Assembly: GCA_013696965.1 (NCBI GenBank)
Contig: JACCXN010000057.1
Span: 186,001-250,000 of the forward strand
Length of the DNA stretch: 64,000 nucleotides
DNA from: Bacteroidota bacterium
GTDB taxonomy: Bacteria; Bacteroidota; Bacteroidia; JACCXN01
Direction of reading: 5' to 3'
This document shows positions 1 through 64,000 of the stretch, piece by piece. Positions within the stretch are counted from its first letter, which is position 1. Every line of letters begins with the position of its first letter. The position numbers and the translations under genes were made by a program. The notes under the pieces were generated by a model. The model saw only the letters and a list, made by a program, of their open reading frames with translations, was not told the DNA's origin and made no database searches.

Positions 1-739
1 CATAAAATTCGAAGTTGATATGCCTGAAATTACTCACAAATTGAATAATGGAAAGGGTGTCAATTTTTTCAAGGTATTTATTATCCTGAATAGATTTTAA
101 CCTAGGCTTACGGGTGCTAATATTTTCAATAGCAAAAGATTCTTCAGGTGATTTCACATAATTAATTTCAATTTTTTCTATTTCATTGGGATTGTACCTG
201 TACAAAGCAGTTGATTTCCATTCGGTTTCATCAATAAAATACCTGGAACTGAGGTATCCTCGGTGACCAGGTATAAACATTACAAATGGTACTGATGAAT
301 TTTCCAATAACATGAAAGTGCCCATATTATCAGGAGTAGCTCCACCAACATAATAAACTTTAGCTGGTTTGTCTTTACCCATGTAAATTTCAATTTTAGT
401 TGAATTACCTGCCATATTTGAAACAACATGGTCAAGAGAAGCCCTTGAAACAGGAGATTTTACCTCTAGTTGGCTAATTGTATTAAGTAATAAATCAATA
501 CCGTCTTTTCTTGCCTCTGCATTTCCATTAACCGTCCAGATGCTATTGGTTTTTCTTTCCAGTGTTACTGTTCTTCCAATACCATCAGCCATAAAAATTT
601 TGGAAACATTAGCAGTATCTTTTACAGCAAAATCTTTCAGCTCTTTTTTAATTGTTCCTGTTTTATTATTAAACCATAAATAACCAGCAACAATGCTTAA
701 TACAAGGACAATAATTAAGGTAATTCTGTTTTTTTTCAT
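1..739 (-). CDS. DUF4340-like membrane-anchored protein (C-terminus cut off)
   Basis: Only the N-terminal 246 residues lie in the window; the gene continues past position 1. Reading back from the ATG at 739 gives a lysine-rich start, one hydrophobic helix at about residues 5-20, then a soluble domain that runs open to the edge. The pattern (short anchor, then segments such as VYYVGGATPDNMGTFMLL) fits DUF4340 proteins, which commonly sit just downstream of gldG-type genes of ABC-2 transporters. It is the third gene of a reverse-strand run with gldF and gldG, 64 bases after gldG. The precise function of the family is not known; a role with the GldFG transporter is inferred from position only. 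Confidence 0.6.
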   Translation of the reverse strand, partial: MKKNRITLIIVLVLSIVAGYLWFNNKTGTIKKELKDFAVKDTANVSKIFMADGIGRTVTLERKTNSIWTVNGNAEARKDGIDLLLNTISQLEVKSPVSRASLDHVVSNMAGNSTKIEIYMGKDKPAKVYYVGGATPDNMGTFMLLENSSVPFVMFIPGHRGYLSSRYFIDETEWKSTALYRYNPNEIEKIEINYVKSPEESFAIENISTRKPRLKSIQDNKYLEKIDTLSIIQFVSNFRHINFEFY

Positions 740-803
740 GATATTTTTTAAGAGCTATAAAAGCATTATTTAGAAATCGGTTTTCAATAATCCAAAAATA
801 AAA

Positions 804-2492
804 TCAGGAGTATTTTCTTTTTCTGATATAAAAGAGTATAATTCCAGCAAACAAAACAATAATAACAGGTAGAACAGTATTTAGTAATTGCCAGAATGTT
901 CTTTCAACTTTAATTCTTTCAGAATCAAGCAGTCTCAATTTAAATTCTTTTGAACGAGCACCTATAATCCCTGAATCATCACAAAGGTAATTCATGGCAT
1001 TTAATATAAATGTTTTGTTTGAGTAAATTTCTCCTGTAAACCTGTCGTAACCCAAGGGATAAACATTTCCAGTTGATTTTTGTATTGAATTTTTGATAAT
1101 ATTTCCGCTTCCGACTACAATCATTTTAGTTGGTTGGCTTTTATCTTTAAACTTAATATCCTCACTTTCCATAACCTCAGGTGTAATTCTGTTGGTAAAT
1201 GCTGATTCAAATTCACCTTCAAGAAGATAGGACACAGGTTGGAATGATTTGTTGAATTGCTCGGCTTTGGGTTCTTCTCTTAAGGAATTGATACTTATTC
1301 TAACTGGTGCATTAAGCAGTTTTGTATATTTTGAAGTATGAAGCAAAGGGGTTTTCTTTATCCCTGGGGCACTAACAGTATCAATGCTACTGATGAATTC
1401 AACACGAAGTGCATTAAGGTTATTTACAATAGGGTGATTGCTCTGGGGCATAAGCAATGGAAAATAAAACCACGGAAAAAGTTTTTGCTGGGGTTGATTG
1501 CCTATATATCCAGTAACAACTGGAATAGGAGCAGCCTGCAAATCCTGAACTAAATTGTTATTTATTCGAATGCCATACCTGAAAAGCTGATCATCAAGAT
1601 TTAATTCTTTGGCAATTGCAAAAGTCATTTTATTCGTAGAAAGACTATCCATTATTGCATCAACAGGATTAATCAGCCAAAGGACTTTTCCTCCCCTCAT
1701 GATAAATTGGTCAATAATAAATTTGTCTTTTTCAGAAAAAGCAGAATCCGGATTAGCAATAATAATTGCACTTATTCCTTTAAGACTGTTAAGCTTCTCT
1801 GCAATTTTAATTCTTTTCACATCGTAATATTCCGACAATGCCCTAGTAGCATCCTTAACTTCAGTTTCATCAAGTTCCCCATGTCCCTCAATAAATGCAA
1901 TACTTGGTTTTGATTCATCACTCAGTTTTTTTATAGTATTTGCAATTTCATATTCGAGTTGTTGTTCAGAAATATTAAGCATTTGTTCCGGAGAAGCACC
2001 CATCTGACTTTTAAGAAGTTGTAAAGGAGCCTCTTTTCCACGGTATGAAAAAATTGCTCCCGGAAATATTATTTTTTCTGATTTACCATCTCCTTCCTTA
2101 ACTTCCAAATTTGTATACTGAAGTCCTTGTTTTGTAAGTTGTTGATAAATCTCATGACGCTTTTTTTCATCCGGGTCTGAGGAGGGGTTTATAAATTCAT
2201 ATTCAATATCAGGGGAAATTGCTCTTAACTCATCAAGAATTTCCTTAGTGGAATTACGCAGGCGTTTAAAACCAGCAGGGAAGTCTCCTTCAAGGTAAAC
2301 CTTAACATAAACTACATCATCCAGGTTTTTTACCAATTCTTTTGTAGCAGAGGTAAGTGTGAAACGCTTTTCAGATGTAAGGTCAATTCTCTTAAAAGCA
2401 AAATTTCCTATGATATTTATGAGAATAATTATCAATACGCTTGCCAGCAACTGAATTAAGTCTCTTTTTTTATTTGTTTTTTTAGTGGTCAT
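804..2492 (-). CDS. gldG: Gliding-motility ABC transporter auxiliary protein GldG
   Basis: This 562-residue protein has an N-terminal membrane helix (about 13-33), a long periplasmic ABC-type uncharacterised domain (GldG/IflG family), and a C-terminal helix (about 538-557) followed by a short basic tail (RKRKY). The length and two-anchor layout match GldG of Bacteroidota. The family works with GldF (permease) and GldA (ATPase) in a transporter required for gliding in Flavobacterium; many non-gliding relatives also keep it. gldF lies 23 bases upstream on the same strand, so they are probably cotranscribed. gldA is not in the window, which is usual. The ATG start directly precedes a KK-rich stretch and the first helix. 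Confidence 0.9.
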   Translation of the reverse strand: MTTKKTNKKRDLIQLLASVLIIILINIIGNFAFKRIDLTSEKRFTLTSATKELVKNLDDVVYVKVYLEGDFPAGFKRLRNSTKEILDELRAISPDIEYEFINPSSDPDEKKRHEIYQQLTKQGLQYTNLEVKEGDGKSEKIIFPGAIFSYRGKEAPLQLLKSQMGASPEQMLNISEQQLEYEIANTIKKLSDESKPSIAFIEGHGELDETEVKDATRALSEYYDVKRIKIAEKLNSLKGISAIIIANPDSAFSEKDKFIIDQFIMRGGKVLWLINPVDAIMDSLSTNKMTFAIAKELNLDDQLFRYGIRINNNLVQDLQAAPIPVVTGYIGNQPQQKLFPWFYFPLLMPQSNHPIVNNLNALRVEFISSIDTVSAPGIKKTPLLHTSKYTKLLNAPVRISINSLREEPKAEQFNKSFQPVSYLLEGEFESAFTNRITPEVMESEDIKFKDKSQPTKMIVVGSGNIIKNSIQKSTGNVYPLGYDRFTGEIYSNKTFILNAMNYLCDDSGIIGARSKEFKLRLLDSERIKVERTFWQLLNTVLPVIIVLFAGIILFYIRKRKYS

Positions 2493-2515
2493 TCTTCTTT
2501 AAGTCACTTTATTTA

Positions 2516-3247
2516 TTACCATTTCCTGCTTTCAAGAACTGTTCGGGTAAGCAGCAAAAAGACACCTATAAGGCTAAGATAATATATCACATCCCTTGAA
2601 TCAATTACCCCTCGACTCATTGAAATATAATGTTCATTAATACCAAAATGAAGAATAACACTATCTATTTTACCGAACATTGCTAGTGTGCTAATGGATT
2701 CAAACCCTATAAAAAAGAAAAAGCTTAAAAACACCCCAATGATAAAGGCAATGATTTGATTTTCTGTTACAGAAGAAGAAAAAATTCCAATAGATACAAA
2801 TGCAGAGGCCAAAAACAATAAGCCTAAATAAGAGCCCCACATGCCTCCGGTATCAATATTTCCTGTTGGATTTCCTAAAACCTGGGCTGAATAATAATAT
2901 ACCAGAGTAGGCAATAGTGAGAGAATTACCAGGGTTAAGCCAGCCAAATATTTACCAAGAATAATTTGTATATCAGTGAGTGGCCTTGTTAGCAATAATT
3001 CAATTGTACCAGATTTTTTTTCATCAGCAAACATTCTCATTGTAACAGCTGGAATTAAAAACATGAATACCCAGGGTGCTATAATAAAAAGGGTATCAAT
3101 ATTGGCATATCCGGCATCAAGTATGTTGAACTCACCGGGGAATACCCACATAAACAAACCAATAACGGTAAGAAAAATGGTTATAACAATATACCCTATA
3201 AGTGAACTTAAAAAACTGCTGATTTCCTTAAAATATAGTGTTCTCAA
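2516..3247 (-). CDS. gldF: Gliding-motility ABC transporter permease GldF
   Basis: This is a 243-residue ABC-2 type permease with six predicted hydrophobic segments (about 12-34, 52-73, 98-121, 135-160, 163-187 and 219-237). The cytoplasmic loop MRMFADEKKSGTIELLLTRP is the typical ABC-2 conserved loop before the third helix. It is the first gene of the reverse operon gldF-gldG-DUF4340. Its role, from the family, is the membrane channel of the GldAFG transporter, whose substrate is unknown. Start: ATG at 3247, immediately before LYFKEI, the usual GldF N-terminus. A TAnnTTTG promoter-like site lies about 77 bases upstream. Confidence 0.9.
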   Translation of the reverse strand: MRTLYFKEISSFLSSLIGYIVITIFLTVIGLFMWVFPGEFNILDAGYANIDTLFIIAPWVFMFLIPAVTMRMFADEKKSGTIELLLTRPLTDIQIILGKYLAGLTLVILSLLPTLVYYYSAQVLGNPTGNIDTGGMWGSYLGLLFLASAFVSIGIFSSSVTENQIIAFIIGVFLSFFFFIGFESISTLAMFGKIDSVILHFGINEHYISMSRGVIDSRDVIYYLSLIGVFLLLTRTVLESRKW

Positions 3248-3323
3248 TTCGTTAATTTTAATTGGGCAATTAATTTTTCCTGTTCATAGGGTAGTAATTT
3301 CACCATATGCTATCAATTAGCCG

Positions 3324-3331
3324 CAAATATA
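3324..3331 (-). promoter_or_regulatory. Possible -7 promoter element for gldF operon
   Basis: On the reverse strand the bases read TATATTTG, matching the Bacteroidota -7 consensus TAnnTTTG. No clear TTTG-type -33 element sits at the right distance, so support is weak. Confidence 0.3.
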
Positions 3332-3545
3332 TATATTTTTATATGCTTACCTTCTTAAAACTTATTTTCGTTGAAATTGTTTTAAATCAAAAATTAAATC
3401 AGTTAATTATACCGTGAATTCAAATCATTGAAATAAAACCAATTTAATTAATACCAGTTTAAGTAAAAGCAAAGAAATCTGAAAGAGATATTTTATGCAA
3501 ATATAAAGGAGTAAGAAATTGTAATTGTATTTTTAAGCGGATCAA

Positions 3546-6188
3546 TTAAACCCTTACTCCAATCATACATATATCATCAATTTGTTCAAAATGGCCTTTC
3601 CAATTTTCAATGGTTGAATCCAAAATTGATTTTTGTTCTTCCATGGGTAGATGGCAAATTGAAAGTAATAACTCTTTTAACCTACTGGATTTGTATTTTT
3701 TATTTTTTTCGCCTCCAAACTGATCAACATAACCATCGGTAAAAATATAAAAACAATCTCCTTTTTGGAGTTCTATTTCATGGTTTGTAAATTTGTATTC
3801 ATCTTCTGTAAATCCACCAATCGAAGTTTTATCTCCTTGTATTTCAATAATCTGCGATGAGGGATTTTTAGAAAAAGTATTCGGGGAGCTTGATTCATCC
3901 TTGTTGTGAATAAATGAACTTTGAATATCAGTTGATCCATTTTTAATTATCCAGATTGGCCTGTAAGCTCCCGAGAATTGAAGTTTAATTGTTGAATTCA
4001 ACTGTTTTTGGTTTGTAAATTCTGATTTTGTATCAGGTTTTGGTTGGTTATTGTTCCATTGCAAACTGGTTAAAGCGATGTCCATACCGTCCCTTGATTT
4101 TACCCCATCAGAACTTTGTTTTAATGAGTTTTTGATGTTTCTGTTCAAATGTGTAAGGGCTTGAGCTGGATTATAAATTCCCTTTTCCACAATAATGTGG
4201 TTAAGCTGGGCATTTCCTATCATACTCATAAAAGCCCCGGGTACTCCATGACCTGTGCAATCGCAAGCGGCAAAAATAACTCCTGATTCTGAAAAAGGCT
4301 GATTAGCATCTATAGATCCTAGGTTCTGAGTAAAAAAAGGACTAAACCAATAAAAATCTCCTGAAACAATATCTTTTGGTTTAAACAGCACAAAGCTATC
4401 TGGCAGTGCTTGGTTAATTAAATCCAAAGGGGGCAACATGGCTTGCTGAATTTTTTTTGCATAATTTATACTGTCTGTGATGTCTTTGTTTTTTTGGGCT
4501 ATTTCATCACGATTCTGTTCAATAATATTATGGGCAGTTTCAATTTTTTTATTTTTTAATTCCAGTTCCTGGTTAGCTTGTTGTTTTCTAAGGTATCCAC
4601 GATAAATTACAAAAGCCAGTACCAGCATAAGTCCAAGACTAGCCCCAATAGAGTTTCGAAGCATTTTTTGGCGCGACAATTCTGTTTGTTGAATTTTATT
4701 GTCTTTACTTAATAAAGCTACTTCGGTAGTTTTGTTTTTAGTTTCCATTATTTGATAGTTTAGTTCGCTTTCCTGCTTATCTACTACCATCTGTTGAATT
4801 TCCCTGTTTTTATTCAAAAGGATTATTTCTTTTTCTTTTGTTTCAGCCTCCAGTTGTTGCTTTGCCAACTCTGATTGTTGAGTGCCAAGCCTTAGGCCCT
4901 GAATTTCCGTTTCCTGTATTAGAACCCTTATTTCTTTTTCTTTTTTTTCAGTTTCATACTTAGTTTGCATTTCAGAAAGCTGCTGGTTAGTTGCCAATGA
5001 ATAAATTGAATCTTTTATTTGGGAGTAAAGCTTGTAGTATTCCAGTGCTTTTTGATGATTATTCTGTTTATCATACACATTTATAAAACCTTCATAGGAG
5101 TTTTGCATTCCTTTCTTGTCATTTAATTCTTTGGCCAGTTTAAGGCCTTTTTGATGATACTCTATTGTTTGCTCATATTGTTGTTGACTAAAGTAATATG
5201 CGGCTATATTGTTGTAGGAACTAACCAGGGAGTTCTTATCATTTAATTCTTCCTTTAATTTTAAGGCTTTAATATTATATTCTAAGGCTAGTTCATATTT
5301 CTCCTGGTTGCGATAAACAACGGCAATGTTCCCATATAACTTTGCCATGTTTTTTTTAAGGTTGTTTTTTGTATCAAGTTCCAGAGCCTTAAAGAAGTAT
5401 TCTAATCCTAAATCGTACTTTTTTTCATTAACATATATGGCACCAATATTTGTATAAGAATCACTTATGCCTTGTGTTATTTTTCCTTCTTCTTTGGTTT
5501 TTAATCCTTTGAAAAAATATTCTAAAGCCTTCTCATAATTGCTTTGATATCTATAAATAAGACCTATATTATTGTAGGAAATAGCCAGGCCATGTACATT
5601 TTTTTGTTCTTCAAAAATGGTAAGACTATTTAAATAATTCTCCAAAGCGGAAGGGTAATTCTGTTGGTATAAATTTAAATTACCTGAAGAAACCAAACAA
5701 GAAGCTATTTCATTTTTCTCGTTTAACTCTTGATAAATCTTTAAAGCCTCATCATTATATTCCAGAGCTTTTGCATAATTTCCTTTATCCTCATATATGT
5801 ATGAGAAATGAATATAATTTTCTGCAATACCTGATTTGTTATTAATTTTTTTGTTTATTTTTAAGGACATTGAATAATACTCATTGGCTATGTCTAGTTT
5901 ATTCTGCCAATAATTAATTAGCCCTATCCTTGAAAAGCAAGTAGCTTTGCCTTTTTCCCAATTAAATTTTTCTGCTAATGGCAATGCTTTATTAGCATAT
6001 CCTAAGGCTTTTTCAGAATTACTTTTACGGTACTCCCAACTGAGATTATTTAAAACTTTAACCCTGTTTGTATCCTCTTTCATTACCAAAAGTAACTTTT
6101 CAAGAGAATCAACTACAGTTAAGTTTTGAGCCTCTGAAATAGTAAAGGATAAACCTAAAATAAAAAAAATTAAAACACTTTTAAGCAA
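3546..6188 (-). CDS. TPR-repeat, SpoIIE-type serine phosphatase
   Basis: This 880-residue signalling protein has a signal peptide (1-20, cleaved after SEA), about nine 40-residue TPR units (residues about 25-390), a long glutamate/glutamine-rich coiled coil (about 400-510), one membrane helix (about 513-531), a second coiled coil (about 535-580) and a C-terminal SpoIIE/PP2C-like phosphatase domain (about 590-880). The phosphatase motifs are visible: DIVSGDFYW (606-614), AACDCTGHGVPGAFMSM (640-656), DGMD (700-703) and FTDGYVDQFGG near the end; the aspartates are the expected metal ligands. The layout implies a periplasmic TPR sensor and a cytoplasmic phosphatase acting on phosphoserine in an anti-sigma antagonist or similar partner. 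No partner is adjacent. Monocistronic; the start ATG gives a clean signal peptide. Confidence 0.85.
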   Translation of the reverse strand: MLKSVLIFFILGLSFTISEAQNLTVVDSLEKLLLVMKEDTNRVKVLNNLSWEYRKSNSEKALGYANKALPLAEKFNWEKGKATCFSRIGLINYWQNKLDIANEYYSMSLKINKKINNKSGIAENYIHFSYIYEDKGNYAKALEYNDEALKIYQELNEKNEIASCLVSSGNLNLYQQNYPSALENYLNSLTIFEEQKNVHGLAISYNNIGLIYRYQSNYEKALEYFFKGLKTKEEGKITQGISDSYTNIGAIYVNEKKYDLGLEYFFKALELDTKNNLKKNMAKLYGNIAVVYRNQEKYELALEYNIKALKLKEELNDKNSLVSSYNNIAAYYFSQQQYEQTIEYHQKGLKLAKELNDKKGMQNSYEGFINVYDKQNNHQKALEYYKLYSQIKDSIYSLATNQQLSEMQTKYETEKKEKEIRVLIQETEIQGLRLGTQQSELAKQQLEAETKEKEIILLNKNREIQQMVVDKQESELNYQIMETKNKTTEVALLSKDNKIQQTELSRQKMLRNSIGASLGLMLVLAFVIYRGYLRKQQANQELELKNKKIETAHNIIEQNRDEIAQKNKDITDSINYAKKIQQAMLPPLDLINQALPDSFVLFKPKDIVSGDFYWFSPFFTQNLGSIDANQPFSESGVIFAACDCTGHGVPGAFMSMIGNAQLNHIIVEKGIYNPAQALTHLNRNIKNSLKQSSDGVKSRDGMDIALTSLQWNNNQPKPDTKSEFTNQKQLNSTIKLQFSGAYRPIWIIKNGSTDIQSSFIHNKDESSSPNTFSKNPSSQIIEIQGDKTSIGGFTEDEYKFTNHEIELQKGDCFYIFTDGYVDQFGGEKNKKYKSSRLKELLLSICHLPMEEQKSILDSTIENWKGHFEQIDDICMIGVRV

Positions 6189-6415
6189 TTTTTTTTTTGA
6201 TTAATTTATGAAAAAAACGAGAGCAAATGCATTATTCATCGGCCAAATTAAACAATATTTGGCAAGAATTTATTTTAATTTTTTAGAATTAAATCAATAA
6301 TTGTTTTGAATGTATTTTGATTTCGAATCCCATGTATTGCTTATTGTTGTTTATTTAATACGGAAGTAAATTTTAATGACCATACTTAAAAACCCTGTTT
6401 TCAAAGTAATTGTTT

Positions 6416-6423
6416 TAAATTTG
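6416..6423 (+). promoter_or_regulatory. Probable -7 promoter element for aspartate kinase
   Basis: TAAATTTG matches the Bacteroidota -7 consensus TAnnTTTG, followed by GCATAAA; the ATG of the kinase gene is about 68 bases downstream. The -33 element is not obvious. Confidence 0.4.
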
Positions 6424-6491
6424 CATAAAAATCACTATTACCATGTATCATTTGCTTTCAATAGTGATGCATTTAACACACCTATACCTTA

Positions 6492-7805
6492 ATGAAAATA
6501 TTGAAATTTGGAGGGACTTCAGTTGGAAGTCCAGAGCGAATAAAAAAAATGGTTGAACTTATTCATAATGAGGATAAGAAAATTGTAGTTCTTTCAGCCA
6601 TGTCTGGAACAACAAATAAGCTGGTTGAAATTGCTACAGCACTTTATGCCAAGGAACATGAAAAAGCAGGAGAATTAATAAACAAACTTCAGGAAGATTA
6701 TTTAAAGGTAATTGATGATTTATACCAAAGCCCTGAATCAATTGTTAAAGGCAGGGAAATGATAAACGCTCATTTTGGGTTTATACGAAGTTTTACCTTG
6801 GATTTATTTACCATTTTTGAGGAAAGGGCAATACTGGCCCAAGGCGAGCTTATTTCTACCGCTTTATTGCAGTTTTACCTTGAGGAGTTACATATTGATT
6901 CTGTTCTGCTTTCTGCACTTAATTTTATGCGTATTGATGTAAATGAGGAACCTGATTTTCAATTTATAGAGGAGAATTTAAAAAAGGAATTGTCGCAATT
7001 TTCTGAAAAAAAATTATTTATTACTCAGGGATATATTTGCAGAAATACTTTTGGAGAGGTAGATAATTTGAAAAGAGGGGGAAGTGATTATACTGCATCT
7101 TTAATTGGTGCTGCTTTAACTGCTGAAGAAATTCAAATATGGACTGATATTGATGGAATGCATAATAATGATCCACGGTTTGTCGAGAATACATATCCAA
7201 TTGCAGAACTTTCTTTTGATGAAGCAGCTGAACTCGCTTATTTTGGAGCCAAAATTTTACATCCATCTAGTGTAATGCCTGCAAAACTCAGAAATGTACC
7301 TGTAAGGCTTTTAAATACAATGAATCCTCAAGCAAAAGGAACATTAATTTCTTCGGTTTCTTCAGGAGAAAACATTAAAGCCGTAGCTGCAAAAGATGAT
7401 ATTATAGCAATCAAAATTAAATCTGGAAGAATGCTTTTAGCTTATGGTTTTATGCGAAGTGTTTTTGAGGTTTTCGAACGATTTAAAACTCCTATTGATA
7501 TGATTACAACTTCTGAAGTTGCTGTTTCTATTACCATAGATAATAATAAATTTTTGACGGAAATTATTGAGGAACTTCAAACTTTTGGAACTGTTGAAGT
7601 TGATGATGGCCATACAATAATATGCATAGTAGGAGATTTTTTGGCCGAAAAAACTGGATATGGAATAAAAATTTTTGAAGCATTAAAGAGCATTCCAATT
7701 CGAATGATCTCCTATGGAGGAAGTAAAAATAATATATCCCTACTTGTAAGTACAAGTCAGAAAAAAGAAGTACTTAATGCATTAAATAAAGGAATTTTTA
7801 ATTAA
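6492..7805 (+). CDS. lysC: Aspartate kinase (monofunctional)
   Basis: This enzyme phosphorylates aspartate, the first step towards lysine/DAP, threonine and methionine. The 437-residue protein starts with the family signature KFGGTSVGS (5-13). The kinase domain runs to about 285, with the nucleotide/aspartate region KRGGSDYTASLIGAAL and WTDIDGMHNNDPR visible, and two ACT domains fill the C-terminus (about 300-437), which suggests feedback control by an amino acid. The length fits monofunctional enzymes, without a fused homoserine dehydrogenase. lysA follows 127 bases later in the same direction, which suggests the pair serves lysine/DAP supply. There is no lysine riboswitch in the roughly 300 bases upstream; a promoter-like TAAATTTG is present. 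Confidence 0.92.
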   Translation: MKILKFGGTSVGSPERIKKMVELIHNEDKKIVVLSAMSGTTNKLVEIATALYAKEHEKAGELINKLQEDYLKVIDDLYQSPESIVKGREMINAHFGFIRSFTLDLFTIFEERAILAQGELISTALLQFYLEELHIDSVLLSALNFMRIDVNEEPDFQFIEENLKKELSQFSEKKLFITQGYICRNTFGEVDNLKRGGSDYTASLIGAALTAEEIQIWTDIDGMHNNDPRFVENTYPIAELSFDEAAELAYFGAKILHPSSVMPAKLRNVPVRLLNTMNPQAKGTLISSVSSGENIKAVAAKDDIIAIKIKSGRMLLAYGFMRSVFEVFERFKTPIDMITTSEVAVSITIDNNKFLTEIIEELQTFGTVEVDDGHTIICIVGDFLAEKTGYGIKIFEALKSIPIRMISYGGSKNNISLLVSTSQKKEVLNALNKGIFN

Positions 7806-7867
7806 GAAAAGCTTTATTGTCTGAGTAAACAATCATAGGTTTATTTATACTTAATTTTTCTGATTAT

Positions 7868-7894
7868 CTTATTTTAAAAATACTTTAAAATAAG
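7868..7894 (+). repeat. Perfect inverted repeat between lysC and lysA
   Basis: CTTATTTTAAA and TTTAAAATAAG form an 11-base-pair perfect stem with a 5-base loop. It is AT-only apart from the outer pair and lacks a following T-run, so it could be a weak terminator, an mRNA-stability hairpin or a protein-binding palindrome. Confidence 0.5.
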
Positions 7895-7932
7895 AATTAA
7901 ATAATCTCTCAATAAATTTAAAAGAATTGCAA

Positions 7933-9096
7933 ATGTATAAATCTGTATTTACTGCTGAACTTACACAAAGACTAAAAAATTATAAGACTCCATTTTATTA
8001 CTATGACCTAAGTAGCCTGGGTGAAACGCTTAAAATGGTAAAAGATAATGCCAAGAAATATAATTACATAGTTCATTATGCTTTAAAAGCAAATGCCAAT
8101 AACAAAATTGTCCAATTAATAAGGGATACAGGCATGGGTGCAGATTGTGTAAGTGGGAATGAAGTAAAAAAAGCCATTGAACTGGGTTTTAATTCAGAAC
8201 TTATTGCTTTTGCAGGGGTTGGAAAAACAGATGAAGAGATCAATTACGCTTTGGACCACGACATATTTTGCTTTAATTGCGAATCGGTGCAAGAGCTAGA
8301 AGTAATACAGGAATTGGCAGCGGCAAAGAAAAAAAAAGCAAGTATTGCATTACGAATCAACCCAAATGTGAATGCTTATACACACCATTATATTACAACT
8401 GGTTTAGAGGAGAATAAATTCGGAATAAACATGTGGGAAATGGATGCAGTTTTAATTCTATTAAAACAATTGCCAAATGTTGAGCTAAAGGGTTTGCATT
8501 TTCATATTGGATCTCAGATAACCGATTTATCTGCATTCAAGAATTTATGTTTAAAAGTAAATGAAATTCAACAATGGTTTTTGACAAAAAAAATAATTTT
8601 AGAGCATATTAATGTAGGCGGAGGACTTGGAGTTGATTACCAGGATCCCGACAAAAATGCTTTTCCTGACTTTAATGCCTACTTTAAATTATTTAATGAT
8701 TTTCTAGAGCTTCAGCCCCATCAACAGGTTCATTTTGAATTAGGAAGATCAATAGTTGCTCAATGCGGCAATCTTATATCCAGAGTGCTTTACATTAAAA
8801 ACGGAATTAATACCAATTTTGCTATTTTAGATGCTGGAATGACAGAATTAATAAGACCAGCGCTTTATCAATCATATCATAAAATTGAAAATATTAGTAA
8901 AATTGATAAAGTTTTGGATTTTAAATATGATGTAGTTGGCCCAATTTGTGAATCAAGCGATTGTTTTGGAAAAGCGGTGGTTTTGCCAGAAACTCAAAGA
9001 GGGGATTTAGTGGCAATCCGTACAGCAGGGGCTTATGGGGAAGTTATGGTTTCAGGGTACAATCTGCGAGAACAAAACCCTGTGGTTTTTGGTTAA
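7933..9096 (+). CDS. lysA: Diaminopimelate decarboxylase
   Basis: This PLP enzyme converts meso-diaminopimelate to L-lysine, the last step of lysine synthesis. The PLP lysine is K52 in VHYALKANAN. The alanine-racemase-like barrel fills residues about 20-250, with HFHIGSQI and the glycine-rich PLP phosphate loop HINVGGGLGVDY. The C-terminal beta domain carries GPICESSDCFGK, which holds the active-site cysteine, and AGAYGEVM. At about 387 residues it matches the shorter LysA type of Bacteroidota. I chose the ATG at 7933 over an in-frame TTG at 7927 because ATG gives the usual start. It probably belongs functionally with lysC upstream. Confidence 0.92.
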   Translation: MYKSVFTAELTQRLKNYKTPFYYYDLSSLGETLKMVKDNAKKYNYIVHYALKANANNKIVQLIRDTGMGADCVSGNEVKKAIELGFNSELIAFAGVGKTDEEINYALDHDIFCFNCESVQELEVIQELAAAKKKKASIALRINPNVNAYTHHYITTGLEENKFGINMWEMDAVLILLKQLPNVELKGLHFHIGSQITDLSAFKNLCLKVNEIQQWFLTKKIILEHINVGGGLGVDYQDPDKNAFPDFNAYFKLFNDFLELQPHQQVHFELGRSIVAQCGNLISRVLYIKNGINTNFAILDAGMTELIRPALYQSYHKIENISKIDKVLDFKYDVVGPICESSDCFGKAVVLPETQRGDLVAIRTAGAYGEVMVSGYNLREQNPVVFG

Positions 9097-9097
9097 A

Positions 9098-10741
9098 TTA
9101 ATTGTTTTTTACTTCAATTAAATTATGATTTAATTCTAAATTTCCAGTTTTAAAAAAATCATTCATCCATACATGTTTTTCAAAAGCTCGTTTAGCATTA
9201 ATAGATGAATTAATTTTAAATGAATCATATTCGTTAAACCAAATCAGTAATTTTACTTTAGATAAGTCGGTAGTTAATGCTTCAGCCATTTGTTTTATCC
9301 ATTCCGCTTTATCCTCCATTATACCAGATTCATTTGGTTCTCTTTCCCTTGAAGCAACTTCACAAATAAACAATTGTTTATGTGGAAGTAATGTATTTAG
9401 CAAGTAATAATGTTCAATTGCTTCTTTTCTGAAACTTCTCCATATTGGAGTTCCTTTTTCCCCGGCACCGTTATAAATATCAAGTCCAACAAAATCCACA
9501 TATTCATCGCCAGGATAAGCATCCATCATATTATTCCAACTTTCCTGGGGAATAGACATTGAATTGGGACACCATATAAATTTAACATTAGTTACACCCT
9601 TATTGTTGAAAATTTCCCTAATATGTCTAAAGGCCTTTATGTAAAGCTGAGTATTAAAATCATTTTTAGAAATACACCAGGGATACCAATTCCCATTGAA
9701 TTCGTGAAGGATCCTTAAAATAACAATTCCATCGGCTTGCTTAATCCTATCTGCCCATTCATGAAAAAGGTAATCGAAATGGCCTTCTACTATACTGTAT
9801 AAATTGGGTTGTTTATAATCTTTTGTTACCTGAACAAAATGATTCTCAAGTGTAATCATGGGAATGTATCCATTTTTTAAAACTTCATTAATATGTTGAA
9901 TTGAAGGATATTGCTGTTTCTCTTTTCCAGTGGAAAAAGGCTGAAAAAAATGTACAACGGCAAGTTTTTTATCTGAGGATTTAAAAAGATTTTCAATGGT
10001 TTGTGGAATTTCGTTAAATAATCCCGAATTTCCTTCCTCTGACCAAGCACCTAAAAGACAATAATCATCTATTAATGGTGGAGGTGGAGAGAATAGATTA
10101 ACCCCAGGAGAAAGCGTTCCTTTTGAAAAACAAATAAAATCAAAATACCAATGCTGATTATTTTTTATAGAAGTTGAATCTGTAAAGCTTACAATAAAAG
10201 TAAATAATTTGCCACCTTTATAACCCGTGTTAAATATTCCATCACCACCTTTATTGGCGTCCTTGAAATTCATCAAGGGAATATTTATTAGTTGCCATTC
10301 ATTTTTTTGCACAATGCATGTATCAAATTGCCAGGAATCATCATTGTCGGTTTCAAAAATACTATTCATATCATCATCCTCTTGTAGAATAATTCGAATA
10401 TTGCTTTTGCCGTTTATCAAGGGATTGTATACATAAAAGTTTAAAAAATCCTCCATTGGGTTAAGTTCTATATGTCTTCCAATGCCTTTTCCCCAACCAC
10501 CAAAACTATCTTTTCCATTCCAATTAACCATTATAGCCCTGTTGCCAGAGTATCCATTTCCAACTGTCAAATGTTTTTTAATAACAGTATTCGCATTTCC
10601 AAAGGAAAAAATGCCTGATTTTTTTAAATCTTTTTGTGCCTCTGCCATTCCTTCAAAATCATCCACAATGAATTTTATTTGACCAAATGCATTGGTATTT
10701 GGAATTATTAGAAGCAAAAAAAATAAACGAAAATAAATCAT
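9098..10741 (-). CDS. Secreted GH26 family glycoside hydrolase (beta-mannanase-like)
   Basis: This exported protein of about 547 residues has a signal peptide (MIYFRLFFLLLIIPNTNAFG), an N-terminal jelly-roll, CBM11-like domain (about 22-210), a proline-rich linker (LFSPPPPLIDD) and a GH26 catalytic domain (about 225-540). The family signatures are RILHEFNGNWYPW, with E347 as expected general acid, and LFICEVAS, with E461 as expected nucleophile, plus the supporting GLDIYNG motif. GH26 enzymes cleave beta-1,4-mannan or mixed-linkage glucans. The start ATG at 10741 overlaps the upstream gene's stop by one base (TAATG), showing translational coupling; earlier in-frame ATGs lie inside the upstream gene. 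Context suggests hydrolysis tied to a surface polysaccharide rather than nutrient uptake, because no SusC/D pair is present. Confidence 0.85.
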   Translation of the reverse strand: MIYFRLFFLLLIIPNTNAFGQIKFIVDDFEGMAEAQKDLKKSGIFSFGNANTVIKKHLTVGNGYSGNRAIMVNWNGKDSFGGWGKGIGRHIELNPMEDFLNFYVYNPLINGKSNIRIILQEDDDMNSIFETDNDDSWQFDTCIVQKNEWQLINIPLMNFKDANKGGDGIFNTGYKGGKLFTFIVSFTDSTSIKNNQHWYFDFICFSKGTLSPGVNLFSPPPPLIDDYCLLGAWSEEGNSGLFNEIPQTIENLFKSSDKKLAVVHFFQPFSTGKEKQQYPSIQHINEVLKNGYIPMITLENHFVQVTKDYKQPNLYSIVEGHFDYLFHEWADRIKQADGIVILRILHEFNGNWYPWCISKNDFNTQLYIKAFRHIREIFNNKGVTNVKFIWCPNSMSIPQESWNNMMDAYPGDEYVDFVGLDIYNGAGEKGTPIWRSFRKEAIEHYYLLNTLLPHKQLFICEVASREREPNESGIMEDKAEWIKQMAEALTTDLSKVKLLIWFNEYDSFKINSSINAKRAFEKHVWMNDFFKTGNLELNHNLIEVKNN

Positions 10742-11667
10742 TACCATGCCCAATTAAAAATAAATTTAAAATTTCCATCTAAAAAGCCATAATTAGGAAA
10801 CGGCTTTTCATTCCAAGGGAATCGGTTTATAACCCAGTTTCCATAAGTGAATGAAAGTCTAAATGGCCTGTAGTCAAAGTACCCAAACCCATAAGTATAA
10901 TCCGGATCCCAGGGCTGTTTATATTTTGGACTAACATAGGCATATAGGGCCCCTTCTGCATAAAATCTTTTCCAGATATTGTACCTTAAGGATAAACCCA
11001 TATTTGGTTTACCTAAACCTCTTAATACATTTTGATTATTATCGATAAAACTAAATGAATAGCGAAAAAAAGGAGTTATTATTAAATTCGAATTTCCATT
11101 GTGAATTCTGTCAATGAGGTTCTGAAGTAAACCATTGTTGTAGGAAATAAAATAATTTCCTTGCAAGAATTTCAATAAAAATTCTTTTGAGGAGTCAGAG
11201 TATTTATTTGGTGCATAATTCTCGTATCCATAACTCCATGTTTTTGGCCTCCAATTATATCTGCCAAAGGAATAGCTGTAATCTGGAATCCAAGAAGTTC
11301 TGGCATTTGGATTCCAATCTTTGTAAAAGGTTGTACTAATGTAGAATTCCTCAACAACTCTTGTTCGCAATTGAAAACTAGTAGCATTTCGGATCTCATA
11401 ATAGTTATCACTTTCGCTTATAATAACCCTTCCAATATTTTGTGAAATGTTTCCGCTAAAAATCCCGTAACGCATCAAATATTTGTCACTGTGTATTATA
11501 TCGCCTACGCATTTCATATCTTTGAATTTCTTTATTCTATGCGTTCGCTCGTAGTATAAAGGCCTTGGCATTTCATTCAATAAAATGATTTGGGCATAGT
11601 TTTTTGACTCAATTATTAATGTTATGAATGAAAAGGCAACGAATATCCTAAAAAAGTATTTAAATTT
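10741..11667 (-). CDS. Outer-membrane beta-barrel-like protein with duplicated WxPDYxYxFG motif
   Basis: This exported protein of about 308 residues has a signal peptide (1-26, cleaved before QIILLNE) and is rich in aromatic residues and alternating beta-strand patterns, ending in FIFNWAW, an aromatic C-terminus typical of outer-membrane barrels. The ORF extends 10 codons further to 11697, but the ATG at 11667 gives a clean signal peptide. A 16-residue element occurs twice, 127 residues apart: WIPDYSYSFGRYNWRP (127-142) and WDPDYTYGFGYFDYRP (254-269). I do not recognise the family by name. It is translationally coupled to the GH26 gene, which suggests that the two act on the same glycan, with this protein as channel or anchor; that is inference. 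Confidence 0.6.
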   Translation of the reverse strand, partial: KFKYFFRIFVAFSFITLIIESKNYAQIILLNEMPRPLYYERTHRIKKFKDMKCVGDIIHSDKYLMRYGIFSGNISQNIGRVIISESDNYYEIRNATSFQLRTRVVEEFYISTTFYKDWNPNARTSWIPDYSYSFGRYNWRPKTWSYGYENYAPNKYSDSSKEFLLKFLQGNYFISYNNGLLQNLIDRIHNGNSNLIITPFFRYSFSFIDNNQNVLRGLGKPNMGLSLRYNIWKRFYAEGALYAYVSPKYKQPWDPDYTYGFGYFDYRPFRLSFTYGNWVINRFPWNEKPFPNYGFLDGNFKFIFNWAW

Positions 11668-11793
11668 CATTTGAATTAATATTTGAAGCACTTGCAATTC
11701 CGAAAAAACTTTTTTGATAATTTTTAATTAATCCCTTTTATTAAATTCCTTTTCCAAAGAAAATTTATACTTGGAATAAAAAGATATCAAAGC

Positions 11794-12171
11794 TTATTTT
11801 GCATATGCAAATTCGTCATTATTTGGGCCTTTTTGAATTAGTAAAATGTTGTTATTTGGCTTGCTTATCCTTACTGAGTCTTTTAAAGTTGCATTTTTAA
11901 TTAGATATTGCAAGTTTGCCATTAATTGAACCCTATTGTTTTGTTTAACCAGTTCTTGTTTTAAGGAATCAACCTGTGAATAGCAGTTTTTGGCAACTAA
12001 TGGGGCAAGACCAAGAGTTTCTTCGTTTTGAGCATAGTAAAAACATGTAAGTAAGAAAAAAACTCCTGAAGTAAACATTAAAGCAAGAAGCATTAGGTTG
12101 TGCATCAGAAAAGGTCTGCTTACTTCTTCATAAACACAACTCTCTTTGTTAAAGCTATAGAATTTATCCAC
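11794..12171 (-). CDS. Small single-pass membrane protein, unknown function
   Basis: The protein has 125 residues, with a cytoplasmic N-terminus of about 24 residues (FYSFNKESCVYEEV), one membrane helix (about 25-47) and a C-terminal segment with coiled-coil character (about 62-95). The N-terminal pattern of an aromatic-rich start followed by a Y/E-rich segment, a helix and a coiled coil resembles the membrane-anchor part of Bacteroidota M23 peptidases, but no peptidase domain follows, so it may be a truncated or independent anchor. It is 96-126 bases upstream of the barrel gene on the same strand and may belong to that GH26 transcription unit. A DnaA-box-like TTATCCACG overlaps its start codon region. 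Confidence 0.6.
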   Translation of the reverse strand: MDKFYSFNKESCVYEEVSRPFLMHNLMLLALMFTSGVFFLLTCFYYAQNEETLGLAPLVAKNCYSQVDSLKQELVKQNNRVQLMANLQYLIKNATLKDSVRISKPNNNILLIQKGPNNDEFAYAK

Positions 12172-12172
12172 G
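12164..12172 (+). promoter_or_regulatory. DnaA-box-like site TTATCCACG
   Basis: Eight of nine bases match the classical DnaA box TTATCCACA. It overlaps the first codons of the small membrane-protein gene and is the first of three box-like sites within about 280 bases. Confidence 0.3.
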
Positions 12173-12292
12173 TTGCATCAATGAGTTATTAAACAAAAAC
12201 TTTATATTAAAAGGACTAAAAACCATTCCTTTTTTTTGCGTGTGGGTCTTCATTATTAATAGTAGTAAATAGCTTTTGTCTTTATACACTTA

Positions 12293-12301
12293 TGTGGAAA
12301 A
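12293..12301 (-). promoter_or_regulatory. DnaA-box-like site TTTTCCACA
   Basis: The forward bases TGTGGAAAA read TTTTCCACA on the reverse strand, a full match to the relaxed DnaA box TTWTNCACA. Confidence 0.3.
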
Positions 12302-12436
12302 CCCTAGTCAGTTTTGTAGAATAAAATCCCCAGCAAAAGCTTTTTTGCGGGAATGAATTGGAATGAATATTCTTAAAAAGTATCAATTAGGTTATTGATC
12401 TCATAAAGGAAAAATAATTTCCTTTTCTATGGTTTT

Positions 12437-12445
12437 TTTTCCACA
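12437..12445 (+). promoter_or_regulatory. DnaA-box-like site TTTTCCACA
   Basis: This is a full match to TTWTNCACA, on the forward strand at the end of a T-run and next to an AT-rich stretch that could melt easily. Confidence 0.3.
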
Positions 12446-12588
12446 ATATTAAGCCCGAAAATTTATTATTTAAAATTTATGAGAATCAAAACAAGCTATG
12501 AAATTGTCTTAATTAATTATAAATAGAATTGGCAGGAATTTTTAGTCATTTAAATTGAATTCAAAAAAATATCAAATAAGGGAAATCA

Positions 12589-14673
12589 ATGAAAGCTAAA
12601 AAATTACTGGGATTAATAATTGTATACCTGCTCTTTACAAACATGCTTTTTGCCCAAGTATTTCCCTCTGGAAATATGCAAACAGCTCTACCTGATTATC
12701 AATCCATGTTATTTAAAATTTCAGTTTCTGGACTTTCCTCACAAACTGATGCTTCCTTTGGTTTGGAATCAGTTTGTATTGATATTCAACATCCGAATAT
12801 TAATGATCTTGTTGTTAAGCTTATTTCACCTGACAATATTGAGACTTTACTTGTTGGATATTACATTGGAACAAATTATACGGGCACCTGTTTTAATGGG
12901 AGTGCTCCAAATATGATAAGCGAAGGAACTGCACCTTTTACTGGTTATTATAGGCCAGAGGAGGATTTGGGAAAGAACAATTACTATAAAAACCCTAACG
13001 GAAATTGGAAATTGCAAATCATTGATACAAAACAGGGAAATTCAGGTACAATAAACAACTGGAGCCTTACTTTTAGTAATAATCCAGCTAAACCATTTGT
13101 TGAATCTGAACTTCCAATAATGGTAATTAACACAAAAGGGCAATTTATTGCCAGGGAAAAAAGAATTGTTGTAGATGTGGGTATTATTTCAAACGGGGAT
13201 CAGCAGATAAATCGATTATCCGATCCCTGGAACCATTATAGCGGGTTGGGAAGTATACGATACCGAGGAAGAAGCTCCATGATGTTTCCTAAAAAAGGAT
13301 ATGCCTTTGATACAGAAACTATAAATGGAGAAAATCTTGAAGTTCCACTTCTGGGTATGCCTGCAAACAATAAATGGGTGCTTTATGCCTCCTATAATGA
13401 TAAAACTTTATTAAGAAATGTATTCTCTTATGAGCTTTTTGAAAAAATGGGTCATTATTCTGTACGATCAAGATATGTAGTATTAATTATTAATGGTAAT
13501 TACATGGGAGTTTATGTTCTGACTGAAAAAATTAAACGAGGAAAGGAACAGGTACCCATTTCAAAATTAGCTCCAGAGGATATTGCTGGTGATGACCTTA
13601 CTGGAGGATATATAATTTCCATTGACAAAAAAAGCAGCAACAGAGATGGCTGGAGTAGCAATTTTCCGTCAAACTCAAAGAATCAACCTGTTTTTTTTCA
13701 ATATGAATATCCAAAGCAAAAAAATATACAACAAGTTCAAAAAGATTATATTAGAGCTTACTTTAATGAATTTGAAAATACGCTAATGGCATCTCATTTT
13801 AAAGATCCGTTCATTGGATACCGGAAATACATTGATGTTAGGTCTTTCTATGATAATTTTATCATAAATGAATTATCTAAAGATATAGATGGCTATCGAA
13901 TAAGCACTTATTTTTATAAAGACAAGGATAGCGAAGGTGGAAAAATAATAAATGGACCAGTTTGGGATTTTGATCTTGCCTGGTATAATTCAAATTATGG
14001 GGGGGGGGATCAAGTTGCTGGCTGGCAATACCAGTTTGGTTGGAGTTGGCAGGCTCCTCCACCAGGAGAAGAAACATTTCCAACGCCTTTTTGGTGGCGA
14101 AAATTTATGGAAGATCCTGTTTTTGTAAATGAATTAAACTGCCGCTACCAAAATCTCAGACTCAAAGAGCTCTCAATTGATAATTTATATAAAATGATTG
14201 ATAAAACTGCTGCTGAAATAAAAAAGGAGAGAGAAAAAAATTTTCAGTATTGGCCAATTATGGGAAAATGGGTTTATTCAAATGTAACACCTGTTGCCAA
14301 AACTTATGAGGAGGAAGTTCAAAGAATGAAAGATTGGATAAAAAACAGAATGGCCTGGATTGACACCAATATTCCCGGGGGATGTGCTGATGTTGGATTG
14401 AAAAGTCAAGATCTAAAGGTTTCATCCTTTTCAGCATTTCCTAATCCTTGTACCGATAATTTAACATTGAATTATTATATTTCAAATTCTGCCAATGTGA
14501 AAATTGAAATAATAAATTCACTTGGAATTACTGTTGTACAAATACTAAATGAACAACAAAATTCAGGTCTTTATTCTGAAAAAATAGATGCACATTCCCT
14601 GGCAAAAGGAATTTATTTAGTCAAACTTACAACTGACAATACAATTTACCATCAAAAGATAATAAAAAACTAA
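12589..14673 (+). CDS. CotH-kinase-family secreted protein with P-domain and T9SS sorting tail
   Basis: The 694-residue exported protein has a signal peptide (1-22, ending LFA before QVFPSG), a proprotein-convertase-type P domain (about 25-165; ends NWSLTFSN), a CotH-like domain (about 175-550) and a T9SS type A sorting domain (about 615-694; FSAFPNPCTDNLTLNYYI through AKGIYLVKLTTD). In the CotH part, the segments YRGRSSMMFPKKGYAFD, LYASYNDKTLLRN, NGNYMGVYVLTEKIKRG and the metal-site-like GPVWDFDLAWYN are visible. Spore-coat CotH is a protein kinase, so this may be a secreted kinase, but the role in Bacteroidota is unknown. A run of ten G occurs at 13999-14008, encoding Gly-Gly-Gly, in an otherwise AT-rich gene. 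Apparently monocistronic. Confidence 0.85.
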   Translation: MKAKKLLGLIIVYLLFTNMLFAQVFPSGNMQTALPDYQSMLFKISVSGLSSQTDASFGLESVCIDIQHPNINDLVVKLISPDNIETLLVGYYIGTNYTGTCFNGSAPNMISEGTAPFTGYYRPEEDLGKNNYYKNPNGNWKLQIIDTKQGNSGTINNWSLTFSNNPAKPFVESELPIMVINTKGQFIAREKRIVVDVGIISNGDQQINRLSDPWNHYSGLGSIRYRGRSSMMFPKKGYAFDTETINGENLEVPLLGMPANNKWVLYASYNDKTLLRNVFSYELFEKMGHYSVRSRYVVLIINGNYMGVYVLTEKIKRGKEQVPISKLAPEDIAGDDLTGGYIISIDKKSSNRDGWSSNFPSNSKNQPVFFQYEYPKQKNIQQVQKDYIRAYFNEFENTLMASHFKDPFIGYRKYIDVRSFYDNFIINELSKDIDGYRISTYFYKDKDSEGGKIINGPVWDFDLAWYNSNYGGGDQVAGWQYQFGWSWQAPPPGEETFPTPFWWRKFMEDPVFVNELNCRYQNLRLKELSIDNLYKMIDKTAAEIKKEREKNFQYWPIMGKWVYSNVTPVAKTYEEEVQRMKDWIKNRMAWIDTNIPGGCADVGLKSQDLKVSSFSAFPNPCTDNLTLNYYISNSANVKIEIINSLGITVVQILNEQQNSGLYSEKIDAHSLAKGIYLVKLTTDNTIYHQKIIKN
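13999..14008 (+). repeat. G10 homopolymer inside CotH-like gene
   Basis: Ten consecutive G bases lie in frame as the end of a run of three glycine codons plus the first base of an Asp codon. A change of one or two bases would frameshift the gene upstream of its sorting domain. Confidence 0.9.
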
Positions 14674-15147
14674 AAAAATGATGGAATTAGTAATGCCAGG
14701 ATGAGTCAAGGTATTTGTTTAAATTGAAATGCCAGCATTTTGATTTAAAACGAGAATTATATCTGCATTCATTATTGCATTCAGCGGTTAAGGCCCAAAC
14801 TTGTCCATTTAAATTGTTATTTGTTTTGCTTCACTTTGAAAGCTTCCCCTTGAACAATTGCTTGAATTTTAATGCTTGTGAATACTAAAATAATTAACAA
14901 CTGTAAATGTTGCATAATAAATTTACAATTTTTCCCGTAATTCCTATTTTTGAATAAAAAAACAATTAGAATCCCCAGACTCTGCTCTGATAATGAGGTC
15001 TAAGCAATTGTACTGTTTAAATAAGTTAAGCCAAGATAAATTCTATTCATATAACCTTTTAAAGAAAATGTGAAAATGGAAAATTGAACAAATCAATGTT
15101 TTATGTAATTATGGAGCCTTATTTAGTGGAAGAGTTTCTAAATGGGT
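14674..15147. other. 474-base convergent intergenic region
   Basis: This region lies between the 3' ends of the CotH-like gene and ligD. I see no ORF of note, no strong GC-rich hairpin with a T-run, and no repeat that stands out. Confidence 0.5.
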
Positions 15148-17760
15148 TTAAACTTGCAGTTTTTTCAAACTTTTTTCTATATTAACTCCCCTATGTGTTA
15201 ATAAACCCTTCAATAAATCTCCTTTTTTTTCCAGTCTTCCAAAAATATTTTTAATGGTGAATTGCTTGGGATTCAAATCATAATTTACTTCATCCCAATT
15301 CAGAGGTGTAGAAACCGTTGCTCCCTTCCTTGGTCTAACGCAATAGGGAGCAGCAATGGTTTGGCCATGATTGTTTTGAAGATAGTCAAGATATACTTTG
15401 TTTTTTCTTTTTTTTGGACTTCTTTCCAGACTAGTAATTTCTGGTAAACGATTGTTTACAATTTTGCAAATTACATGTGCGAAATTTTTACAAGTTTCAT
15501 AAGAATATTTGGCTCCTAAGGGAACAAGTATATGAAGACCTTTTGATCCAGATGTTTTAATGAATGCAGGTATTTTTGCAGAATCAAGAACTTCCTTTAC
15601 AGTAAGGGCAGTTTGAGTTACAAGCTTAAAATCCACATCAAGTGGATCAAGGTCAATAATTAGGTAATCAGGGTTATCCAAAGATCCTATTCTTGAACTC
15701 CAGGGATTAATTTCGATGCAACCAAGATTGGCCATATAAATAAGGGTTGGCTCATTTTGACATACCAGGTATTTAATGCTTCCTTTTGATTCGGAAGGAA
15801 CTTCAATGGTTTTTACCCAATCTGGAATCATATTTTTTACATTCTTTTGAAAAAAATTTTTCTCATTTATTCCGTTTGGGTGCCTGTTCATTGATTCTGG
15901 ACGGTTTTTCAAGTATGGGAGAATGAATGTTGAAATTTTTTGATAGTAATCAATTACATCTCCTTTAGTATACAGCTCATCAGGAAAATAGATTTTATTT
16001 AAATTTGTTATTTTTAGCTTTTCACCATTAATAACAACTTCCTTATTAATTGATTTCCTACTAGCGGTTGCAGTTTTGTTTATAGTATTGTCTTTCTTTT
16101 TTTTATTTTTTATAATTGCTTTCATCTGGATTTCTTTTTCCTTTTCAACATCACTTGCCGTTTTATCTTCACGCAAGCCTAAAAATACGGGATGCCGCAT
16201 TTGTCCTTGCTTTGTCCATTCAGTAAATTTCACCTCGCCTACTAACATTGGCTTAACCCATGTTGCTTTTGTATTGGTTTTTGGGACTTGATTAAAGGGA
16301 GATACATCAGTGGTGATTTTATCTAATTTCTCCTTTATTGTTTTAAGCGATTTTTCATCAAATCCTCCTCCTGAATGTCCTGCATATTTAAGTTCCCCGT
16401 TTTCATATAAACCTAAAATAAGGGATCCAAAGTGTTTTCTGCTTTTTCTTGGCGCAGTATATCCACAAATTATTACTTCCTGGCGCAAATGAGTTTTAAT
16501 TTTCAGCCATTCACTGGTTCTTTTGCCTGAATAATATTTCCCTTGTTTTTTTTTTGCTATAATGCCTTCCATTCCCTTTTCCTCAACCTCATTAAAAAAG
16601 AAAACACCATCTTCTTCGATATGATCACTAAAAGAGATCTGATTGTGTTTAACCGTATCAATTACTTGTTTTAATATTTTTTTTCTTTCAATCAAAGGAA
16701 GATTTCTCAGGTCTTCTCCATTGAGCCAGAGAATATCAAAAACATAATACACAAGGTTTAACTCTGTGTCATTATAGTTCTGTAAAAGTTGAAAAGAAGG
16801 CATTCCATGCTTATCTAATGCTACAATTTCACCATCAATAACTGCATTGTCCTGAATTGTTTCAAGAGCATTTTTAATGGAAGGGAATTTTTGATTAAAA
16901 GATTTTTTGTTTCTGGAATATAGCCTTATTTTGCCTTTTTGAATTGCCGCCATAGCCCGATAACCGTCCCATTTTATTTCAAAGATCCAATCTTCATTAT
17001 TAAATGCCTGTTCCACAGAGCTTGCCAGCATGGGTAAGCAGTTTTCAGGAGGGATTGTGATTTTTGTTGCTTTTTTCCTTTTTGATGAATTAAACGGAGC
17101 ACTTGTTTTTTGAATGTGTGATGAAAGAAGTATGGCAGGTTTAACCGATTTATTTTTTCTGATTTTTTTCTCTAATTTTTGTTTGTTTACTTTTGCAATA
17201 TCTTCAATTTTTTTGCCTGATCTTACTGATTTATCAAGAGAAAGTATGTCTGTTCCAGAGAATTCATCTTTCGCTTTTACAAGCATCCAGGCATTTTCTC
17301 CTCTTTTTCCTATTTTTATTAGTGAAAATTTTCCTTTCAATTTTTTTCCTTTCAAATAAAAGGAAATGCGTCCTTTACTGAATCCTTTTATAAAGAGGTT
17401 TTCATTCTCCTTTTTTGGTAAATCATTATTAATATAAAAATGTCCTTGGTCCCAAATTAAAACTTCTCCTGCACCATAATTTCCTTCAGGAATTATTCCT
17501 TCAAAATCCTTGTATTCAAATGGATGGTCTTCCACTATGATGGCAAGCCTTTTTTCATTTGGATCCATTGAAGGGCCTTTTGGCACGGCCCAGCTTTTAA
17601 GCACACCCTGAATTTGCAAACGAAAATCATAATGCAAATGTGAAGCTGCGTGCTTATGAACAACAAAACTTAGTACTTCTTTTGCAGCTATTTTTTTTTC
17701 ACCCTTTGGTTCTGTTGTTTTATTGAATTTCCTTTTTTCTTTATATTTTTCCAGTGTCAT
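15148..17760 (-). CDS. ligD: Multifunctional DNA ligase D (phosphoesterase-ligase-polymerase)
   Basis: LigD seals double-strand breaks by non-homologous end joining with Ku. The 870-residue protein has three domains in the order 3'-phosphoesterase (about 1-175; HKHAASHLHYDFRLQ at 35-49 carries the catalytic His/Asp), ATP-dependent ligase (about 235-535; adenylated lysine K263 in FEIKWDGYR; EKGMEGIIAKK) and primase-polymerase (about 580-870; DLDPLD metal-binding aspartates; TSGSKGLHILVPL). A lysine-rich linker joins phosphoesterase and ligase. The domain order differs from mycobacterial LigD (Pol-PE-Lig). The ATG overlaps the stop of ku by four bases, so the two are translationally coupled. 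Monoterminal gene of a two-gene operon. Confidence 0.95.
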   Translation of the reverse strand: MTLEKYKEKRKFNKTTEPKGEKKIAAKEVLSFVVHKHAASHLHYDFRLQIQGVLKSWAVPKGPSMDPNEKRLAIIVEDHPFEYKDFEGIIPEGNYGAGEVLIWDQGHFYINNDLPKKENENLFIKGFSKGRISFYLKGKKLKGKFSLIKIGKRGENAWMLVKAKDEFSGTDILSLDKSVRSGKKIEDIAKVNKQKLEKKIRKNKSVKPAILLSSHIQKTSAPFNSSKRKKATKITIPPENCLPMLASSVEQAFNNEDWIFEIKWDGYRAMAAIQKGKIRLYSRNKKSFNQKFPSIKNALETIQDNAVIDGEIVALDKHGMPSFQLLQNYNDTELNLVYYVFDILWLNGEDLRNLPLIERKKILKQVIDTVKHNQISFSDHIEEDGVFFFNEVEEKGMEGIIAKKKQGKYYSGKRTSEWLKIKTHLRQEVIICGYTAPRKSRKHFGSLILGLYENGELKYAGHSGGGFDEKSLKTIKEKLDKITTDVSPFNQVPKTNTKATWVKPMLVGEVKFTEWTKQGQMRHPVFLGLREDKTASDVEKEKEIQMKAIIKNKKKKDNTINKTATASRKSINKEVVINGEKLKITNLNKIYFPDELYTKGDVIDYYQKISTFILPYLKNRPESMNRHPNGINEKNFFQKNVKNMIPDWVKTIEVPSESKGSIKYLVCQNEPTLIYMANLGCIEINPWSSRIGSLDNPDYLIIDLDPLDVDFKLVTQTALTVKEVLDSAKIPAFIKTSGSKGLHILVPLGAKYSYETCKNFAHVICKIVNNRLPEITSLERSPKKRKNKVYLDYLQNNHGQTIAAPYCVRPRKGATVSTPLNWDEVNYDLNPKQFTIKNIFGRLEKKGDLLKGLLTHRGVNIEKSLKKLQV

Positions 17761-18557
17761 TTTTTTATTTGCTTTTGTTGCGACCGTTCCTTTTTACGTT
17801 TTGCTAAGCTTGCCTTTAGCATATTCATTAATTGGTTATTGTCAGTTGGTTTGGGTTGCTTTGCTTTGCCTGCTTTTATTGGTTTGCCTTTTGCCTTTTT
17901 CTCAATCATTTCCAATAGTGCCCGGGAATATTCATCTTTGTATTTTTGGGGATTAAACTCTGAACTAGATTGCTCAATAAGTGCAAGAGCCATTTCCAGT
18001 TCCTTTCCCTTGCTGAGTTTGTCCATGGGTAAGTTTAATTCTTCAGTACTTCTTATTTGATCAGTGAACCTGATTTGATTCAATACTACTACATCTCCTG
18101 ATGGTTTTACAACACCAATATGTTGTTTGTTACGAAATACAAATAGTGCAATGCCCACTTTTTTTGATTTTTGAAGGGCCTGCCTTAACAATGCATAAGG
18201 CCTCTGGGCTGTTTTATCAGGTTCAAGGTAATAGGGCTTTTCATACAAAATGGAATCTATTTCTGATTCATCCACGAAATCAACTATTTCAATGGTTTTT
18301 GTTTTTTCAGGGCTGGCTTTTTCGAAATCTTCATTTTCAACAATAATATACCTGTCATCCCATTTATAACCTTTTACAATATCCTGGTAAGGTATTTCCT
18401 TATCAGAACCTGTTGAAATCCTTGCATACCTAATAGGGGAAAGGTCATTCTTATCCAACATATCAAAATCCAGCTTTACACTTTCTGTGGCACTGTATAC
18501 CTTTACAGGTATATTTACTAATCCAAAACTTATAGCACCTGACCAAATTGCCCTCAT
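17757..18557 (-). CDS. ku: Bacterial Ku protein (non-homologous end joining)
   Basis: Ku forms a homodimeric ring that threads onto broken DNA ends and recruits LigD. This 266-residue protein opens with the family hallmark MRAIWSGAISFGLVNIPVKV, followed by the Ku core beta-barrel to about residue 200 (FVDESEIDSILYEKPYYLEP is typical), and ends in a lysine-rich tail (about 225-266), the usual DNA- and LigD-interaction extension. It is the first gene of the ku-ligD operon. Directly before the ATG the transcript can form an 8-base-pair hairpin, which might restrain translation. Confidence 0.95.
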   Translation of the reverse strand: MRAIWSGAISFGLVNIPVKVYSATESVKLDFDMLDKNDLSPIRYARISTGSDKEIPYQDIVKGYKWDDRYIIVENEDFEKASPEKTKTIEIVDFVDESEIDSILYEKPYYLEPDKTAQRPYALLRQALQKSKKVGIALFVFRNKQHIGVVKPSGDVVVLNQIRFTDQIRSTEELNLPMDKLSKGKELEMALALIEQSSSEFNPQKYKDEYSRALLEMIEKKAKGKPIKAGKAKQPKPTDNNQLMNMLKASLAKRKKERSQQKQIKK

Positions 18558-18579
18558 GACTTTTTTTCAATAAAAAGTC
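18558..18579 (-). repeat. Inverted repeat directly upstream of ku start codon
   Basis: GACTTTTT and AAAAAGTC are perfect 8-base arms with a 6-base spacer; the inner arm abuts the ku ATG. In the ku mRNA this would be a stem-loop immediately before the start codon. Confidence 0.6.
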
Positions 18580-18789
18580 AATAATAAAGCCTATTTATAC
18601 AATTGAATGATATACCAATGAATGATGCTGTGATAGGAATTTAATTTCCACATAAAGCGAAAAATAATCCAAGACTGGGAGCAAAACACCTTTATATTTT
18701 ATAGAGCCATAAACAGAAGCTCCCTTAGTATTAGTTTTATATTCTTAACAGGCATTGATTTTGAGTGATAACTTAAAAAACTCCCCAAT

Positions 18790-19170
18790 ATGAGTAATAC
18801 TAATTCAATTAAAAAAAAAGAATTGCCCCCATATGAAACCCGGTACAATGATTTAGTTGGCGTTGTTTCCATTAATTTAGATAATAATATGGATGATTTC
18901 AATGAATTTGCCTCAGCACTTTTTCATTACAATCCAGAAAGATTTAAAGCAGTAGCATTAAAGGTTTTCATAGAAAATAATCCTATTGTCACTTTATATG
19001 CCCTGGATTTAGAAAGACAAAAAAAACATCCTGAAAGAGAAAAATTGCCAGTTCATAAATTCAAATTTCAAATGAGTCTTGATCAGCTATTTTCAAAATT
19101 AAAACGCTTTAATTTCACAGTAACTGCTGGAAATTACTCTATTGAGAAAATGGAAGTAATAAATAAATAA
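18790..19170 (+). CDS. Conserved-looking small soluble protein, unknown function
   Basis: The 126-residue protein has no signal peptide or membrane helix. The composition is ordinary (mixed alpha/beta, lysine-rich N-terminus, motif ALFHYNPERFKAVALKVFIE in the middle), and the reading frame is clean with an ATG at 18790, so it is probably a real gene. I do not recognise the family. It lies between the divergent ku promoter and a convergent BrkB gene. The stop codon falls inside a seven-copy TAAA repeat, and the last sense codon (AAA, Lys) is itself part of that repeat. Confidence 0.65.
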   Translation: MSNTNSIKKKELPPYETRYNDLVGVVSINLDNNMDDFNEFASALFHYNPERFKAVALKVFIENNPIVTLYALDLERQKKHPEREKLPVHKFKFQMSLDQLFSKLKRFNFTVTAGNYSIEKMEVINK

Positions 19171-19187
19171 ATAAATAAATAAATAAA
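19160..19187 (+). repeat. (TAAA)7 tetranucleotide repeat over the stop codon
   Basis: Seven perfect TAAA units start within the last codons of the 126-residue gene and run past its stop. Because TAA recurs in every frame, copy-number change would alter only the last residue or two of the product. Confidence 0.9.
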
Positions 19188-19402
19188 TTTGAGAAGGATA
19201 AAATATTCTGGAAATATAAAATCAGGATTAAATTGCACATTTATGTTTCAGGGGTAAATCCTCTAATTTTCCTGGATAAATTGTGATAAGATATGCTTAT
19301 TGTTTTATCCTTTTTGTTTTTTATCTCACATCTATTCATATTAAGTTAATGGCCAAAGCCTTGGTTTTTAATTTACATACAATTGAAAAATTTCAATTAT
19401 AA

Positions 19403-20326
19403 TTATTCAATGAAATATGGGTCATTAATATCTTCCACAATTTCTGCATTTTCTTTTGGTTTTATTCCATGTCCGTATTTAATTGCAAATTGCCTGGTGA
19501 ATTCAGCTCCCAGGAACAAAATCATACATACATAAGATACCCAAAGCAAAATAAGTATTATTGATCCTGCTCCTCCATATATGGATTCAGGTGTAGCTTT
19601 ACTGAAATATATACTTAATAAAAATTTACCCAGTTCAAATAAAAAGGCTGTTACCATTGCACCAACCCACACTGATTTCCATTTAATTACTGCATCAGGT
19701 AATATTTTAAAAATAAGTGCAAATAAAATGGTTGCGACTCCAAAAGAAACAAGGAAGTTCAGCACATGGAAGATGACATATATGAAATCAGGAATTCGTG
19801 ACTGAAACCAGTTTCCCAGGATAGTTAGAAGAGAACTTAATAACAGGAAGATAAGCATTAGAAAGCCAATTGCTAAAATAAGTCCAAATGAAAACAAGCG
19901 ATCCTTCAAATATTTCATAAAAGCTTTTTCTGGTCTTGGCCTTACTCCCCATATTCTGTTCAGTGATTTTTGTAATTGAAAAAAAACTGCTGTGGCTCCA
20001 AAAAGAAGGATTCCAATTCCAATCATTGCAGCAAAAGTAGAACTTTCAGTCTGTACTGCTTGGGCTACCATTTGCTCAATGCTCTCAGCAGTCCCTTTGC
20101 CTAGCATGGATGCTATTTCATTTGAAATCTCTCCTTCAACTGCTTCTTCTCCAAAAAAATATCCTACAATGGCAATAATTATAATAAGCAAGGCGGGCAG
20201 AGAAAAAATCGCATAAAAGGCAATAATGGCACTCTGTCTGAAGGGATCAGAATCATTCCACCTTTTGATGGTACCTTTGATAACATCCCACATATCAATA
20301 AAAACATTACCGGTTTTTTTACCCAT
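19403..20326 (-). CDS. YihY/virulence factor BrkB family membrane protein
   Basis: The 307-residue inner-membrane protein has about six hydrophobic segments (about 28-55, 90-116, 140-170, 180-210, 215-240 and 250-275). Family features are visible: a cytoplasmic N-terminus with DPFRQSAIIAFYAIFSLPAL, the central SLNRIWGVRPRPEKAF motif before helix 3 and GGAGSIILILLWVSYVCMIL near the end. The family was once named ribonuclease BN by mistake; its true function is unknown, possibly transport. Apparently a single gene; the ATG is the natural start. Confidence 0.88.
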   Translation of the reverse strand: MGKKTGNVFIDMWDVIKGTIKRWNDSDPFRQSAIIAFYAIFSLPALLIIIIAIVGYFFGEEAVEGEISNEIASMLGKGTAESIEQMVAQAVQTESSTFAAMIGIGILLFGATAVFFQLQKSLNRIWGVRPRPEKAFMKYLKDRLFSFGLILAIGFLMLIFLLLSSLLTILGNWFQSRIPDFIYVIFHVLNFLVSFGVATILFALIFKILPDAVIKWKSVWVGAMVTAFLFELGKFLLSIYFSKATPESIYGGAGSIILILLWVSYVCMILFLGAEFTRQFAIKYGHGIKPKENAEIVEDINDPYFIE

Positions 20327-20428
20327 TTAATTGTTTGTTTGTCCTGAAAACAAAAATCAAAATTTGTACCGATAAAATTTTTATTAGAAAGGTGTTTGAA
20401 CAAGGCCTTTAGGAAACGTATATTAATA

Positions 20429-21343
20429 TTAAAGCTCCTTCATTAACACTTCATAAAGCTTAACCATGCTTTCAATATCTTTTTTATCTACTTTTTCATC
20501 CGGGGAATGCACATTATCCTCAGGTGCCCCAACAAAGCACCAGTCAATAGGATAGGGGCTATGTTGAATGGCATTTCCATCACTTCCCCCTGCGTCTTCC
20601 GCTTCTAACTGAAAGGGTATTTTGCTGTTTTTTGCAGCATTTATTATTCTGTTTAAATAGGACCGGCGGGGAATTCCTGAATCACGCATGGATATAGCAA
20701 CTCCCTTTCCATGTTCAACTCCACTCGTAATCCAGGTTATATCAGAAATAAGAGCTTGTTTAACATCGAATTTTTCATAAATAAATCGTGTAAGAAATTC
20801 AACACTTCCTCCACCATGTTCTTCATAAGTAGAAAATACTATTATTCCGTCCTTCAAAGTTTGGGCTACTTTTAATGTACTCCATAAACCTAGTCTATTG
20901 TCTAAATAGGGGGATTGTACATATTCTTCATTTTCCCTGAAATTGGGTTTAAAGGTTAAAATGGTTCCTCTATCAATTTCTCTTTTAAAAAGATAATGGA
21001 GCGAATTATTCTCTTTGTTAACACTAAGGGTGCAATTTATTTCACCTAAACTATCGCTACCTACTAGTTCATAATCATTTTTTGCTTTTGGCCCTCCAAT
21101 TTTCACTATTTCCGTTCCATACCTAACATTAAATCCAATAGAATCCATATGGGCGAAAATAGCAGTTCTTGGTTTCCCGAAAACTAAAACAATACAATCC
21201 TGGAAATGCTCTCCTGAAAAGATTTGTGGCTTAACACTCCAGTTTTTTTGTTCTTTACTAATATAATTAATGAGAAATTCAGTCATAACTGCTTCGTCAC
21301 CAGAGGCAGCTCTAATTGCACAAAGTTCCTTTAATAAATGCAT
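20429..21343 (-). CDS. M42/M20-like zinc aminopeptidase
   Basis: This 304-residue cytosolic peptidase has the metal-site pattern of the M42 glutamyl aminopeptidase clan: IFAHMDSIGF (His ligand and Asp), SPYLDNRLG (bridging Asp), STYEEHGGG (catalytic and ligand glutamates), ISDITW (Asp) and NVHSPDEKV (last His). It is a little shorter than typical M42 enzymes (about 340), mainly in the apical domain. No signal peptide. It ends 5 bases after the secreted metalloprotease gene on the reverse strand in order of coordinates, so the protease gene lies upstream of... the reading is that this gene's start (21343) is 5 bases from the end of the protease gene (21349), so protease then peptidase are probably cotranscribed. 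Confidence 0.8.
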   Translation of the reverse strand: MHLLKELCAIRAASGDEAVMTEFLINYISKEQKNWSVKPQIFSGEHFQDCIVLVFGKPRTAIFAHMDSIGFNVRYGTEIVKIGGPKAKNDYELVGSDSLGEINCTLSVNKENNSLHYLFKREIDRGTILTFKPNFRENEEYVQSPYLDNRLGLWSTLKVAQTLKDGIIVFSTYEEHGGGSVEFLTRFIYEKFDVKQALISDITWITSGVEHGKGVAISMRDSGIPRRSYLNRIINAAKNSKIPFQLEAEDAGGSDGNAIQHSPYPIDWCFVGAPEDNVHSPDEKVDKKDIESMVKLYEVLMKEL

Positions 21344-21348
21344 AGGTG

Positions 21349-23217
21349 TTAGTGTTGAAATTTAATTAATTTAATAACTGGAATAGTATAATTGCTTTGG
21401 AATTTTAAAAAATAAATACCTTGATTATAATCTTTTGAGGAAAGAGTTATTGAAGTGGAATTGCTAATCTTTATCGACCGTATAATTTTTCCGGTTGAAT
21501 CAAAAATTTCCATTTTTGCATCTAAGGAAAAAGGAAAGCGAATAGTAGCATCAGCTATGCCTTTGGCAAATCCATCTGAATTTAAAATTTCAACACTTAA
21601 TGGATTAATGTTTACTTTTTCAATATTATCAGTATTGCATATATATAATCCTCTTTGGTTGAAAAAATTGCAAATCAAATTGAAATTTTCTCCTTGATTT
21701 AAAAGTTCATTTGCTTGTAAAAACAATATTGCTGCATCGGGCATTTTCATGTTTGATGCATAACTATAAGCGGACTGCAAAAGTATTTGATCTGTTAATT
21801 CACGCCCTATAGCATTGTTTATTTGCATTAAAACAGAAGACCAAATTTCACCATTCAAATGATAGGATCCCGAAAGATCCTGGGGATATATTTTTGTGGA
21901 AGCAGCATTTCTTCCATTCCAGAAACTATTGTGCCCATCCCAAGAAAAAACCTTTTGCCAATCAAATGGATTTATAGCCTTGGAATAAGAAACAGCAAAA
22001 TAATCGCCAATAGCCTCATCCAATGCCTGTCTTTCGTTTCCATTGTTTGTATTGGGAGCCGCACTATGCATTATGGCATGGCCATATTCATGAATAATAA
22101 CATGTGCGTCTTCAGCATCATCAACTCCCCCTTCACCAAAATTTAATTGTGGAACCGTGAAAAATGGGGAAAAACTGGATTGATCAGCACCATTGAGTGC
22201 ATGCGCATCAATATGTATTTGGTAATTTGCAAGGTTAGTAAACCCTAATGATTGGATATATTTCTGGTATTCATTAATATGATAATAGGCATTTACATCC
22301 TCAAACTCACTTTGTGAACGGGTGTATATAAATTCCGGGATTGTATTTGATGCTATAGAGGTTACAGGGGATGAATGTTCAGTGATTTTAGCCCAAGGAC
22401 TCTCAAGAGTAAAAGTACCAGCGTCATATTTCACTTTCATGGTTGTATGAATAATTTCGGCATTTAATTGGGCAATATCACTATTATTATCATCTATATA
22501 AGGGGGGGCATATGTTACGGCTGCTGAAATCAAAGGGTTTGGAAGAAATACGCCTGCCATTACAACAGAATCCTGACTGCGATGATACATATACATGTTT
22601 AGATCCTTTGAATAAATAATTTTTCCAAATTCATCTACAATGAATTCCATTACATTGCCTTGTTCATCAGCTAATTGTAGCTTTAATGCAGCAATAAAAG
22701 TACTTCCTAAAGGGAAATAAACCTGATTTATACGGTATTCAATTGCTGCTCTAAAGGAAAATAAGCTGTCTAATACTTCTTTTGGAGGAAAAACTTCAGG
22801 AAGAGCGGTATGAATCGTAAAGGAATTATCAAATATGGATAATATTTTTCCTTTTTTGTTTATACCGATTTTTATTTGTGAACCATAAATTTCATTTCCT
22901 TTGAATTCCTGGATAAAAGTAAAATGCCATGCACCAGGGCTTTCTATACTACTCTCGCATATTATTGTTGAACCTGCTCTATCAAGATGGGGAAAATTCT
23001 TTAGCAGGTAATTTTTAACATTTTGTTGATGAAGTGATATAATGGATTGATTAAAATGATAGTAGGATTTCCCAAAATCCTCATCCTTAAAGGATTTTTG
23101 GAATTGATTAGTATTTTTTTGTCCCTGGGATTGAAAAAATACTAATAATAATGCTGCTATTATTGCAGGTTTCAGAACATTATTGGGGAAATTCGAATAG
23201 TTAAGGAATCTGTTCAC
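21349..23217 (-). CDS. Secreted M36/M4-like zinc metalloprotease with T9SS sorting tail
   Basis: The 622-residue exported protease has a signal peptide (about 1-33), an FTP/PepSY-like propeptide (about 45-205), a gluzincin catalytic domain (about 290-530) and a T9SS sorting domain (about 545-622, ending GIYFLKFQSNYTIPVIKLI). Zinc site: HEYGH at 376-380 with the glutamate E401 in DEAIGDYFAVS as third ligand; E377 is the catalytic base. The arrangement fits fungalysin (M36) or related thermolysin-like enzymes. It should be secreted through the outer membrane by T9SS and probably activated by removal of the propeptide. The M42-like peptidase follows 5 bases downstream. A C7 run (G7 on the plus strand, 22502-22508) occurs within the coding sequence. 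Confidence 0.85.
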   Translation of the reverse strand: MNRFLNYSNFPNNVLKPAIIAALLLVFFQSQGQKNTNQFQKSFKDEDFGKSYYHFNQSIISLHQQNVKNYLLKNFPHLDRAGSTIICESSIESPGAWHFTFIQEFKGNEIYGSQIKIGINKKGKILSIFDNSFTIHTALPEVFPPKEVLDSLFSFRAAIEYRINQVYFPLGSTFIAALKLQLADEQGNVMEFIVDEFGKIIYSKDLNMYMYHRSQDSVVMAGVFLPNPLISAAVTYAPPYIDDNNSDIAQLNAEIIHTTMKVKYDAGTFTLESPWAKITEHSSPVTSIASNTIPEFIYTRSQSEFEDVNAYYHINEYQKYIQSLGFTNLANYQIHIDAHALNGADQSSFSPFFTVPQLNFGEGGVDDAEDAHVIIHEYGHAIMHSAAPNTNNGNERQALDEAIGDYFAVSYSKAINPFDWQKVFSWDGHNSFWNGRNAASTKIYPQDLSGSYHLNGEIWSSVLMQINNAIGRELTDQILLQSAYSYASNMKMPDAAILFLQANELLNQGENFNLICNFFNQRGLYICNTDNIEKVNINPLSVEILNSDGFAKGIADATIRFPFSLDAKMEIFDSTGKIIRSIKISNSTSITLSSKDYNQGIYFLKFQSNYTIPVIKLIKFQH

Positions 23218-23754
23218 TTTTATTTTTTCAATAGTTTGTTGGCAATTATTTCCAAATTCTTGTTAATGGGGGCTAATTTAAATCTATAATTATCCATTAA
23301 AATGCTAATATACAATTTCATCCGTAGTGATTTATTTATTAGTTTAAAAAGCAAAAAAAAAACAAAGTTTTATTTTGATTAATACTTATTTTAAATAAAA
23401 TAAAAATCGACATAGTTTTAAAATTTAAATTCAAGTTTTAACAAAATAAAAATTACCTTTAACCAGAAATAAAAACATAAAAGTTTATTTTCTGAGGAAG
23501 TCAAAGTTCTGCCTGTTTTTTTATTTTGTTTTTTATCAGAAATCATATAAATTTCAGCAAGAGTATTTACGAAAACTTCCTAAATGGTTGATTTTCCATA
23601 CAAGTAAAAGATTTTTAAAAATCAATACTTATTAAACTTTTTTTTAAACTTTTTTAGTTAAATATTTGCTTAACAATTTTTATCAAATTGTAATATTTGA
23701 AATTTTAATTGCACCCCAAAGTATTCCTTAGGGAAAAAATATTTTTGTATTAAT
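23218..23754. other. 537-base AT-rich region upstream of dnaA
   Basis: This region lies between two divergently transcribed genes. It is very AT-rich with A- and T-runs, including direct repeats AAACTTTTTTTT/AAACTTTTTT (23634-23656). I find no full DnaA box; the nearest is TTATCCATT (about 23290). A candidate dnaA promoter is listed separately. Position next to dnaA makes it a formal oriC candidate, but the missing boxes speak against it. Confidence 0.5.
23665..23699 (+). promoter_or_regulatory. Candidate dnaA promoter
   Basis: TTTG at 23665-23668 is followed after 22 bases by TAATATTTG, one base longer than the Bacteroidota -7 consensus TAnnTTTG. The dnaA ATG is about 55 bases downstream. 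Approximate match only. Confidence 0.35.
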
Positions 23755-25179
23755 ATGGAAGAAAAAACATGTGAGAAAATCTGGAATAATTGCCTGAGTA
23801 TAATTAAGGATAATGTGAATCTTCAAAGTTATAAAACATGGTTTGAGCCAATTAAACCAGTTAAATTAGTTAGTAAGGTACTTACAATCCAGGTACCCAG
23901 TCAATTTTTTTATGAATGGCTTGAAGAACATTACATTACTTTACTTAAAAAGACAATTAAAAAGGAATTAGGTACCGAAGGTCGTTTAGAATATAGTATT
24001 GTTATGGAAAATTCCTATAATAATACTAAACCTCATACTGTAGTTTTTCCAACATCAGGAAACAAGTCAATTAAGAACCCGCCAGTTTCAATGCCTATAG
24101 ATATTGGAATCCGAAATCCATTCATTATTCCGGGCTTAAAGAAGATAAATGTAGAATCACAACTGAATGTTAATTATTCTTTTGATAATTTTATTGAAGG
24201 CGATTGCAATCGTCTTGCGCGTTCTGCAGGATTTGCAGTAGCCAATAAGCCAGGAGGTACTTCCTTTAATCCTCTTTTAATTTATGGTTCAGTTGGTTTG
24301 GGTAAAACCCATCTTGCACATGCCATTGGTCTTCAAATAAAAAATAATTTTCCAAATAAGACTGTACTTTATGTTTCTTCTGAGAAATTTACCCATCAGT
24401 TTATTGATGCTGTAAGAAATAATTCACAGAATGACTTTGTACATTTCTATCAAATGATAGATGTACTTATAATAGATGATGTGCAATTTTTTGCTGGTAA
24501 AGAAAAAACACAGGATGTTTTCTTCCATATTTTCAACCACTTGCACCAGTCAGGAAAGCAACTTGTACTTACCTCTGATAAACCTCCAGTAGAAATGCAA
24601 GGTCTGGAACAGCGTTTATTATCCAGGTTTAAATGGGGCCTGTCAGCAGATTTGCAAGCACCAGAACTTGAAACAAGAATAGCTATATTAGAGAAAAAAA
24701 TGTATGCTGATGGAATCGTTCTTCCAAAAGATGTAGTTGAATACCTGGCTTATAACATTACAGCGAATATACGTGAACTTGAAGGAGCTCTGATTTCCCT
24801 TATTGCTCAATCATCAATGAATAAAAAGGCAATTACAATTGAACTTGCCAAACAGATGATTGACAAATTCGTAAAAAATACCGTAAGAGAAGTTTCCATT
24901 GATTATATTCAGAAAATTGTTTGTGATTATTTTAATCTTCCCATTGAATTAATGAAATCCAAAACAAGAAAAAGAGAAGTAGTTCAAGCCAGGCAAATTG
25001 CAATGTTCTTTTCCAAATGCATGACTAAATCATCACTTGCAACAATAGGAATGCATTGCGGTGGAAAGGATCACGCAACTGTTCTTCATGCTTGCAAAAC
25101 AGTAAATAACCTTATGGAAACGGATAAAAGGTTTAAAATTTATGTTGATGAACTTGAAAAGAAAATCAACCTTCAATAA
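23755..25179 (+). CDS. dnaA: Chromosomal replication initiator DnaA
   Basis: DnaA binds DnaA boxes at oriC, melts the origin and loads helicase. The 474-residue protein shows domain I (about 1-85; NLQSYKTWFEPIKP), a short variable domain II (about 86-135), the AAA+ domain III (about 136-350) and the DNA-binding domain IV (about 370-474). The Walker A is GSVGLGKT (178-185), Walker B VLIIDDVQFF (about 237-246), and the ATP-sensing NITANIRELEGAL motif is present. The domain IV signature reads GGKDHATVLHAC where many DnaA proteins have GGRDHTTV. Two genes follow downstream after a strong hairpin. No recF/dnaN neighbours are seen, which is common in Bacteroidota. Confidence 0.97.
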   Translation: MEEKTCEKIWNNCLSIIKDNVNLQSYKTWFEPIKPVKLVSKVLTIQVPSQFFYEWLEEHYITLLKKTIKKELGTEGRLEYSIVMENSYNNTKPHTVVFPTSGNKSIKNPPVSMPIDIGIRNPFIIPGLKKINVESQLNVNYSFDNFIEGDCNRLARSAGFAVANKPGGTSFNPLLIYGSVGLGKTHLAHAIGLQIKNNFPNKTVLYVSSEKFTHQFIDAVRNNSQNDFVHFYQMIDVLIIDDVQFFAGKEKTQDVFFHIFNHLHQSGKQLVLTSDKPPVEMQGLEQRLLSRFKWGLSADLQAPELETRIAILEKKMYADGIVLPKDVVEYLAYNITANIRELEGALISLIAQSSMNKKAITIELAKQMIDKFVKNTVREVSIDYIQKIVCDYFNLPIELMKSKTRKREVVQARQIAMFFSKCMTKSSLATIGMHCGGKDHATVLHACKTVNNLMETDKRFKIYVDELEKKINLQ

Positions 25180-25202
25180 AAACAATGTTTACTAATTACT
25201 TT

Positions 25203-25243
25203 AAAAGGAATTAACTTATTATAGTTAATTCCTTTTATTTTTT
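25203..25243 (+). terminator. Hairpin terminator after dnaA
   Basis: A 14-base-pair perfect stem (AAAAGGAATTAACT / AGTTAATTCCTTTT) with a 6-base loop is followed by ATTTTTT. It lies between dnaA and the phosphatase gene. Confidence 0.75.
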
Positions 25244-25261
25244 ATCCTTATTCAATAAATT

Positions 25262-25735
25262 ATGCTGAAAATTTTAATGGTCTGCCTTGGAAATATTTGT
25301 CGTTCTCCATTGGCGGAAGCCATTTTGGTGGAAAAATTAAAAAATAAGGGATTATATGATGTGCAAGTTGATTCAGCCGGAACATCCTCTTATCATATTG
25401 GCGAGAAACCTGATTTACGCACCATAACAAATGCCCGAAAGCATGGGCTTGAAATTTCTCACCTTATTACCAGGCAATTTACTCTAAATGATTTTGATCT
25501 TTTTGATAAGATTTATGTAATGGACCATTCAAATTATACTAATGTAGTAGAACTGGCCAGAAATGAAGAGGATATAAAAAAAGTTGAATTAATTTTAAAT
25601 GTATCTCATCCAGGTTCCAATATGACTGTACCTGATCCATATTTTGGTGGTGATTTAGGTTTTGAAAATGTTTATAATCTTTTAAATGAAGCTTGTGACA
25701 GAATTGTTATGAATATTCAAAACAAGAATTTTTAA
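25262..25735 (+). CDS. Low-molecular-weight protein-tyrosine phosphatase
   Basis: This 157-residue cytosolic phosphatase has the P-loop CLGNICRS at its N-terminus (C8 nucleophile, R14 in the CX5R motif) and the general-acid region VPDPYFGG (D125). Length and motifs match the LMW-PTP family, which removes phosphate from tyrosine on proteins, often kinases of polysaccharide export, but also works generally. The methyltransferase gene starts 2 bases after its stop, so they form an operon. The pairing of the two genes is common in Bacteroidota near dnaA. Confidence 0.92.
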   Translation: MLKILMVCLGNICRSPLAEAILVEKLKNKGLYDVQVDSAGTSSYHIGEKPDLRTITNARKHGLEISHLITRQFTLNDFDLFDKIYVMDHSNYTNVVELARNEEDIKKVELILNVSHPGSNMTVPDPYFGGDLGFENVYNLLNEACDRIVMNIQNKNF

Positions 25736-25737
25736 TT

Positions 25738-26454
25738 ATGGAAAAAGGTAAAATTTATTTAATACCAACCACATTGGGTGAAAATGCTCAAATTGAATAT
25801 GCAATTCCTGCATTTGTTTCTGAAATTGTAAATAGTATTGAGCATTATATTGTAGAAAATGAAAAAACAGCAAGGCATTATCTTAAGAAATTAAAAATAG
25901 AAAAGCCATTGCAGGAACTAAAATTGTATCCTTTAAATAAATTTACTCCCGTTGAAGATATTCCCGGATATTTAAGTCCGGCTTTGGATGGTAAGCCAAT
26001 GGGAATAATTTCTGAAGCAGGGTGTCCTGGTATAGCTGATCCGGGAGCGGATATAGTAAAACTTGCTCATGAACAAGGCTTAAAAGTAGTGCCTCTTGTT
26101 GGACCATCTTCAATTTTACTTGCATTGATTGCATCCGGACTTAACGGACAAAATTTTGCTTTTCATGGCTATTTACCTATTGAAGCAAGAGAAAGAGTTA
26201 GAAAGTTAAAGGAATTGGAAAATTATTCAAGACAACACAATCAAACTCAAATTTTTATCGAAACTCCTTACCGCAACGATAAGCTTTATGCTGATATTAT
26301 AGCTACTTGTAATTCAGAAACCCTTCTTTGTATTGCCACAGATATAACATTAAGATCAGAACAGATTTCTACCCATTCAATTGATTATTGGAAAAAAAAG
26401 AAACCAGTACTGAACAAAAGGCCGGCTGTTTTTTTGATTCATTCCGGCTTTTAA
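25738..26454 (+). CDS. RsmI-like tetrapyrrole-methylase-fold SAM methyltransferase
   Basis: The 238-residue protein has the tetrapyrrole methylase fold: KIYLIPTTLGENA (N-terminal), GIISEAGCPGIADPGADIV (SAM-binding region, about 83-101) and VVPLVGPSSILLALIASGLNG. It belongs to the RsmI-related group that methylates the 2'-O of C1402 in 16S rRNA, but it is a shorter paralogue in which the typical RsmI C-terminal extension is absent, so its rRNA substrate is not certain. It is in an operon with the LMW phosphatase. The ATG at 25738 directly follows the stop of the upstream gene. Confidence 0.85.
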   Translation: MEKGKIYLIPTTLGENAQIEYAIPAFVSEIVNSIEHYIVENEKTARHYLKKLKIEKPLQELKLYPLNKFTPVEDIPGYLSPALDGKPMGIISEAGCPGIADPGADIVKLAHEQGLKVVPLVGPSSILLALIASGLNGQNFAFHGYLPIEARERVRKLKELENYSRQHNQTQIFIETPYRNDKLYADIIATCNSETLLCIATDITLRSEQISTHSIDYWKKKKPVLNKRPAVFLIHSGF

Positions 26455-26645
26455 AAAATTGAAAATGCTTTCAATGAGTCTCCATTGAGTTTTATAGAAA
26501 AGTCATTAATGTTTCTTTTATTACGCTGTAATAATTGGAGAAAAATTCCAAATTCAGATGTAGGTTTTTTGAATCAAGTGGAATATTGCAGGAGGATACT
26601 CACTTTGGTTGATCACTAAAATCCCACAAATAAAATCTTAATAAT

Positions 26646-26702
26646 GGCAAAGAATATGGCTTTGCGGCCTTTTCTATTTTTTTCTTTGCGGATTTTGCGA
26701 GG
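26646..26702 (+). repeat. TTTGCGG-type intergenic element
   Basis: GGCTTTGCGGCCTTTTC, then CTTTGCGGATTTTGCGAGG: the word TTTGCG occurs three times in under 45 bases. From memory such TTTGCG-rich intergenic units recur in several Bacteroidota genomes; only this one is seen here. Confidence 0.4.
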
Positions 26703-26842
26703 AAATTAACTTAGTGAATTTTCCTCATTCATCATTTCTAATTTATCCTTTTTTTTGATATTTTTTGATCTTCAAAAGAAGGAATTTGTTAATCAGGTTT
26801 AAGGAAAAGAAATCTTCAAATATAACAGCTAAACTTTAGAGC

Positions 26843-26876
26843 AAAAAAAACTCCTGATTGCTCAGGAGTTTTTTTT
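26843..26876. terminator. Bidirectional hairpin terminator
   Basis: A perfect 7-base-pair stem CTCCTGA/TCAGGAG with a TTGC loop is flanked by A8 and T8, so it can end transcription from both sides: the methyltransferase operon from the left and the lipoprotein gene from the right. Confidence 0.9.
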
Positions 26877-26895
26877 ATAAGTAATATTAAAATTC

Positions 26896-27696
26896 TTATT
26901 GTTCAGTTAAAGTCCAGTTAGACTCTGAAGTGTAACTAGTAGTTGTAGCACCAGAAACGTAAGTATTAGAATTTGTGAAATTCACTTCCATTACACCTTT
27001 TTTCAAGCTAGATACATTTAAAATAGTAGCGGTAGAAGAAAGACCTGTATTGCTTGAAGTCAATGAACTTGAAGCCTCTAAAGCTTTGTAGTTGTTACCA
27101 GAACCATAAGATTGCTCATAACGATCAGTAATTGTTAAAGGAGTAGATCCACCTGCAACAAAATAAGTAAAAGTTGAATTTGCATCTGAAACATTTGAAG
27201 TTTCAGTTAAAACAATTTGAGTGTTTTTTTCAATTTCACCTGTTCCGCCAGTAATAGTAAAAGTTCCTTTTTCAGTTGTAGTTGAAACTTCTTTAATTAT
27301 CCTGTCAAAATAACCTTCAAAGTTATAAGTGTAATTTCCTGAAATATTTTGCGCTCTTGAATAAAAACTAACATCTTCATCTTTGTCATTTTCTGTAGCA
27401 ACAGTAACTTTAGTATAAGTACCTGCTTTTTTATCGAAAGAAAAAGAAACCGTTTTATCATTCGTAACTGGTACACTTCCAACATAAGAATAAGTTATTT
27501 TTTCTTTTTCCCCGTCAAATTCATAAGTTGTTGTAGTTGTTGTTCCTGAATTTGTACTATTATAAATAGTTTTTCCGCTTGTTACTTTCCATTCTCCATC
27601 TAATTTTTTAGGGGTAACTGTTTTTTTACAGCTTGTTGCAGTTGCTAAAAATGCAATTGCAGTAATTGCAAATAAAGATGTTTTGATTGTTCTCAT
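26896..27696 (-). CDS. Lipoprotein, threonine/serine-rich, unknown function
   Basis: The 266-residue protein has a lipoprotein signal peptide with lipobox ATSC (Cys at residue 23), then a beta-rich domain full of T, S and Y (EFDGEKEKITYSYVG; TYTKVTVATENDKDE) of a lipocalin-like type common in Bacteroidota (KLDGEWKVTSG is a typical opening). The real function is unknown. A strong terminator lies 20 bases past its end, and a -7 promoter element lies 30 bases upstream, so it is probably a single-gene transcript. A distinct barrel gene precedes it by about 150 bases on the same strand. Confidence 0.8.
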   Translation of the reverse strand: MRTIKTSLFAITAIAFLATATSCKKTVTPKKLDGEWKVTSGKTIYNSTNSGTTTTTTYEFDGEKEKITYSYVGSVPVTNDKTVSFSFDKKAGTYTKVTVATENDKDEDVSFYSRAQNISGNYTYNFEGYFDRIIKEVSTTTEKGTFTITGGTGEIEKNTQIVLTETSNVSDANSTFTYFVAGGSTPLTITDRYEQSYGSGNNYKALEASSSLTSSNTGLSSTATILNVSSLKKGVMEVNFTNSNTYVSGATTTSYTSESNWTLTEQ

Positions 27697-27725
27697 TTTT
27701 TTATTTGTTTTTTTGGTTTATACTG

Positions 27726-27733
27726 CAAATGTA
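27726..27733 (-). promoter_or_regulatory. -7 promoter element for lipoprotein gene
   Basis: TACATTTG on the reverse strand matches TAnnTTTG, with the lipoprotein ATG 30 bases downstream. The -33 region is an A/T run without a clear TTTG. Confidence 0.5.
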
Positions 27734-27844
27734 AAAAAAAAATTTTAAATAATTACATTTTTGAATAAGAGTTATTTTTAGACCAATATTAAGTTAAAAA
27801 CTTTGAATAAAAATGGTAGTGTTATTAATGAAGTAAAAGTTTAA

Positions 27845-28699
27845 TTAAAAGTGTAAAGTAAGATTAATAGCCCCGCCAGAGATATCGGTATTTAGGCCAA
27901 AACGGCTTCCCCCAGCAGTTCTTGAAACTGTTCTTATCACTGTGCTTTCAACACTATCCCATTCTTGAAAAGCATTTTGTCCATCTCCTGTAAAATCATA
28001 CATCATTCCCCATCCATATTCCATTCCTAAGGATAATTTAGGTATAATAAAATATTCAGCACCAATAAAACCTCTTGCGCCAACACCAAATGAATTACCT
28101 GTTCTGCCAGAAATAATTCTTGAGCTTGTTAAAGCGGATATACCTGTGTTAAAATCAATTGTAGATGTTGGTGTTGTATTATCAGCAGAGAAAGTATTTC
28201 CGTAAGTATAATTAGTCCTGGTTCCGCCACTGAACATAAAAAGGATTTCTGCTCCATAAAAACCTTGTAACCTTGTTTTACCTTTCCTTTTTTCAATTCC
28301 TCCCCCAATAAATACCATATTATTATTAGCTTTTCTTGAATCCCTTACAGTTTCATTAGGATCAATTGGGGCAACCTGTCCATCACGAACAACAAAATTA
28401 TTGGTGGTTATAGTATTAATATTTATTGTTGCTTTGGCTCTTAATGCTGTTTTTTCAGTTTGAAAATATTTTACCGCAATGGAAAATGGATAAGCAGAAA
28501 TTGGCTGGGCAGAAACAGTGTTTTTACCTGCACTGCTAAAAAAATTACCTGTATATTCTAAAAAAGGCACTGCATTTACTTGTATTGCCCAGTCACCTGT
28601 TTCGGGAAGTATAGCTTCTCCTTTTTTTGAAACAAGTTCCTGTGCACCTAGCAATGAGCTTGTGAATAAAAGCGAAATCAAAACAAAATTAGTTTTCAT
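27845..28699 (-). CDS. Outer-membrane beta-barrel protein
   Basis: The 284-residue protein has a signal peptide (about 1-19, ending LLGA before QELVSKK) and repeated amphipathic beta strands separated by polar loops, ending in NLTLHF, where the terminal phenylalanine is the usual barrel-insertion signal. It resembles small OprF/OmpW-like barrels but no OmpA-type peptidoglycan domain is present. No specific function can be given. It may share a transcript with the lipoprotein gene 148 bases downstream, though that gene has its own promoter-like site. pcm lies 24 bases upstream on the same strand. Confidence 0.75.
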   Translation of the reverse strand: MKTNFVLISLLFTSSLLGAQELVSKKGEAILPETGDWAIQVNAVPFLEYTGNFFSSAGKNTVSAQPISAYPFSIAVKYFQTEKTALRAKATININTITTNNFVVRDGQVAPIDPNETVRDSRKANNNMVFIGGGIEKRKGKTRLQGFYGAEILFMFSGGTRTNYTYGNTFSADNTTPTSTIDFNTGISALTSSRIISGRTGNSFGVGARGFIGAEYFIIPKLSLGMEYGWGMMYDFTGDGQNAFQEWDSVESTVIRTVSRTAGGSRFGLNTDISGGAINLTLHF

Positions 28700-28723
28700 A
28701 ATATAAATTGAGTTTGTGGTTTA

Positions 28724-29377
28724 CTATTGACTTTTCCATTCTTTATCTTTTAACAATGGAACAAATTGAAAATATCCATGTTCATTAATTTCTGTTTCAC
28801 CCTCATTTTTTTTGATTAAACTCGTCATTACCTGTACGCTTGTTGCGCCAACAGGAATTACCATTATTCCATCTACTTTTAATTGTTCAATCAAAGCTTC
28901 AGGAATGTGCGGTGCTCCTGCAGTTACAAGAATTTTATCAAAGGGTGCATACGCTGGTAATCCCTTATACCCATCTCCATAAAAGAATTTTGGATTATAA
29001 CCTATTTCCGGCAGCAATATTTTTGTTTTTTCAAACAGTGTCTTTTGTCTTTCAATGGTATAAACTTTTGCCCCCAATTCAAGTAAAATGCATGTTTGAT
29101 ATCCTGATCCTGTTCCAATTTCAAGAACTTTATCTCCTTTTTTAATTTTTAAAAGCTGAGTTTGGAAAGCAACAGTATAGGGTTGTGAAATTGTTTGCCC
29201 CGAACCTATTGGAAATGCTTTGTCTTCATAGGCATGCTCAAGAAAAACATTTTCCATAAATACATGCCTTGGAACTTTTCCAATTGCTTTTAACACTTCC
29301 TCATCCTCTATCCCCTTTGCTTTTAAACTATCAACAAGCTTTTTCCTTAATCCTTTATGCTTATAAGTATCTTCCAT
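28724..29377 (-). CDS. pcm: Protein-L-isoaspartate O-methyltransferase
   Basis: Pcm repairs damaged proteins by methylating isoaspartyl residues so that they can revert to aspartate. The 217-residue protein has the family motifs PIGSGQTISQPYTVAFQTQLL and VLEIGTGSGYQTCIL (SAM motif I), the latter at about residue 83-97. The length is normal. No signal peptide. The ATG at 29377 is the natural start; two tandem copies of a 13-base TTTAAAGTTACCC-like word lie just upstream. Confidence 0.95.
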   Translation of the reverse strand: MEDTYKHKGLRKKLVDSLKAKGIEDEEVLKAIGKVPRHVFMENVFLEHAYEDKAFPIGSGQTISQPYTVAFQTQLLKIKKGDKVLEIGTGSGYQTCILLELGAKVYTIERQKTLFEKTKILLPEIGYNPKFFYGDGYKGLPAYAPFDKILVTAGAPHIPEALIEQLKVDGIMVIPVGATSVQVMTSLIKKNEGETEINEHGYFQFVPLLKDKEWKSQ

Positions 29378-29387
29378 TTTATAATCT

Positions 29388-29411
29388 TTTAAAGTTACCC
29401 TTTAAAGTTAC
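29388..29411 (-). repeat. Tandem 13-base direct repeat upstream of pcm
   Basis: TTTAAAGTTAC occurs twice, 13 bases apart, 10-35 bases before the pcm start codon. It could be a regulator-binding site or a duplicated promoter element. Confidence 0.5.
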
Positions 29412-29545
29412 AAAATAACAATAAACAATTTTTAATTTCATAAAATGCTCTATTTTGTTTTAAACAGTTATTGGTTATAATTAATTTAGAAATAGATTGT
29501 GAAACTGTATAAAAAAAATTTTCTTTGTCCAATAAATCATTAGAG

Positions 29546-30535
29546 ATGCTAAAAATAGGAATAATAGGGGCAGGTCATCTGGGAAAAATACATATTAAAT
29601 GTATCAGGGAAATTTCTGGTTATGAATTAATAGGTTTTTATGATTCTAATGAACCCTATGCAAAAGAGCTTTCTAAAGAACTTAATCTTAAATTATATCC
29701 CTCTATTGATGAATTAATAAAGGATTCAGATGTCATTGATATTGTAACCCCAACAGTATCTCACTTTGAAATTGCGGTAAAAGCATTAAAAAATTTCAAG
29801 CATGTTTTTATTGAAAAGCCTTTAACTCAAACGGTTGAAGAAGCAAAAATTCTTATGGAATTAAAAAGTGAGGCAAACGTTAAAGTTCAGGTGGGGCATG
29901 TTGAAAGATTTAATCCTGCATTTAGGGCCGCATTGCCCTTTTTTGATCAACCCATGTTTATTGAATCACATCGGTTATCTCAGTTCAATCCTAGGGGAAC
30001 TGATGTTTCAGTGGTATTGGATCTTATGATTCATGATTTGGATATTATTTTAAGCGTTGTAAAATCAAGTATAAAAAGAATAAGTGCCAGTGGGGTGGCT
30101 GTTGTAAGTGATTCTCCGGATATTGCAAATGCCAGAATTGAATTTGACAATGGATGTGTTGCTAATCTTACTGCAAGTCGAATTTCAATGAAAAGCATGA
30201 GGAAATCAAGGTTTTTTCAGCGTGATGCATATATTTCAGTAGATTTTCTTGCAAAGGAATCAAATATAGTTAGACTAAAAAATGTGGTTGGAGAACCTGA
30301 CCCCCTTGGATTAATTATTGATTTAGGAGAAAACAAGGGATCAAAACAAATTTTTATTGAATCACCTGAAATAAAAAACATAAATGCCATTAAAGAAGAG
30401 TTGTCCAGCTTTTATAATGCAATTATTCATAATCTCACGCCAGAGGTTCCTATTGATGATGGTTTTGCAGCACTTGATGCAGCTCATAAAATTATCGACA
30501 AGCTTAAAATAAATTCGGGAAAAATGCATGCTTAG
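29546..30535 (+). CDS. Gfo/Idh/MocA family NAD-dependent oxidoreductase
   Basis: This sugar or sugar-nucleotide dehydrogenase has a Rossmann domain (about 1-125) beginning KIGIIGAGHLGKIHIK, the catalytic lysine motif VFIEKPLTQ (about residue 90) and a C-terminal alpha/beta domain (about 125-329) with MIHDLDIIL. The ATG at 29546 is preferred to an in-frame TTG at 29525 because it lies right before the Rossmann strand. The next two genes (lipoprotein, sugar transferase) follow in the same direction, so it probably oxidises a nucleotide sugar for the surface polysaccharide. The exact substrate cannot be seen from sequence. Confidence 0.88.
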   Translation: MLKIGIIGAGHLGKIHIKCIREISGYELIGFYDSNEPYAKELSKELNLKLYPSIDELIKDSDVIDIVTPTVSHFEIAVKALKNFKHVFIEKPLTQTVEEAKILMELKSEANVKVQVGHVERFNPAFRAALPFFDQPMFIESHRLSQFNPRGTDVSVVLDLMIHDLDIILSVVKSSIKRISASGVAVVSDSPDIANARIEFDNGCVANLTASRISMKSMRKSRFFQRDAYISVDFLAKESNIVRLKNVVGEPDPLGLIIDLGENKGSKQIFIESPEIKNINAIKEELSSFYNAIIHNLTPEVPIDDGFAALDAAHKIIDKLKINSGKMHA

Positions 30536-30640
30536 TAGCATTGGTGGCTTTTATTAACCTTGCTAATGAATATTTTTACCCATTTTTAAAATAAGTTTTT
30601 CATTACTCCGTTAAATGATACTTTCTTTTTCTGATTATAA

Positions 30641-31507
30641 ATGAATCGATTTACAATTGTTTTTTTTACAGTTATTGTTTGCTTGCTGTATTGTTCTTGT
30701 AATATCATTAATCCTTCAGAAGAAATTCCCTCCTATATTAAAATAGATACAATTACTTTCGAAAATGACCCAGGGCAAAGCATTAGTTATCAAAAAATTA
30801 CTGATGCATGGGTTTATGTTGATGATCAATTAGTAGGAACGTATGAACTTCCGGTTACTTTTCCAGTACTTGCAAAAGGAAACAGGCAAATTCTAATAAG
30901 ACCTGGAATAATAATAAACGGAATTGGGGCAACCAGAGGTATTTATCCATTTTTTGAAAGTTATGGAAAATCTGTTGATCTTAATCCAAATGAAACTAGC
31001 GTAATTTCTCCAACAGTTAAATATCACTCTTCTTATACCTTACCCTGGTCCGCTAATTTTGAAACCGAGATTAAAATTGAAAGATTACCAGGAAGTTTAT
31101 CAGATATAAAAAGAGTTACTGACCCTGCTATATTAGGACCTTTTAATGGTATTGCATGTGGAGCTATCCTTTTAGATGCTGATTCAAATAGATTTGCTGG
31201 TGCCTCCTTAACAGATTTTCCACTTTCCCTACCAAGAACTTCCCAACCAATTTTCCTTGAATTAAGTTATAAGTCCAACAATCTATTTTCTGTTGGAATT
31301 ATTGCCAGGAATCCAGAGGGTGATCAGGGACAAACTATTCTAAATATAAATCCTTCATCCGGTTGGAATAAAATTTATGTTAATTTAACAGAAACTGTTA
31401 ATCTAAATATAAATGCTGCAGGGTATTATTTCTTTATTCATGCCCAAAAATCCGATGATGTTTCACAAGCAGAGATTTATATTGACGATTTGAAAATATT
31501 ATATTAA
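30641..31507 (+). CDS. Lipoprotein between oxidoreductase and sugar transferase, unknown function
   Basis: The 288-residue protein has a lipoprotein signal peptide with cysteine at about residue 20 (LLYCSCN), then about 265 residues of beta-rich sequence. The C-terminal half (about 160-288) reads as a jelly-roll or carbohydrate-binding-like fold (LELSYKSNNLFSVGI; AEIYIDDLKILY), reminiscent of the CBM-like part of the GH26 protein at 10 kb but not clearly related. I do not recognise the family. The gene sits 105 bases after the oxidoreductase and 3 bases before the sugar transferase, so it is likely cotranscribed with the latter and may bind or export the same glycan. Confidence 0.75.
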   Translation: MNRFTIVFFTVIVCLLYCSCNIINPSEEIPSYIKIDTITFENDPGQSISYQKITDAWVYVDDQLVGTYELPVTFPVLAKGNRQILIRPGIIINGIGATRGIYPFFESYGKSVDLNPNETSVISPTVKYHSSYTLPWSANFETEIKIERLPGSLSDIKRVTDPAILGPFNGIACGAILLDADSNRFAGASLTDFPLSLPRTSQPIFLELSYKSNNLFSVGIIARNPEGDQGQTILNINPSSGWNKIYVNLTETVNLNINAAGYYFFIHAQKSDDVSQAEIYIDDLKILY

Positions 31508-31510
31508 TTC

Positions 31511-32923
31511 ATGAATAAAAAAGCACAGTTATTCATACTTATACTAGTAGATTACCTTTCGGCTGCTCTTGCTTGGAGTTTTTTCTTTGTATTTAGAAAA
31601 TTGTATATTGAGGCTAAAATTCATGGCTTACCCGTTCCTGTTGAATTTGACGATAATTATTACATAGGCCTTGCTCTAATTCCTTTATTCTGGCTTCTTT
31701 TATATTTACTAAATGGAGTATACAAAGATATTTTCAGACGATCAAGACTAAAAGAATTAGGCCAAACATTGCTTCTTTCTGTTATTGGTGTGCTTATTAT
31801 TTTCTTTTTACTCATTTTAGATGATGAAATAGCATCCTATAAATCGTATTATCAATCATTTGCTGCTTTATTCTTGCTTCACTTTGGCATTACAGCTTTA
31901 GGAAGATTAATTATATCTACATCAATTGTAAATAAGGTTCACAATCGAAAAATTGGTTTTAATACTATTATTATAGGAAGCAATGAGAAGGCCTTGAGTC
32001 TTTACAATGAGTCTTTGGCCCAGGTAAAATCTTCTGGTAACAGATTTATTGGATTTGTTCATGTTGAAAATAACATTAGTTTAATGGAGCCATTTTTACC
32101 TCATTTAGGTTCTTTTACAGCCTTAAAATCACTTTTAGTTCGGTACAATGTCGAAGAAGTTATTATTGCCATAGAATCGTCTGAACATGATAAGTTGAAT
32201 AAAATATTAAATGAATTAAGTAACACAGGAGTAGTAATAAAAATAATTGCAGATTTATATGATATTCTTTCGGGTTCAGTTAAAATGAGTTCGATTTTTG
32301 ACACCCCACTCATTGAGGTTAGCAGGCAAATTATACCTGAATGGCAATTAAATGCCAAACGACTTCTTGATGTTTCCGTTTCCTTTTTTATTTTCATTTT
32401 CTTTTTACCTGTTTTTCTTTTATTGGCACTTTTGGTGAAATTGTCTTCCAAAGGACCTGTAATATATAAGCAGGAAAGGGTTGGCAAACACGGGAAGCCT
32501 TTTAAAATATATAAGTTTCGTTCCATGTTTACCAATGCTGAGAATAATGGACCTGCACTTTCAAGTGACAATGATTCCCGTATAACACCTTTAGGTAAAA
32601 CATTAAGAAAATACCGGCTTGACGAACTTCCCAACTTTTATAATGTACTCATTGGTGATATGTCTCTTGTAGGTCCACGACCTGAAAGACAACATTATAT
32701 TTCACTTATAATGGAGCAAGCCTCACATTATGCCCATTTACAAAAAGTAAAACCTGGGGTAACTTCTTGGGGACAGGTTAAATACGGTTATGCCTCTAAT
32801 GTAGATGAAATGATCAAAAGGCTTAAATACGACTTGCTATACATTGAAAACATGTCACTGTATGTTGATTTGAAAATACTGATCTACACAGTGATGATTG
32901 TTTTAAAGGGAAGAGGGAAGTAG
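31511..32923 (+). CDS. Polyprenyl-phosphate glycosyl-phosphotransferase (WcaJ/WbaP type)
   Basis: This 470-residue inner-membrane enzyme transfers a sugar-1-phosphate onto undecaprenyl phosphate and so starts a lipid-linked glycan. Its N-terminus has four to five hydrophobic helices (about 8-26, 50-66, 87-108, 117-140), then a CoA-binding-like Rossmann region (about 150-260), a membrane-inserted hairpin (about 290-315), and the C-terminal catalytic domain with KQERVGKHGKPFKIYKFRSM, LRKYRLDELPNFYNVLIGDM and SLVGPRPER. It is the third gene of an oxidoreductase-lipoprotein-transferase group. Length and order of domains are normal for the WcaJ/EpsL class. Confidence 0.93.
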   Translation: MNKKAQLFILILVDYLSAALAWSFFFVFRKLYIEAKIHGLPVPVEFDDNYYIGLALIPLFWLLLYLLNGVYKDIFRRSRLKELGQTLLLSVIGVLIIFFLLILDDEIASYKSYYQSFAALFLLHFGITALGRLIISTSIVNKVHNRKIGFNTIIIGSNEKALSLYNESLAQVKSSGNRFIGFVHVENNISLMEPFLPHLGSFTALKSLLVRYNVEEVIIAIESSEHDKLNKILNELSNTGVVIKIIADLYDILSGSVKMSSIFDTPLIEVSRQIIPEWQLNAKRLLDVSVSFFIFIFFLPVFLLLALLVKLSSKGPVIYKQERVGKHGKPFKIYKFRSMFTNAENNGPALSSDNDSRITPLGKTLRKYRLDELPNFYNVLIGDMSLVGPRPERQHYISLIMEQASHYAHLQKVKPGVTSWGQVKYGYASNVDEMIKRLKYDLLYIENMSLYVDLKILIYTVMIVLKGRGK

Positions 32924-32957
32924 TTTCATTAAATTATTCTCTGATTCAATTTTTAAA

Positions 32958-33866
32958 TCATTTAATTTTCGCTCTGGGGTGGAATTGTATAATTGCATCC
33001 CTTAAATATTCACGATCTAAATGAGTATAGATTTCAGTTGTAGTAATTGAAGCATGTCCAAGCATTTCCTGTATTGCTCTTAAATCAGCACCTCCTTCAA
33101 TTAAATGCGTTGCAAAAGAATGCCTGAAAGTATGTGGACTTACAATTTTTTTCACCCCTGCTTTTTGAGCAAGGAGTTTTATAATTGTAAAAACCATAAC
33201 CCGGGAAAGGCTTTTTCCATGTTTATTTAAAAATACAAAATTTTCAAATCCTTTTTGAACATTGATTTTTTTTCTGGAATTATTAGCATAAATATCCAAA
33301 TATTTCAGGGCATAGCTTCCAATGGGGATAATTCGCTGTTTATTCCCTTTTCCTGTGGCTTTTATAAATCCTTCGTTTTTAATTAAGTCGGTTATTTTCA
33401 AATCGGTAAGTTCAGAAACCCTTAGGCCACAACTATAAAGTGTTTCAAGCATTGCTTTGTTTCTTTCACCCTCAGGTTTGCTTAGATCTATTGCCTCAAT
33501 AATTTTTTCAATTTCTGTTGGAGAAAGCACTTCAGGTAATTTCCTTTTTAATTTAGGTGCTGATATAAGTGCGGTAATATCATTATCTGTTAAATTTTCC
33601 ATTACAAGATATTTATAAAATGCCTTTATTCCTGATATCACCCTTGCCTGGGTTGTGGCAGAAACCTCCAATTCATTCAACCACGCAATAAATTCGTTAA
33701 AATGTTTTAATTCAAGTTGCAGTGCATTGTATGTATACTTCTTGTATTCCAGGAACTGCATAAGCTTTTCCATATCCCTTTGGTAAGCTTCTATGGAGTT
33801 ATCAGCAAGGGATTTTTCAAGTCGTAAATAGGCAATAAATCCTTTTATGAGCGATGACCAATGCAT
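32958..33866 (-). CDS. xerD: Tyrosine recombinase XerD
   Basis: XerD works with XerC or a paralogue at dif sites to resolve chromosome dimers. The 302-residue protein has a SAM-like N-terminal domain (about 1-90) and the catalytic domain (about 110-300). All active-site residues are seen: R149 (SCGLRVSEL), K173 (GKGNKQR region), H245 and R248 (SPHTFRHSFATHL), H271 (MLGHAS) and the nucleophile Y280 (TTEIYTHL). It is divergent from aroQ with a 63-base gap, an arrangement I recall as frequent in Bacteroidota. No dif-like site is visible in the window. Confidence 0.92.
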   Translation of the reverse strand: MHWSSLIKGFIAYLRLEKSLADNSIEAYQRDMEKLMQFLEYKKYTYNALQLELKHFNEFIAWLNELEVSATTQARVISGIKAFYKYLVMENLTDNDITALISAPKLKRKLPEVLSPTEIEKIIEAIDLSKPEGERNKAMLETLYSCGLRVSELTDLKITDLIKNEGFIKATGKGNKQRIIPIGSYALKYLDIYANNSRKKINVQKGFENFVFLNKHGKSLSRVMVFTIIKLLAQKAGVKKIVSPHTFRHSFATHLIEGGADLRAIQEMLGHASITTTEIYTHLDREYLRDAIIQFHPRAKIK

Positions 33867-33929
33867 TAATCTTTATATTCGTAAAATATTTGTTGTAAAA
33901 ATAACAAGTTAAAAGCACATAAAAATAAA

Positions 33930-34352
33930 ATGAAGATTATAATCATTAACGGACCGAATTTAAATTTAACAGGTAGCAGGGAAACCGAAATATATGGAAA
34001 TACCGGGTTTGAACCTTTTATGAACGAATTAAAAAAGTCATTTAAGGATGTTGAGTTTCATTATTTTCAAAGCAATATTGAAGGGGAAATTATAGATAAG
34101 CTACAGGAAACGGGTTTTTCCTTTCATGGGATAATTTTAAATGCAGGTGGTTACAGCCATACTTCTGTAGCAATAGCTGATGCCATTGTAGCAATAAAAA
34201 CTACAGTAATAGAAGTTCATTTATCCAACATTTATTCAAGAGAAACATTTAGACATGTTTCATTAACAGCAAAAAACTGCAAAGGCCTTATTTCAGGGTT
34301 CGGTATGGATTCCTACAAATTGGCTGTTAATTATTTAACCAATTTAATGTAG
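33930..34352 (+). CDS. aroQ: Type II 3-dehydroquinate dehydratase
   Basis: AroQ removes water from 3-dehydroquinate, the third step of the shikimate pathway, as a dodecamer. The 140-residue protein has the family signatures IINGPNLNLTGSRE (N-terminus, ending in the catalytic arginine loop), EIYGN (Tyr22), GYSHTSVAIADA (His), VEVHLSNIYSRETFRH (Arg/His). The length is standard. It lies apart from aroB-aroA, which are at 47-49 kb. The gene faces the barrel gene tail to tail with 9 bases between stops. Confidence 0.95.
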   Translation: MKIIIINGPNLNLTGSRETEIYGNTGFEPFMNELKKSFKDVEFHYFQSNIEGEIIDKLQETGFSFHGIILNAGGYSHTSVAIADAIVAIKTTVIEVHLSNIYSRETFRHVSLTAKNCKGLISGFGMDSYKLAVNYLTNLM

Positions 34353-34361
34353 GGTAATTAA

Positions 34362-36092
34362 TTAAAAAGAATAAGTGAATCCACCCATTAAGTTGAATCT
34401 CTGCAAAGGATAATTATACCAGCGGTTGTATTTTGCTGCGCCTATGTTATTGAAGTTCACGAAAGCAGATAGCTGCTTTGTATAACGGTATTCAACACCA
34501 AGATTTATATCAGCAAAGCCTTTTAGTTTTTCAGGATATTTCCCCGGAATAACTTCTAAATTGTCTGAAACTTCGTACCGTCTTGTCCCATACCTGGTAT
34601 TCAAATAAAAGGCATCCGCTTTAACAATGATTTTATCACGCAGGCTGTACAACGTTGTTAAGGTGATTTCAGCATCAGGACGATGCCATGGATGTAATTC
34701 ATTCGTCATTTGATAACGGTACCAATCTCCTTTAAGTAGGATTTTTAGCTTTTCGGTTTTTTGATAAGCCAATTCTCCGGTAATATTCAATAGTTTTACA
34801 TCATCATAAACCACAGAGAAACGCTCAGGGAAATAAACATTGTAATCATTAATGAAAAAAGCCATATTGTGTACATCACTATAGGAAACACCTGCATTGA
34901 AAGTAATTGTAGAACTTAAACTTCCCCTTAAACCCCCAAATATATTGTAACGGGTATTTGTGTTTTTTAAAGGAGTGTATGCGGTCATAAAAGGGTTTAT
35001 GCTGGTTAATGAGCGATAACTATTCCTCTCCAGCTTTCCGTTAATACCTCCGTAAGGTATAATAATGTTTTCGATAAGGTTGAAATTAAAATCCACATCA
35101 GGATAAAAATGAAAACTTCCTATTTGATCCGTTCCAACTCCTGCAAATAAACCAGCCCCCACCTTTACACGCCATTTTTTTCCCGATGAAACTATATTGG
35201 GCCCCAAATTTATAATGGCATTATCGGTGGTGTCTGTAGGAAGTGTATTGTGATAGTAGTCAGTTCCTATATTAAGTCCTATGAGTTCCCTTCCATGGTA
35301 TTTGCCAAGCTTGACATCAAGTCTTACATTGTTTTCAATGGCTGTATCATATAAATCAGCAAAATTATTATACCTTAATTTTACATTGTGGTGCAATTTT
35401 GTGGAATCTTTGTAGGTGCTTTGAGCCTCAGTACCAATAGAAAATAAGTTGAATCTTTGACGAATTAAATCTTTAGTTATTTCCTTTCCTGGAAAATCAT
35501 ATATTGGAGAGTACGGAATACCATTGGGTATAGCATAATAATGCAGAACGTTCCTGTTGTAATTAAAATCTCCTGAAATAGTATGAGTTGGTTTAAAATA
35601 GCTTCCTGCCAATCCTGTTCCAGTATTACTAAAACCACTGTAATATGCATTTGAAATAGAACCAGTAGAAGAGATATGTTTCAAAAAAGCCAGGTAAGAA
35701 AATTCCTTTGAACGCAATGAATTAAAATAAATCTCACCAAGGGGGGTGAAATAATTTCCAAAACCTCCCTTAATATGTGTCCTGTATAAATTTGAAAGTG
35801 GCTCTCCTTTCATTTTTGCTGCAGGAATGGGATCAACCTCAAAACTTGTGTTTACTTTTTTATTCAATAATTTATAATCAGGAATAGGTAACCTGGCTGT
35901 AGTATCGTTGATAACAGGGTTTTTGCCAATTTTAAAAGCATCAGAAATTACAGGATTAAAATCACCTAAAATTTCAACCTGTTCATTTCCCAAATCTTTG
36001 TCCTTAACCTGGGCAAAAGATCCTGTTACAAAAACAATTGCTGAAAACAATAAAAAAAACTTTGGCATAATGCTGTTTGAATATTTAATCAT
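34362..36092 (-). CDS. Outer-membrane barrel protein, TonB-receptor-like, paired with TPR protein
   Basis: The 576-residue protein has a signal peptide (MPKFFLLFSAIVFVTGSFAQ after an eight-residue lead) and an N-terminal linker (about 30-105) with the repeated pattern NPVISDA..KNPVINDT, then a barrel with many amphipathic strands ending in RFNLMGGFTYSF. It lacks a plug domain (no CarboxypepD_reg, no TonB box visible), so it is barrel-like rather than a full TonB-dependent receptor. Its start overlaps the last 8 bases of the large TPR gene (ATGATTAA), a clear sign of coupling. The second ATG at 36068 is also possible as start. The role is inferred: an envelope pair of unknown purpose. Confidence 0.72.
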   Translation of the reverse strand: MIKYSNSIMPKFFLLFSAIVFVTGSFAQVKDKDLGNEQVEILGDFNPVISDAFKIGKNPVINDTTARLPIPDYKLLNKKVNTSFEVDPIPAAKMKGEPLSNLYRTHIKGGFGNYFTPLGEIYFNSLRSKEFSYLAFLKHISSTGSISNAYYSGFSNTGTGLAGSYFKPTHTISGDFNYNRNVLHYYAIPNGIPYSPIYDFPGKEITKDLIRQRFNLFSIGTEAQSTYKDSTKLHHNVKLRYNNFADLYDTAIENNVRLDVKLGKYHGRELIGLNIGTDYYHNTLPTDTTDNAIINLGPNIVSSGKKWRVKVGAGLFAGVGTDQIGSFHFYPDVDFNFNLIENIIIPYGGINGKLERNSYRSLTSINPFMTAYTPLKNTNTRYNIFGGLRGSLSSTITFNAGVSYSDVHNMAFFINDYNVYFPERFSVVYDDVKLLNITGELAYQKTEKLKILLKGDWYRYQMTNELHPWHRPDAEITLTTLYSLRDKIIVKADAFYLNTRYGTRRYEVSDNLEVIPGKYPEKLKGFADINLGVEYRYTKQLSAFVNFNNIGAAKYNRWYNYPLQRFNLMGGFTYSF

Positions 36093-39000
36093 TATTCATT
36101 TCCTCCTCATTGTTTTCATCCTTAAACAAACGATCGCTTTTAGGGTTATTCTCATTCATTTTTATTTCTAAAGGCTCAGGAGATTTTTTTTGGGGTTCAG
36201 GCTTTTCTGCATCAATAATAGATTTTAATTTCTCCCGCGCCAGTGTTTTTAAATCATCCCCTTCATAGTTGTCAATTATACTCTGTAAGGTATGTTTTGC
36301 CTGGAAAGCATCATTCTGGGCTAAATAATTATCAGAAAGAAGGATAAATGCTTTAGCAACCCAATAATCAAAGGCTGAAAATTTATCCGCAAGAGCAAAT
36401 ATTTCTTTTTCGGATTCACTGTATTTTTGTTGCAGGTACCTAACATAAGCCATATTGTATTTCGATTCGGCTCCTAATTCATTGGATGGTGCATTTTCTG
36501 CTACCATTTTAAATTTCTCATAGGCCTTGTCAAATGCATTTTGTTCAAGAGATGCCTTAGCTTGAATTAAATTTGCCTCATTGATTACTTTCTGAGAAAT
36601 ATTTTCCATTACCATCACCTTATCAGCGTATTCCTTTGCTGTTTGAAGATCCTTCAAAATAAAATTTGTCCGCATTAATCCAATGCGTGCATCCATCAAA
36701 AGAGCGGAATGTTCAGATTGTTTCTCAAGCTTTTCATAAGCTAATTTTGCCTGGATGTAATTCTTTTGTTCAAAATAAATATGAGCTGTTTTTGCCAGAG
36801 ATTTTTCAGTAAATATGTTCCTTGGCTGAGCTACCACAAATAAATATCCTTTAATAGCCATTTCATATTGCTTTGCTTTAAAATGACATTCAGATAAGTA
36901 GAAATTAACCTGAAGTACAAATACACCCTCAGGAAATTTTTGCAGATAGTTGTTAAAATTAATAATTGCTTCCTGGCAGTCTCCTTTTAAATATAGACCT
37001 TCGGCAGATTCATAAAAAGTTGAATCCAAAGAAGTGCGGGTAACATTTGCAAAAGGTAGTTTTTCAACAAAACTGGAATATTCCTCCGCTTTTCCCTGGG
37101 CTATCGAAATGTTTTTAAAACCCAACAAGGCCTGATGAGATTCAGGTGTACCAGGATAATCATTAATTACTTTCTTATAAATTGTAGCTGATTTTTCATC
37201 CTCTTTTTGATTGTAATAAATAAGTCCCTGCTTGATCATAGCCTTACTTACTACTGGGCTGTTAGGATGTTCATTTACAATCTTATTAAAATAGGTTAAT
37301 GCTTTTTGGTTATCTCCAAGTGCTAAATATGTTTTCCCAATCTCGAACTTCGCATCAACGGCATAAAAAGAAGCAGGGTAATCTTTAATAATTGATTCTA
37401 ATACCGGAAGCTTAGCTTCTTGTTTTCCTGTTAATCCAAGACAAACGGCTTTTTGAAACAATGCATAATCGCTGTTTGACATTTTCAGGTTTGCCGCCTG
37501 CCCATAATAATCTACAGCATTTTCGTAATTTTTGGTGATAAAATAACTATCGCCAATACGTAGCAAAGCATCATTTACTTTCTTGGTATCCTCTATGGGG
37601 GTTATGGATGTATATTTCCTGAACCATAAAATGGCAGCAGGATAGTTTTTCTTTTTAAAATAGGCATAACCCAGATTGTAATTTGCAGTAAAATATTCGG
37701 GTAAAGCAGCTGCGCCTGGTTCAAATAAAAATGTTTGATAACTTGTTATAGCCTCATCATATTTACGTTGATTGAACAAGGCTTCGGATTTCCAATACTG
37801 AGATTGGGCATTTATGTTTTTATCTAAGGGGAAGGATAAGGCCTTATCAAAATGTATGACAGCGGCTGTAAAATTAGCAGTATTGAATAAATCTACACCG
37901 CGGTAATATGCCATTTTCTGGTAAGCATATTCCAAATCTTTTGTTTTTTTACCAATGCTCTCAATGGTTACTAATGCCTCTTTGTAATTGCGGGTAGTGA
38001 AAAAAACATTTAGAAGGTATTTATAAGCCTCATCAGCCCTATCTGTTCCTGGGAATGCTTTAATATAGAAATGTAAGGCTTCAATAGCTTCATTAAATGG
38101 GTTATTGGAAAGTTCATAGGAAAGTTTTGCATATGTAAACATTGCATCTTCTTTAACTACTTTATCAAAATCAAATTTAGAAGCTGAACTAAAAGCATTT
38201 CTTGCAAAGTTTTTATTATCCTGTTTAAGGTAAGCCCTTCCAATTTGGTAGTAGGCATTTTGAGCAAGTTCATCTTCCACTTTAGTTACTTGCTGGAACA
38301 ATTCAATTGCCTTATCATAAATGGCGGTTTGTAAATAAGCAAATCCTAATTGATAAGCATCTTCCCTTGTTAATCTTCCTGATGCTTTTCTGAATTGTTC
38401 TAAAAATGGAATAGATTTTTCAAATTCATTAAGTTTGAAATAGGATTCGCCAATTAAACGCGCTACCTCTGGCGCTCTTTTAACATCCTCTGTTTGAAGC
38501 AGGGGAGGAGCATATTCAATAACAAGTTCATATCTTTTTTGTAAAAAATAAATTTGTGATATGTAATAAGGAACAATGGGTCCAAAAACTGGTTCGCTTT
38601 GTAACCTTTGAAAACCTATAAGGGCAGTTTCATAATTTTTAGTTGTATAGGCGATATGAGAGTAATAATAATTAGCTGGATTGGTATAGCGGGTATCAAC
38701 ATCCTTTATTTCATAAAACATTTTGGATGCCTCATCAAATTTGCCAGTTTCATAATAAGAATATCCTGCTTTAAAATAGTATTCAGCAAGTTCATCCGTA
38801 CTTAATTCATATATGTCTACCAGTTCGTAGGATTTAATGGCGTCTTTAAATTTCTTTTTTCTGTAATGGTAATTTCCGAGTTTGAAAACTGCCATGCCCA
38901 CTTTAGGGCTTTCCGGATGCTTTTCAATAAAATTATTTAATTTGTCTTCAGCATCCGAATGAAAGAGTTCAACGGCACACATGGCCGAATAAAAATCACA

Positions 39001-39270
39001 GTTTGTTATTATTTCCGAATGTGAATTTTTATTGGAATTAACAGCTTTTTCAAAATACACGCGTGCTGCAGCAAATTTTTCCTTGTTATACAATTCCATT
39101 GCAAGTTTATAATGCTTATCCGGATCGGAATGTATAAGAGATTGTTGAGCAGAAGCCCTTCCTGCAATAATTAACATTATAGCAAGAATAATAAGTGCTA
39201 CAAGTATTTTAAGTTTATTCAAAATAAGATTTTTTAAACCCGACAAAGATAAAAACAGCTTTAGCCTCAT
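36085..39270 (-). CDS. Very large periplasmic TPR-repeat protein
   Basis: The 1061-residue protein begins with a hydrophobic signal segment (about 18-40, ending GRASA before QQSLIHSDP), then around 25 tetratricopeptide and Sel1-like or BamD-like units from residue 50 to about 1000 (for example FKLGNYHYRKKKFKDAIKSY, YQIGRAYLKQDNKNFARNAF), and a polar acidic C-terminus. TPR arrays are protein-binding scaffolds; export suggests a periplasmic role. It is the first gene of a two-gene unit with the barrel protein, which overlaps it by 8 bases. ftsE is divergent 158 bases away. No enzymatic motif is visible. Length is unusual even for TPR proteins. Confidence 0.82.
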   Translation of the reverse strand: MRLKLFLSLSGLKNLILNKLKILVALIILAIMLIIAGRASAQQSLIHSDPDKHYKLAMELYNKEKFAAARVYFEKAVNSNKNSHSEIITNCDFYSAMCAVELFHSDAEDKLNNFIEKHPESPKVGMAVFKLGNYHYRKKKFKDAIKSYELVDIYELSTDELAEYYFKAGYSYYETGKFDEASKMFYEIKDVDTRYTNPANYYYSHIAYTTKNYETALIGFQRLQSEPVFGPIVPYYISQIYFLQKRYELVIEYAPPLLQTEDVKRAPEVARLIGESYFKLNEFEKSIPFLEQFRKASGRLTREDAYQLGFAYLQTAIYDKAIELFQQVTKVEDELAQNAYYQIGRAYLKQDNKNFARNAFSSASKFDFDKVVKEDAMFTYAKLSYELSNNPFNEAIEALHFYIKAFPGTDRADEAYKYLLNVFFTTRNYKEALVTIESIGKKTKDLEYAYQKMAYYRGVDLFNTANFTAAVIHFDKALSFPLDKNINAQSQYWKSEALFNQRKYDEAITSYQTFLFEPGAAALPEYFTANYNLGYAYFKKKNYPAAILWFRKYTSITPIEDTKKVNDALLRIGDSYFITKNYENAVDYYGQAANLKMSNSDYALFQKAVCLGLTGKQEAKLPVLESIIKDYPASFYAVDAKFEIGKTYLALGDNQKALTYFNKIVNEHPNSPVVSKAMIKQGLIYYNQKEDEKSATIYKKVINDYPGTPESHQALLGFKNISIAQGKAEEYSSFVEKLPFANVTRTSLDSTFYESAEGLYLKGDCQEAIINFNNYLQKFPEGVFVLQVNFYLSECHFKAKQYEMAIKGYLFVVAQPRNIFTEKSLAKTAHIYFEQKNYIQAKLAYEKLEKQSEHSALLMDARIGLMRTNFILKDLQTAKEYADKVMVMENISQKVINEANLIQAKASLEQNAFDKAYEKFKMVAENAPSNELGAESKYNMAYVRYLQQKYSESEKEIFALADKFSAFDYWVAKAFILLSDNYLAQNDAFQAKHTLQSIIDNYEGDDLKTLAREKLKSIIDAEKPEPQKKSPEPLEIKMNENNPKSDRLFKDENNEEEMNND

Positions 39271-39427
39271 ATTTTTTTAAAATGATAAGTTATCAACGTT
39301 TCAATGTTGAAATTGATACTCTTCCGGGATTAAATATTTTTTCAGTAAAGAAAGAAAATGCCGATATTTGTTGAATAAACTTAATTACCCGCTAAATTAT
39401 TTTCTGGTAAATTAAATAATAAATGAA

Positions 39428-40117
39428 ATGACAGGTGAAACTATTATAGAATTAAGTAATCTTTCCATTTTCCAAAAGAGCAATCTTGTTTTGGCTGAAG
39501 TAAATATTAATATTGAAAAGGGAGAATTCGTTTATTTAATTGGTCGCACAGGAAGCGGAAAAAGCAGTATTCTGCGCACCTTGTATGCAGATTTGAAACC
39601 TGTAGAAGGTGATGCACATATTGCAGGGTTTGATTTAAGAAAAATAAAATCCCGAGAAGTGCCTTTTCTTAGAAGAAAATTAGGAATTATTTTCCAGGAT
39701 TTTCAATTGTTATCCGATAGGTCTGTTTATAACAACCTGTTATTTGTTTTAAAAGCCACGGGTTGGAAAAACAAAAATGATATTACAATGCGTATAAAGG
39801 ATGTATTGGCAAAAGTGGGCCTAAGTACAAAAGATTTTAAAATGCCTCATGAATTATCAGGAGGAGAACAACAAAGGGTTGCTATAGCCCGAGCCCTTTT
39901 AAATGATCCTGATGTTATTCTTGCCGATGAGCCTACCGGAAATCTTGACCCGGAAACCTCCGAAGGGATAATGAACCTTCTGTTTGAAATCAGTAAAAGC
40001 GGAAGAGCTGTTGTTATGGCATCTCATGATTATGCCCTTTTTGAAAAATTTCCTGCACGTACCATTAAATGTGAAAATGGAAGGGTATTGGATTCTAAAT
40101 TAGTGGCAAACAGCTAA
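39428..40117 (+). CDS. ftsE: FtsE-like cell-division ABC transporter ATPase
   Basis: FtsE with FtsX is an ABC complex that activates cell-wall hydrolysis at the division site. The 229-residue ATPase has Walker [10 protein letters not shown] (about 40-48), Q-loop [15 protein letters not shown], signature [15 protein letters not shown] and Walker [15 protein letters not shown]; the H-loop is MASHDY. It resembles FtsE closely but the MacB/LolD-type ATPases are similar, so the name is a best match. FtsX is not adjacent in the window, a common state in Bacteroidota. The ATG at 39428 is chosen because the ATG at 39423 runs into a stop after two codons. Confidence 0.82.
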
Positions 40118-40257
40118 AACATACTTTAAAAGCGAGTCTGTAAATAAAGCTTAAAGCTTTATGAAATCCTTTGTATTTTACCCTGATTATTTTTATCCTC
40201 AAGTTTTTGCATTAACTTAGGATGAAATTGCGTTTGACATTACAACCAATTTAAGCA

Positions 40258-41661
40258 ATGCCTGAAACAGTTAACAACAAAAGCGTTTTTACCTTGCTGG
40301 AGGTTACCCAAAGCATACAAAAAACACTTGCTGATAGATATAAAAGTACATTTTGGGTAAAAGCCGAAATGAATAAATTAAATTATTATAGTCATTCAGG
40401 GCATTGCTATCCTGAATTAGTTGAAAAAATAGAGGGAAAGGTTATTGCTCAAATAAAATCAACTCTTTGGAAAGACGAATACAGGAATATAAATTCCAAC
40501 TTCCTTAGCATTCTTAAGGAACCTTTAAAAGACGGAATTAAAATATTGTTTCTTGCCAGTATTACATTTGATCCTTCTTATGGGCTTTCTCTCAGAATCA
40601 TTGATATTGACCCCAGTTATACATTAGGAGATCTTGAAAAAGAGAAACAGGAAACAATCAAAAGACTTCAGGTTGAAGGGATTTTTAACAAGAACAAAGC
40701 TTTGCCTATTTCCTTGTTGCCTCAACGCATCGCTATTATTTCAGTTGAAACCAGTAAGGGCTATGCAGATTTTTTAAAAGTACTTGAAACCAATCCATGG
40801 AAGTATAAATTTTTTCATCTTCTTTTCCCCTCCTTACTTCAGGGAGAAAAGGCAGTTTATTCAATCATTGACCAGTTGAAACGAATAAATAAAGTAAGGC
40901 AACATTTTGATGTAGTAGCTATCATTCGAGGTGGAGGAGGAGATGTTGGACTATCCTGTTACAACAATTATGAACTTGCAAAAGAAATTGCTTTGTTTCC
41001 AATCCCGGTTATTACAGGAATTGGACACGCAACAAACGAAACAGTTGCAGAGTTAATAAGCTACTCCAATGCAATTACACCTACAAAAATAGCAGAGTAT
41101 CTCATTCAAAAATTTCATAATTTCTCGGTCCCGGTTCATAGAGCAGAAGAAAAAATAATAGAAAAATCAATTCGACTGATAAAGGATGAAAAATCGAAAT
41201 TTGATGCTCAAATAAAACTCTTTCGTTCCTTAACAGAAAATATACTCCTATACAACAGGAACCAGCTTAAAGAGCACTTTAGATCATTGTTTCAACAATC
41301 TGTGTTTCGCTTTAAAAGTGAAAAAGGCTTTTTGAAAAAAAATGCAGAAGAAATAAAAAAAGGTTCCATTAATCTATGCATTTCAGCAAAGCAAGAAATC
41401 AAACAGTTTGCTGTACTTTTGAAAAGGGATGTTTTCACTCAAATCCATAGGGTTAAATCAGAATTAAATAGTTTAGAAAAAAACATCAACAATATGAGCC
41501 CGCAAAGTGTATTAAAAAGAGGCTACAGCATAACCACGAGGAATGGAAAGGCAATAAAAAGTTTTCAATCAGTGAAAAAAGGGGACATAATAGAAACCTT
41601 GGTTTATGATGGTAGTATTAAAAGTAGTGTAAATGAATCAAAAAAAACAGAAGAACAATGA
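40258..41661 (+). CDS. xseA: Exodeoxyribonuclease VII large subunit
   Basis: XseA cleaves single-stranded DNA together with the small subunit. The 467-residue protein has an N-terminal OB fold (about 15-110; FWVKAEMNKLN), the catalytic region (about 125-320) with IRGGGGDVGLSCYNNYELAKEIA and PVITGIGHATNETVAE, then coiled-coil helices, and a C-terminal piece with SPQSVLKRGYSITTR. All are standard family motifs. xseB overlaps its last four bases (ATGA), which couples their translation. It is slightly longer than common (about 400-450). Confidence 0.95.
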   Translation: MPETVNNKSVFTLLEVTQSIQKTLADRYKSTFWVKAEMNKLNYYSHSGHCYPELVEKIEGKVIAQIKSTLWKDEYRNINSNFLSILKEPLKDGIKILFLASITFDPSYGLSLRIIDIDPSYTLGDLEKEKQETIKRLQVEGIFNKNKALPISLLPQRIAIISVETSKGYADFLKVLETNPWKYKFFHLLFPSLLQGEKAVYSIIDQLKRINKVRQHFDVVAIIRGGGGDVGLSCYNNYELAKEIALFPIPVITGIGHATNETVAELISYSNAITPTKIAEYLIQKFHNFSVPVHRAEEKIIEKSIRLIKDEKSKFDAQIKLFRSLTENILLYNRNQLKEHFRSLFQQSVFRFKSEKGFLKKNAEEIKKGSINLCISAKQEIKQFAVLLKRDVFTQIHRVKSELNSLEKNINNMSPQSVLKRGYSITTRNGKAIKSFQSVKKGDIIETLVYDGSIKSSVNESKKTEEQ

Positions 41662-41870
41662 GCGATAAATATAAATATACAGAAGCTTTTGATGAACTTC
41701 AATCCATAGTTTCAGAAATTGAACAAGGAGAAATATCTGTAGACGAACTTTCAGAAAAAGTAAAAAGAGCGGCTTTTTTGATTAAAATTTGCAAAACAAA
41801 ACTAACCACAACAGAGGAAGACGTAAACAAGATTTTAAAAGAGCTGGATAAAGCATCAGATGAAGAATAA
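41658..41870 (+). CDS. xseB: Exodeoxyribonuclease VII small subunit
   Basis: XseB is a small coiled-coil protein that multimerises on XseA. The 70-residue sequence contains the family pattern YTEAFDELQSIVSEIEQGE followed by VDELSEKVKRAAFLIKICK. It overlaps xseA by four bases and is the end of the unit. About 240 bases of noncoding sequence follow before the convergent glycosyltransferase. Confidence 0.93.
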   Translation: MSDKYKYTEAFDELQSIVSEIEQGEISVDELSEKVKRAAFLIKICKTKLTTTEEDVNKILKELDKASDEE

Positions 41871-42111
41871 TAATTAGTAGTGTAATCTATAATATTGGAT
41901 TAGAAATTTAGGAATTACAGGTATTCCAAGTATTACAATAATGCTGGTTGCGTACTGCCTCAATAATTACAGAAGTTTTTTCTCAAAAAGGAATTTGGAA
42001 ATGCTATACATAACTGGATCTGAAATGCTATTGAAATACATAATTTTCTTAATCATTGGTGAAAAAAACGTTCTGTTGATTGCTTAATTTGGATTAAAAC
42101 GAATGAAAGAG

Positions 42112-43224
42112 TTATAGAATTAATATTAATCGATCAGCATTAACAGAATTAGAAAAATCGCCTGATAAAAGTTCTGTTCTCATCTTAATTTCATCTTCAG
42201 TAAAAGCTTGTTTCATCAAAGTAATAATTTCTGAAATTATTTCCTGAGGACTGTCTCTTATAATGCAAAACTTTTCCAGACCTGTTCCAATAACCATTGG
42301 AGAATTAACAAGGCAAAATTTACCGTTGTGAAGTGCCGACAATAGTTTTAATTTAATACCTGTTGACTGAAAAGTTGGAAGCAGGTTTATATGTGCCATC
42401 CTTATTAACTCTGTAATTTGAACTGTTGAATAATTATCTCTTAATTGTATGTGTTCATGTTTTGCTACCTCTGCATTTAATTCAGCAGAAGGATTACTTC
42501 CTGCTATAATAAAAGGAATATCAATTTTACTGAATATTTCCTTTACAAGAAATAAAGCAGCCAGGTTATTTTCTCCAACAGAAAGGTTGCCATGATATAA
42601 AACAAAATCGCCCTTTCCCTGATTAATATTTAATTTATTATCAGGATGAAAAGCAGAAACAGTTACTGTTTTTGGATGATAACACAAGTAATATTCAGTA
42701 TCAGGGGCAGAAATGGCGGCTATTGCTGAGGCATTTGAAAGTTTTTTTTCAAAATTTTCAAGCTTTGAAGCCGCCCTTGCAAAATATATTTTTTTTAATG
42801 GATTCGTTTCTGCCTGTGAAAGTTTACGGTAATATACCTGTTCAATATTATGGGTACGAACTATTATTTTTCTATCAGCCAATCGTTTATCATCCAGATA
42901 ATAGCAGCAATGCAAACCTTCCATCAATATTGGGTGTTTATCTGCTAAAAGGTTATTGATTAATTCCTTGGAATTTCTGCTTTTTATAATATAGGGTGTG
43001 GAATTTAAAAATTGAAACAAATTATTCTGCCTTTTGTAATAATTTACTTTGTAACAATATTTTTTTAATTCCTGGGCAGGTTTTCTGCCATATTCAAAAC
43101 AATGAAGGTGGATTTTAATGCCTTTTTGGCTTAGGGCTTTTATCTTGTAAAAAACATCAATAACCCCACCATAATCTGCAGGATAAGGAACATCAAAAGA
43201 AATAATATGTAAGTGCTTTTCGAT
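42112..43224 (-). CDS. GT4-like glycosyltransferase without an ATG/GTG/TTG start
   Basis: The frame is open from 43236 to 42112 (374 residues at most). It reads like a normal glycosyltransferase N-terminus: HLHIISFDVPYPADYGG, which is the nucleotide-sugar-domain start, followed by a C-terminal domain with GDFVLYHGNLSVGENNLAAL, FIIAGSNPSAEL and PTFQSTGIKLKLLSALHNGK. No ATG, GTG or TTG occurs in the first 68 codons; the only ones upstream of a conserved start are ATT (43236) and ATC (43224). I use ATC at 43224, which gives EKHLHIISF. The TTG at 43020 would delete the whole nucleotide-binding start. The gene follows the GT4 gene directly (43227 is that gene's last base). Function: transfer of a sugar, probably for a cell-surface glycan. 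Confidence 0.7.
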   Translation of the reverse strand: MEKHLHIISFDVPYPADYGGVIDVFYKIKALSQKGIKIHLHCFEYGRKPAQELKKYCYKVNYYKRQNNLFQFLNSTPYIIKSRNSKELINNLLADKHPILMEGLHCCYYLDDKRLADRKIIVRTHNIEQVYYRKLSQAETNPLKKIYFARAASKLENFEKKLSNASAIAAISAPDTEYYLCYHPKTVTVSAFHPDNKLNINQGKGDFVLYHGNLSVGENNLAALFLVKEIFSKIDIPFIIAGSNPSAELNAEVAKHEHIQLRDNYSTVQITELIRMAHINLLPTFQSTGIKLKLLSALHNGKFCLVNSPMVIGTGLEKFCIIRDSPQEIISEIITLMKQAFTEDEIKMRTELLSGDFSNSVNADRLILIL

Positions 43225-43226
43225 AA

Positions 43227-44348
43227 CTACTTGAATTTATTATATATTTCTTTAAGCTTAATGCTTTCATTCTCCCAATTATATTCTCTGGAAGCTAAAA
43301 GTGTGTTTTGCCTCCATACTAATTGCATTTGTTCATTCTGAATCATAAATCTTAATTTATCTGCAATGTGTTCAGGATTATGATTGTCAATTAACTCACC
43401 CACATTATAACGAGAATAAATTTTTTTAATTTCAATGAGCGGGGAGGAGAGTACAGGAATTTGAGAATGAATGTAATCAAACAATTTGTTAGGTAAACTC
43501 AATTCATAATTTGGATTGTCTGCTTTATCTAATGTAATACCAACATCAGCACAACGTGTATGCTGTATTAATTCAGTAAAGGGCATTTTGTTTTTAAAAA
43601 CAACCTTTTCCTGAAGATTAAATTTTGCAGTAATTCCCTTTAATTTATCTATTACATCTCCTCCTCCAATAATAAGCAATAAGGCATCTTCAATATATAA
43701 CATTGCTTGAAGTGCTTCTTCGGCTCCTCGGTTTATATTTATACCAGCACCCTGTAAAAGTATTATTGCTTTATTTTCAGGCAAACTAAGCTGGGAACGA
43801 CTTCTAAATGGAATATTTTCAAAGTTTTTAAGCGAAGGAACATTTCTTAGCACAACAGGCTTTATTCCATAATGTTTTTCATATGCCTGAGCAATGCTTT
43901 CATTTACGGTAAAAACATATTTTAATTTGGGGAATATCCATTGTTCAATTTTTAGCCAGGTTTTCTGAACCATTTTCCTGTTAACAAGTTCAGGAACAAA
44001 ACAAAAATATTCATGACTATCATACACTAATTCTTTTCTTTTAAATTTGCAAACAAGGAAATTTGGCAAAAGCGTATCAAGATCATTTGCATGATATACA
44101 TCGGCTTTTTGGAATAATAGAAAGAAAAACAAGCGTATATTATATTCAGCATAAAACAGAAAACCTTTTGTAAACAACAGTTTCATCCTGTGGGTAGCAT
44201 AAGTCCTTTTATCCATTGGTAAGCTTGTTTTTAATTTTCTGCCAACAAGTAAAACCAAAAACCCTTGCTCTGAAATAGTATTGCATACTTTATTTACACG
44301 TTGGTCTGTAACAAGATCATTTATAACAGATACAATAACTTTTTGCAT
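43227..44348 (-). CDS. Family 4-like glycosyltransferase
   Basis: The 373-residue cytosolic or membrane-associated enzyme has two Rossmann-like domains. The N-terminal part (about 1-170) has VNDLVTDQRVNKVCNTISE and DVYHANDLDTLLPNF; the C-terminal part (about 180-370) has AIILLQGAGININRGAEEAL, LLIIGGGDVIDKL and the nucleotide-sugar-binding motif SLPNKLFDYIHSQIPVL (acidic E-x7-E motif less clear). The hydrophobic segment FYAEYNIRLFFFLLF may be amphipathic membrane contact. Its stop is adjacent to the next glycosyltransferase gene with no gap, so they form an operon. The sugar and acceptor are unknown. ATG at 44348. Confidence 0.87.
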   Translation of the reverse strand: MQKVIVSVINDLVTDQRVNKVCNTISEQGFLVLLVGRKLKTSLPMDKRTYATHRMKLLFTKGFLFYAEYNIRLFFFLLFQKADVYHANDLDTLLPNFLVCKFKRKELVYDSHEYFCFVPELVNRKMVQKTWLKIEQWIFPKLKYVFTVNESIAQAYEKHYGIKPVVLRNVPSLKNFENIPFRSRSQLSLPENKAIILLQGAGININRGAEEALQAMLYIEDALLLIIGGGDVIDKLKGITAKFNLQEKVVFKNKMPFTELIQHTRCADVGITLDKADNPNYELSLPNKLFDYIHSQIPVLSSPLIEIKKIYSRYNVGELIDNHNPEHIADKLRFMIQNEQMQLVWRQNTLLASREYNWENESIKLKEIYNKFK

Positions 44349-44412
44349 TGAATAATAAAAGATGTATATATATCAATTGGCTGCAAAAATAGAAAAATAG
44401 AAGCAACTAGGT

Positions 44413-44443
44413 TTCAAGGAATCAATATTCATTTTAACTTTGC
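44413..44443 (+). promoter_or_regulatory. Promoter for murB
   Basis: TAACTTTG (44436-44443) matches the Bacteroidota -7 consensus TAnnTTTG, and TTTC (44413-44416), close to the -33 consensus TTTG, sits 19 bases before it. The murB start is about 45 bases downstream. Confidence 0.5.
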
Positions 44444-44488
44444 TTTATATTATAGTATTAATTATGCCGTTTTTCAATAAAATAATGC

Positions 44489-45505
44489 ATGCAGATTACT
44501 GAAAATTTCCCCCTTAAAAATTACAACAGTTTTGGCATATCTGCTCAGGCTAAATATTTTGTTGCTATTCATACTCCTGAAGAAATTCAGGAGCTTATAC
44601 ATGAGAATACAATAATTGGTTTAGAAAGGTTAATTCTTGGGGGAGGTAGCAATTTATTGTTTACCAGAAATTTTGATGGCATTATTATTAAAAACAATAT
44701 TAAAGGCATTGAACTTCTTAAATCCGATACTGATTTTTATTACTTAAAGGCTGGTGCAGGAGAAATTTGGCATGAATTCGTTTTACATTGTATAAAAAAT
44801 AATTACGCAGGCGTAGAAAATTTATCTCTGATTCCGGGGAATGTGGGTGCCAGTCCAATGCAAAATATAGGAGCTTATGGAGTAGAAATTAAAGATGTTT
44901 TCGAATCTCTTGAGGCCATTGAAATCACTACAGGAGAGATACATAGCTTTAATAACTCCGATTGTAATTTTGGATACAGGGAGAGTGTTTTTAAAAATAT
45001 ATGTAAAGACAAGTATATTATCACTTCGGTTACTTATAAACTCAGAAAAATACCAGAATTCAATACCAGTTACGGTGCAATTGATCAGGAATTGGAGGCA
45101 ATGGGTGTAAAAGAATTATCCGTTTCAGCTATAAGTAAAGCCGTTTGTAACATCCGTTCAAGTAAATTGCCTGATCCAAGATTAATAGGGAATGCTGGAA
45201 GTTTTTTTAAAAATCCGGTTGTTGGTAAGTCTCATTATGATTATTTGAAAACAGTTTTCCCTGGAATTCCTGCGTATGCCCAGCAAAATGAAACTTTTAA
45301 ATTGGCTGCCGGATGGTTAATTGAACAATGTGGTTGGAAGGGTTTCAGAAAGAATGATGCAGGTGTGCATGCAAAACAAGCACTGGTTCTTGTAAATTAT
45401 GGCAATGCTTCTGGAAATGAAATATATGAAATATCAGAAGAAATTCTAAAGTCTGTCTATTTAAAATTTGAAGTTAACCTTGAAAGGGAAGTAAATATTA
45501 TTTAG
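44489..45505 (+). CDS. murB: UDP-N-acetylmuramate dehydrogenase MurB
   Basis: MurB is the flavoenzyme that reduces UDP-GlcNAc-enolpyruvate to UDP-MurNAc for peptidoglycan. The 338-residue protein has an FAD-binding N-terminus with LILGGGSNLLFT (about 50-61), ENLSLIPGNVGASPMQNIGAYG (about 111-132) and a C-terminal substrate domain with NAGSFFKNPV, in which the active-site serine resides, and AGWLIEQCGWKG. It is the long, type I form as in E. coli (about 340). mnmD follows 17 bases after. The ATG at 44489 overlaps a second ATG at 44485, which would be out of frame. Confidence 0.95.
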   Translation: MQITENFPLKNYNSFGISAQAKYFVAIHTPEEIQELIHENTIIGLERLILGGGSNLLFTRNFDGIIIKNNIKGIELLKSDTDFYYLKAGAGEIWHEFVLHCIKNNYAGVENLSLIPGNVGASPMQNIGAYGVEIKDVFESLEAIEITTGEIHSFNNSDCNFGYRESVFKNICKDKYIITSVTYKLRKIPEFNTSYGAIDQELEAMGVKELSVSAISKAVCNIRSSKLPDPRLIGNAGSFFKNPVVGKSHYDYLKTVFPGIPAYAQQNETFKLAAGWLIEQCGWKGFRKNDAGVHAKQALVLVNYGNASGNEIYEISEEILKSVYLKFEVNLEREVNII

Positions 45506-45522
45506 TTAATATAGAATAATTA

Positions 45523-46206
45523 ATGTCAGAGCACATTACAAACCAACATTTGCTTATTACTAGCGATGGTTCTCATACGGTTTACCATCCCCAAACCCAA
45601 CAGCATTACCATTCCATTCATGGTGCAATTCAGGAATCAGAACATGTTTTTATTGATGCCGGTCTTAAAGTCATTGAATCAAAGGAAATATCAATTCTTG
45701 AAATAGGTTTTGGAACTGCTTTGAATTGCTTTTTAACTGCCATGTATGCTATGGAAAACAATTTGAATATCCATTACACCGGTATTGAACCTTTTCCTTT
45801 AGATTTAAAAATAGTGCAGGAATTAAATTACACTCAAAAATTAAAAAAACAACAATTCAATAATGTGTTTTTAAAGATGCATGATTCACAAATGGATCAT
45901 TGGATTGAAATTAATTCAAATTTTAATTTGATAAAAGTTCAACAAAAAATTGAAGATGCAATCCTAATGGATCAATATAATTTAGTCTATTTTGACGCAT
46001 TTGCACCTGGAGCTCAACCAGAACTGTGGCTCCCTGAAATTTTTAATAAGATATATAATTCAATGCTTCCCGGAGGAATTTTAACTTCTTATTGTGCTAA
46101 AGGGGAATTTAAGCGCACACTTAAAAAATCAGGTTTTATTTTAGAAGCTTTACCCGGTCCTTTAGGTAAAAGAGAAATGGTAAGGGCCATTAAGCCTCTT
46201 TTTTAA
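45523..46206 (+). CDS. mnmD: tRNA 5-methylaminomethyl-2-thiouridine methyltransferase MnmD
   Basis: MnmD methylates the wobble uridine of certain tRNAs, the last step of mnm5s2U34 formation, as a stand-alone version of the MnmC methyltransferase domain. The 227-residue protein has the SAM motif ILEIGFGTALNCFLT (about 53-67), the acidic motif HYTGIEPFPL and VYFDAFAPGAQPELW (catalytic region). The length fits stand-alone MnmD, which lacks the oxidase half of MnmC. It is 17 bases after murB in the same direction, probably cotranscribed. Confidence 0.93.
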   Translation: MSEHITNQHLLITSDGSHTVYHPQTQQHYHSIHGAIQESEHVFIDAGLKVIESKEISILEIGFGTALNCFLTAMYAMENNLNIHYTGIEPFPLDLKIVQELNYTQKLKKQQFNNVFLKMHDSQMDHWIEINSNFNLIKVQQKIEDAILMDQYNLVYFDAFAPGAQPELWLPEIFNKIYNSMLPGGILTSYCAKGEFKRTLKKSGFILEALPGPLGKREMVRAIKPLF

Positions 46207-46266
46207 TTTAATTTATGTATTTTTAATAAATCACATGGAGTGCTAATTCGAGTAAAATTTAAAGCA

Positions 46267-46983
46267 ATGAAAATCAAATCTAAATTCAGTTTGTTTTTTT
46301 TAATTTTTTGTATTTTATTGTTGCCTAACAAGCTATATAGTCAGGCTTGTACACAATTCGAACTTTTAAAAGCAGGTACTTCTTATACTATTAAAAATTA
46401 CGATCCCAAGGGTAGGCTAACATCAACTTCAAAAAACAAAGTACTAAAGGTTGAAAAAAAAACGGAAGGCATGGAAGCAGTTATTAAAAATGATATTACC
46501 ACTATCAATAATGAACCTTTAGGTAGTGGTATTATTAAAATGCGCTGCGAAAAAGGTGTTATGCACTATGATTTACGGGCAATGCTGAACCCACAAAGCA
46601 TGGCAGAATTTGAGGGCATGCAAATGCAAATGGAGAATACCACACTGGAACTTCCCTCAAATTTACAACCCGGTCAACAACTTTCTGAAGGGAATTTAAA
46701 GATGAAAATTAATAATAAAGGAATAAATATAGCTACTGTTGAATTAAAAATTTACAATAGAAATGTGAATGAATTCGAACAAATTACAACGGAAGCAGGA
46801 ATTTTTGATACCTATAAAATTTCTTATAATACGGAAATGATAACTACTACCAGTATTCCTCTAAAAGTTTTAACCAGCACTGTGGAATGGTATTCTGTTA
46901 AGTATGGAATTGTACGATCAGAAACCTTTAATAGAAATGGAAAGCCAATTGGATATTCAGTATTGGTAGAATTTAAACAGTAA
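46267..46983 (+). CDS. Exported protein of TapB/DUF3108-like type
   Basis: The protein has about 238 residues with a signal peptide (MKIKSKFSLFFLIFCILLLP, cleaved about SQA), then a beta-rich domain: PLGSGIIKMRCEKGVMHYDL, the central NLQPGQQLSEGNLKMKI and the tail VEWYSVKYGIVRSETF. This pattern, with its predicted beta sandwich, resembles the DUF3108/TapB lipoprotein-like family, although there is no lipobox cysteine. The GTG at 46240 is an alternative start but would put nine residues before the signal peptide; the ATG at 46267 is preferred. It overlaps convergent aroA by 11 bases. Function unknown; envelope protein. Confidence 0.75.
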   Translation: MKIKSKFSLFFLIFCILLLPNKLYSQACTQFELLKAGTSYTIKNYDPKGRLTSTSKNKVLKVEKKTEGMEAVIKNDITTINNEPLGSGIIKMRCEKGVMHYDLRAMLNPQSMAEFEGMQMQMENTTLELPSNLQPGQQLSEGNLKMKINNKGINIATVELKIYNRNVNEFEQITTEAGIFDTYKISYNTEMITTTSIPLKVLTSTVEWYSVKYGIVRSETFNRNGKPIGYSVLVEFKQ

Positions 46984-48199
46984 TTTCAAATCCGGCATTT
47001 TCAAGCTCAATCCAAAATCCCGGGTATGACTTTTTAACAACCCCTGGATTTTTTATTCTTATTTCACCCAGCACTTCTGCAAGAGGGGCAAAGGCCATTG
47101 CCATTCGGTGATCCTGATAGGTTTCAATTGTTACATCCTGTTTGTTGATCTTATCCCCTAAAATTTCAATGTAATCGGCCCCACAAAGTGTTGCCACTCC
47201 TAGTTTTTCAAGTTCAGTGGACAATGCCGATATTCTATCAGTTTCTTTTATTCTCAGACTTGTAATTCCTGATAATATTCCTTTTATTCCTTTTGCAGCC
47301 ATAGTTACTGCTACCGCTTGAGCAAGATCAGGGCAATTGGTGAAATCATAATCAAAGCGGTTTAAAATAGGCTGGGGAAGTTTTATTAAAACTGTATTCC
47401 CTGCTATTTCTTTAGATCGCACACCAAAATTTTTGAAAATTTCATCAAGTACGCTATCACCTTGTATAGTTTGTTTAGAAAGCCCTGACAAAGTGATTTC
47501 AGCCTCATAGGAAATAGCAACGAGTTCATACCAATAAGATGCAGCGCTCCAATCTTTTTCTACAATAATGTCTGCTGGTGTATATTCGCCTGATGCTACA
47601 GTAATTAAAGTATCCTTTTCGTGAATTTTAGCTCCACACTTTTTCATTAAATCTAAAGTCATTTCAATATAAGGAGCTGAAATCACCCTTCCTTTCAGGC
47701 TTATCACCAATCCATTTTCTAGATAAGGTGCAATCATAAGCATTGCGGAAACATATTGGCTGCTTATTGTGGAATTAATATCTACTTTTCCCCCTGATAG
47801 TTTTTTGCCTTTTATTTTTAGTGGTGGGAATCCTTTCTTTCCCAAAAATTGAATATCCGCACCAATGGAGCTTAACACCCTGATTAATTCCTTTACAGGC
47901 CTTTGCTTCATTCTTTCGGAACCAGTTAAAATCCTCTCTCCTTGAATTATTGAAAATAATGCAGCAAGAAAACGCATCACAGTTCCCGCATGTCCCACAT
48001 CAAATGTAGGACCTTGTTCATCTAATAGGTTTTTAAGAACAATGGAATCTTCGGCATCAGAAGGATTGATTATATTTATTCTTCCTCCTGATAGTGCATT
48101 TATAATAAAAGCCCTGTTGGTTATACTTTTTGAGCCAGGTAAATTTACCCTGGACGAAACTTCCCCCTTTTTTCTTTTAATGTAAATTGCGTTTATCAT
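46973..48199 (-). CDS. aroA: 3-phosphoshikimate 1-carboxyvinyltransferase (EPSP synthase)
   Basis: This enzyme joins PEP to shikimate-3-phosphate in aromatic amino acid synthesis. The protein has about 408 residues and two inverted domains, with PGSKSITNRAFIINALSGG (about 22-40) and DVGHAGTVMRFLAAL (PEP region) in the first, DWSAASYWYELVAISY centrally, and GITSLRIKETDRISAL and TYQDHRMAMAFAPLAE in the last. The ATG at 48199 begins one base after the stop of aroB and is a better start than the TTG at 48217. In an operon downstream of aroB. The last 11 bases overlap a convergent gene. Confidence 0.95.
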   Translation of the reverse strand: MINAIYIKRKKGEVSSRVNLPGSKSITNRAFIINALSGGRINIINPSDAEDSIVLKNLLDEQGPTFDVGHAGTVMRFLAALFSIIQGERILTGSERMKQRPVKELIRVLSSIGADIQFLGKKGFPPLKIKGKKLSGGKVDINSTISSQYVSAMLMIAPYLENGLVISLKGRVISAPYIEMTLDLMKKCGAKIHEKDTLITVASGEYTPADIIVEKDWSAASYWYELVAISYEAEITLSGLSKQTIQGDSVLDEIFKNFGVRSKEIAGNTVLIKLPQPILNRFDYDFTNCPDLAQAVAVTMAAKGIKGILSGITSLRIKETDRISALSTELEKLGVATLCGADYIEILGDKINKQDVTIETYQDHRMAMAFAPLAEVLGEIRIKNPGVVKKSYPGFWIELENAGFEITV

Positions 48200-48200
48200 T

Positions 48201-49298
48201 TTATAGATCTGAAGCAACCATTGCAGCGCGCATTTGATAAAAATTAAACGATTCAGATATTAGTTCCGTACTGCATTTATTGTTTACAACAGCATTTCCT
48301 GTTTTGGAAATTAGGGTAAACATTATTTGGCCGTTTTCATTCTTTTTATCCTGTTCCATAATTTCAATAAGTCGTTGTGGAATAACTTGATTAAAATTAA
48401 CTGGTTTGTAAAATTTCAATAAAAAGTCACAGATTTCATCCAATTGGGTGTGTTCCAATCCTGCTTTTTTATACGATAAAAAGGCCTCGCAAAAAATGCC
48501 TGCAGCAACTGCCTCACCATGCAATAAGGGTTGTAACTCTGATTCAAGAAAAAATGTTTCAATGGCATGGCCTATTGTATGGCCAAAATTCAAGGATTTT
48601 CGAATGTTCTTCTCATGTGGATCCTTTAATACAATATTGTTTTTTATAACAACAGAACTATAAATTATACCCTCCCAGTCGGGATTTGCTGGTTTGAAAT
48701 TTTTTATCTGGTTCCAATAGTTTTCATCAGCAATAAGTGCGTGTTTTATAACTTCGGCAAATCCTGAAAGAATTTGTTTTTTACTTAAGGTATTTAAATA
48801 TGGAGGGTAAATGAATACTGCTTTTGGATTGGAAAATAATCCTACTTGATTCTTGAAATTATCAAGATCTAATCCTGTTTTGCCGCCTATTGAAGCATCT
48901 ACTTGTGCAAGAAGAGTTGTAGGAATATTAATATAATCCATTCCTCTTTTAAATGTTGATGCTGCGAAACCTCCCAAATCAGATAAAACTCCTCCTCCAA
49001 GATTTACAATTAGGGACTTACGGTCTGCTTTCAGCTCTGTTAAGGCTTTCCACATTTGAATACAAATGTCAATAGTTTTATTTTCTTCCCCACTTTCAGT
49101 TTCAATTATTTCTGCTTTTTTTAATTTTTCAACCCGGGCAATTAATTCAGTAAGACAAAACTGCATGGTGTTTTCATCAACAAGGATAAAAATTTTACTG
49201 TAATTGTTACTTGCTAAATAATCATTAATTTGATTAAAAACATCTTTGCCAATGTAAACATTATAGGTATCTGATACTATTGTTTTCATGATTTTCAC
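48201..49298 (-). CDS. aroB: 3-dehydroquinate synthase
   Basis: AroB makes 3-dehydroquinate from DAHP with NAD and a divalent metal, the second step of the shikimate pathway. The 365-residue protein has the family pieces SGEENKTID, LIVNLGGGVLSDLGGFAASTFKRG (NAD-binding), IPTTLLAQVDASIGGKTGLD, FAEVIKHALIAD (metal glutamate) and LNFGHTIGHAIE (metal histidine). aroA follows one base later. The first ATG (MKIMKTIVSD) is used; a second ATG three codons in is equally possible. aroQ of the same pathway is 15 kb away. Confidence 0.95.
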   Translation of the reverse strand: MKIMKTIVSDTYNVYIGKDVFNQINDYLASNNYSKIFILVDENTMQFCLTELIARVEKLKKAEIIETESGEENKTIDICIQMWKALTELKADRKSLIVNLGGGVLSDLGGFAASTFKRGMDYINIPTTLLAQVDASIGGKTGLDLDNFKNQVGLFSNPKAVFIYPPYLNTLSKKQILSGFAEVIKHALIADENYWNQIKNFKPANPDWEGIIYSSVVIKNNIVLKDPHEKNIRKSLNFGHTIGHAIETFFLESELQPLLHGEAVAAGIFCEAFLSYKKAGLEHTQLDEICDFLLKFYKPVNFNQVIPQRLIEIMEQDKKNENGQIMFTLISKTGNAVVNNKCSTELISESFNFYQMRAAMVASDL

Positions 49299-49736
49299 TT
49301 TGCAAATATCTGATATTTATTGTTATATACTTATTTTTATGTGCTGTGGTTCTTAATTGCAAAATTAATTAAGTTTAAGTATAAATTTAGCAATTTTTTG
49401 TATAAAATAACTGAAAAGAGAATGTACTACTAAAAGCCTGCTTTAATAATTTTCAGCCCTGATATCATTCTCAATTAAATTTGCTAATCTTTTGCTTTAT
49501 GTAAAACATTTTTCTTGCACCTAAGCCTTTAGTATGAAGATTATTACTATCAATAATTTAGATTGAAATCATTTCTTTTATTTAGGAAAAAAAGGGAGTA
49601 AGCAAAGGTTGAAATTTTCATTGATTTTTCTTAAATTAGAATAAACATTTTTCTTAATTAAGGATAATTCCATTGTTGATTTTTACTTAATTTCGTAAAA
49701 AATTAATCTGGTAATTTGCTTTAACTTTTTTTATTC
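49299..49736. other. 438-base AT-rich divergent intergenic region
   Basis: This region between aroB (reverse) and the TonB-dependent receptor (forward) holds the promoters of both. The forward strand shows TTAATTTCG about 50 bases before the receptor ATG, close to TAnnTTTG but not exact. No ORF or repeat of note. Confidence 0.4.
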
Positions 49737-52121
49737 ATGAGGTTTATTTTATTCATTTTAGTATTAATCACCCACATCTCACTATTTGTTTTTCCTTCAA
49801 AAGCTCAGCAATTAACACAAACTGTAAGAGGGCAGGTGATCGATCAACAATCCAAAGCCACACTAATAGGTGCTAATATAGTGTTATTAGATTCCACCCA
49901 ATTTATTGGAGCAGCAACAGACATAGAGGGTAAATTTCGATTGGAAAGGGTGCCGGTAGGTAGGCATAAACTTAAAATTTCTTACCTTGGATACAAGGAA
50001 ATAGTTCTTAATATTATTGTTGGTTCAGGAAAAGAGATCGTGTTAAATATTGAAATGGATGAATCAGTTCTAATGGGTAGAGAAGTGGTTATATCCGCGG
50101 AAAAAGAAAAAAGTAAGGCCAACAATGAAATGACATCAGTTAGTGCTCGCTCTTTCACAATTGAAGAAACAAACAGATATGCAGGCAGTATGGGTGATCC
50201 TGCTCGTATGGCTGCTAATTATGCAGGAGTTTTAGGTTCAAGTGACAATACAAGGAATGATATTATTATTAGAGGCAATTCACCAACAGGAGTGTTATGG
50301 CGGCTGGAAGGGGTTGATATTCCCAATCCCAATCATTTTGCCTTGTTTGGTACAACTGGTGGACCTGTAAGCATTTTAAACAATAACGTGTTAAGCAATT
50401 CTGACTTTATTACCGGGGCTTTTCCTGCAGAATACGGCAATGCAGTGGCTGGTGTTTTTGATTTAAAAATGCGAACTGGAAATAATGAGAAAAGAGAATT
50501 TATGGGACAGCTCGGTTTCAATGGACTTGAAGCTGGTGCGGAGGGACCAATCAATAAAAAGAAGAATTCCTCCTACTTAATTAATTACAGGTATTCAACT
50601 ATGGAACTTTTTAGCCTGGCTGGAATTAGTTTTGGAACCAATGCAATCCCCTATTACCAGGATCTCTCATTCAAATTTAATTTCCCAAAAACAAAAATAG
50701 GAAGTATTGCCCTTTTTGGAATAGCTGGTGCCAGTCGCATTGCAATTTTAGACAGTGAAAGAGACACAACTAATTTCTCCTTCGGGAATGCAGGAAATGA
50801 TGTGTCTTTTGCCAGTAATATGGCAGTTGGTGGGCTTTCTCATACATACCTTATTAATAGTACAACCTATACACAATTGGTAATTGCTGGATCAGGAAGC
50901 ATAATGGATATTAAAAGTGATTCAGTGAATTTCGACAAAACTACAGTTCCCATTTATCGAAATGAATCAAATCAGGGCAAATGCACAACAAATTTCTTTT
51001 TAAATAAAAAATTAAATTCCCAGCATAATTTTAAGACAGGCTTTATTATTGACCGCATAAATTTTAATTTAGTAGATAGTTTTTTGAATATTGATATCAA
51101 TCAATTTATAACCAGCCGAAATTACCAGGGCCACTCTTATTTATTGCAACCCCATTTTCAATGGAAATATAAAATTACGAATTCCCTTGTTTTTAATGGA
51201 GGCTTGCATTATCAGCATTATTTTTTTAATAATTCAAATTCCCTTGAACCCCGAGCAGGGCTTTCCTGGAATTTTAAACCTTTTCAAACATTGAGTATTG
51301 CTTATGGTTTGCATAGTCAGCTTCAAATGGGGTATGCATACGTTAATCAAGTTCAGTTAGGTGATGGAAATTATGTGAAGCCAAACGAAAATATGGGTTT
51401 CACTAAAAGCCGTCATTATGTTCTTGCCTATGATCATTTATTAAGCGAAAATTTACGTTTAAAATTTGAAACATATTATCAGGAAATTTTCGATGTTCCA
51501 ATTGATAGAAATAATTCGAATTCCTTCTCAATGCTCAATCTTGGGGCCGATTATGATCTTTATTTTCCTGATTCTCTAATTAATAATGGTACAGGAACCA
51601 ATTATGGATTGGAACTCACAGTAGAGAAGTTCTTTAGCAATAAATATTATTATTTGTTTACTACTTCGTTATTTGAGTCAAAATATATTGGAAGTGATGG
51701 AGTACAAAGAAATACATCCTTCAATGGAAATTGGATAGCGAATGTGCTTGTGGGGAAAGAATTTAAAGTAGGAAACAAGGAAAACAAGTCCAAAGTATTT
51801 ACAATAGATGCAAAGGTAATAAATGCAGGAGGAAGAAGGTATACTCCAATTGATTTAGAATTGTCTGAAAAATTTGGATCTGCAGTTTATATTGATTCTA
51901 AAGCATATACCTTAAGATATCCTGATTTTTTTAGGGCTGATCTTAAAATTGGTTTTCGATTTTACAGAAAAAAGCTAACACAATATTTTGCTCTTGACAT
52001 TCAAAATGTCCTGAATACCAAAAACATACAAGTAAGGATTTATGATAAATCCACCAATTCACTGAGAACAGAATATCAGTTAGGCTTTTTCCCTGTTGCT
52101 TTATACAAAATCGAGTTTTAA
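49737..52121 (+). CDS. TonB-dependent receptor with CarboxypepD_reg domain
   Basis: This 794-residue outer-membrane receptor has a signal peptide (about 1-23, ending SKA), a CarboxypepD_reg-like domain (about 28-115; GQVIDQQSKATLIGANIVLL and LKISYLGYKEIVLNI), a plug domain (about 125-245; RNDIIIRGNSPTGVLWRLEG and VFDLKMRTG) and a 22-strand type barrel to the C-terminus (ALYKIEF). The size is smaller than SusC proteins (about 1000) and no SusD follows, so a non-glycan substrate, such as a siderophore or metal, or an unknown one, is possible. proline dehydrogenase follows 170 bases later but has its own promoter-like site. Confidence 0.9.
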   Translation: MRFILFILVLITHISLFVFPSKAQQLTQTVRGQVIDQQSKATLIGANIVLLDSTQFIGAATDIEGKFRLERVPVGRHKLKISYLGYKEIVLNIIVGSGKEIVLNIEMDESVLMGREVVISAEKEKSKANNEMTSVSARSFTIEETNRYAGSMGDPARMAANYAGVLGSSDNTRNDIIIRGNSPTGVLWRLEGVDIPNPNHFALFGTTGGPVSILNNNVLSNSDFITGAFPAEYGNAVAGVFDLKMRTGNNEKREFMGQLGFNGLEAGAEGPINKKKNSSYLINYRYSTMELFSLAGISFGTNAIPYYQDLSFKFNFPKTKIGSIALFGIAGASRIAILDSERDTTNFSFGNAGNDVSFASNMAVGGLSHTYLINSTTYTQLVIAGSGSIMDIKSDSVNFDKTTVPIYRNESNQGKCTTNFFLNKKLNSQHNFKTGFIIDRINFNLVDSFLNIDINQFITSRNYQGHSYLLQPHFQWKYKITNSLVFNGGLHYQHYFFNNSNSLEPRAGLSWNFKPFQTLSIAYGLHSQLQMGYAYVNQVQLGDGNYVKPNENMGFTKSRHYVLAYDHLLSENLRLKFETYYQEIFDVPIDRNNSNSFSMLNLGADYDLYFPDSLINNGTGTNYGLELTVEKFFSNKYYYLFTTSLFESKYIGSDGVQRNTSFNGNWIANVLVGKEFKVGNKENKSKVFTIDAKVINAGGRRYTPIDLELSEKFGSAVYIDSKAYTLRYPDFFRADLKIGFRFYRKKLTQYFALDIQNVLNTKNIQVRIYDKSTNSLRTEYQLGFFPVALYKIEF

Positions 52122-52213
52122 AACAAGCCCCAATTTTCTCACTTCCCTCGTTATACCTATTTTCTGGTTCATACCCATAGAAGTAATGCTTTTGAACATA
52201 TTTTTTATAGTCC

Positions 52214-52246
52214 TTGTTAATTGTGTGTTTATAATCCTGTTATATT
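52214..52246 (+). promoter_or_regulatory. Promoter for proline dehydrogenase
   Basis: TTG at 52214-52216 and TATATTTG at 52239-52246 (full TAnnTTTG match), 22 bases apart, lie about 46 bases before the ATG. Confidence 0.5.
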
Positions 52247-52291
52247 TGCGGCTTTGGAATATCTTTAAAACGGTTGAGTACGGTAACTTGT

Positions 52292-53461
52292 ATGAAAATA
52301 TCATTTGACAATACAGAAATAGCTTTTTCAGGAAAAAGTGATGCAGACCTTACCAGGGCTTATATCCTTTTCAATATGGTTTCAAGTATGCAAATGGTGA
52401 AAATTGGTAAAAAGCTTACCGATTTTTCCATAAAACTTAATCTGCCAATTAAAGGACTTATAAAAGCTACAATTTTCAAGCAATTTTGTGGAGGAGAAAC
52501 AATAGCTGAATGTGATAAAACAATAGCCAATCTGGCTGATTATAAAATAAAAACCATTTTGGATTATTCGGTTGAGGGAAAAGAATCTGAATTAGAATTT
52601 GAGCGAACAACAACGCAATTAATTGCCACAATAGAAAAAGCAAAAACAAGCCAAAATATTCCTTTTAGTGTATTTAAAGTCACCGGTATTGCTCGTTTTA
52701 ATCTTCTTGAAAAAGTAAATTCCAATTGTGTTTTAACTGAAGCTGAAAAACAGGAATGGGAGAAAGTAATTTCCCGTTTCGACCATATTTGCAAGACAGC
52801 CTTCCTATCTGGTATTCCGGTTTTGATTGATGCAGAAGAAAGTTGGATACAGGATGCAATTGATGAATTGGCATTAAAGATGATGCGTCTTTATAACAAT
52901 GAAAAAGCCATTGTTTACAACACACTTCAAATGTACCGGACAGGCCGCATTAATTATTTGGAAGAGTTGCTAATGAAAGCCAAAGCTGAGAAGTTTTTTA
53001 TTGGAATGAAATTAGTTCGGGGGGCTTATATGGAAAAGGAGCGAACCAGAGCCATTGAAATGAATTACACCTCACCTATACATGTGGATAAACTGGGTGT
53101 AGACAAGGATTATGACAGGGCATTATTGTTTTGTATTGAAAATTTCTATGAAATTTCAATATGTGCGGGAACGCATAATGAAGCCAGTGCGCTTTACCTT
53201 GCCGAATTAATGGACGAGTTTAAAATTGAAAAAAACAATCCCAAGATTTATTTTGCTCAATTGCTAGGTATGAGTGATCATATTAGTTACAATATGGCAA
53301 AAGTGGGATATAATGTGGCCAAATATGTCCCCTATGGTCCGGTAAAGGAAATATTACCATATTTAATAAGAAGGGCAGAGGAAAATACTTCAGTGGCAGG
53401 GCAAACAAGCCGTGAGCTTAGCCTTATTTTAAAGGAGAGAAAAAGAAGAAAAGGACACTAA
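52292..53461 (+). CDS. Proline dehydrogenase (stand-alone)
   Basis: The enzyme oxidises proline to pyrroline-5-carboxylate with FAD, the first step of proline use. The protein has about 389 residues and a TIM-barrel PRODH domain (about 60-385). Family features are KLVRGAYMEKERTRA (substrate and FAD binding), ICAGTHNEASALYL, and YVPYGPVKEILPYLIRRAEENTS at the C-terminus, whose RRAEEN arginines bind the proline carboxylate. There is no P5C dehydrogenase domain as in PutA, so it is a stand-alone PRODH. The ATG at 52292 is preferred to the TTG at 52274. Confidence 0.93.
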   Translation: MKISFDNTEIAFSGKSDADLTRAYILFNMVSSMQMVKIGKKLTDFSIKLNLPIKGLIKATIFKQFCGGETIAECDKTIANLADYKIKTILDYSVEGKESELEFERTTTQLIATIEKAKTSQNIPFSVFKVTGIARFNLLEKVNSNCVLTEAEKQEWEKVISRFDHICKTAFLSGIPVLIDAEESWIQDAIDELALKMMRLYNNEKAIVYNTLQMYRTGRINYLEELLMKAKAEKFFIGMKLVRGAYMEKERTRAIEMNYTSPIHVDKLGVDKDYDRALLFCIENFYEISICAGTHNEASALYLAELMDEFKIEKNNPKIYFAQLLGMSDHISYNMAKVGYNVAKYVPYGPVKEILPYLIRRAEENTSVAGQTSRELSLILKERKRRKGH

Positions 53462-53491
53462 TCATTTATGATTTCTGAAATAGATAAAATC

Positions 53492-53869
53492 CTACTGTGT
53501 GTTAGTATGGTATGAGTAGGATTCTAACCATTTCTTTGCATTCTTTTTTTGATCATAATCAAAATATTTAACTTCAGGTGAAATTATTTTGCTAAAAATA
53601 ATTGTCATCTGTTCATACCATCCCTTTATACCAACTACTGCAATTTTTTCCAATCTATTGTATTTAGGTATATTTTTTATATCCTCCCAAATAGCCTGAA
53701 ATTCTGGCATATCAATTTCATGAATTTCTATATAAATTTTAGGCTTTTCAAAATCTCTTATCGTTTTTTCCAAAATAGGATTAAAAACATCAAAATCCCC
53801 TTTTGTAAGCTTGCCTTTAATCTTAATGGAAATTAAATCTCCTTTTGTTTCATCCAGTATTTGTACCAT
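53492..53869 (-). CDS. SpoIIAA-like (STAS/SEC14-type) protein
   Basis: The 125-residue cytosolic protein matches the SpoIIAA-like family (DUF3478 type): ISIKIKGKLTKGDFDVFNPIL at the start, IYIEIHEIDMPEFQAIWED in the middle and KIAVVGIKGWYEQM near the end, and the tail FSKIISPEVKYFDYDQ. It is related in fold to STAS and SEC14 lipid-binding domains; the molecular role is not established. Its neighbours (PRODH, pirin) do not point to a process. The ATG at 53869 starts MVQILDETKG. Confidence 0.8.
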   Translation of the reverse strand: MVQILDETKGDLISIKIKGKLTKGDFDVFNPILEKTIRDFEKPKIYIEIHEIDMPEFQAIWEDIKNIPKYNRLEKIAVVGIKGWYEQMTIIFSKIISPEVKYFDYDQKKNAKKWLESYSYHTNTQ

Positions 53870-54129
53870 TTTCTATTGTATTTAATTTTTTATAGATTTT
53901 CACAATTCATTTTTATAAATACTCCACTCATAGCGAATCTCCTATCTTTTCTATCAAGGGATCGAGGGAACTTATAAATTGTCGAGTTTATATAACTATA
54001 ATTTTTTATTCGAGCTGTAATTGCATCGGTATTTAATTTTTCTGTTGAATGAATATAGGCTATTTTAAAACATAAAAGATGAGTACTGTGTTACCAATGC
54101 TAGTTCTACTTACCAGGATTTTCTCTTGC

Positions 54130-54897
54130 TTATTCAACAATTCCACCTTTAACTTTAATTGGCTCTCCATAAGGCATTCCTGATACAAAAATAAATCTAC
54201 ATGCCTTTTCGCGGCAAATAACTGTGAGATCATGCAAATTTTCAAAAAAGATTCCCTCGCCCGGTTCTATGATTATGTCATTGATACGTATTGAACCATT
54301 AATTCCGGTAATAACATAAATAAAGCATCTGCTTTTTTCTGAGAAAGTAAATTTATGAAATGCTTTTTTTGCAAGAGTTACATCATCAAATTGTATATTT
54401 CCATGAAGCATAAGGGGACATTTTTTTCCAGCTATTTTACGTATTAATTTTGTTGCATTTTCTTCATAGGGAATGTCTTTTGCCTCTAGATATTGAAAGG
54501 AAATTTCAGAACCATGCATTTCTGAGGGAAGTTTTATCCATAATCTTAACCCATGGTTTACTCCATTGGATACAGGTCTGAATGAATTTTGGACGCCTTT
54601 TGGGGCAGTAAATCTTTGTAAGCCTCCATCAGATATTGTTCGGGTATTTCCATTGTGATCTTTAAATTCAAAATTCCCGTCCAATACATATGTTAAGCAC
54701 TCAAAACCTTGATTTATTTGTGTAGGAAGTTCACCAGGAGGTTCAACAAAAAATTCATCTAAAAGAACAAAAGGATCGAATCCACGCATGAAATTTGAAG
54801 GAAACAACCTCTTGCCCCAAATTCCTTTTTCATGGCTCATTTCAACTGATTTTGTTTTTTTTAACTTTTCTATTGTATATTGATGCTGATGATTCAT
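54130..54897 (-). CDS. Pirin family protein lacking the usual metal ligands
   Basis: The 255-residue protein is a two-cupin pirin: FMRGFDPFVLLDEFFVEPPG (about 36-55), QGFECLTYVLDGN (63-75), and NHGLRLWIKLP (114-124) in the first cupin, then a second cupin with RCFIYVITGINGSI (human pirin: TSFIYTISGDVYI). In human pirin, iron is held by His56, His58, His101 and Glu103. At the aligned positions this protein has Gln60, Asn62, Asn104 and Phe106, so all four ligands are gone. It also ends at GEPIKVKGGIVE, where typical pirins carry about 30 more residues. It is probably a cofactor-free pirin-like protein. Single gene. Confidence 0.85.
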   Translation of the reverse strand: MNHQHQYTIEKLKKTKSVEMSHEKGIWGKRLFPSNFMRGFDPFVLLDEFFVEPPGELPTQINQGFECLTYVLDGNFEFKDHNGNTRTISDGGLQRFTAPKGVQNSFRPVSNGVNHGLRLWIKLPSEMHGSEISFQYLEAKDIPYEENATKLIRKIAGKKCPLMLHGNIQFDDVTLAKKAFHKFTFSEKSRCFIYVITGINGSIRINDIIIEPGEGIFFENLHDLTVICREKACRFIFVSGMPYGEPIKVKGGIVE

Positions 54898-55089
54898 AAT
54901 TATTCAATTTAGTTTATAAAAATTTCTATTTACTAATTTACAAAATTTATAAAGCTTTAGCAAACCTGTTTGAAACACTGATAAACACTTGTTTTATAAC
55001 TTATCTTTTAAGTTTTAGAACAGTTTTATAAATAGTTAATGTTGCTTTTTATAATTTAGCTGAAAAATTTGAGTTTGAAATTTTAATAT

Positions 55090-56250
55090 ATGGCCAGAAT
55101 TCTTGTAATTGATGATGAAAAACCAATAAGAGCAACACTTATTGATATTCTTGAATATGAAAAATTTTCTGTTGATGAAGCTGCGGACGGTATGCAGGCC
55201 TTGGCTTTAATCAAAAAGCAGAAGTATGATGTTATTCTATGTGACATCAAAATGCCCAAAATGGATGGACTTGAGGTATTGGAAAAGATCCAGGAAATTT
55301 CTTCGGATGTTCCGGTTGTCATGATTTCTGGTCATGGCACTATTGAAACTGCAGTTGAAGCTATAAAAAAAGGAGCGTTTGATTTCATTGCCAAACCTCT
55401 TGATTTAAATCGCTTGATGATTACCATTCGAAATGCCATGGAAAAATCATCCCTGATTACAGAAACCAAAGTGTTAAAAAGAAAAATCAAAAAAGCTTTT
55501 GAAATGATTGGTGATTCAAAGCAAATTGAGGAAATTAAAGAAATGATTGAAAGGGTTGCACCCACTGAGGCTAGGGTTTTAATAACGGGTGATAATGGAA
55601 CAGGAAAGGAACTTGTAGCTCGTTGGTTACATGAGAAAAGTAACAGAGCAAACGGACCTTTGGTTGAGGTGAACTGTGCAGCTATACCGTCTGAATTGAT
55701 AGAAAGTGAACTTTTTGGACATGAAAAAGGAGCTTTTACTTCTGCCATTAACCAACGCAAAGGTAAATTCGAACAAGCCGAAGGAGGTACATTATTTCTG
55801 GATGAAATTGGAGATATGAGTCTTTCTGCACAAGCAAAAGTGCTAAGGGCTTTACAAGAAAGTAAAATTACCAGGGTAGGGGGAGATAAGGAGATAAAAG
55901 TTAATGTAAGGGTTGTGGCTGCAACAAATAAGAACCTGAAAAATGAAATAAGCAACAATAATTTCCGAGAAGACCTTTACCACCGTTTAAGTGTGATATT
56001 AATTCATGTTCCATCTTTAAATGATAGAATGCAAGATATTCCCCTGCTTACAGAGCATTTCCTTTGCGAAATCTGCCAGGAATATGGAATGCCAAAAAAA
56101 TCAATTTCAAAGGAAGCTTTAAAAGAACTTCAACAAATTAATTGGACAGGAAACATCAGGGAACTTCGCAATGTAATTGAAAGACTTATTATTCTTTGTG
56201 ATAAATCAATTACAGAAAAAGATGTGCTTGCCTATGCCGGAAAAAAATAA
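55090..56250 (+). CDS. Sigma-54-type response regulator without DNA-binding domain, GAFTSA variant
   Basis: The 386-residue regulator has a receiver domain (1-118; phosphoacceptor D52, D8/D9 acidic pocket, K102 in AKPLD) and an AAA+ domain (about 140-370; Walker A GDNGTGKE at 167-174, Walker B LFLDEIGD at 235-242, RVVAATNKNL and FREDLYHRL sensor regions). The loop that contacts sigma-54 reads GAFTSA (214-219), where the classical motif is GAFTGA. The C-terminus ends after the AAA+ domain at about 386 (ITEKDVLAYAGKK), so the Fis-type helix-turn-helix found in NtrC is missing. It may work without DNA binding or by another partner. No histidine kinase is adjacent. Confidence 0.9.
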   Translation: MARILVIDDEKPIRATLIDILEYEKFSVDEAADGMQALALIKKQKYDVILCDIKMPKMDGLEVLEKIQEISSDVPVVMISGHGTIETAVEAIKKGAFDFIAKPLDLNRLMITIRNAMEKSSLITETKVLKRKIKKAFEMIGDSKQIEEIKEMIERVAPTEARVLITGDNGTGKELVARWLHEKSNRANGPLVEVNCAAIPSELIESELFGHEKGAFTSAINQRKGKFEQAEGGTLFLDEIGDMSLSAQAKVLRALQESKITRVGGDKEIKVNVRVVAATNKNLKNEISNNNFREDLYHRLSVILIHVPSLNDRMQDIPLLTEHFLCEICQEYGMPKKSISKEALKELQQINWTGNIRELRNVIERLIILCDKSITEKDVLAYAGKK

Positions 56251-56470
56251 TTGTATTGTTTTTTTTGTACCCTTTTTCAAAAAAAGTATCCCTCTTTTGG
56301 TTCTGTAGCAATCGCTTTTGAATTTTTATTATAGGTATCCTGCACTTGTTTCTAAAGCCCGCCCCGCTTCCTCCTAAACAGTCGTTTTGTTAATTCCTTT
56401 AAATTCATTATTTTCAATAAAGATTTTTATCTACTACCTAATTTGGAATTGATAAACTAATTTTTATCCA

Positions 56471-57565
56471 GTGGAAAATAAATTAGGCTTATATAAATTT
56501 AACCAGACCCTTTTGTTGGGGTTTTTGTTGCTTGGAGGATTGTATCTTGGAAAAACTTTTTTAATCCCTGTTTTTATTGCAGCTTTAATAGCCATGCTGT
56601 TGTTGCCTATTTGCTCAAAACTTGAAAAATTGGGATTTAACAGGATTTTTGCAATTATTTCATGCATTTTAATTTTTCTAACTATTTTAATAGGAATTAT
56701 TTATTTATTCACCTATCAAATAATCGGACTCTCCAAAAATTTACCATTTTTTGCAAACAGAATTCAAGAAGTTTTATTAAAGTTAAAAGATTTTATTGCA
56801 GAAAACACAAGGCTTTCACACAATGATATAAGTTCTTATATCGAATCCAGTATAAGGCAGATTGTTGATTCCTTAGGTTCCTATATACAAAGTGTACTTA
56901 CTATAACAACAGGGGTAATTGTTAATTTTTTTCTTGTGTTAATATATATTGCATTTTTCCTTGCCTATCGTGAAAGAATAGAAAACTTCATTTTAAAAAT
57001 TGCTCCTGAAAATGAAAAGGAAAAAACAGATAAAATCATCAAAAGTTGCACAAGCATGTCCATTTCCTACCTTTCAGGAATTCTAACAGTTTCGTTTATT
57101 CTTTCAGTTAGTAATGCAATTGCGCTTACAATATTTAGAATAGAATATGCCTTGTTTTTTGCTGTACTTGCTGGAATTCTTAACATCATTCCATTTGTCG
57201 GAACATTTTTAGGAAGTATTTTGCCTGTTGCCCTAGCATTACTTACTAAGGATAGTATTTGGGTTGCTGTTTTTGTTGTAATATATTTTACAGTAATTCA
57301 ATATATTGAATCCTATTTCCTTACTCCATTTATTGTTGGAGGAAAAGTAAGGGTTAACCCCCTAACTGAAATTCTAGCCCTTGTGCTAGGAGGAGTTATT
57401 TGGGGTGTTGCTGGTATGGTTTTATTTATCCCTTTAACAGGATTAGTTAAAGTTTTATTTGACCATATTGAAAAATTTGAGCCTTTTGCTTATGTTATTG
57501 GTAGGGAAGATGTTCCCAAAACAAGCAAAACTGGAAAAAAGATAAAATACTGGTTTAAGAAATAA
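56471..57565 (+). CDS. AI-2E family transporter-like membrane protein
   Basis: The 364-residue inner-membrane protein has about seven or eight helices (about 13-32, 33-50, 59-82, 142-168, 201-225, 229-255, 258-285 and 309-335). Family marks are KTFLIPVFIAALIAMLLLP (N-terminal helix pair) and the conserved segments FVGTFLGSILPVALALL, QYIESYFLTPFIVGGKVRVNPL and LGGVIWGVAGMVLFIPL. The AI-2E label comes from one member; members may be transporters for ions or small molecules. The start GTG at 56471 is used, since no closer ATG precedes the first helix. Confidence 0.88.
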   Translation: MENKLGLYKFNQTLLLGFLLLGGLYLGKTFLIPVFIAALIAMLLLPICSKLEKLGFNRIFAIISCILIFLTILIGIIYLFTYQIIGLSKNLPFFANRIQEVLLKLKDFIAENTRLSHNDISSYIESSIRQIVDSLGSYIQSVLTITTGVIVNFFLVLIYIAFFLAYRERIENFILKIAPENEKEKTDKIIKSCTSMSISYLSGILTVSFILSVSNAIALTIFRIEYALFFAVLAGILNIIPFVGTFLGSILPVALALLTKDSIWVAVFVVIYFTVIQYIESYFLTPFIVGGKVRVNPLTEILALVLGGVIWGVAGMVLFIPLTGLVKVLFDHIEKFEPFAYVIGREDVPKTSKTGKKIKYWFKK

Positions 57566-57678
57566 GTTTTTTTAGTGTTTTTTTTATCTTTTCAAATCAG
57601 CTTGCTTCAAATTAGTACTTAAAATGCTCGTTTTTAATACTTCTAGGTACGGTTTTTGGTTATCAAAACATATTAATT

Positions 57679-57686
57679 GGAGGTGA
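57679..57686 (+). promoter_or_regulatory. Strong Shine-Dalgarno for L,D-transpeptidase
   Basis: GGAGGTGA occurs 3 bases before the TTG start at 57690. Such a perfect anti-16S sequence is unusual in this window, where most genes have no clear Shine-Dalgarno. Confidence 0.5.
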
Positions 57687-57689
57687 GTT

Positions 57690-59423
57690 TTGAGATTACA
57701 AATTTTTATTCAGCCAATATTCTTTTCTGTTATTTTTATCTTAATAAGCTGTTCGAACGATAATAGCAATAATCAAGAAGAAAAAAAATGGATATTGAAA
57801 AGAGAGCAAAATGAGTTATTAGCTAAGGAAAAAAACAGTCTAATTGCCCATTACCTGCAGCTGGAAATAGATTCTTTGGAATCCAAATTCTCAACTCAAT
57901 TTAATGATGAGCTTAATCATAAAGCCTTTGAATTTTATCGCAAAAGAAATTATGATCCTATTTGGAGATTAAATGAATCTTCTTCTATTCTTCCTGAACA
58001 ATACCTGAGCTTACTAGATTCAGTCCACCTGGAAGGTTTAAATGCCAATGATTACAATAAAGAAATACTCGAACAATACAGAAAAAATGTTGGGGATTTC
58101 ATTGATAAGAATAATAAGACAAAAGATATTCATGCAAAAGCTATAGCCAAGACCGATTTAAATTTTACAATTTCATTCCTGAAAATTCTCAATCACCTTA
58201 AGAATGGAAAAATAGATCAAGGTGAACTTGGTTTGCAATGGGATTTAAATAATGAAAATGAGATAAATGCCGAGCAACTTTTAATCCAGGTGATTCAAAA
58301 GAATGATATAAATGCAGCAATAGCAAAAGTTTATCCCAAAATAAAACAATATAATCAATTAAGGGAATTGCTTAAATTCTATTACTCGCTTTCAAACAAT
58401 ACAAATTGGAGAAAATTACAACCTGGAATTACTTTAAGCCTTGACAGCGTTTCTGCTGATGTTATAATTTTAAGACAAAACTTATTACAGACAAAGGATT
58501 TACAAGAGAATAAAAATAATGTACAGCAAAGTACTTTATTTGATGCTGAATTAAAAAAGGCTGTTGTCTCTTATCAAGTAAGGCATGGTTTGGAACCCTC
58601 TGGTATTGTTGATGAGGAATTTATTGAAATAATGAATACTCCTCTCAGTAATTGGATTGCATTAATTGAATTAGGACTTGAAAAAACAAGATGGCTTCCT
58701 GATTCTCTTGGTGATAAACATATTTTTATAAATATTCCTGATTTCAGCCTGCAAATGATTGATAAGGAAAATGTAATTAGGGAAATGAAGGTAATTACCG
58801 GAAAAACAATGCGCTCAACTCCTGTGTTTAGTGGCAAAATTAAGTATGTTGTGTTTTCTCCCTATTGGAATGTGCCTAAAAGCATTGCTGTAAATGATCT
58901 TTTGCCAAAAATTAAAAACAATCCAGGGTTTTTACGCAAAAATCATTATGAATTATTTGAAAACTGGGATCCAAATTCAACTAGAATTAACCCCCGGAAA
59001 ATTGATTGGGACACTATTGAAGAAAATAATTTTTCTTTTCGTTTAAGGCAAAAACCCGGCCCATGGAATTCCATGGGCAGAGTCAAATTCATGTTTCCTA
59101 ATAATTTCAGCATTTACATGCATGATACCCCGGAAAAGCACTTATTTATAAAAGAGCGCCGCGATTTCAGTAGTGGCTGTATAAGAATTCAGGAGCCTGA
59201 AAAAATGGCTGAATTTTTATTGCCAGAAATGACTGAAGAAGAAATTACTGGTAAAATGAATAAAAAGTCAGAGGAATACATAAATCTCAAAACCCCAACA
59301 TCTGTTTATATTACCTACAATACTGTTGGGGTGAATGATAAGGGGCAGGCAGTTTTTTTTCAGGATGTTTATAAAATGGATGAAAAATTGATAGAAATGT
59401 ATCATAAAACGCCATTAAAATAA
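57690..59423 (+). CDS. L,D-transpeptidase lipoprotein (YcbB/LdtD-like)
   Basis: The enzyme cross-links peptidoglycan stems 3-3 or attaches proteins to them. The 577-residue protein has a lipoprotein signal with Cys about residue 21 (LISCSND), a scaffold region (about 60-265), a peptidoglycan-binding domain (about 280-320; KAVVSYQVRHGLEPSGIVDE), and the YkuD catalytic domain (about 345-525). The nucleophile is C497 in SSGCIRI; HDTPEKHLF supplies the histidine; KSIAVNDLLPKI is typical of YcbB. The start is a TTG with a strong Shine-Dalgarno. The long domain layout matches LdtD/YcbB. Confidence 0.9.
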   Translation: MRLQIFIQPIFFSVIFILISCSNDNSNNQEEKKWILKREQNELLAKEKNSLIAHYLQLEIDSLESKFSTQFNDELNHKAFEFYRKRNYDPIWRLNESSSILPEQYLSLLDSVHLEGLNANDYNKEILEQYRKNVGDFIDKNNKTKDIHAKAIAKTDLNFTISFLKILNHLKNGKIDQGELGLQWDLNNENEINAEQLLIQVIQKNDINAAIAKVYPKIKQYNQLRELLKFYYSLSNNTNWRKLQPGITLSLDSVSADVIILRQNLLQTKDLQENKNNVQQSTLFDAELKKAVVSYQVRHGLEPSGIVDEEFIEIMNTPLSNWIALIELGLEKTRWLPDSLGDKHIFINIPDFSLQMIDKENVIREMKVITGKTMRSTPVFSGKIKYVVFSPYWNVPKSIAVNDLLPKIKNNPGFLRKNHYELFENWDPNSTRINPRKIDWDTIEENNFSFRLRQKPGPWNSMGRVKFMFPNNFSIYMHDTPEKHLFIKERRDFSSGCIRIQEPEKMAEFLLPEMTEEEITGKMNKKSEEYINLKTPTSVYITYNTVGVNDKGQAVFFQDVYKMDEKLIEMYHKTPLK

Positions 59424-59486
59424 GTGCTGTTTTTTTATTAATTTAGATAGAATAAATTATTTATTCATTTTTTATTAATAAAAAGT

Positions 59487-60047
59487 ATGGAAAACCTAAA
59501 AAATTTAAAAGTTGCAGTTCTTGTAGCCGATGGCTTTGAATTATCTGAATTTGTTGAACCAGTAAAGGCTTTAGAGCAGGAAGGAGCAACAGTACACGTT
59601 GTTTCTACTCAAAAAGATACTGTGCGTTCATGGGATAATGGAAATTGGGGAAAAGAATTTGCAGTTGATGTTGAATTAGAAAATGCAAACCCCAATGATT
59701 TTGATGCATTATTATTACCGGGTGGTGTGATAAATCCAGATAAATTAAGGAGATCTGAAAAAGCAGTTGATTTTGTAAAAACATTTATGAAAGAAGGAAA
59801 GCCTTTAGCAGCCATTTGCCATGGTCCTTGGACATTGATAGAAACGGGGATGGTGAAAGGAAGGAAATTAACCTCCTTTTATTCTATAAAAACAGATCTG
59901 ATCAATGCTGGAGCAGATTGGCAGGATAAAGAAGTTGTTGTAGATCAAAACCTGGTTACAAGTAGGAACCCAGGAGATATACCTGCATTTATATCTAAAA
60001 TGACTGAGAAATTCAAAGAAGGGGTACATGAACCACATTCAAAATAA
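59487..60047 (+). CDS. DJ-1/PfpI type 1 glutamine amidotransferase-like protein
   Basis: This 186-residue cytosolic protein has the DJ-1/PfpI fold. The nucleophile elbow is AAICHGPW with the catalytic cysteine at about residue 111, and LLLPGGVINPDKLR holds the family acidic/oxyanion region. Members include deglycases (YajL, YhbO) and heat-induced peptidases (PfpI); which applies here is unknown. The length matches YhbO and PfpI. A strong hairpin terminator lies 16 bases after the stop, so it is a single-gene or last-gene unit. Confidence 0.88.
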   Translation: MENLKNLKVAVLVADGFELSEFVEPVKALEQEGATVHVVSTQKDTVRSWDNGNWGKEFAVDVELENANPNDFDALLLPGGVINPDKLRRSEKAVDFVKTFMKEGKPLAAICHGPWTLIETGMVKGRKLTSFYSIKTDLINAGADWQDKEVVVDQNLVTSRNPGDIPAFISKMTEKFKEGVHEPHSK

Positions 60048-60062
60048 TAGTTTATAGGATTT

Positions 60063-60098
60063 AAAAAAGCCGCAAATATTAAATTTTGCGGCTTTTTT
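60063..60098 (+). terminator. Hairpin terminator after DJ-1/PfpI gene
   Basis: A GC-containing 8-base-pair stem GCCGCAAA/TTTGCGGC with an 8-base loop is flanked by A6 and T6; it can act in either direction. It contains the TTTGCGG word also seen in the 26.6 kb intergenic element. Confidence 0.9.
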
Positions 60099-60237
60099 AA
60101 TATTAAATGTATAAATCAAAGTGGCTGAGTTAACTAACCCTCATTGTTGAAATAAAGCTTTACTGCATTTAAATCCTTTACTTTTTCAGAATTGGATTAA
60201 AAAATCAGTTTTTTATTTACCTAAATTCTATTTCAAT

Positions 60238-60849
60238 TTATTTTTTGATGTATTTCCAGTTCCTTGTTTTTCCCTCACTTAACCATTCTACAGTGGTTTC
60301 CAGACGTTTATTCATGGTAGCATCGGTTTTTGCTTCCATAATCCATTCAACATAGTCTTTTTTATTGCTGTAACTAAAGTCATTGAAGTATTGAAGTGCT
60401 TTTTTGTTTTTTGAAATGGCATCCAGAACAGATTTAGGAACAACTAATTCTTTTTTGGGTTTATTTGTGGGGGAGGGGAGTTTTACCCCATTATCGTTTA
60501 AAACGGCCGCTTGCGTAATATATTCAATCAAAATTTTTTCATCCGGTAGATCATTTATACTTGTAATTCTACCTAAATGTCCCATTGCGGTTTTTCCTAT
60601 TTCTTCGAGTATTTTATTGTTGTCTTGCATTATGGCCCCTTTCCAAAACCCAAATACACAATGTTTTTTAAAAGAGGCCATATGGCATAGGTTTCCTTTA
60701 TATTCAAAATGTGGAAACCCCCATTTAATGGTTTCTTCAACCTGTGGACAGGCTTGATGAACAAGTTCCCTTAAGTGGTTTAATATGGGTTTTGCAAATT
60801 CTTCAGACTTTATAATATAGGCATCAACCCTTTTGTCCCTGGTTTTCAT
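60238..60849 (-). CDS. YdeI/OmpD-associated family protein with DUF1801 domain
   Basis: The 203-residue cytosolic protein has a DUF1801 N-terminal half (about 10-115; ETIKWGFPHFEYKGNLCHMA, FGFWKGAIM) and an OmdA-type C-terminal half (about 135-200; VPKSVLDAISKNKKALQYFNDFSYSNKKDYVEWI), where the YVEWI segment is typical of the YdeI/OmdA family. It is a common stand-alone family in Bacteroidota; its role is not known. ATG at 60849. Confidence 0.85.
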   Translation of the reverse strand: MKTRDKRVDAYIIKSEEFAKPILNHLRELVHQACPQVEETIKWGFPHFEYKGNLCHMASFKKHCVFGFWKGAIMQDNNKILEEIGKTAMGHLGRITSINDLPDEKILIEYITQAAVLNDNGVKLPSPTNKPKKELVVPKSVLDAISKNKKALQYFNDFSYSNKKDYVEWIMEAKTDATMNKRLETTVEWLSEGKTRNWKYIKK

Positions 60850-60881
60850 GTCCTTAAATAAAATTAAACAAATTATTCAAT

Positions 60882-61403
60882 TTAAAATAATGCCTTAATT
60901 TCTCTTTTTATGAAATCAAGAGCAAAATCACTAGGAGTTTGTTCAAGTTGACCGGAAAGTTCAAGAATCACTCTGCCAAGCTCAGTTCCTGAAGCATCGT
61001 CACTTATTTTAGTGGAAGCAATGTTAATTAATTTAATGGTTTCTTCCTTTGCTGATTTAATTGCTTTCCAGGCGGAGGATGACATATAAATCTGTTGGGC
61101 TACATTATGTTCATATTCCGAACGAATTGTTTTAAGCAATTCAGATTGCATTGTGCGCGCACTCATTCCTGTTTTATGGCTACGGATAATAAGGCTGCTT
61201 GGAGCAATTCTTTCCAGGAATATTGCAATTCTTTCGTAAGCTTGCAACCTTATTGGAGTAACTGATTTTTGGTTTTCTCCTTTTATTTCCATCCAATGCC
61301 TTTTTTGCTCATTATCTATAAATCTTTTAATAATATAAAAAGCCGTTAGAAAAACAACTAAAGAAGGCAGTACCGCAATTAGTACATCAAATAATCTATC
61401 CAT
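60882..61403 (-). CDS. Membrane-anchored protein, conserved Bacteroidota type, unknown function
   Basis: The 173-residue protein has a single N-terminal helix (about 6-25) and a helical cytoplasmic or periplasmic region. The motifs LRLQAYERIAIFLERIAP and EYEHNVAQQIYMSSSAWKAIKSAKEE are strongly helical. I recall similar proteins as a conserved hypothetical family in Bacteroidota; I do not know a function. It lies just 33 bases upstream of the YdeI-like gene on the same strand and could be in one transcript. Confidence 0.75.
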   Translation of the reverse strand: MDRLFDVLIAVLPSLVVFLTAFYIIKRFIDNEQKRHWMEIKGENQKSVTPIRLQAYERIAIFLERIAPSSLIIRSHKTGMSARTMQSELLKTIRSEYEHNVAQQIYMSSSAWKAIKSAKEETIKLINIASTKISDDASGTELGRVILELSGQLEQTPSDFALDFIKREIKALF

Positions 61404-61485
61404 AAGTCCACAAGAATTATAATTGCAAATATCGGATTTTTTATCTTTTACCCATACTGTTGTATAATTAAAACGAATAATTTAC

Positions 61486-61512
61486 TTGCTAACCACAATT
61501 TTAGTAGATTTG
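61486..61512 (+). promoter_or_regulatory. Promoter for aminotransferase
   Basis: TTG (61486-61488) and TAGATTTG (61505-61512, full TAnnTTTG match) are 16 bases apart, with the aminotransferase ATG about 24 bases further. Confidence 0.5.
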
Positions 61513-61535
61513 CCAATAAAATTTCAATACCTGTA

Positions 61536-62729
61536 ATGAATAAATTATCTGATAGAATAAACGCGCTTTCTGAGTCGGAAACAATTGCAATGGCAAGGCG
61601 TAGCAGAGAATTAATTGCCAAAGGCATAGATGTTATTAACCTGAGTTTAGGTGAACCTGATTTTTCAACTCCTGATGTCATTAAGCAAGCTGCTAAAAAA
61701 GCAATAGATGAAAACTTTAGTTATTACACTCATGTTTCAGGGTATTTGGAATTAAGACAAGCAATTGTCAAAAAATTTAAAAGAGATAACAACCTGAATT
61801 TTTCAGCAGAACAAATTGTTGTGTCAACCGGAGCAAAACAGTCAATAGCAAACGCTGTGTTGGCTTTAATTAATCCCGGAGACGAGGTTATTGTTCCTGC
61901 TCCTTACTGGGTAAGTTATATTGAAATAATCAAACTCGCAGGAGGAGTAGCAGTTATTATTCCAACAAGCCTTGAAGATGATTTTAAATTAAACCCTGAG
62001 CAGTTAAAAAAAGCCATCACTCCTAAAACACGATTATTCATTTATAGCACCCCCTGTAATCCAACAGGAAGTGTATATACTAAACAAGAATTACAAGAAC
62101 TTGGAAATGTTCTTGCTACCAAAGAGGATCTTTATATTATTTCTGACGAAATATATGAACACATTAACTTTAGTGGGAAACATGAAAGCATGGCGCAGTT
62201 TGCAAATGTATCGGATAAGGTTATTACTATCAACGGACTATCAAAGGGTTTTGCTATGACTGGTTGGAGAGTAGGATTTATGGCCGCTCCATTGTGGATT
62301 GCCAAGGCCTGTGATAAAATGCAGGGCCAATTTACATCAGCCACCTGTTCCATTGCCCAAAAAGCTGCTCAGGCTGCAGTGGAAATGGATCCTTCTACAA
62401 CTTGGGAAATGAGAGATGCCTTTAAAAGAAGAAGAGATTTATTATTGGAATTATTAAAGCAAATTCCAGGTATGAAAGTTAATATTCCTAAAGGTGCATT
62501 TTATGTGTTTCCGGAAGTAACTTATTATTTTGGTAAAAAAGTGGATGAAACTATAATAAATAATGCTTCTGAATTATGTATGTACCTTTTAGAAAAAGCA
62601 AATGTTGCTGTTGTCCCGGGTGATGCTTTTGGAGCACCTGATTATATCCGAATTGCATACGCTACATCAGAAATAAAACTTGAGCAGGCTGTTTCCAGAA
62701 TCAAGACAGCACTTGAAAAATTAACATAG
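61536..62729 (+). CDS. PLP-dependent aspartate/aromatic-type aminotransferase
   Basis: This 397-residue class I/II aminotransferase, probably aspartate aminotransferase, moves the amino group between amino acids and oxo acids. The lysine that binds PLP lies in INGLSKGFAMTGWRVGF; VINLSLGEPDFSTPDV is the typical N-terminal strand, IYSTPCNPTGSVYT holds the asparagine contact, and IISDEIYEHI the aspartate that contacts the PLP pyridine. The length is normal. rfaE-like kinase follows 22 bases later, though no metabolic link is obvious. Confidence 0.92.
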   Translation: MNKLSDRINALSESETIAMARRSRELIAKGIDVINLSLGEPDFSTPDVIKQAAKKAIDENFSYYTHVSGYLELRQAIVKKFKRDNNLNFSAEQIVVSTGAKQSIANAVLALINPGDEVIVPAPYWVSYIEIIKLAGGVAVIIPTSLEDDFKLNPEQLKKAITPKTRLFIYSTPCNPTGSVYTKQELQELGNVLATKEDLYIISDEIYEHINFSGKHESMAQFANVSDKVITINGLSKGFAMTGWRVGFMAAPLWIAKACDKMQGQFTSATCSIAQKAAQAAVEMDPSTTWEMRDAFKRRRDLLLELLKQIPGMKVNIPKGAFYVFPEVTYYFGKKVDETIINNASELCMYLLEKANVAVVPGDAFGAPDYIRIAYATSEIKLEQAVSRIKTALEKLT

Positions 62730-62751
62730 ATTTTTTTATATAGCTGCATTT

Positions 62752-63756
62752 TTGAACAAAGAAACTTTAAAAAATATTTTCCAGGAATTTAATAATCTTA
62801 AAGTCCTTATCATTGGTGATGTAATGATTGATGCTTATTTATGGGGCGATGTCAATAGGATTTCACCTGAGGCTCCAGTGCCAATTGTTGTTGTTAATAA
62901 ACGTGAAAACAGGCTTGGAGGAGCAGCTAATGTTGCCCTTAATATTCAGGCAATGGGAGCAAAGCCTATTTTATGTTCTATTATTGGAGAGGATGAAAAA
63001 AGTAAACTTTTTCTTGAGTTGCTTGAAAAACAAAATATTACCAGCAAAGGAATTTTAAAAAATTCCGAAAGAGTTACCACTGTTAAAACCCGGATTATTG
63101 GAAATAATCACCAAATGTTAAGGGTAGATTCAGAAAATGAAAATGAAAATAGCCCAGCTGCAACTGCTGCTTTGTTTGAATTAATAAAATCACTTTTAAA
63201 TGAGGAGAAAATTGATGTTATTATTTTCGAGGATTATGACAAAGGAGTTATTACAGCTGATTTAATAAAACAAATAGTTTCCTTAGCGCTGGAAAAAGGA
63301 ATTCCTGTTGCTGCCGACCCCAAAAAACGTAATTTTATGGCCTATCATGGGGTTACTTTATTGAAGCCTAATATCAAGGAACTAAAAGAGGGCTTGAAAA
63401 TTGATTTTAATCCTAATTTAAAAGATGAGTTGGTTTTAGCTGTGACTAAATTAAGGGAGCAACTTGATTTAAAATTTGCTTTGGTAACATTATCAGAAAA
63501 GGGAATACTGGCTGCTACAGATATGGAAAATACTGTTATTCCTGCACATGTGAGAAATATAGCAGATGTTTCAGGTGCAGGAGATACAGTAATAAGTGTG
63601 GCAGCTTTGTGCCTTGCGTTAAAACTACCAGCTTTAACGCTTGCCTCCCTTGCGAATTTGGCTGGCGGTCTTGTTTGCGAATATGTTGGAGTAGTTTCTG
63701 TAAATAAAGAACATTTATACCAAGAAGCTTTACAATTTGGTAATATCAATAGTTAA
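62752..63756 (+). CDS. D-glycero-beta-D-manno-heptose-7-phosphate kinase (PfkB family)
   Basis: The 334-residue PfkB-type sugar kinase phosphorylates heptose-7-phosphate for LPS or related glycan synthesis. It matches RfaE domain 1: IIGDVMIDAYLWGDVNRISP, ENRLGGAANVALNIQAMGAKP, and the active-site motif ADVSGAGDTVISVAAL near residue 275 with the catalytic Asp in GAGD. The cytidylyltransferase domain (RfaE domain 2) is not fused, as in many Bacteroidota. Start: a TTG at 62752, since no ATG lies nearby before the kinase core. Confidence 0.85.
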   Translation: MNKETLKNIFQEFNNLKVLIIGDVMIDAYLWGDVNRISPEAPVPIVVVNKRENRLGGAANVALNIQAMGAKPILCSIIGEDEKSKLFLELLEKQNITSKGILKNSERVTTVKTRIIGNNHQMLRVDSENENENSPAATAALFELIKSLLNEEKIDVIIFEDYDKGVITADLIKQIVSLALEKGIPVAADPKKRNFMAYHGVTLLKPNIKELKEGLKIDFNPNLKDELVLAVTKLREQLDLKFALVTLSEKGILAATDMENTVIPAHVRNIADVSGAGDTVISVAALCLALKLPALTLASLANLAGGLVCEYVGVVSVNKEHLYQEALQFGNINS

Positions 63757-63758
63757 CA

Positions 63759-64000
63759 ATGTCATTACAAACATTTAGGGAAAGGGTTAATCTTTATATT
63801 TATGACAGTAAGGAGCGAAACCTTAGAATATTAAGGTATACAAGCTTTTTTGTTTCTGTATTTGTAATAAGTGTTCTTGTTTTTTATTATGGTTTTCCTC
63901 AAACCACTGAAAGACAGGAAATTCTTTTAGGAGTTATAAAAGTTAGTTTTGTATTTTATATCTTTAGCTACATAACCCGGTTTTTATACACTTTTGAGCC
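63759..64000 (+). CDS. TrkH-like potassium transporter N-terminus (cut by window end)
   Basis: The ATG at 63759, two bases after the kinase gene stop, opens a frame to the window end (about 80 residues). It has a polar start with LYIYDSKERNLRILRY, a membrane helix (about 28-46) and a second near 60-77. The wording VFYYGFPQT resembles the N-terminal helix pair of Bacteroidota TrkH potassium uptake proteins. Only a small part is visible, so the family is not certain. Confidence 0.5.
   Translation, partial: MSLQTFRERVNLYIYDSKERNLRILRYTSFFVSVFVISVLVFYYGFPQTTERQEILLGVIKVSFVFYIFSYITRFLYTFE

Follow-up and report, generated by a model that had tools for sequence, protein, structure and literature searches.

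A ten-G tract in a CotH-like T9SS cargo gene of a Bacteroidota bacterium: a probable incidental homopolymer

A tract of ten G, unmatched in length by any other G run in the genome of a Bacteroidota bacterium, is probably an incidental homopolymer. It is located in a gene for a CotH-like protein predicted to be exported by the T9SS, and lies in a window of 64 kb (i.e., the whole stretch of DNA that was analyzed) within a genome of 3,861,066 bases. The length of the tract, its conservation, and its genomic setting can all be accounted for without selection as a switch. Judged from its sequence, the tract could occasionally slip and break the gene that carries it.

Results

The host gene encodes a CotH-like T9SS cargo

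The tract is found in a forward-strand open reading frame (ORF) of 694 codons (positions 12589-14673), whose predicted product is a secreted protein of 694 aa with a P-domain, a CotH domain and a T9SS type A sorting domain. The N-terminus is hydrophobic and was judged by eye to be a signal peptide. In profile searches, a proprotein-convertase P-domain was detected (PF01483, 1.8e-11), and the CotH domain at residues 223-591 (positions 13255-14361) matched PF08757 over the whole profile (1-322 of 322) with 206.8 bits against a cut-off of 23.8 (E 8e-61). The sorting domain occupies residues 617-694 (positions 14437-14670) and was recognized by both TIGR04183 (52.4 bits, cut-off 23, E 3.8e-14) and PF18962 (1e-12).

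The genome also encodes SprA (2697.9 bits), indicating that a T9SS is present, and contains 147 sorting-domain matches above the cut-off; these 147 of 148 sorting-tail matches were used, and the single match below the cut-off was omitted. Because of SprA and these matches, the description of the gene in an earlier sequence-only reading, a T9SS-exported CotH-like gene, proved correct. By its profile matches, the gene is both a CotH protein (PF08757) and a T9SS type A cargo.

Four further CotH-domain genes of approximately 1000 codons each, every one with a T9SS sorting-domain match, follow one another elsewhere in this genome (C38:11587-23265; loci L132, L133, L134 and L136). Within the window, positions 15148-18557 hold a gene for DNA ligase D (LigD, identified by a profile match) and an ORF that overlaps it at 17757-18557. 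The product of this ORF is putatively Ku-like, and we take the two to be a bacterial end-joining pair.

The tract lies in frame over a glycine loop

Exactly ten G were confirmed at positions 13999-14008 of the window sequence; no other G or C run in the 64 kb is longer than seven. The tract starts at codon 471 in codon phase 0, 68% of the way along the gene, and covers codons 471-473 (GGG GGG GGG) and the first base of a GAT codon, which together are read as Gly-Gly-Gly-Asp. The earlier claim of a ten-G run in frame over three glycines is thus borne out by both the sequence and the codon phase. The glycine-rich loop (peptide NYGGGD) adjoins the WDFDLAW motif of the CotH domain (positions 13963-13983), which lies directly upstream. 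Most homologues have W-D-[FY]-[DN] at the position of the WDFD motif, whose aspartates presumably have a catalytic or metal role.

Slippage would remove the sorting domain

We translated the gene in silico with tract lengths from 6 to 14. The frame is kept, and the full-length protein produced, with 7, 10 or 13 G, and lengths of 6, 8, 9, 11, 12 and 14 yield products of 511-515 aa. The alternative frames stop approximately 40 residues past the tract, and their short tails have no domain evident by eye. Besides the sorting tail, the out-of-frame products are predicted to be missing about 120 residues from the end of the CotH domain. It had been proposed that a slip of one or two bases would cut off the sorting domain, and the translations agree, since slips by anything other than whole codons are predicted to truncate the protein in this way. 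As in contingency loci, G10 is a slippable homopolymer inside an ORF, and a change in its length would, by translation, abolish or restore the product.

A G10 run is able to slip during translation or transcription, and the early ends of the alternative frames would also suit a programmed frameshift or transcript-slippage site that gives a defined shorter product. However, the RNA downstream of the run is about as structured as its shuffles (z -0.30), the alternative tails are short and without an evident domain, and the run is shared by no homologue. We regard such a site as very improbable and rejected it on the unremarkable downstream structure.

The tract is rare for the window and ordinary for the genome

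A genuine contingency locus, in which slippage of G10 would toggle export of the surface CotH-like protein and the tract length would be kept by selection, appears unlikely. It would be consistent with an in-frame tract at which every out-of-frame length is predicted to lose the sorting tail, and with the presence of a T9SS in the genome. Ten G also falls within the range of Campylobacter jejuni poly-G loci, whose colonies, in the part of the source available, carried mostly G8-G10 tracts, with lengths forming a hump (G8, 257; G9, 214; G10, 431; G11, 77; G12, 9; PMC4965091). The position of the tract does not decide the matter, because most C. jejuni tracts also lie within the body of reading frames, as described in the same portion of that source (PMC4965091).

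The frequency of long runs speaks against selection on length. Overlapping matches to G6, G7, G8 and G9 were counted on both strands of the genome, giving 233, 42, 9, 4 and 1 G runs of at least 6, 7, 8, 9 and 10, respectively. This decay is near-geometric (0.18 times as many runs of at least 7 as of at least 6), with a single tract of at least 10 and no hump at G8-G11. Extrapolation of the tail predicts 0.25-0.35 runs of at least 10 genome-wide, compared with the one seen (P 0.22-0.29, i.e., about 0.2-0.3); an excess of the tract over the genomic background, which would support a contingency locus, was therefore not found. Runs of at least 9 are in slight excess (4 seen versus 1.4-1.8 expected, P 0.05-0.10).

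The statement in the sequence-only reading that the run is very unlikely by chance must be split accordingly. It holds for the preselected 64-kb window, in which a mean of 0.03 ten-G runs is expected and 2 of 100 dinucleotide shuffles had at least one, but does not hold for the genome of 3.86 Mb. Codon usage gives a similar picture. GGG is the rarest glycine codon (123 of 1036, or 12%, in 42 window ORFs), and three in a row are therefore unusual at a single site, but not across the genome: Gly-Gly-Gly followed by a codon starting with G occurs five times in 17,622 window codons, and scaling these cases to the genome gives, as a rough estimate, on the order of 0.5 such G10 runs. The case illustrates the worth of a genome-wide null, under which a run that is improbable in 64 kb becomes ordinary over 3.9 Mb.

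The distribution of runs among genes was also considered. G runs of at least seven fall in T9SS cargo ORFs in 7 of 42 cases versus 3.2 expected, with the cargo-gene intervals approximated from open-frame lengths; the P value of 0.039 is uncorrected for glycine content or multiple looks, and two of the seven runs are antisense to the gene. This weak excess fits a contingency locus, but was set aside as too weak to serve as evidence for a switch.

The homopolymer is not conserved

Homologous loci were compared at the glycine site. The comparison included 40 of 55 non-self loci; loci L016-L030 match the protein only partly and away from the site, and were excluded. The count was made over 39 homologues. 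L057, with a contig that stops at residue 478, was dropped, as were L001, which is the window's own copy, and the second of two HSPs for L004. Glycine is present at positions 471, 472 and 473 in 2, 11 and 32 of the 39, respectively. None of the 39 has a G run longer than 4 at the site, the longest local run being 4. A conserved homopolymer was accordingly rejected, and the repeat retention in orthologues that would support a contingency locus is seen in 0 of 39. L057, outside the count, reads TAT TAT GGC GGT GAT.

The nearest relative, L002, is from the same family (46-47% identity) and reads GGT GGA GGA AAT, with no gap or length change. The glycine peptide is thus shared and the homopolymer is not, because L002 encodes Gly-Gly-Gly with other codons. 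The G10 gene differs from L002 at this site by synonymous changes and one change giving GAT, in a direction that is presumptive. Within the window genome, no G run of seven or more falls on any of the other seven CotH matches. Two other genomes of the family, both from other genera, were compared; they are poor in long runs, with two (G001) and one (G002) overlapping 9-mer matches.

An error in sequencing or assembly, with a true length of, e.g., G9, or with mixed codons, would be another explanation of the tract length. Some runs of G12 or longer in other assemblies (G020, G030, G040, G051 and G054) look like artefacts because of their location at the ends of contigs or in closely spaced pairs on opposite strands. 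The window tract, however, is far from the ends of its 288-kb contig, the reading frame continues through it with homology on both flanks, and ten G keep the frame and give a residue count equal to that of the nearest relative. Such an error is improbable here.

Long G runs elsewhere in the genome and class

Other long runs were inspected at selected loci among the counted tracts, and ten proteins (nine from those loci and L043 from the window genome) were searched against Pfam. In the window genome, a G9 at L033 likewise covers in-frame glycines, in an ORF that we take from its motif to be sugar-nucleotidyltransferase-like. Another G9 (L043:1351-1359, contig C103) is near the N-terminus of a secreted-looking protein that has no Pfam match and whose gene runs off the contig. 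A third (L041:786-794, contig C91) immediately precedes a T9SS sorting domain; its frame is short, with 142 codons, and resembles a gene fragment. In G001, the genome of the nearest relative, the sole run of at least 9 is a G10 (L098:1501-1510) over in-frame Gly-Gly-Gly in a peptidase C25 gene.

Among 60 genomes of the class, counts of G 9-mers vary widely, and 11 have G12 or longer. These counts were not accepted as proof of a wider poly-G system in the class, because some of the runs lie at contig ends. In several assemblies, L105, L113, L116, L118 and other places with G12 or longer are at contig ends or in opposite-strand pairs; such runs are probably sequencing or assembly artefacts. Long poly-G runs are numerous in genome G028, reaching G15, and three (L101, L120 and L128) occur close to where long open frames begin; this genome is more promising for poly-G phase variation than the window. 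Pfam indicated no surface function for these three, with no match for L101 or L128 and TPR repeats for L120. In G022, a TPR-repeat ORF contains a G9 (L071:1501-1509) and stops shortly downstream of it. With another tract length the open frame would be much longer, so the assembled form could be an off state or else an error of assembly.

Discussion

The proposal that G10 acts as a contingency locus found no positive support: the run belongs to a near-geometric tail, is absent from 39 homologues, and is replaced by other codons in the nearest relative, and the in-frame state of the assembly is the only state seen. Mismatch repair also appears intact. Both MutS (MutS1) and MutL are encoded in the genome with scores above the profile cut-offs, which counts against a contingency locus; loss of mismatch repair was rejected on the same matches.

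We favor the explanation that the tract is incidental. The glycine-rich loop that follows WDFD in the CotH domain supplies three adjacent glycines, and in this lineage all three happen to use GGG and are followed by GAT, giving ten G. Like any G10, the tract should slip more than average DNA, and slippage may produce occasional cells with a truncated, non-exported product as a passive effect. Counting against an incidental origin, the longest G run of the genome would truncate a surface-type protein, an effect typical of contingency loci, and there remain the slight excess of runs of at least 9 (4 versus 1.4-1.8) and the 7 of 42 runs of at least G7 in T9SS cargo.

A broader proposal is that poly-G slippage is a second mechanism of phase variation in Bacteroidia beside DNA inversion, in which G10 would toggle CotH export and cargo genes with G7-G9 in the same genome would toggle as well. 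We consider this rather less likely still than a switch at G10 itself. If true, phase variation in Bacteroidia would not be limited to invertible DNA but would include homopolymer-slippage control of T9SS export.

Comparison with known systems

The class of the window genome, judged from its named homologues, is presumably that of Bacteroides, and, as in Bacteroides phase variation, switching of a surface function at G10 would occur within that class. The Bacteroides systems, as presented in the accessible part of a review, are DNA inversions, i.e., invertible promoters and genes, and not homopolymer slippage (PMC11868660), and the portion seen of another raises slippage in B. fragilis as a possibility (PMC3090145). 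The available part of PMC2831843 has no mention of Bacteroid- or Flavobacter-, and the titles and abstract starts of the open-licence PMC papers retrieved describe no poly-G switching of T9SS cargo.

The window tract resembles C. jejuni poly-G loci in being a tract of about ten G in the body of a reading frame, where a single-base change would truncate the product. In C. jejuni NCTC11168, 29 poly-G/C loci of seven or more were reported and switching was measured, according to the part of the source available (PMC4965091). In contrast to these 29 loci and to the hump of colony lengths, both described in that part of the source (PMC4965091), the window genome has one G10 in a near-geometric tail, seen at its assembled length.

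The host protein is like CotH-domain proteins (PF08757; spore coat protein H, PDB 5jd9/5jda) in its whole-profile match (8e-61), and residues 264-316 show a weak sequence match to 5jd9 (E 0.005). Unlike those proteins, it has no spore-protein annotation and combines a P-domain with a T9SS sorting tail; any kinase activity is putative.
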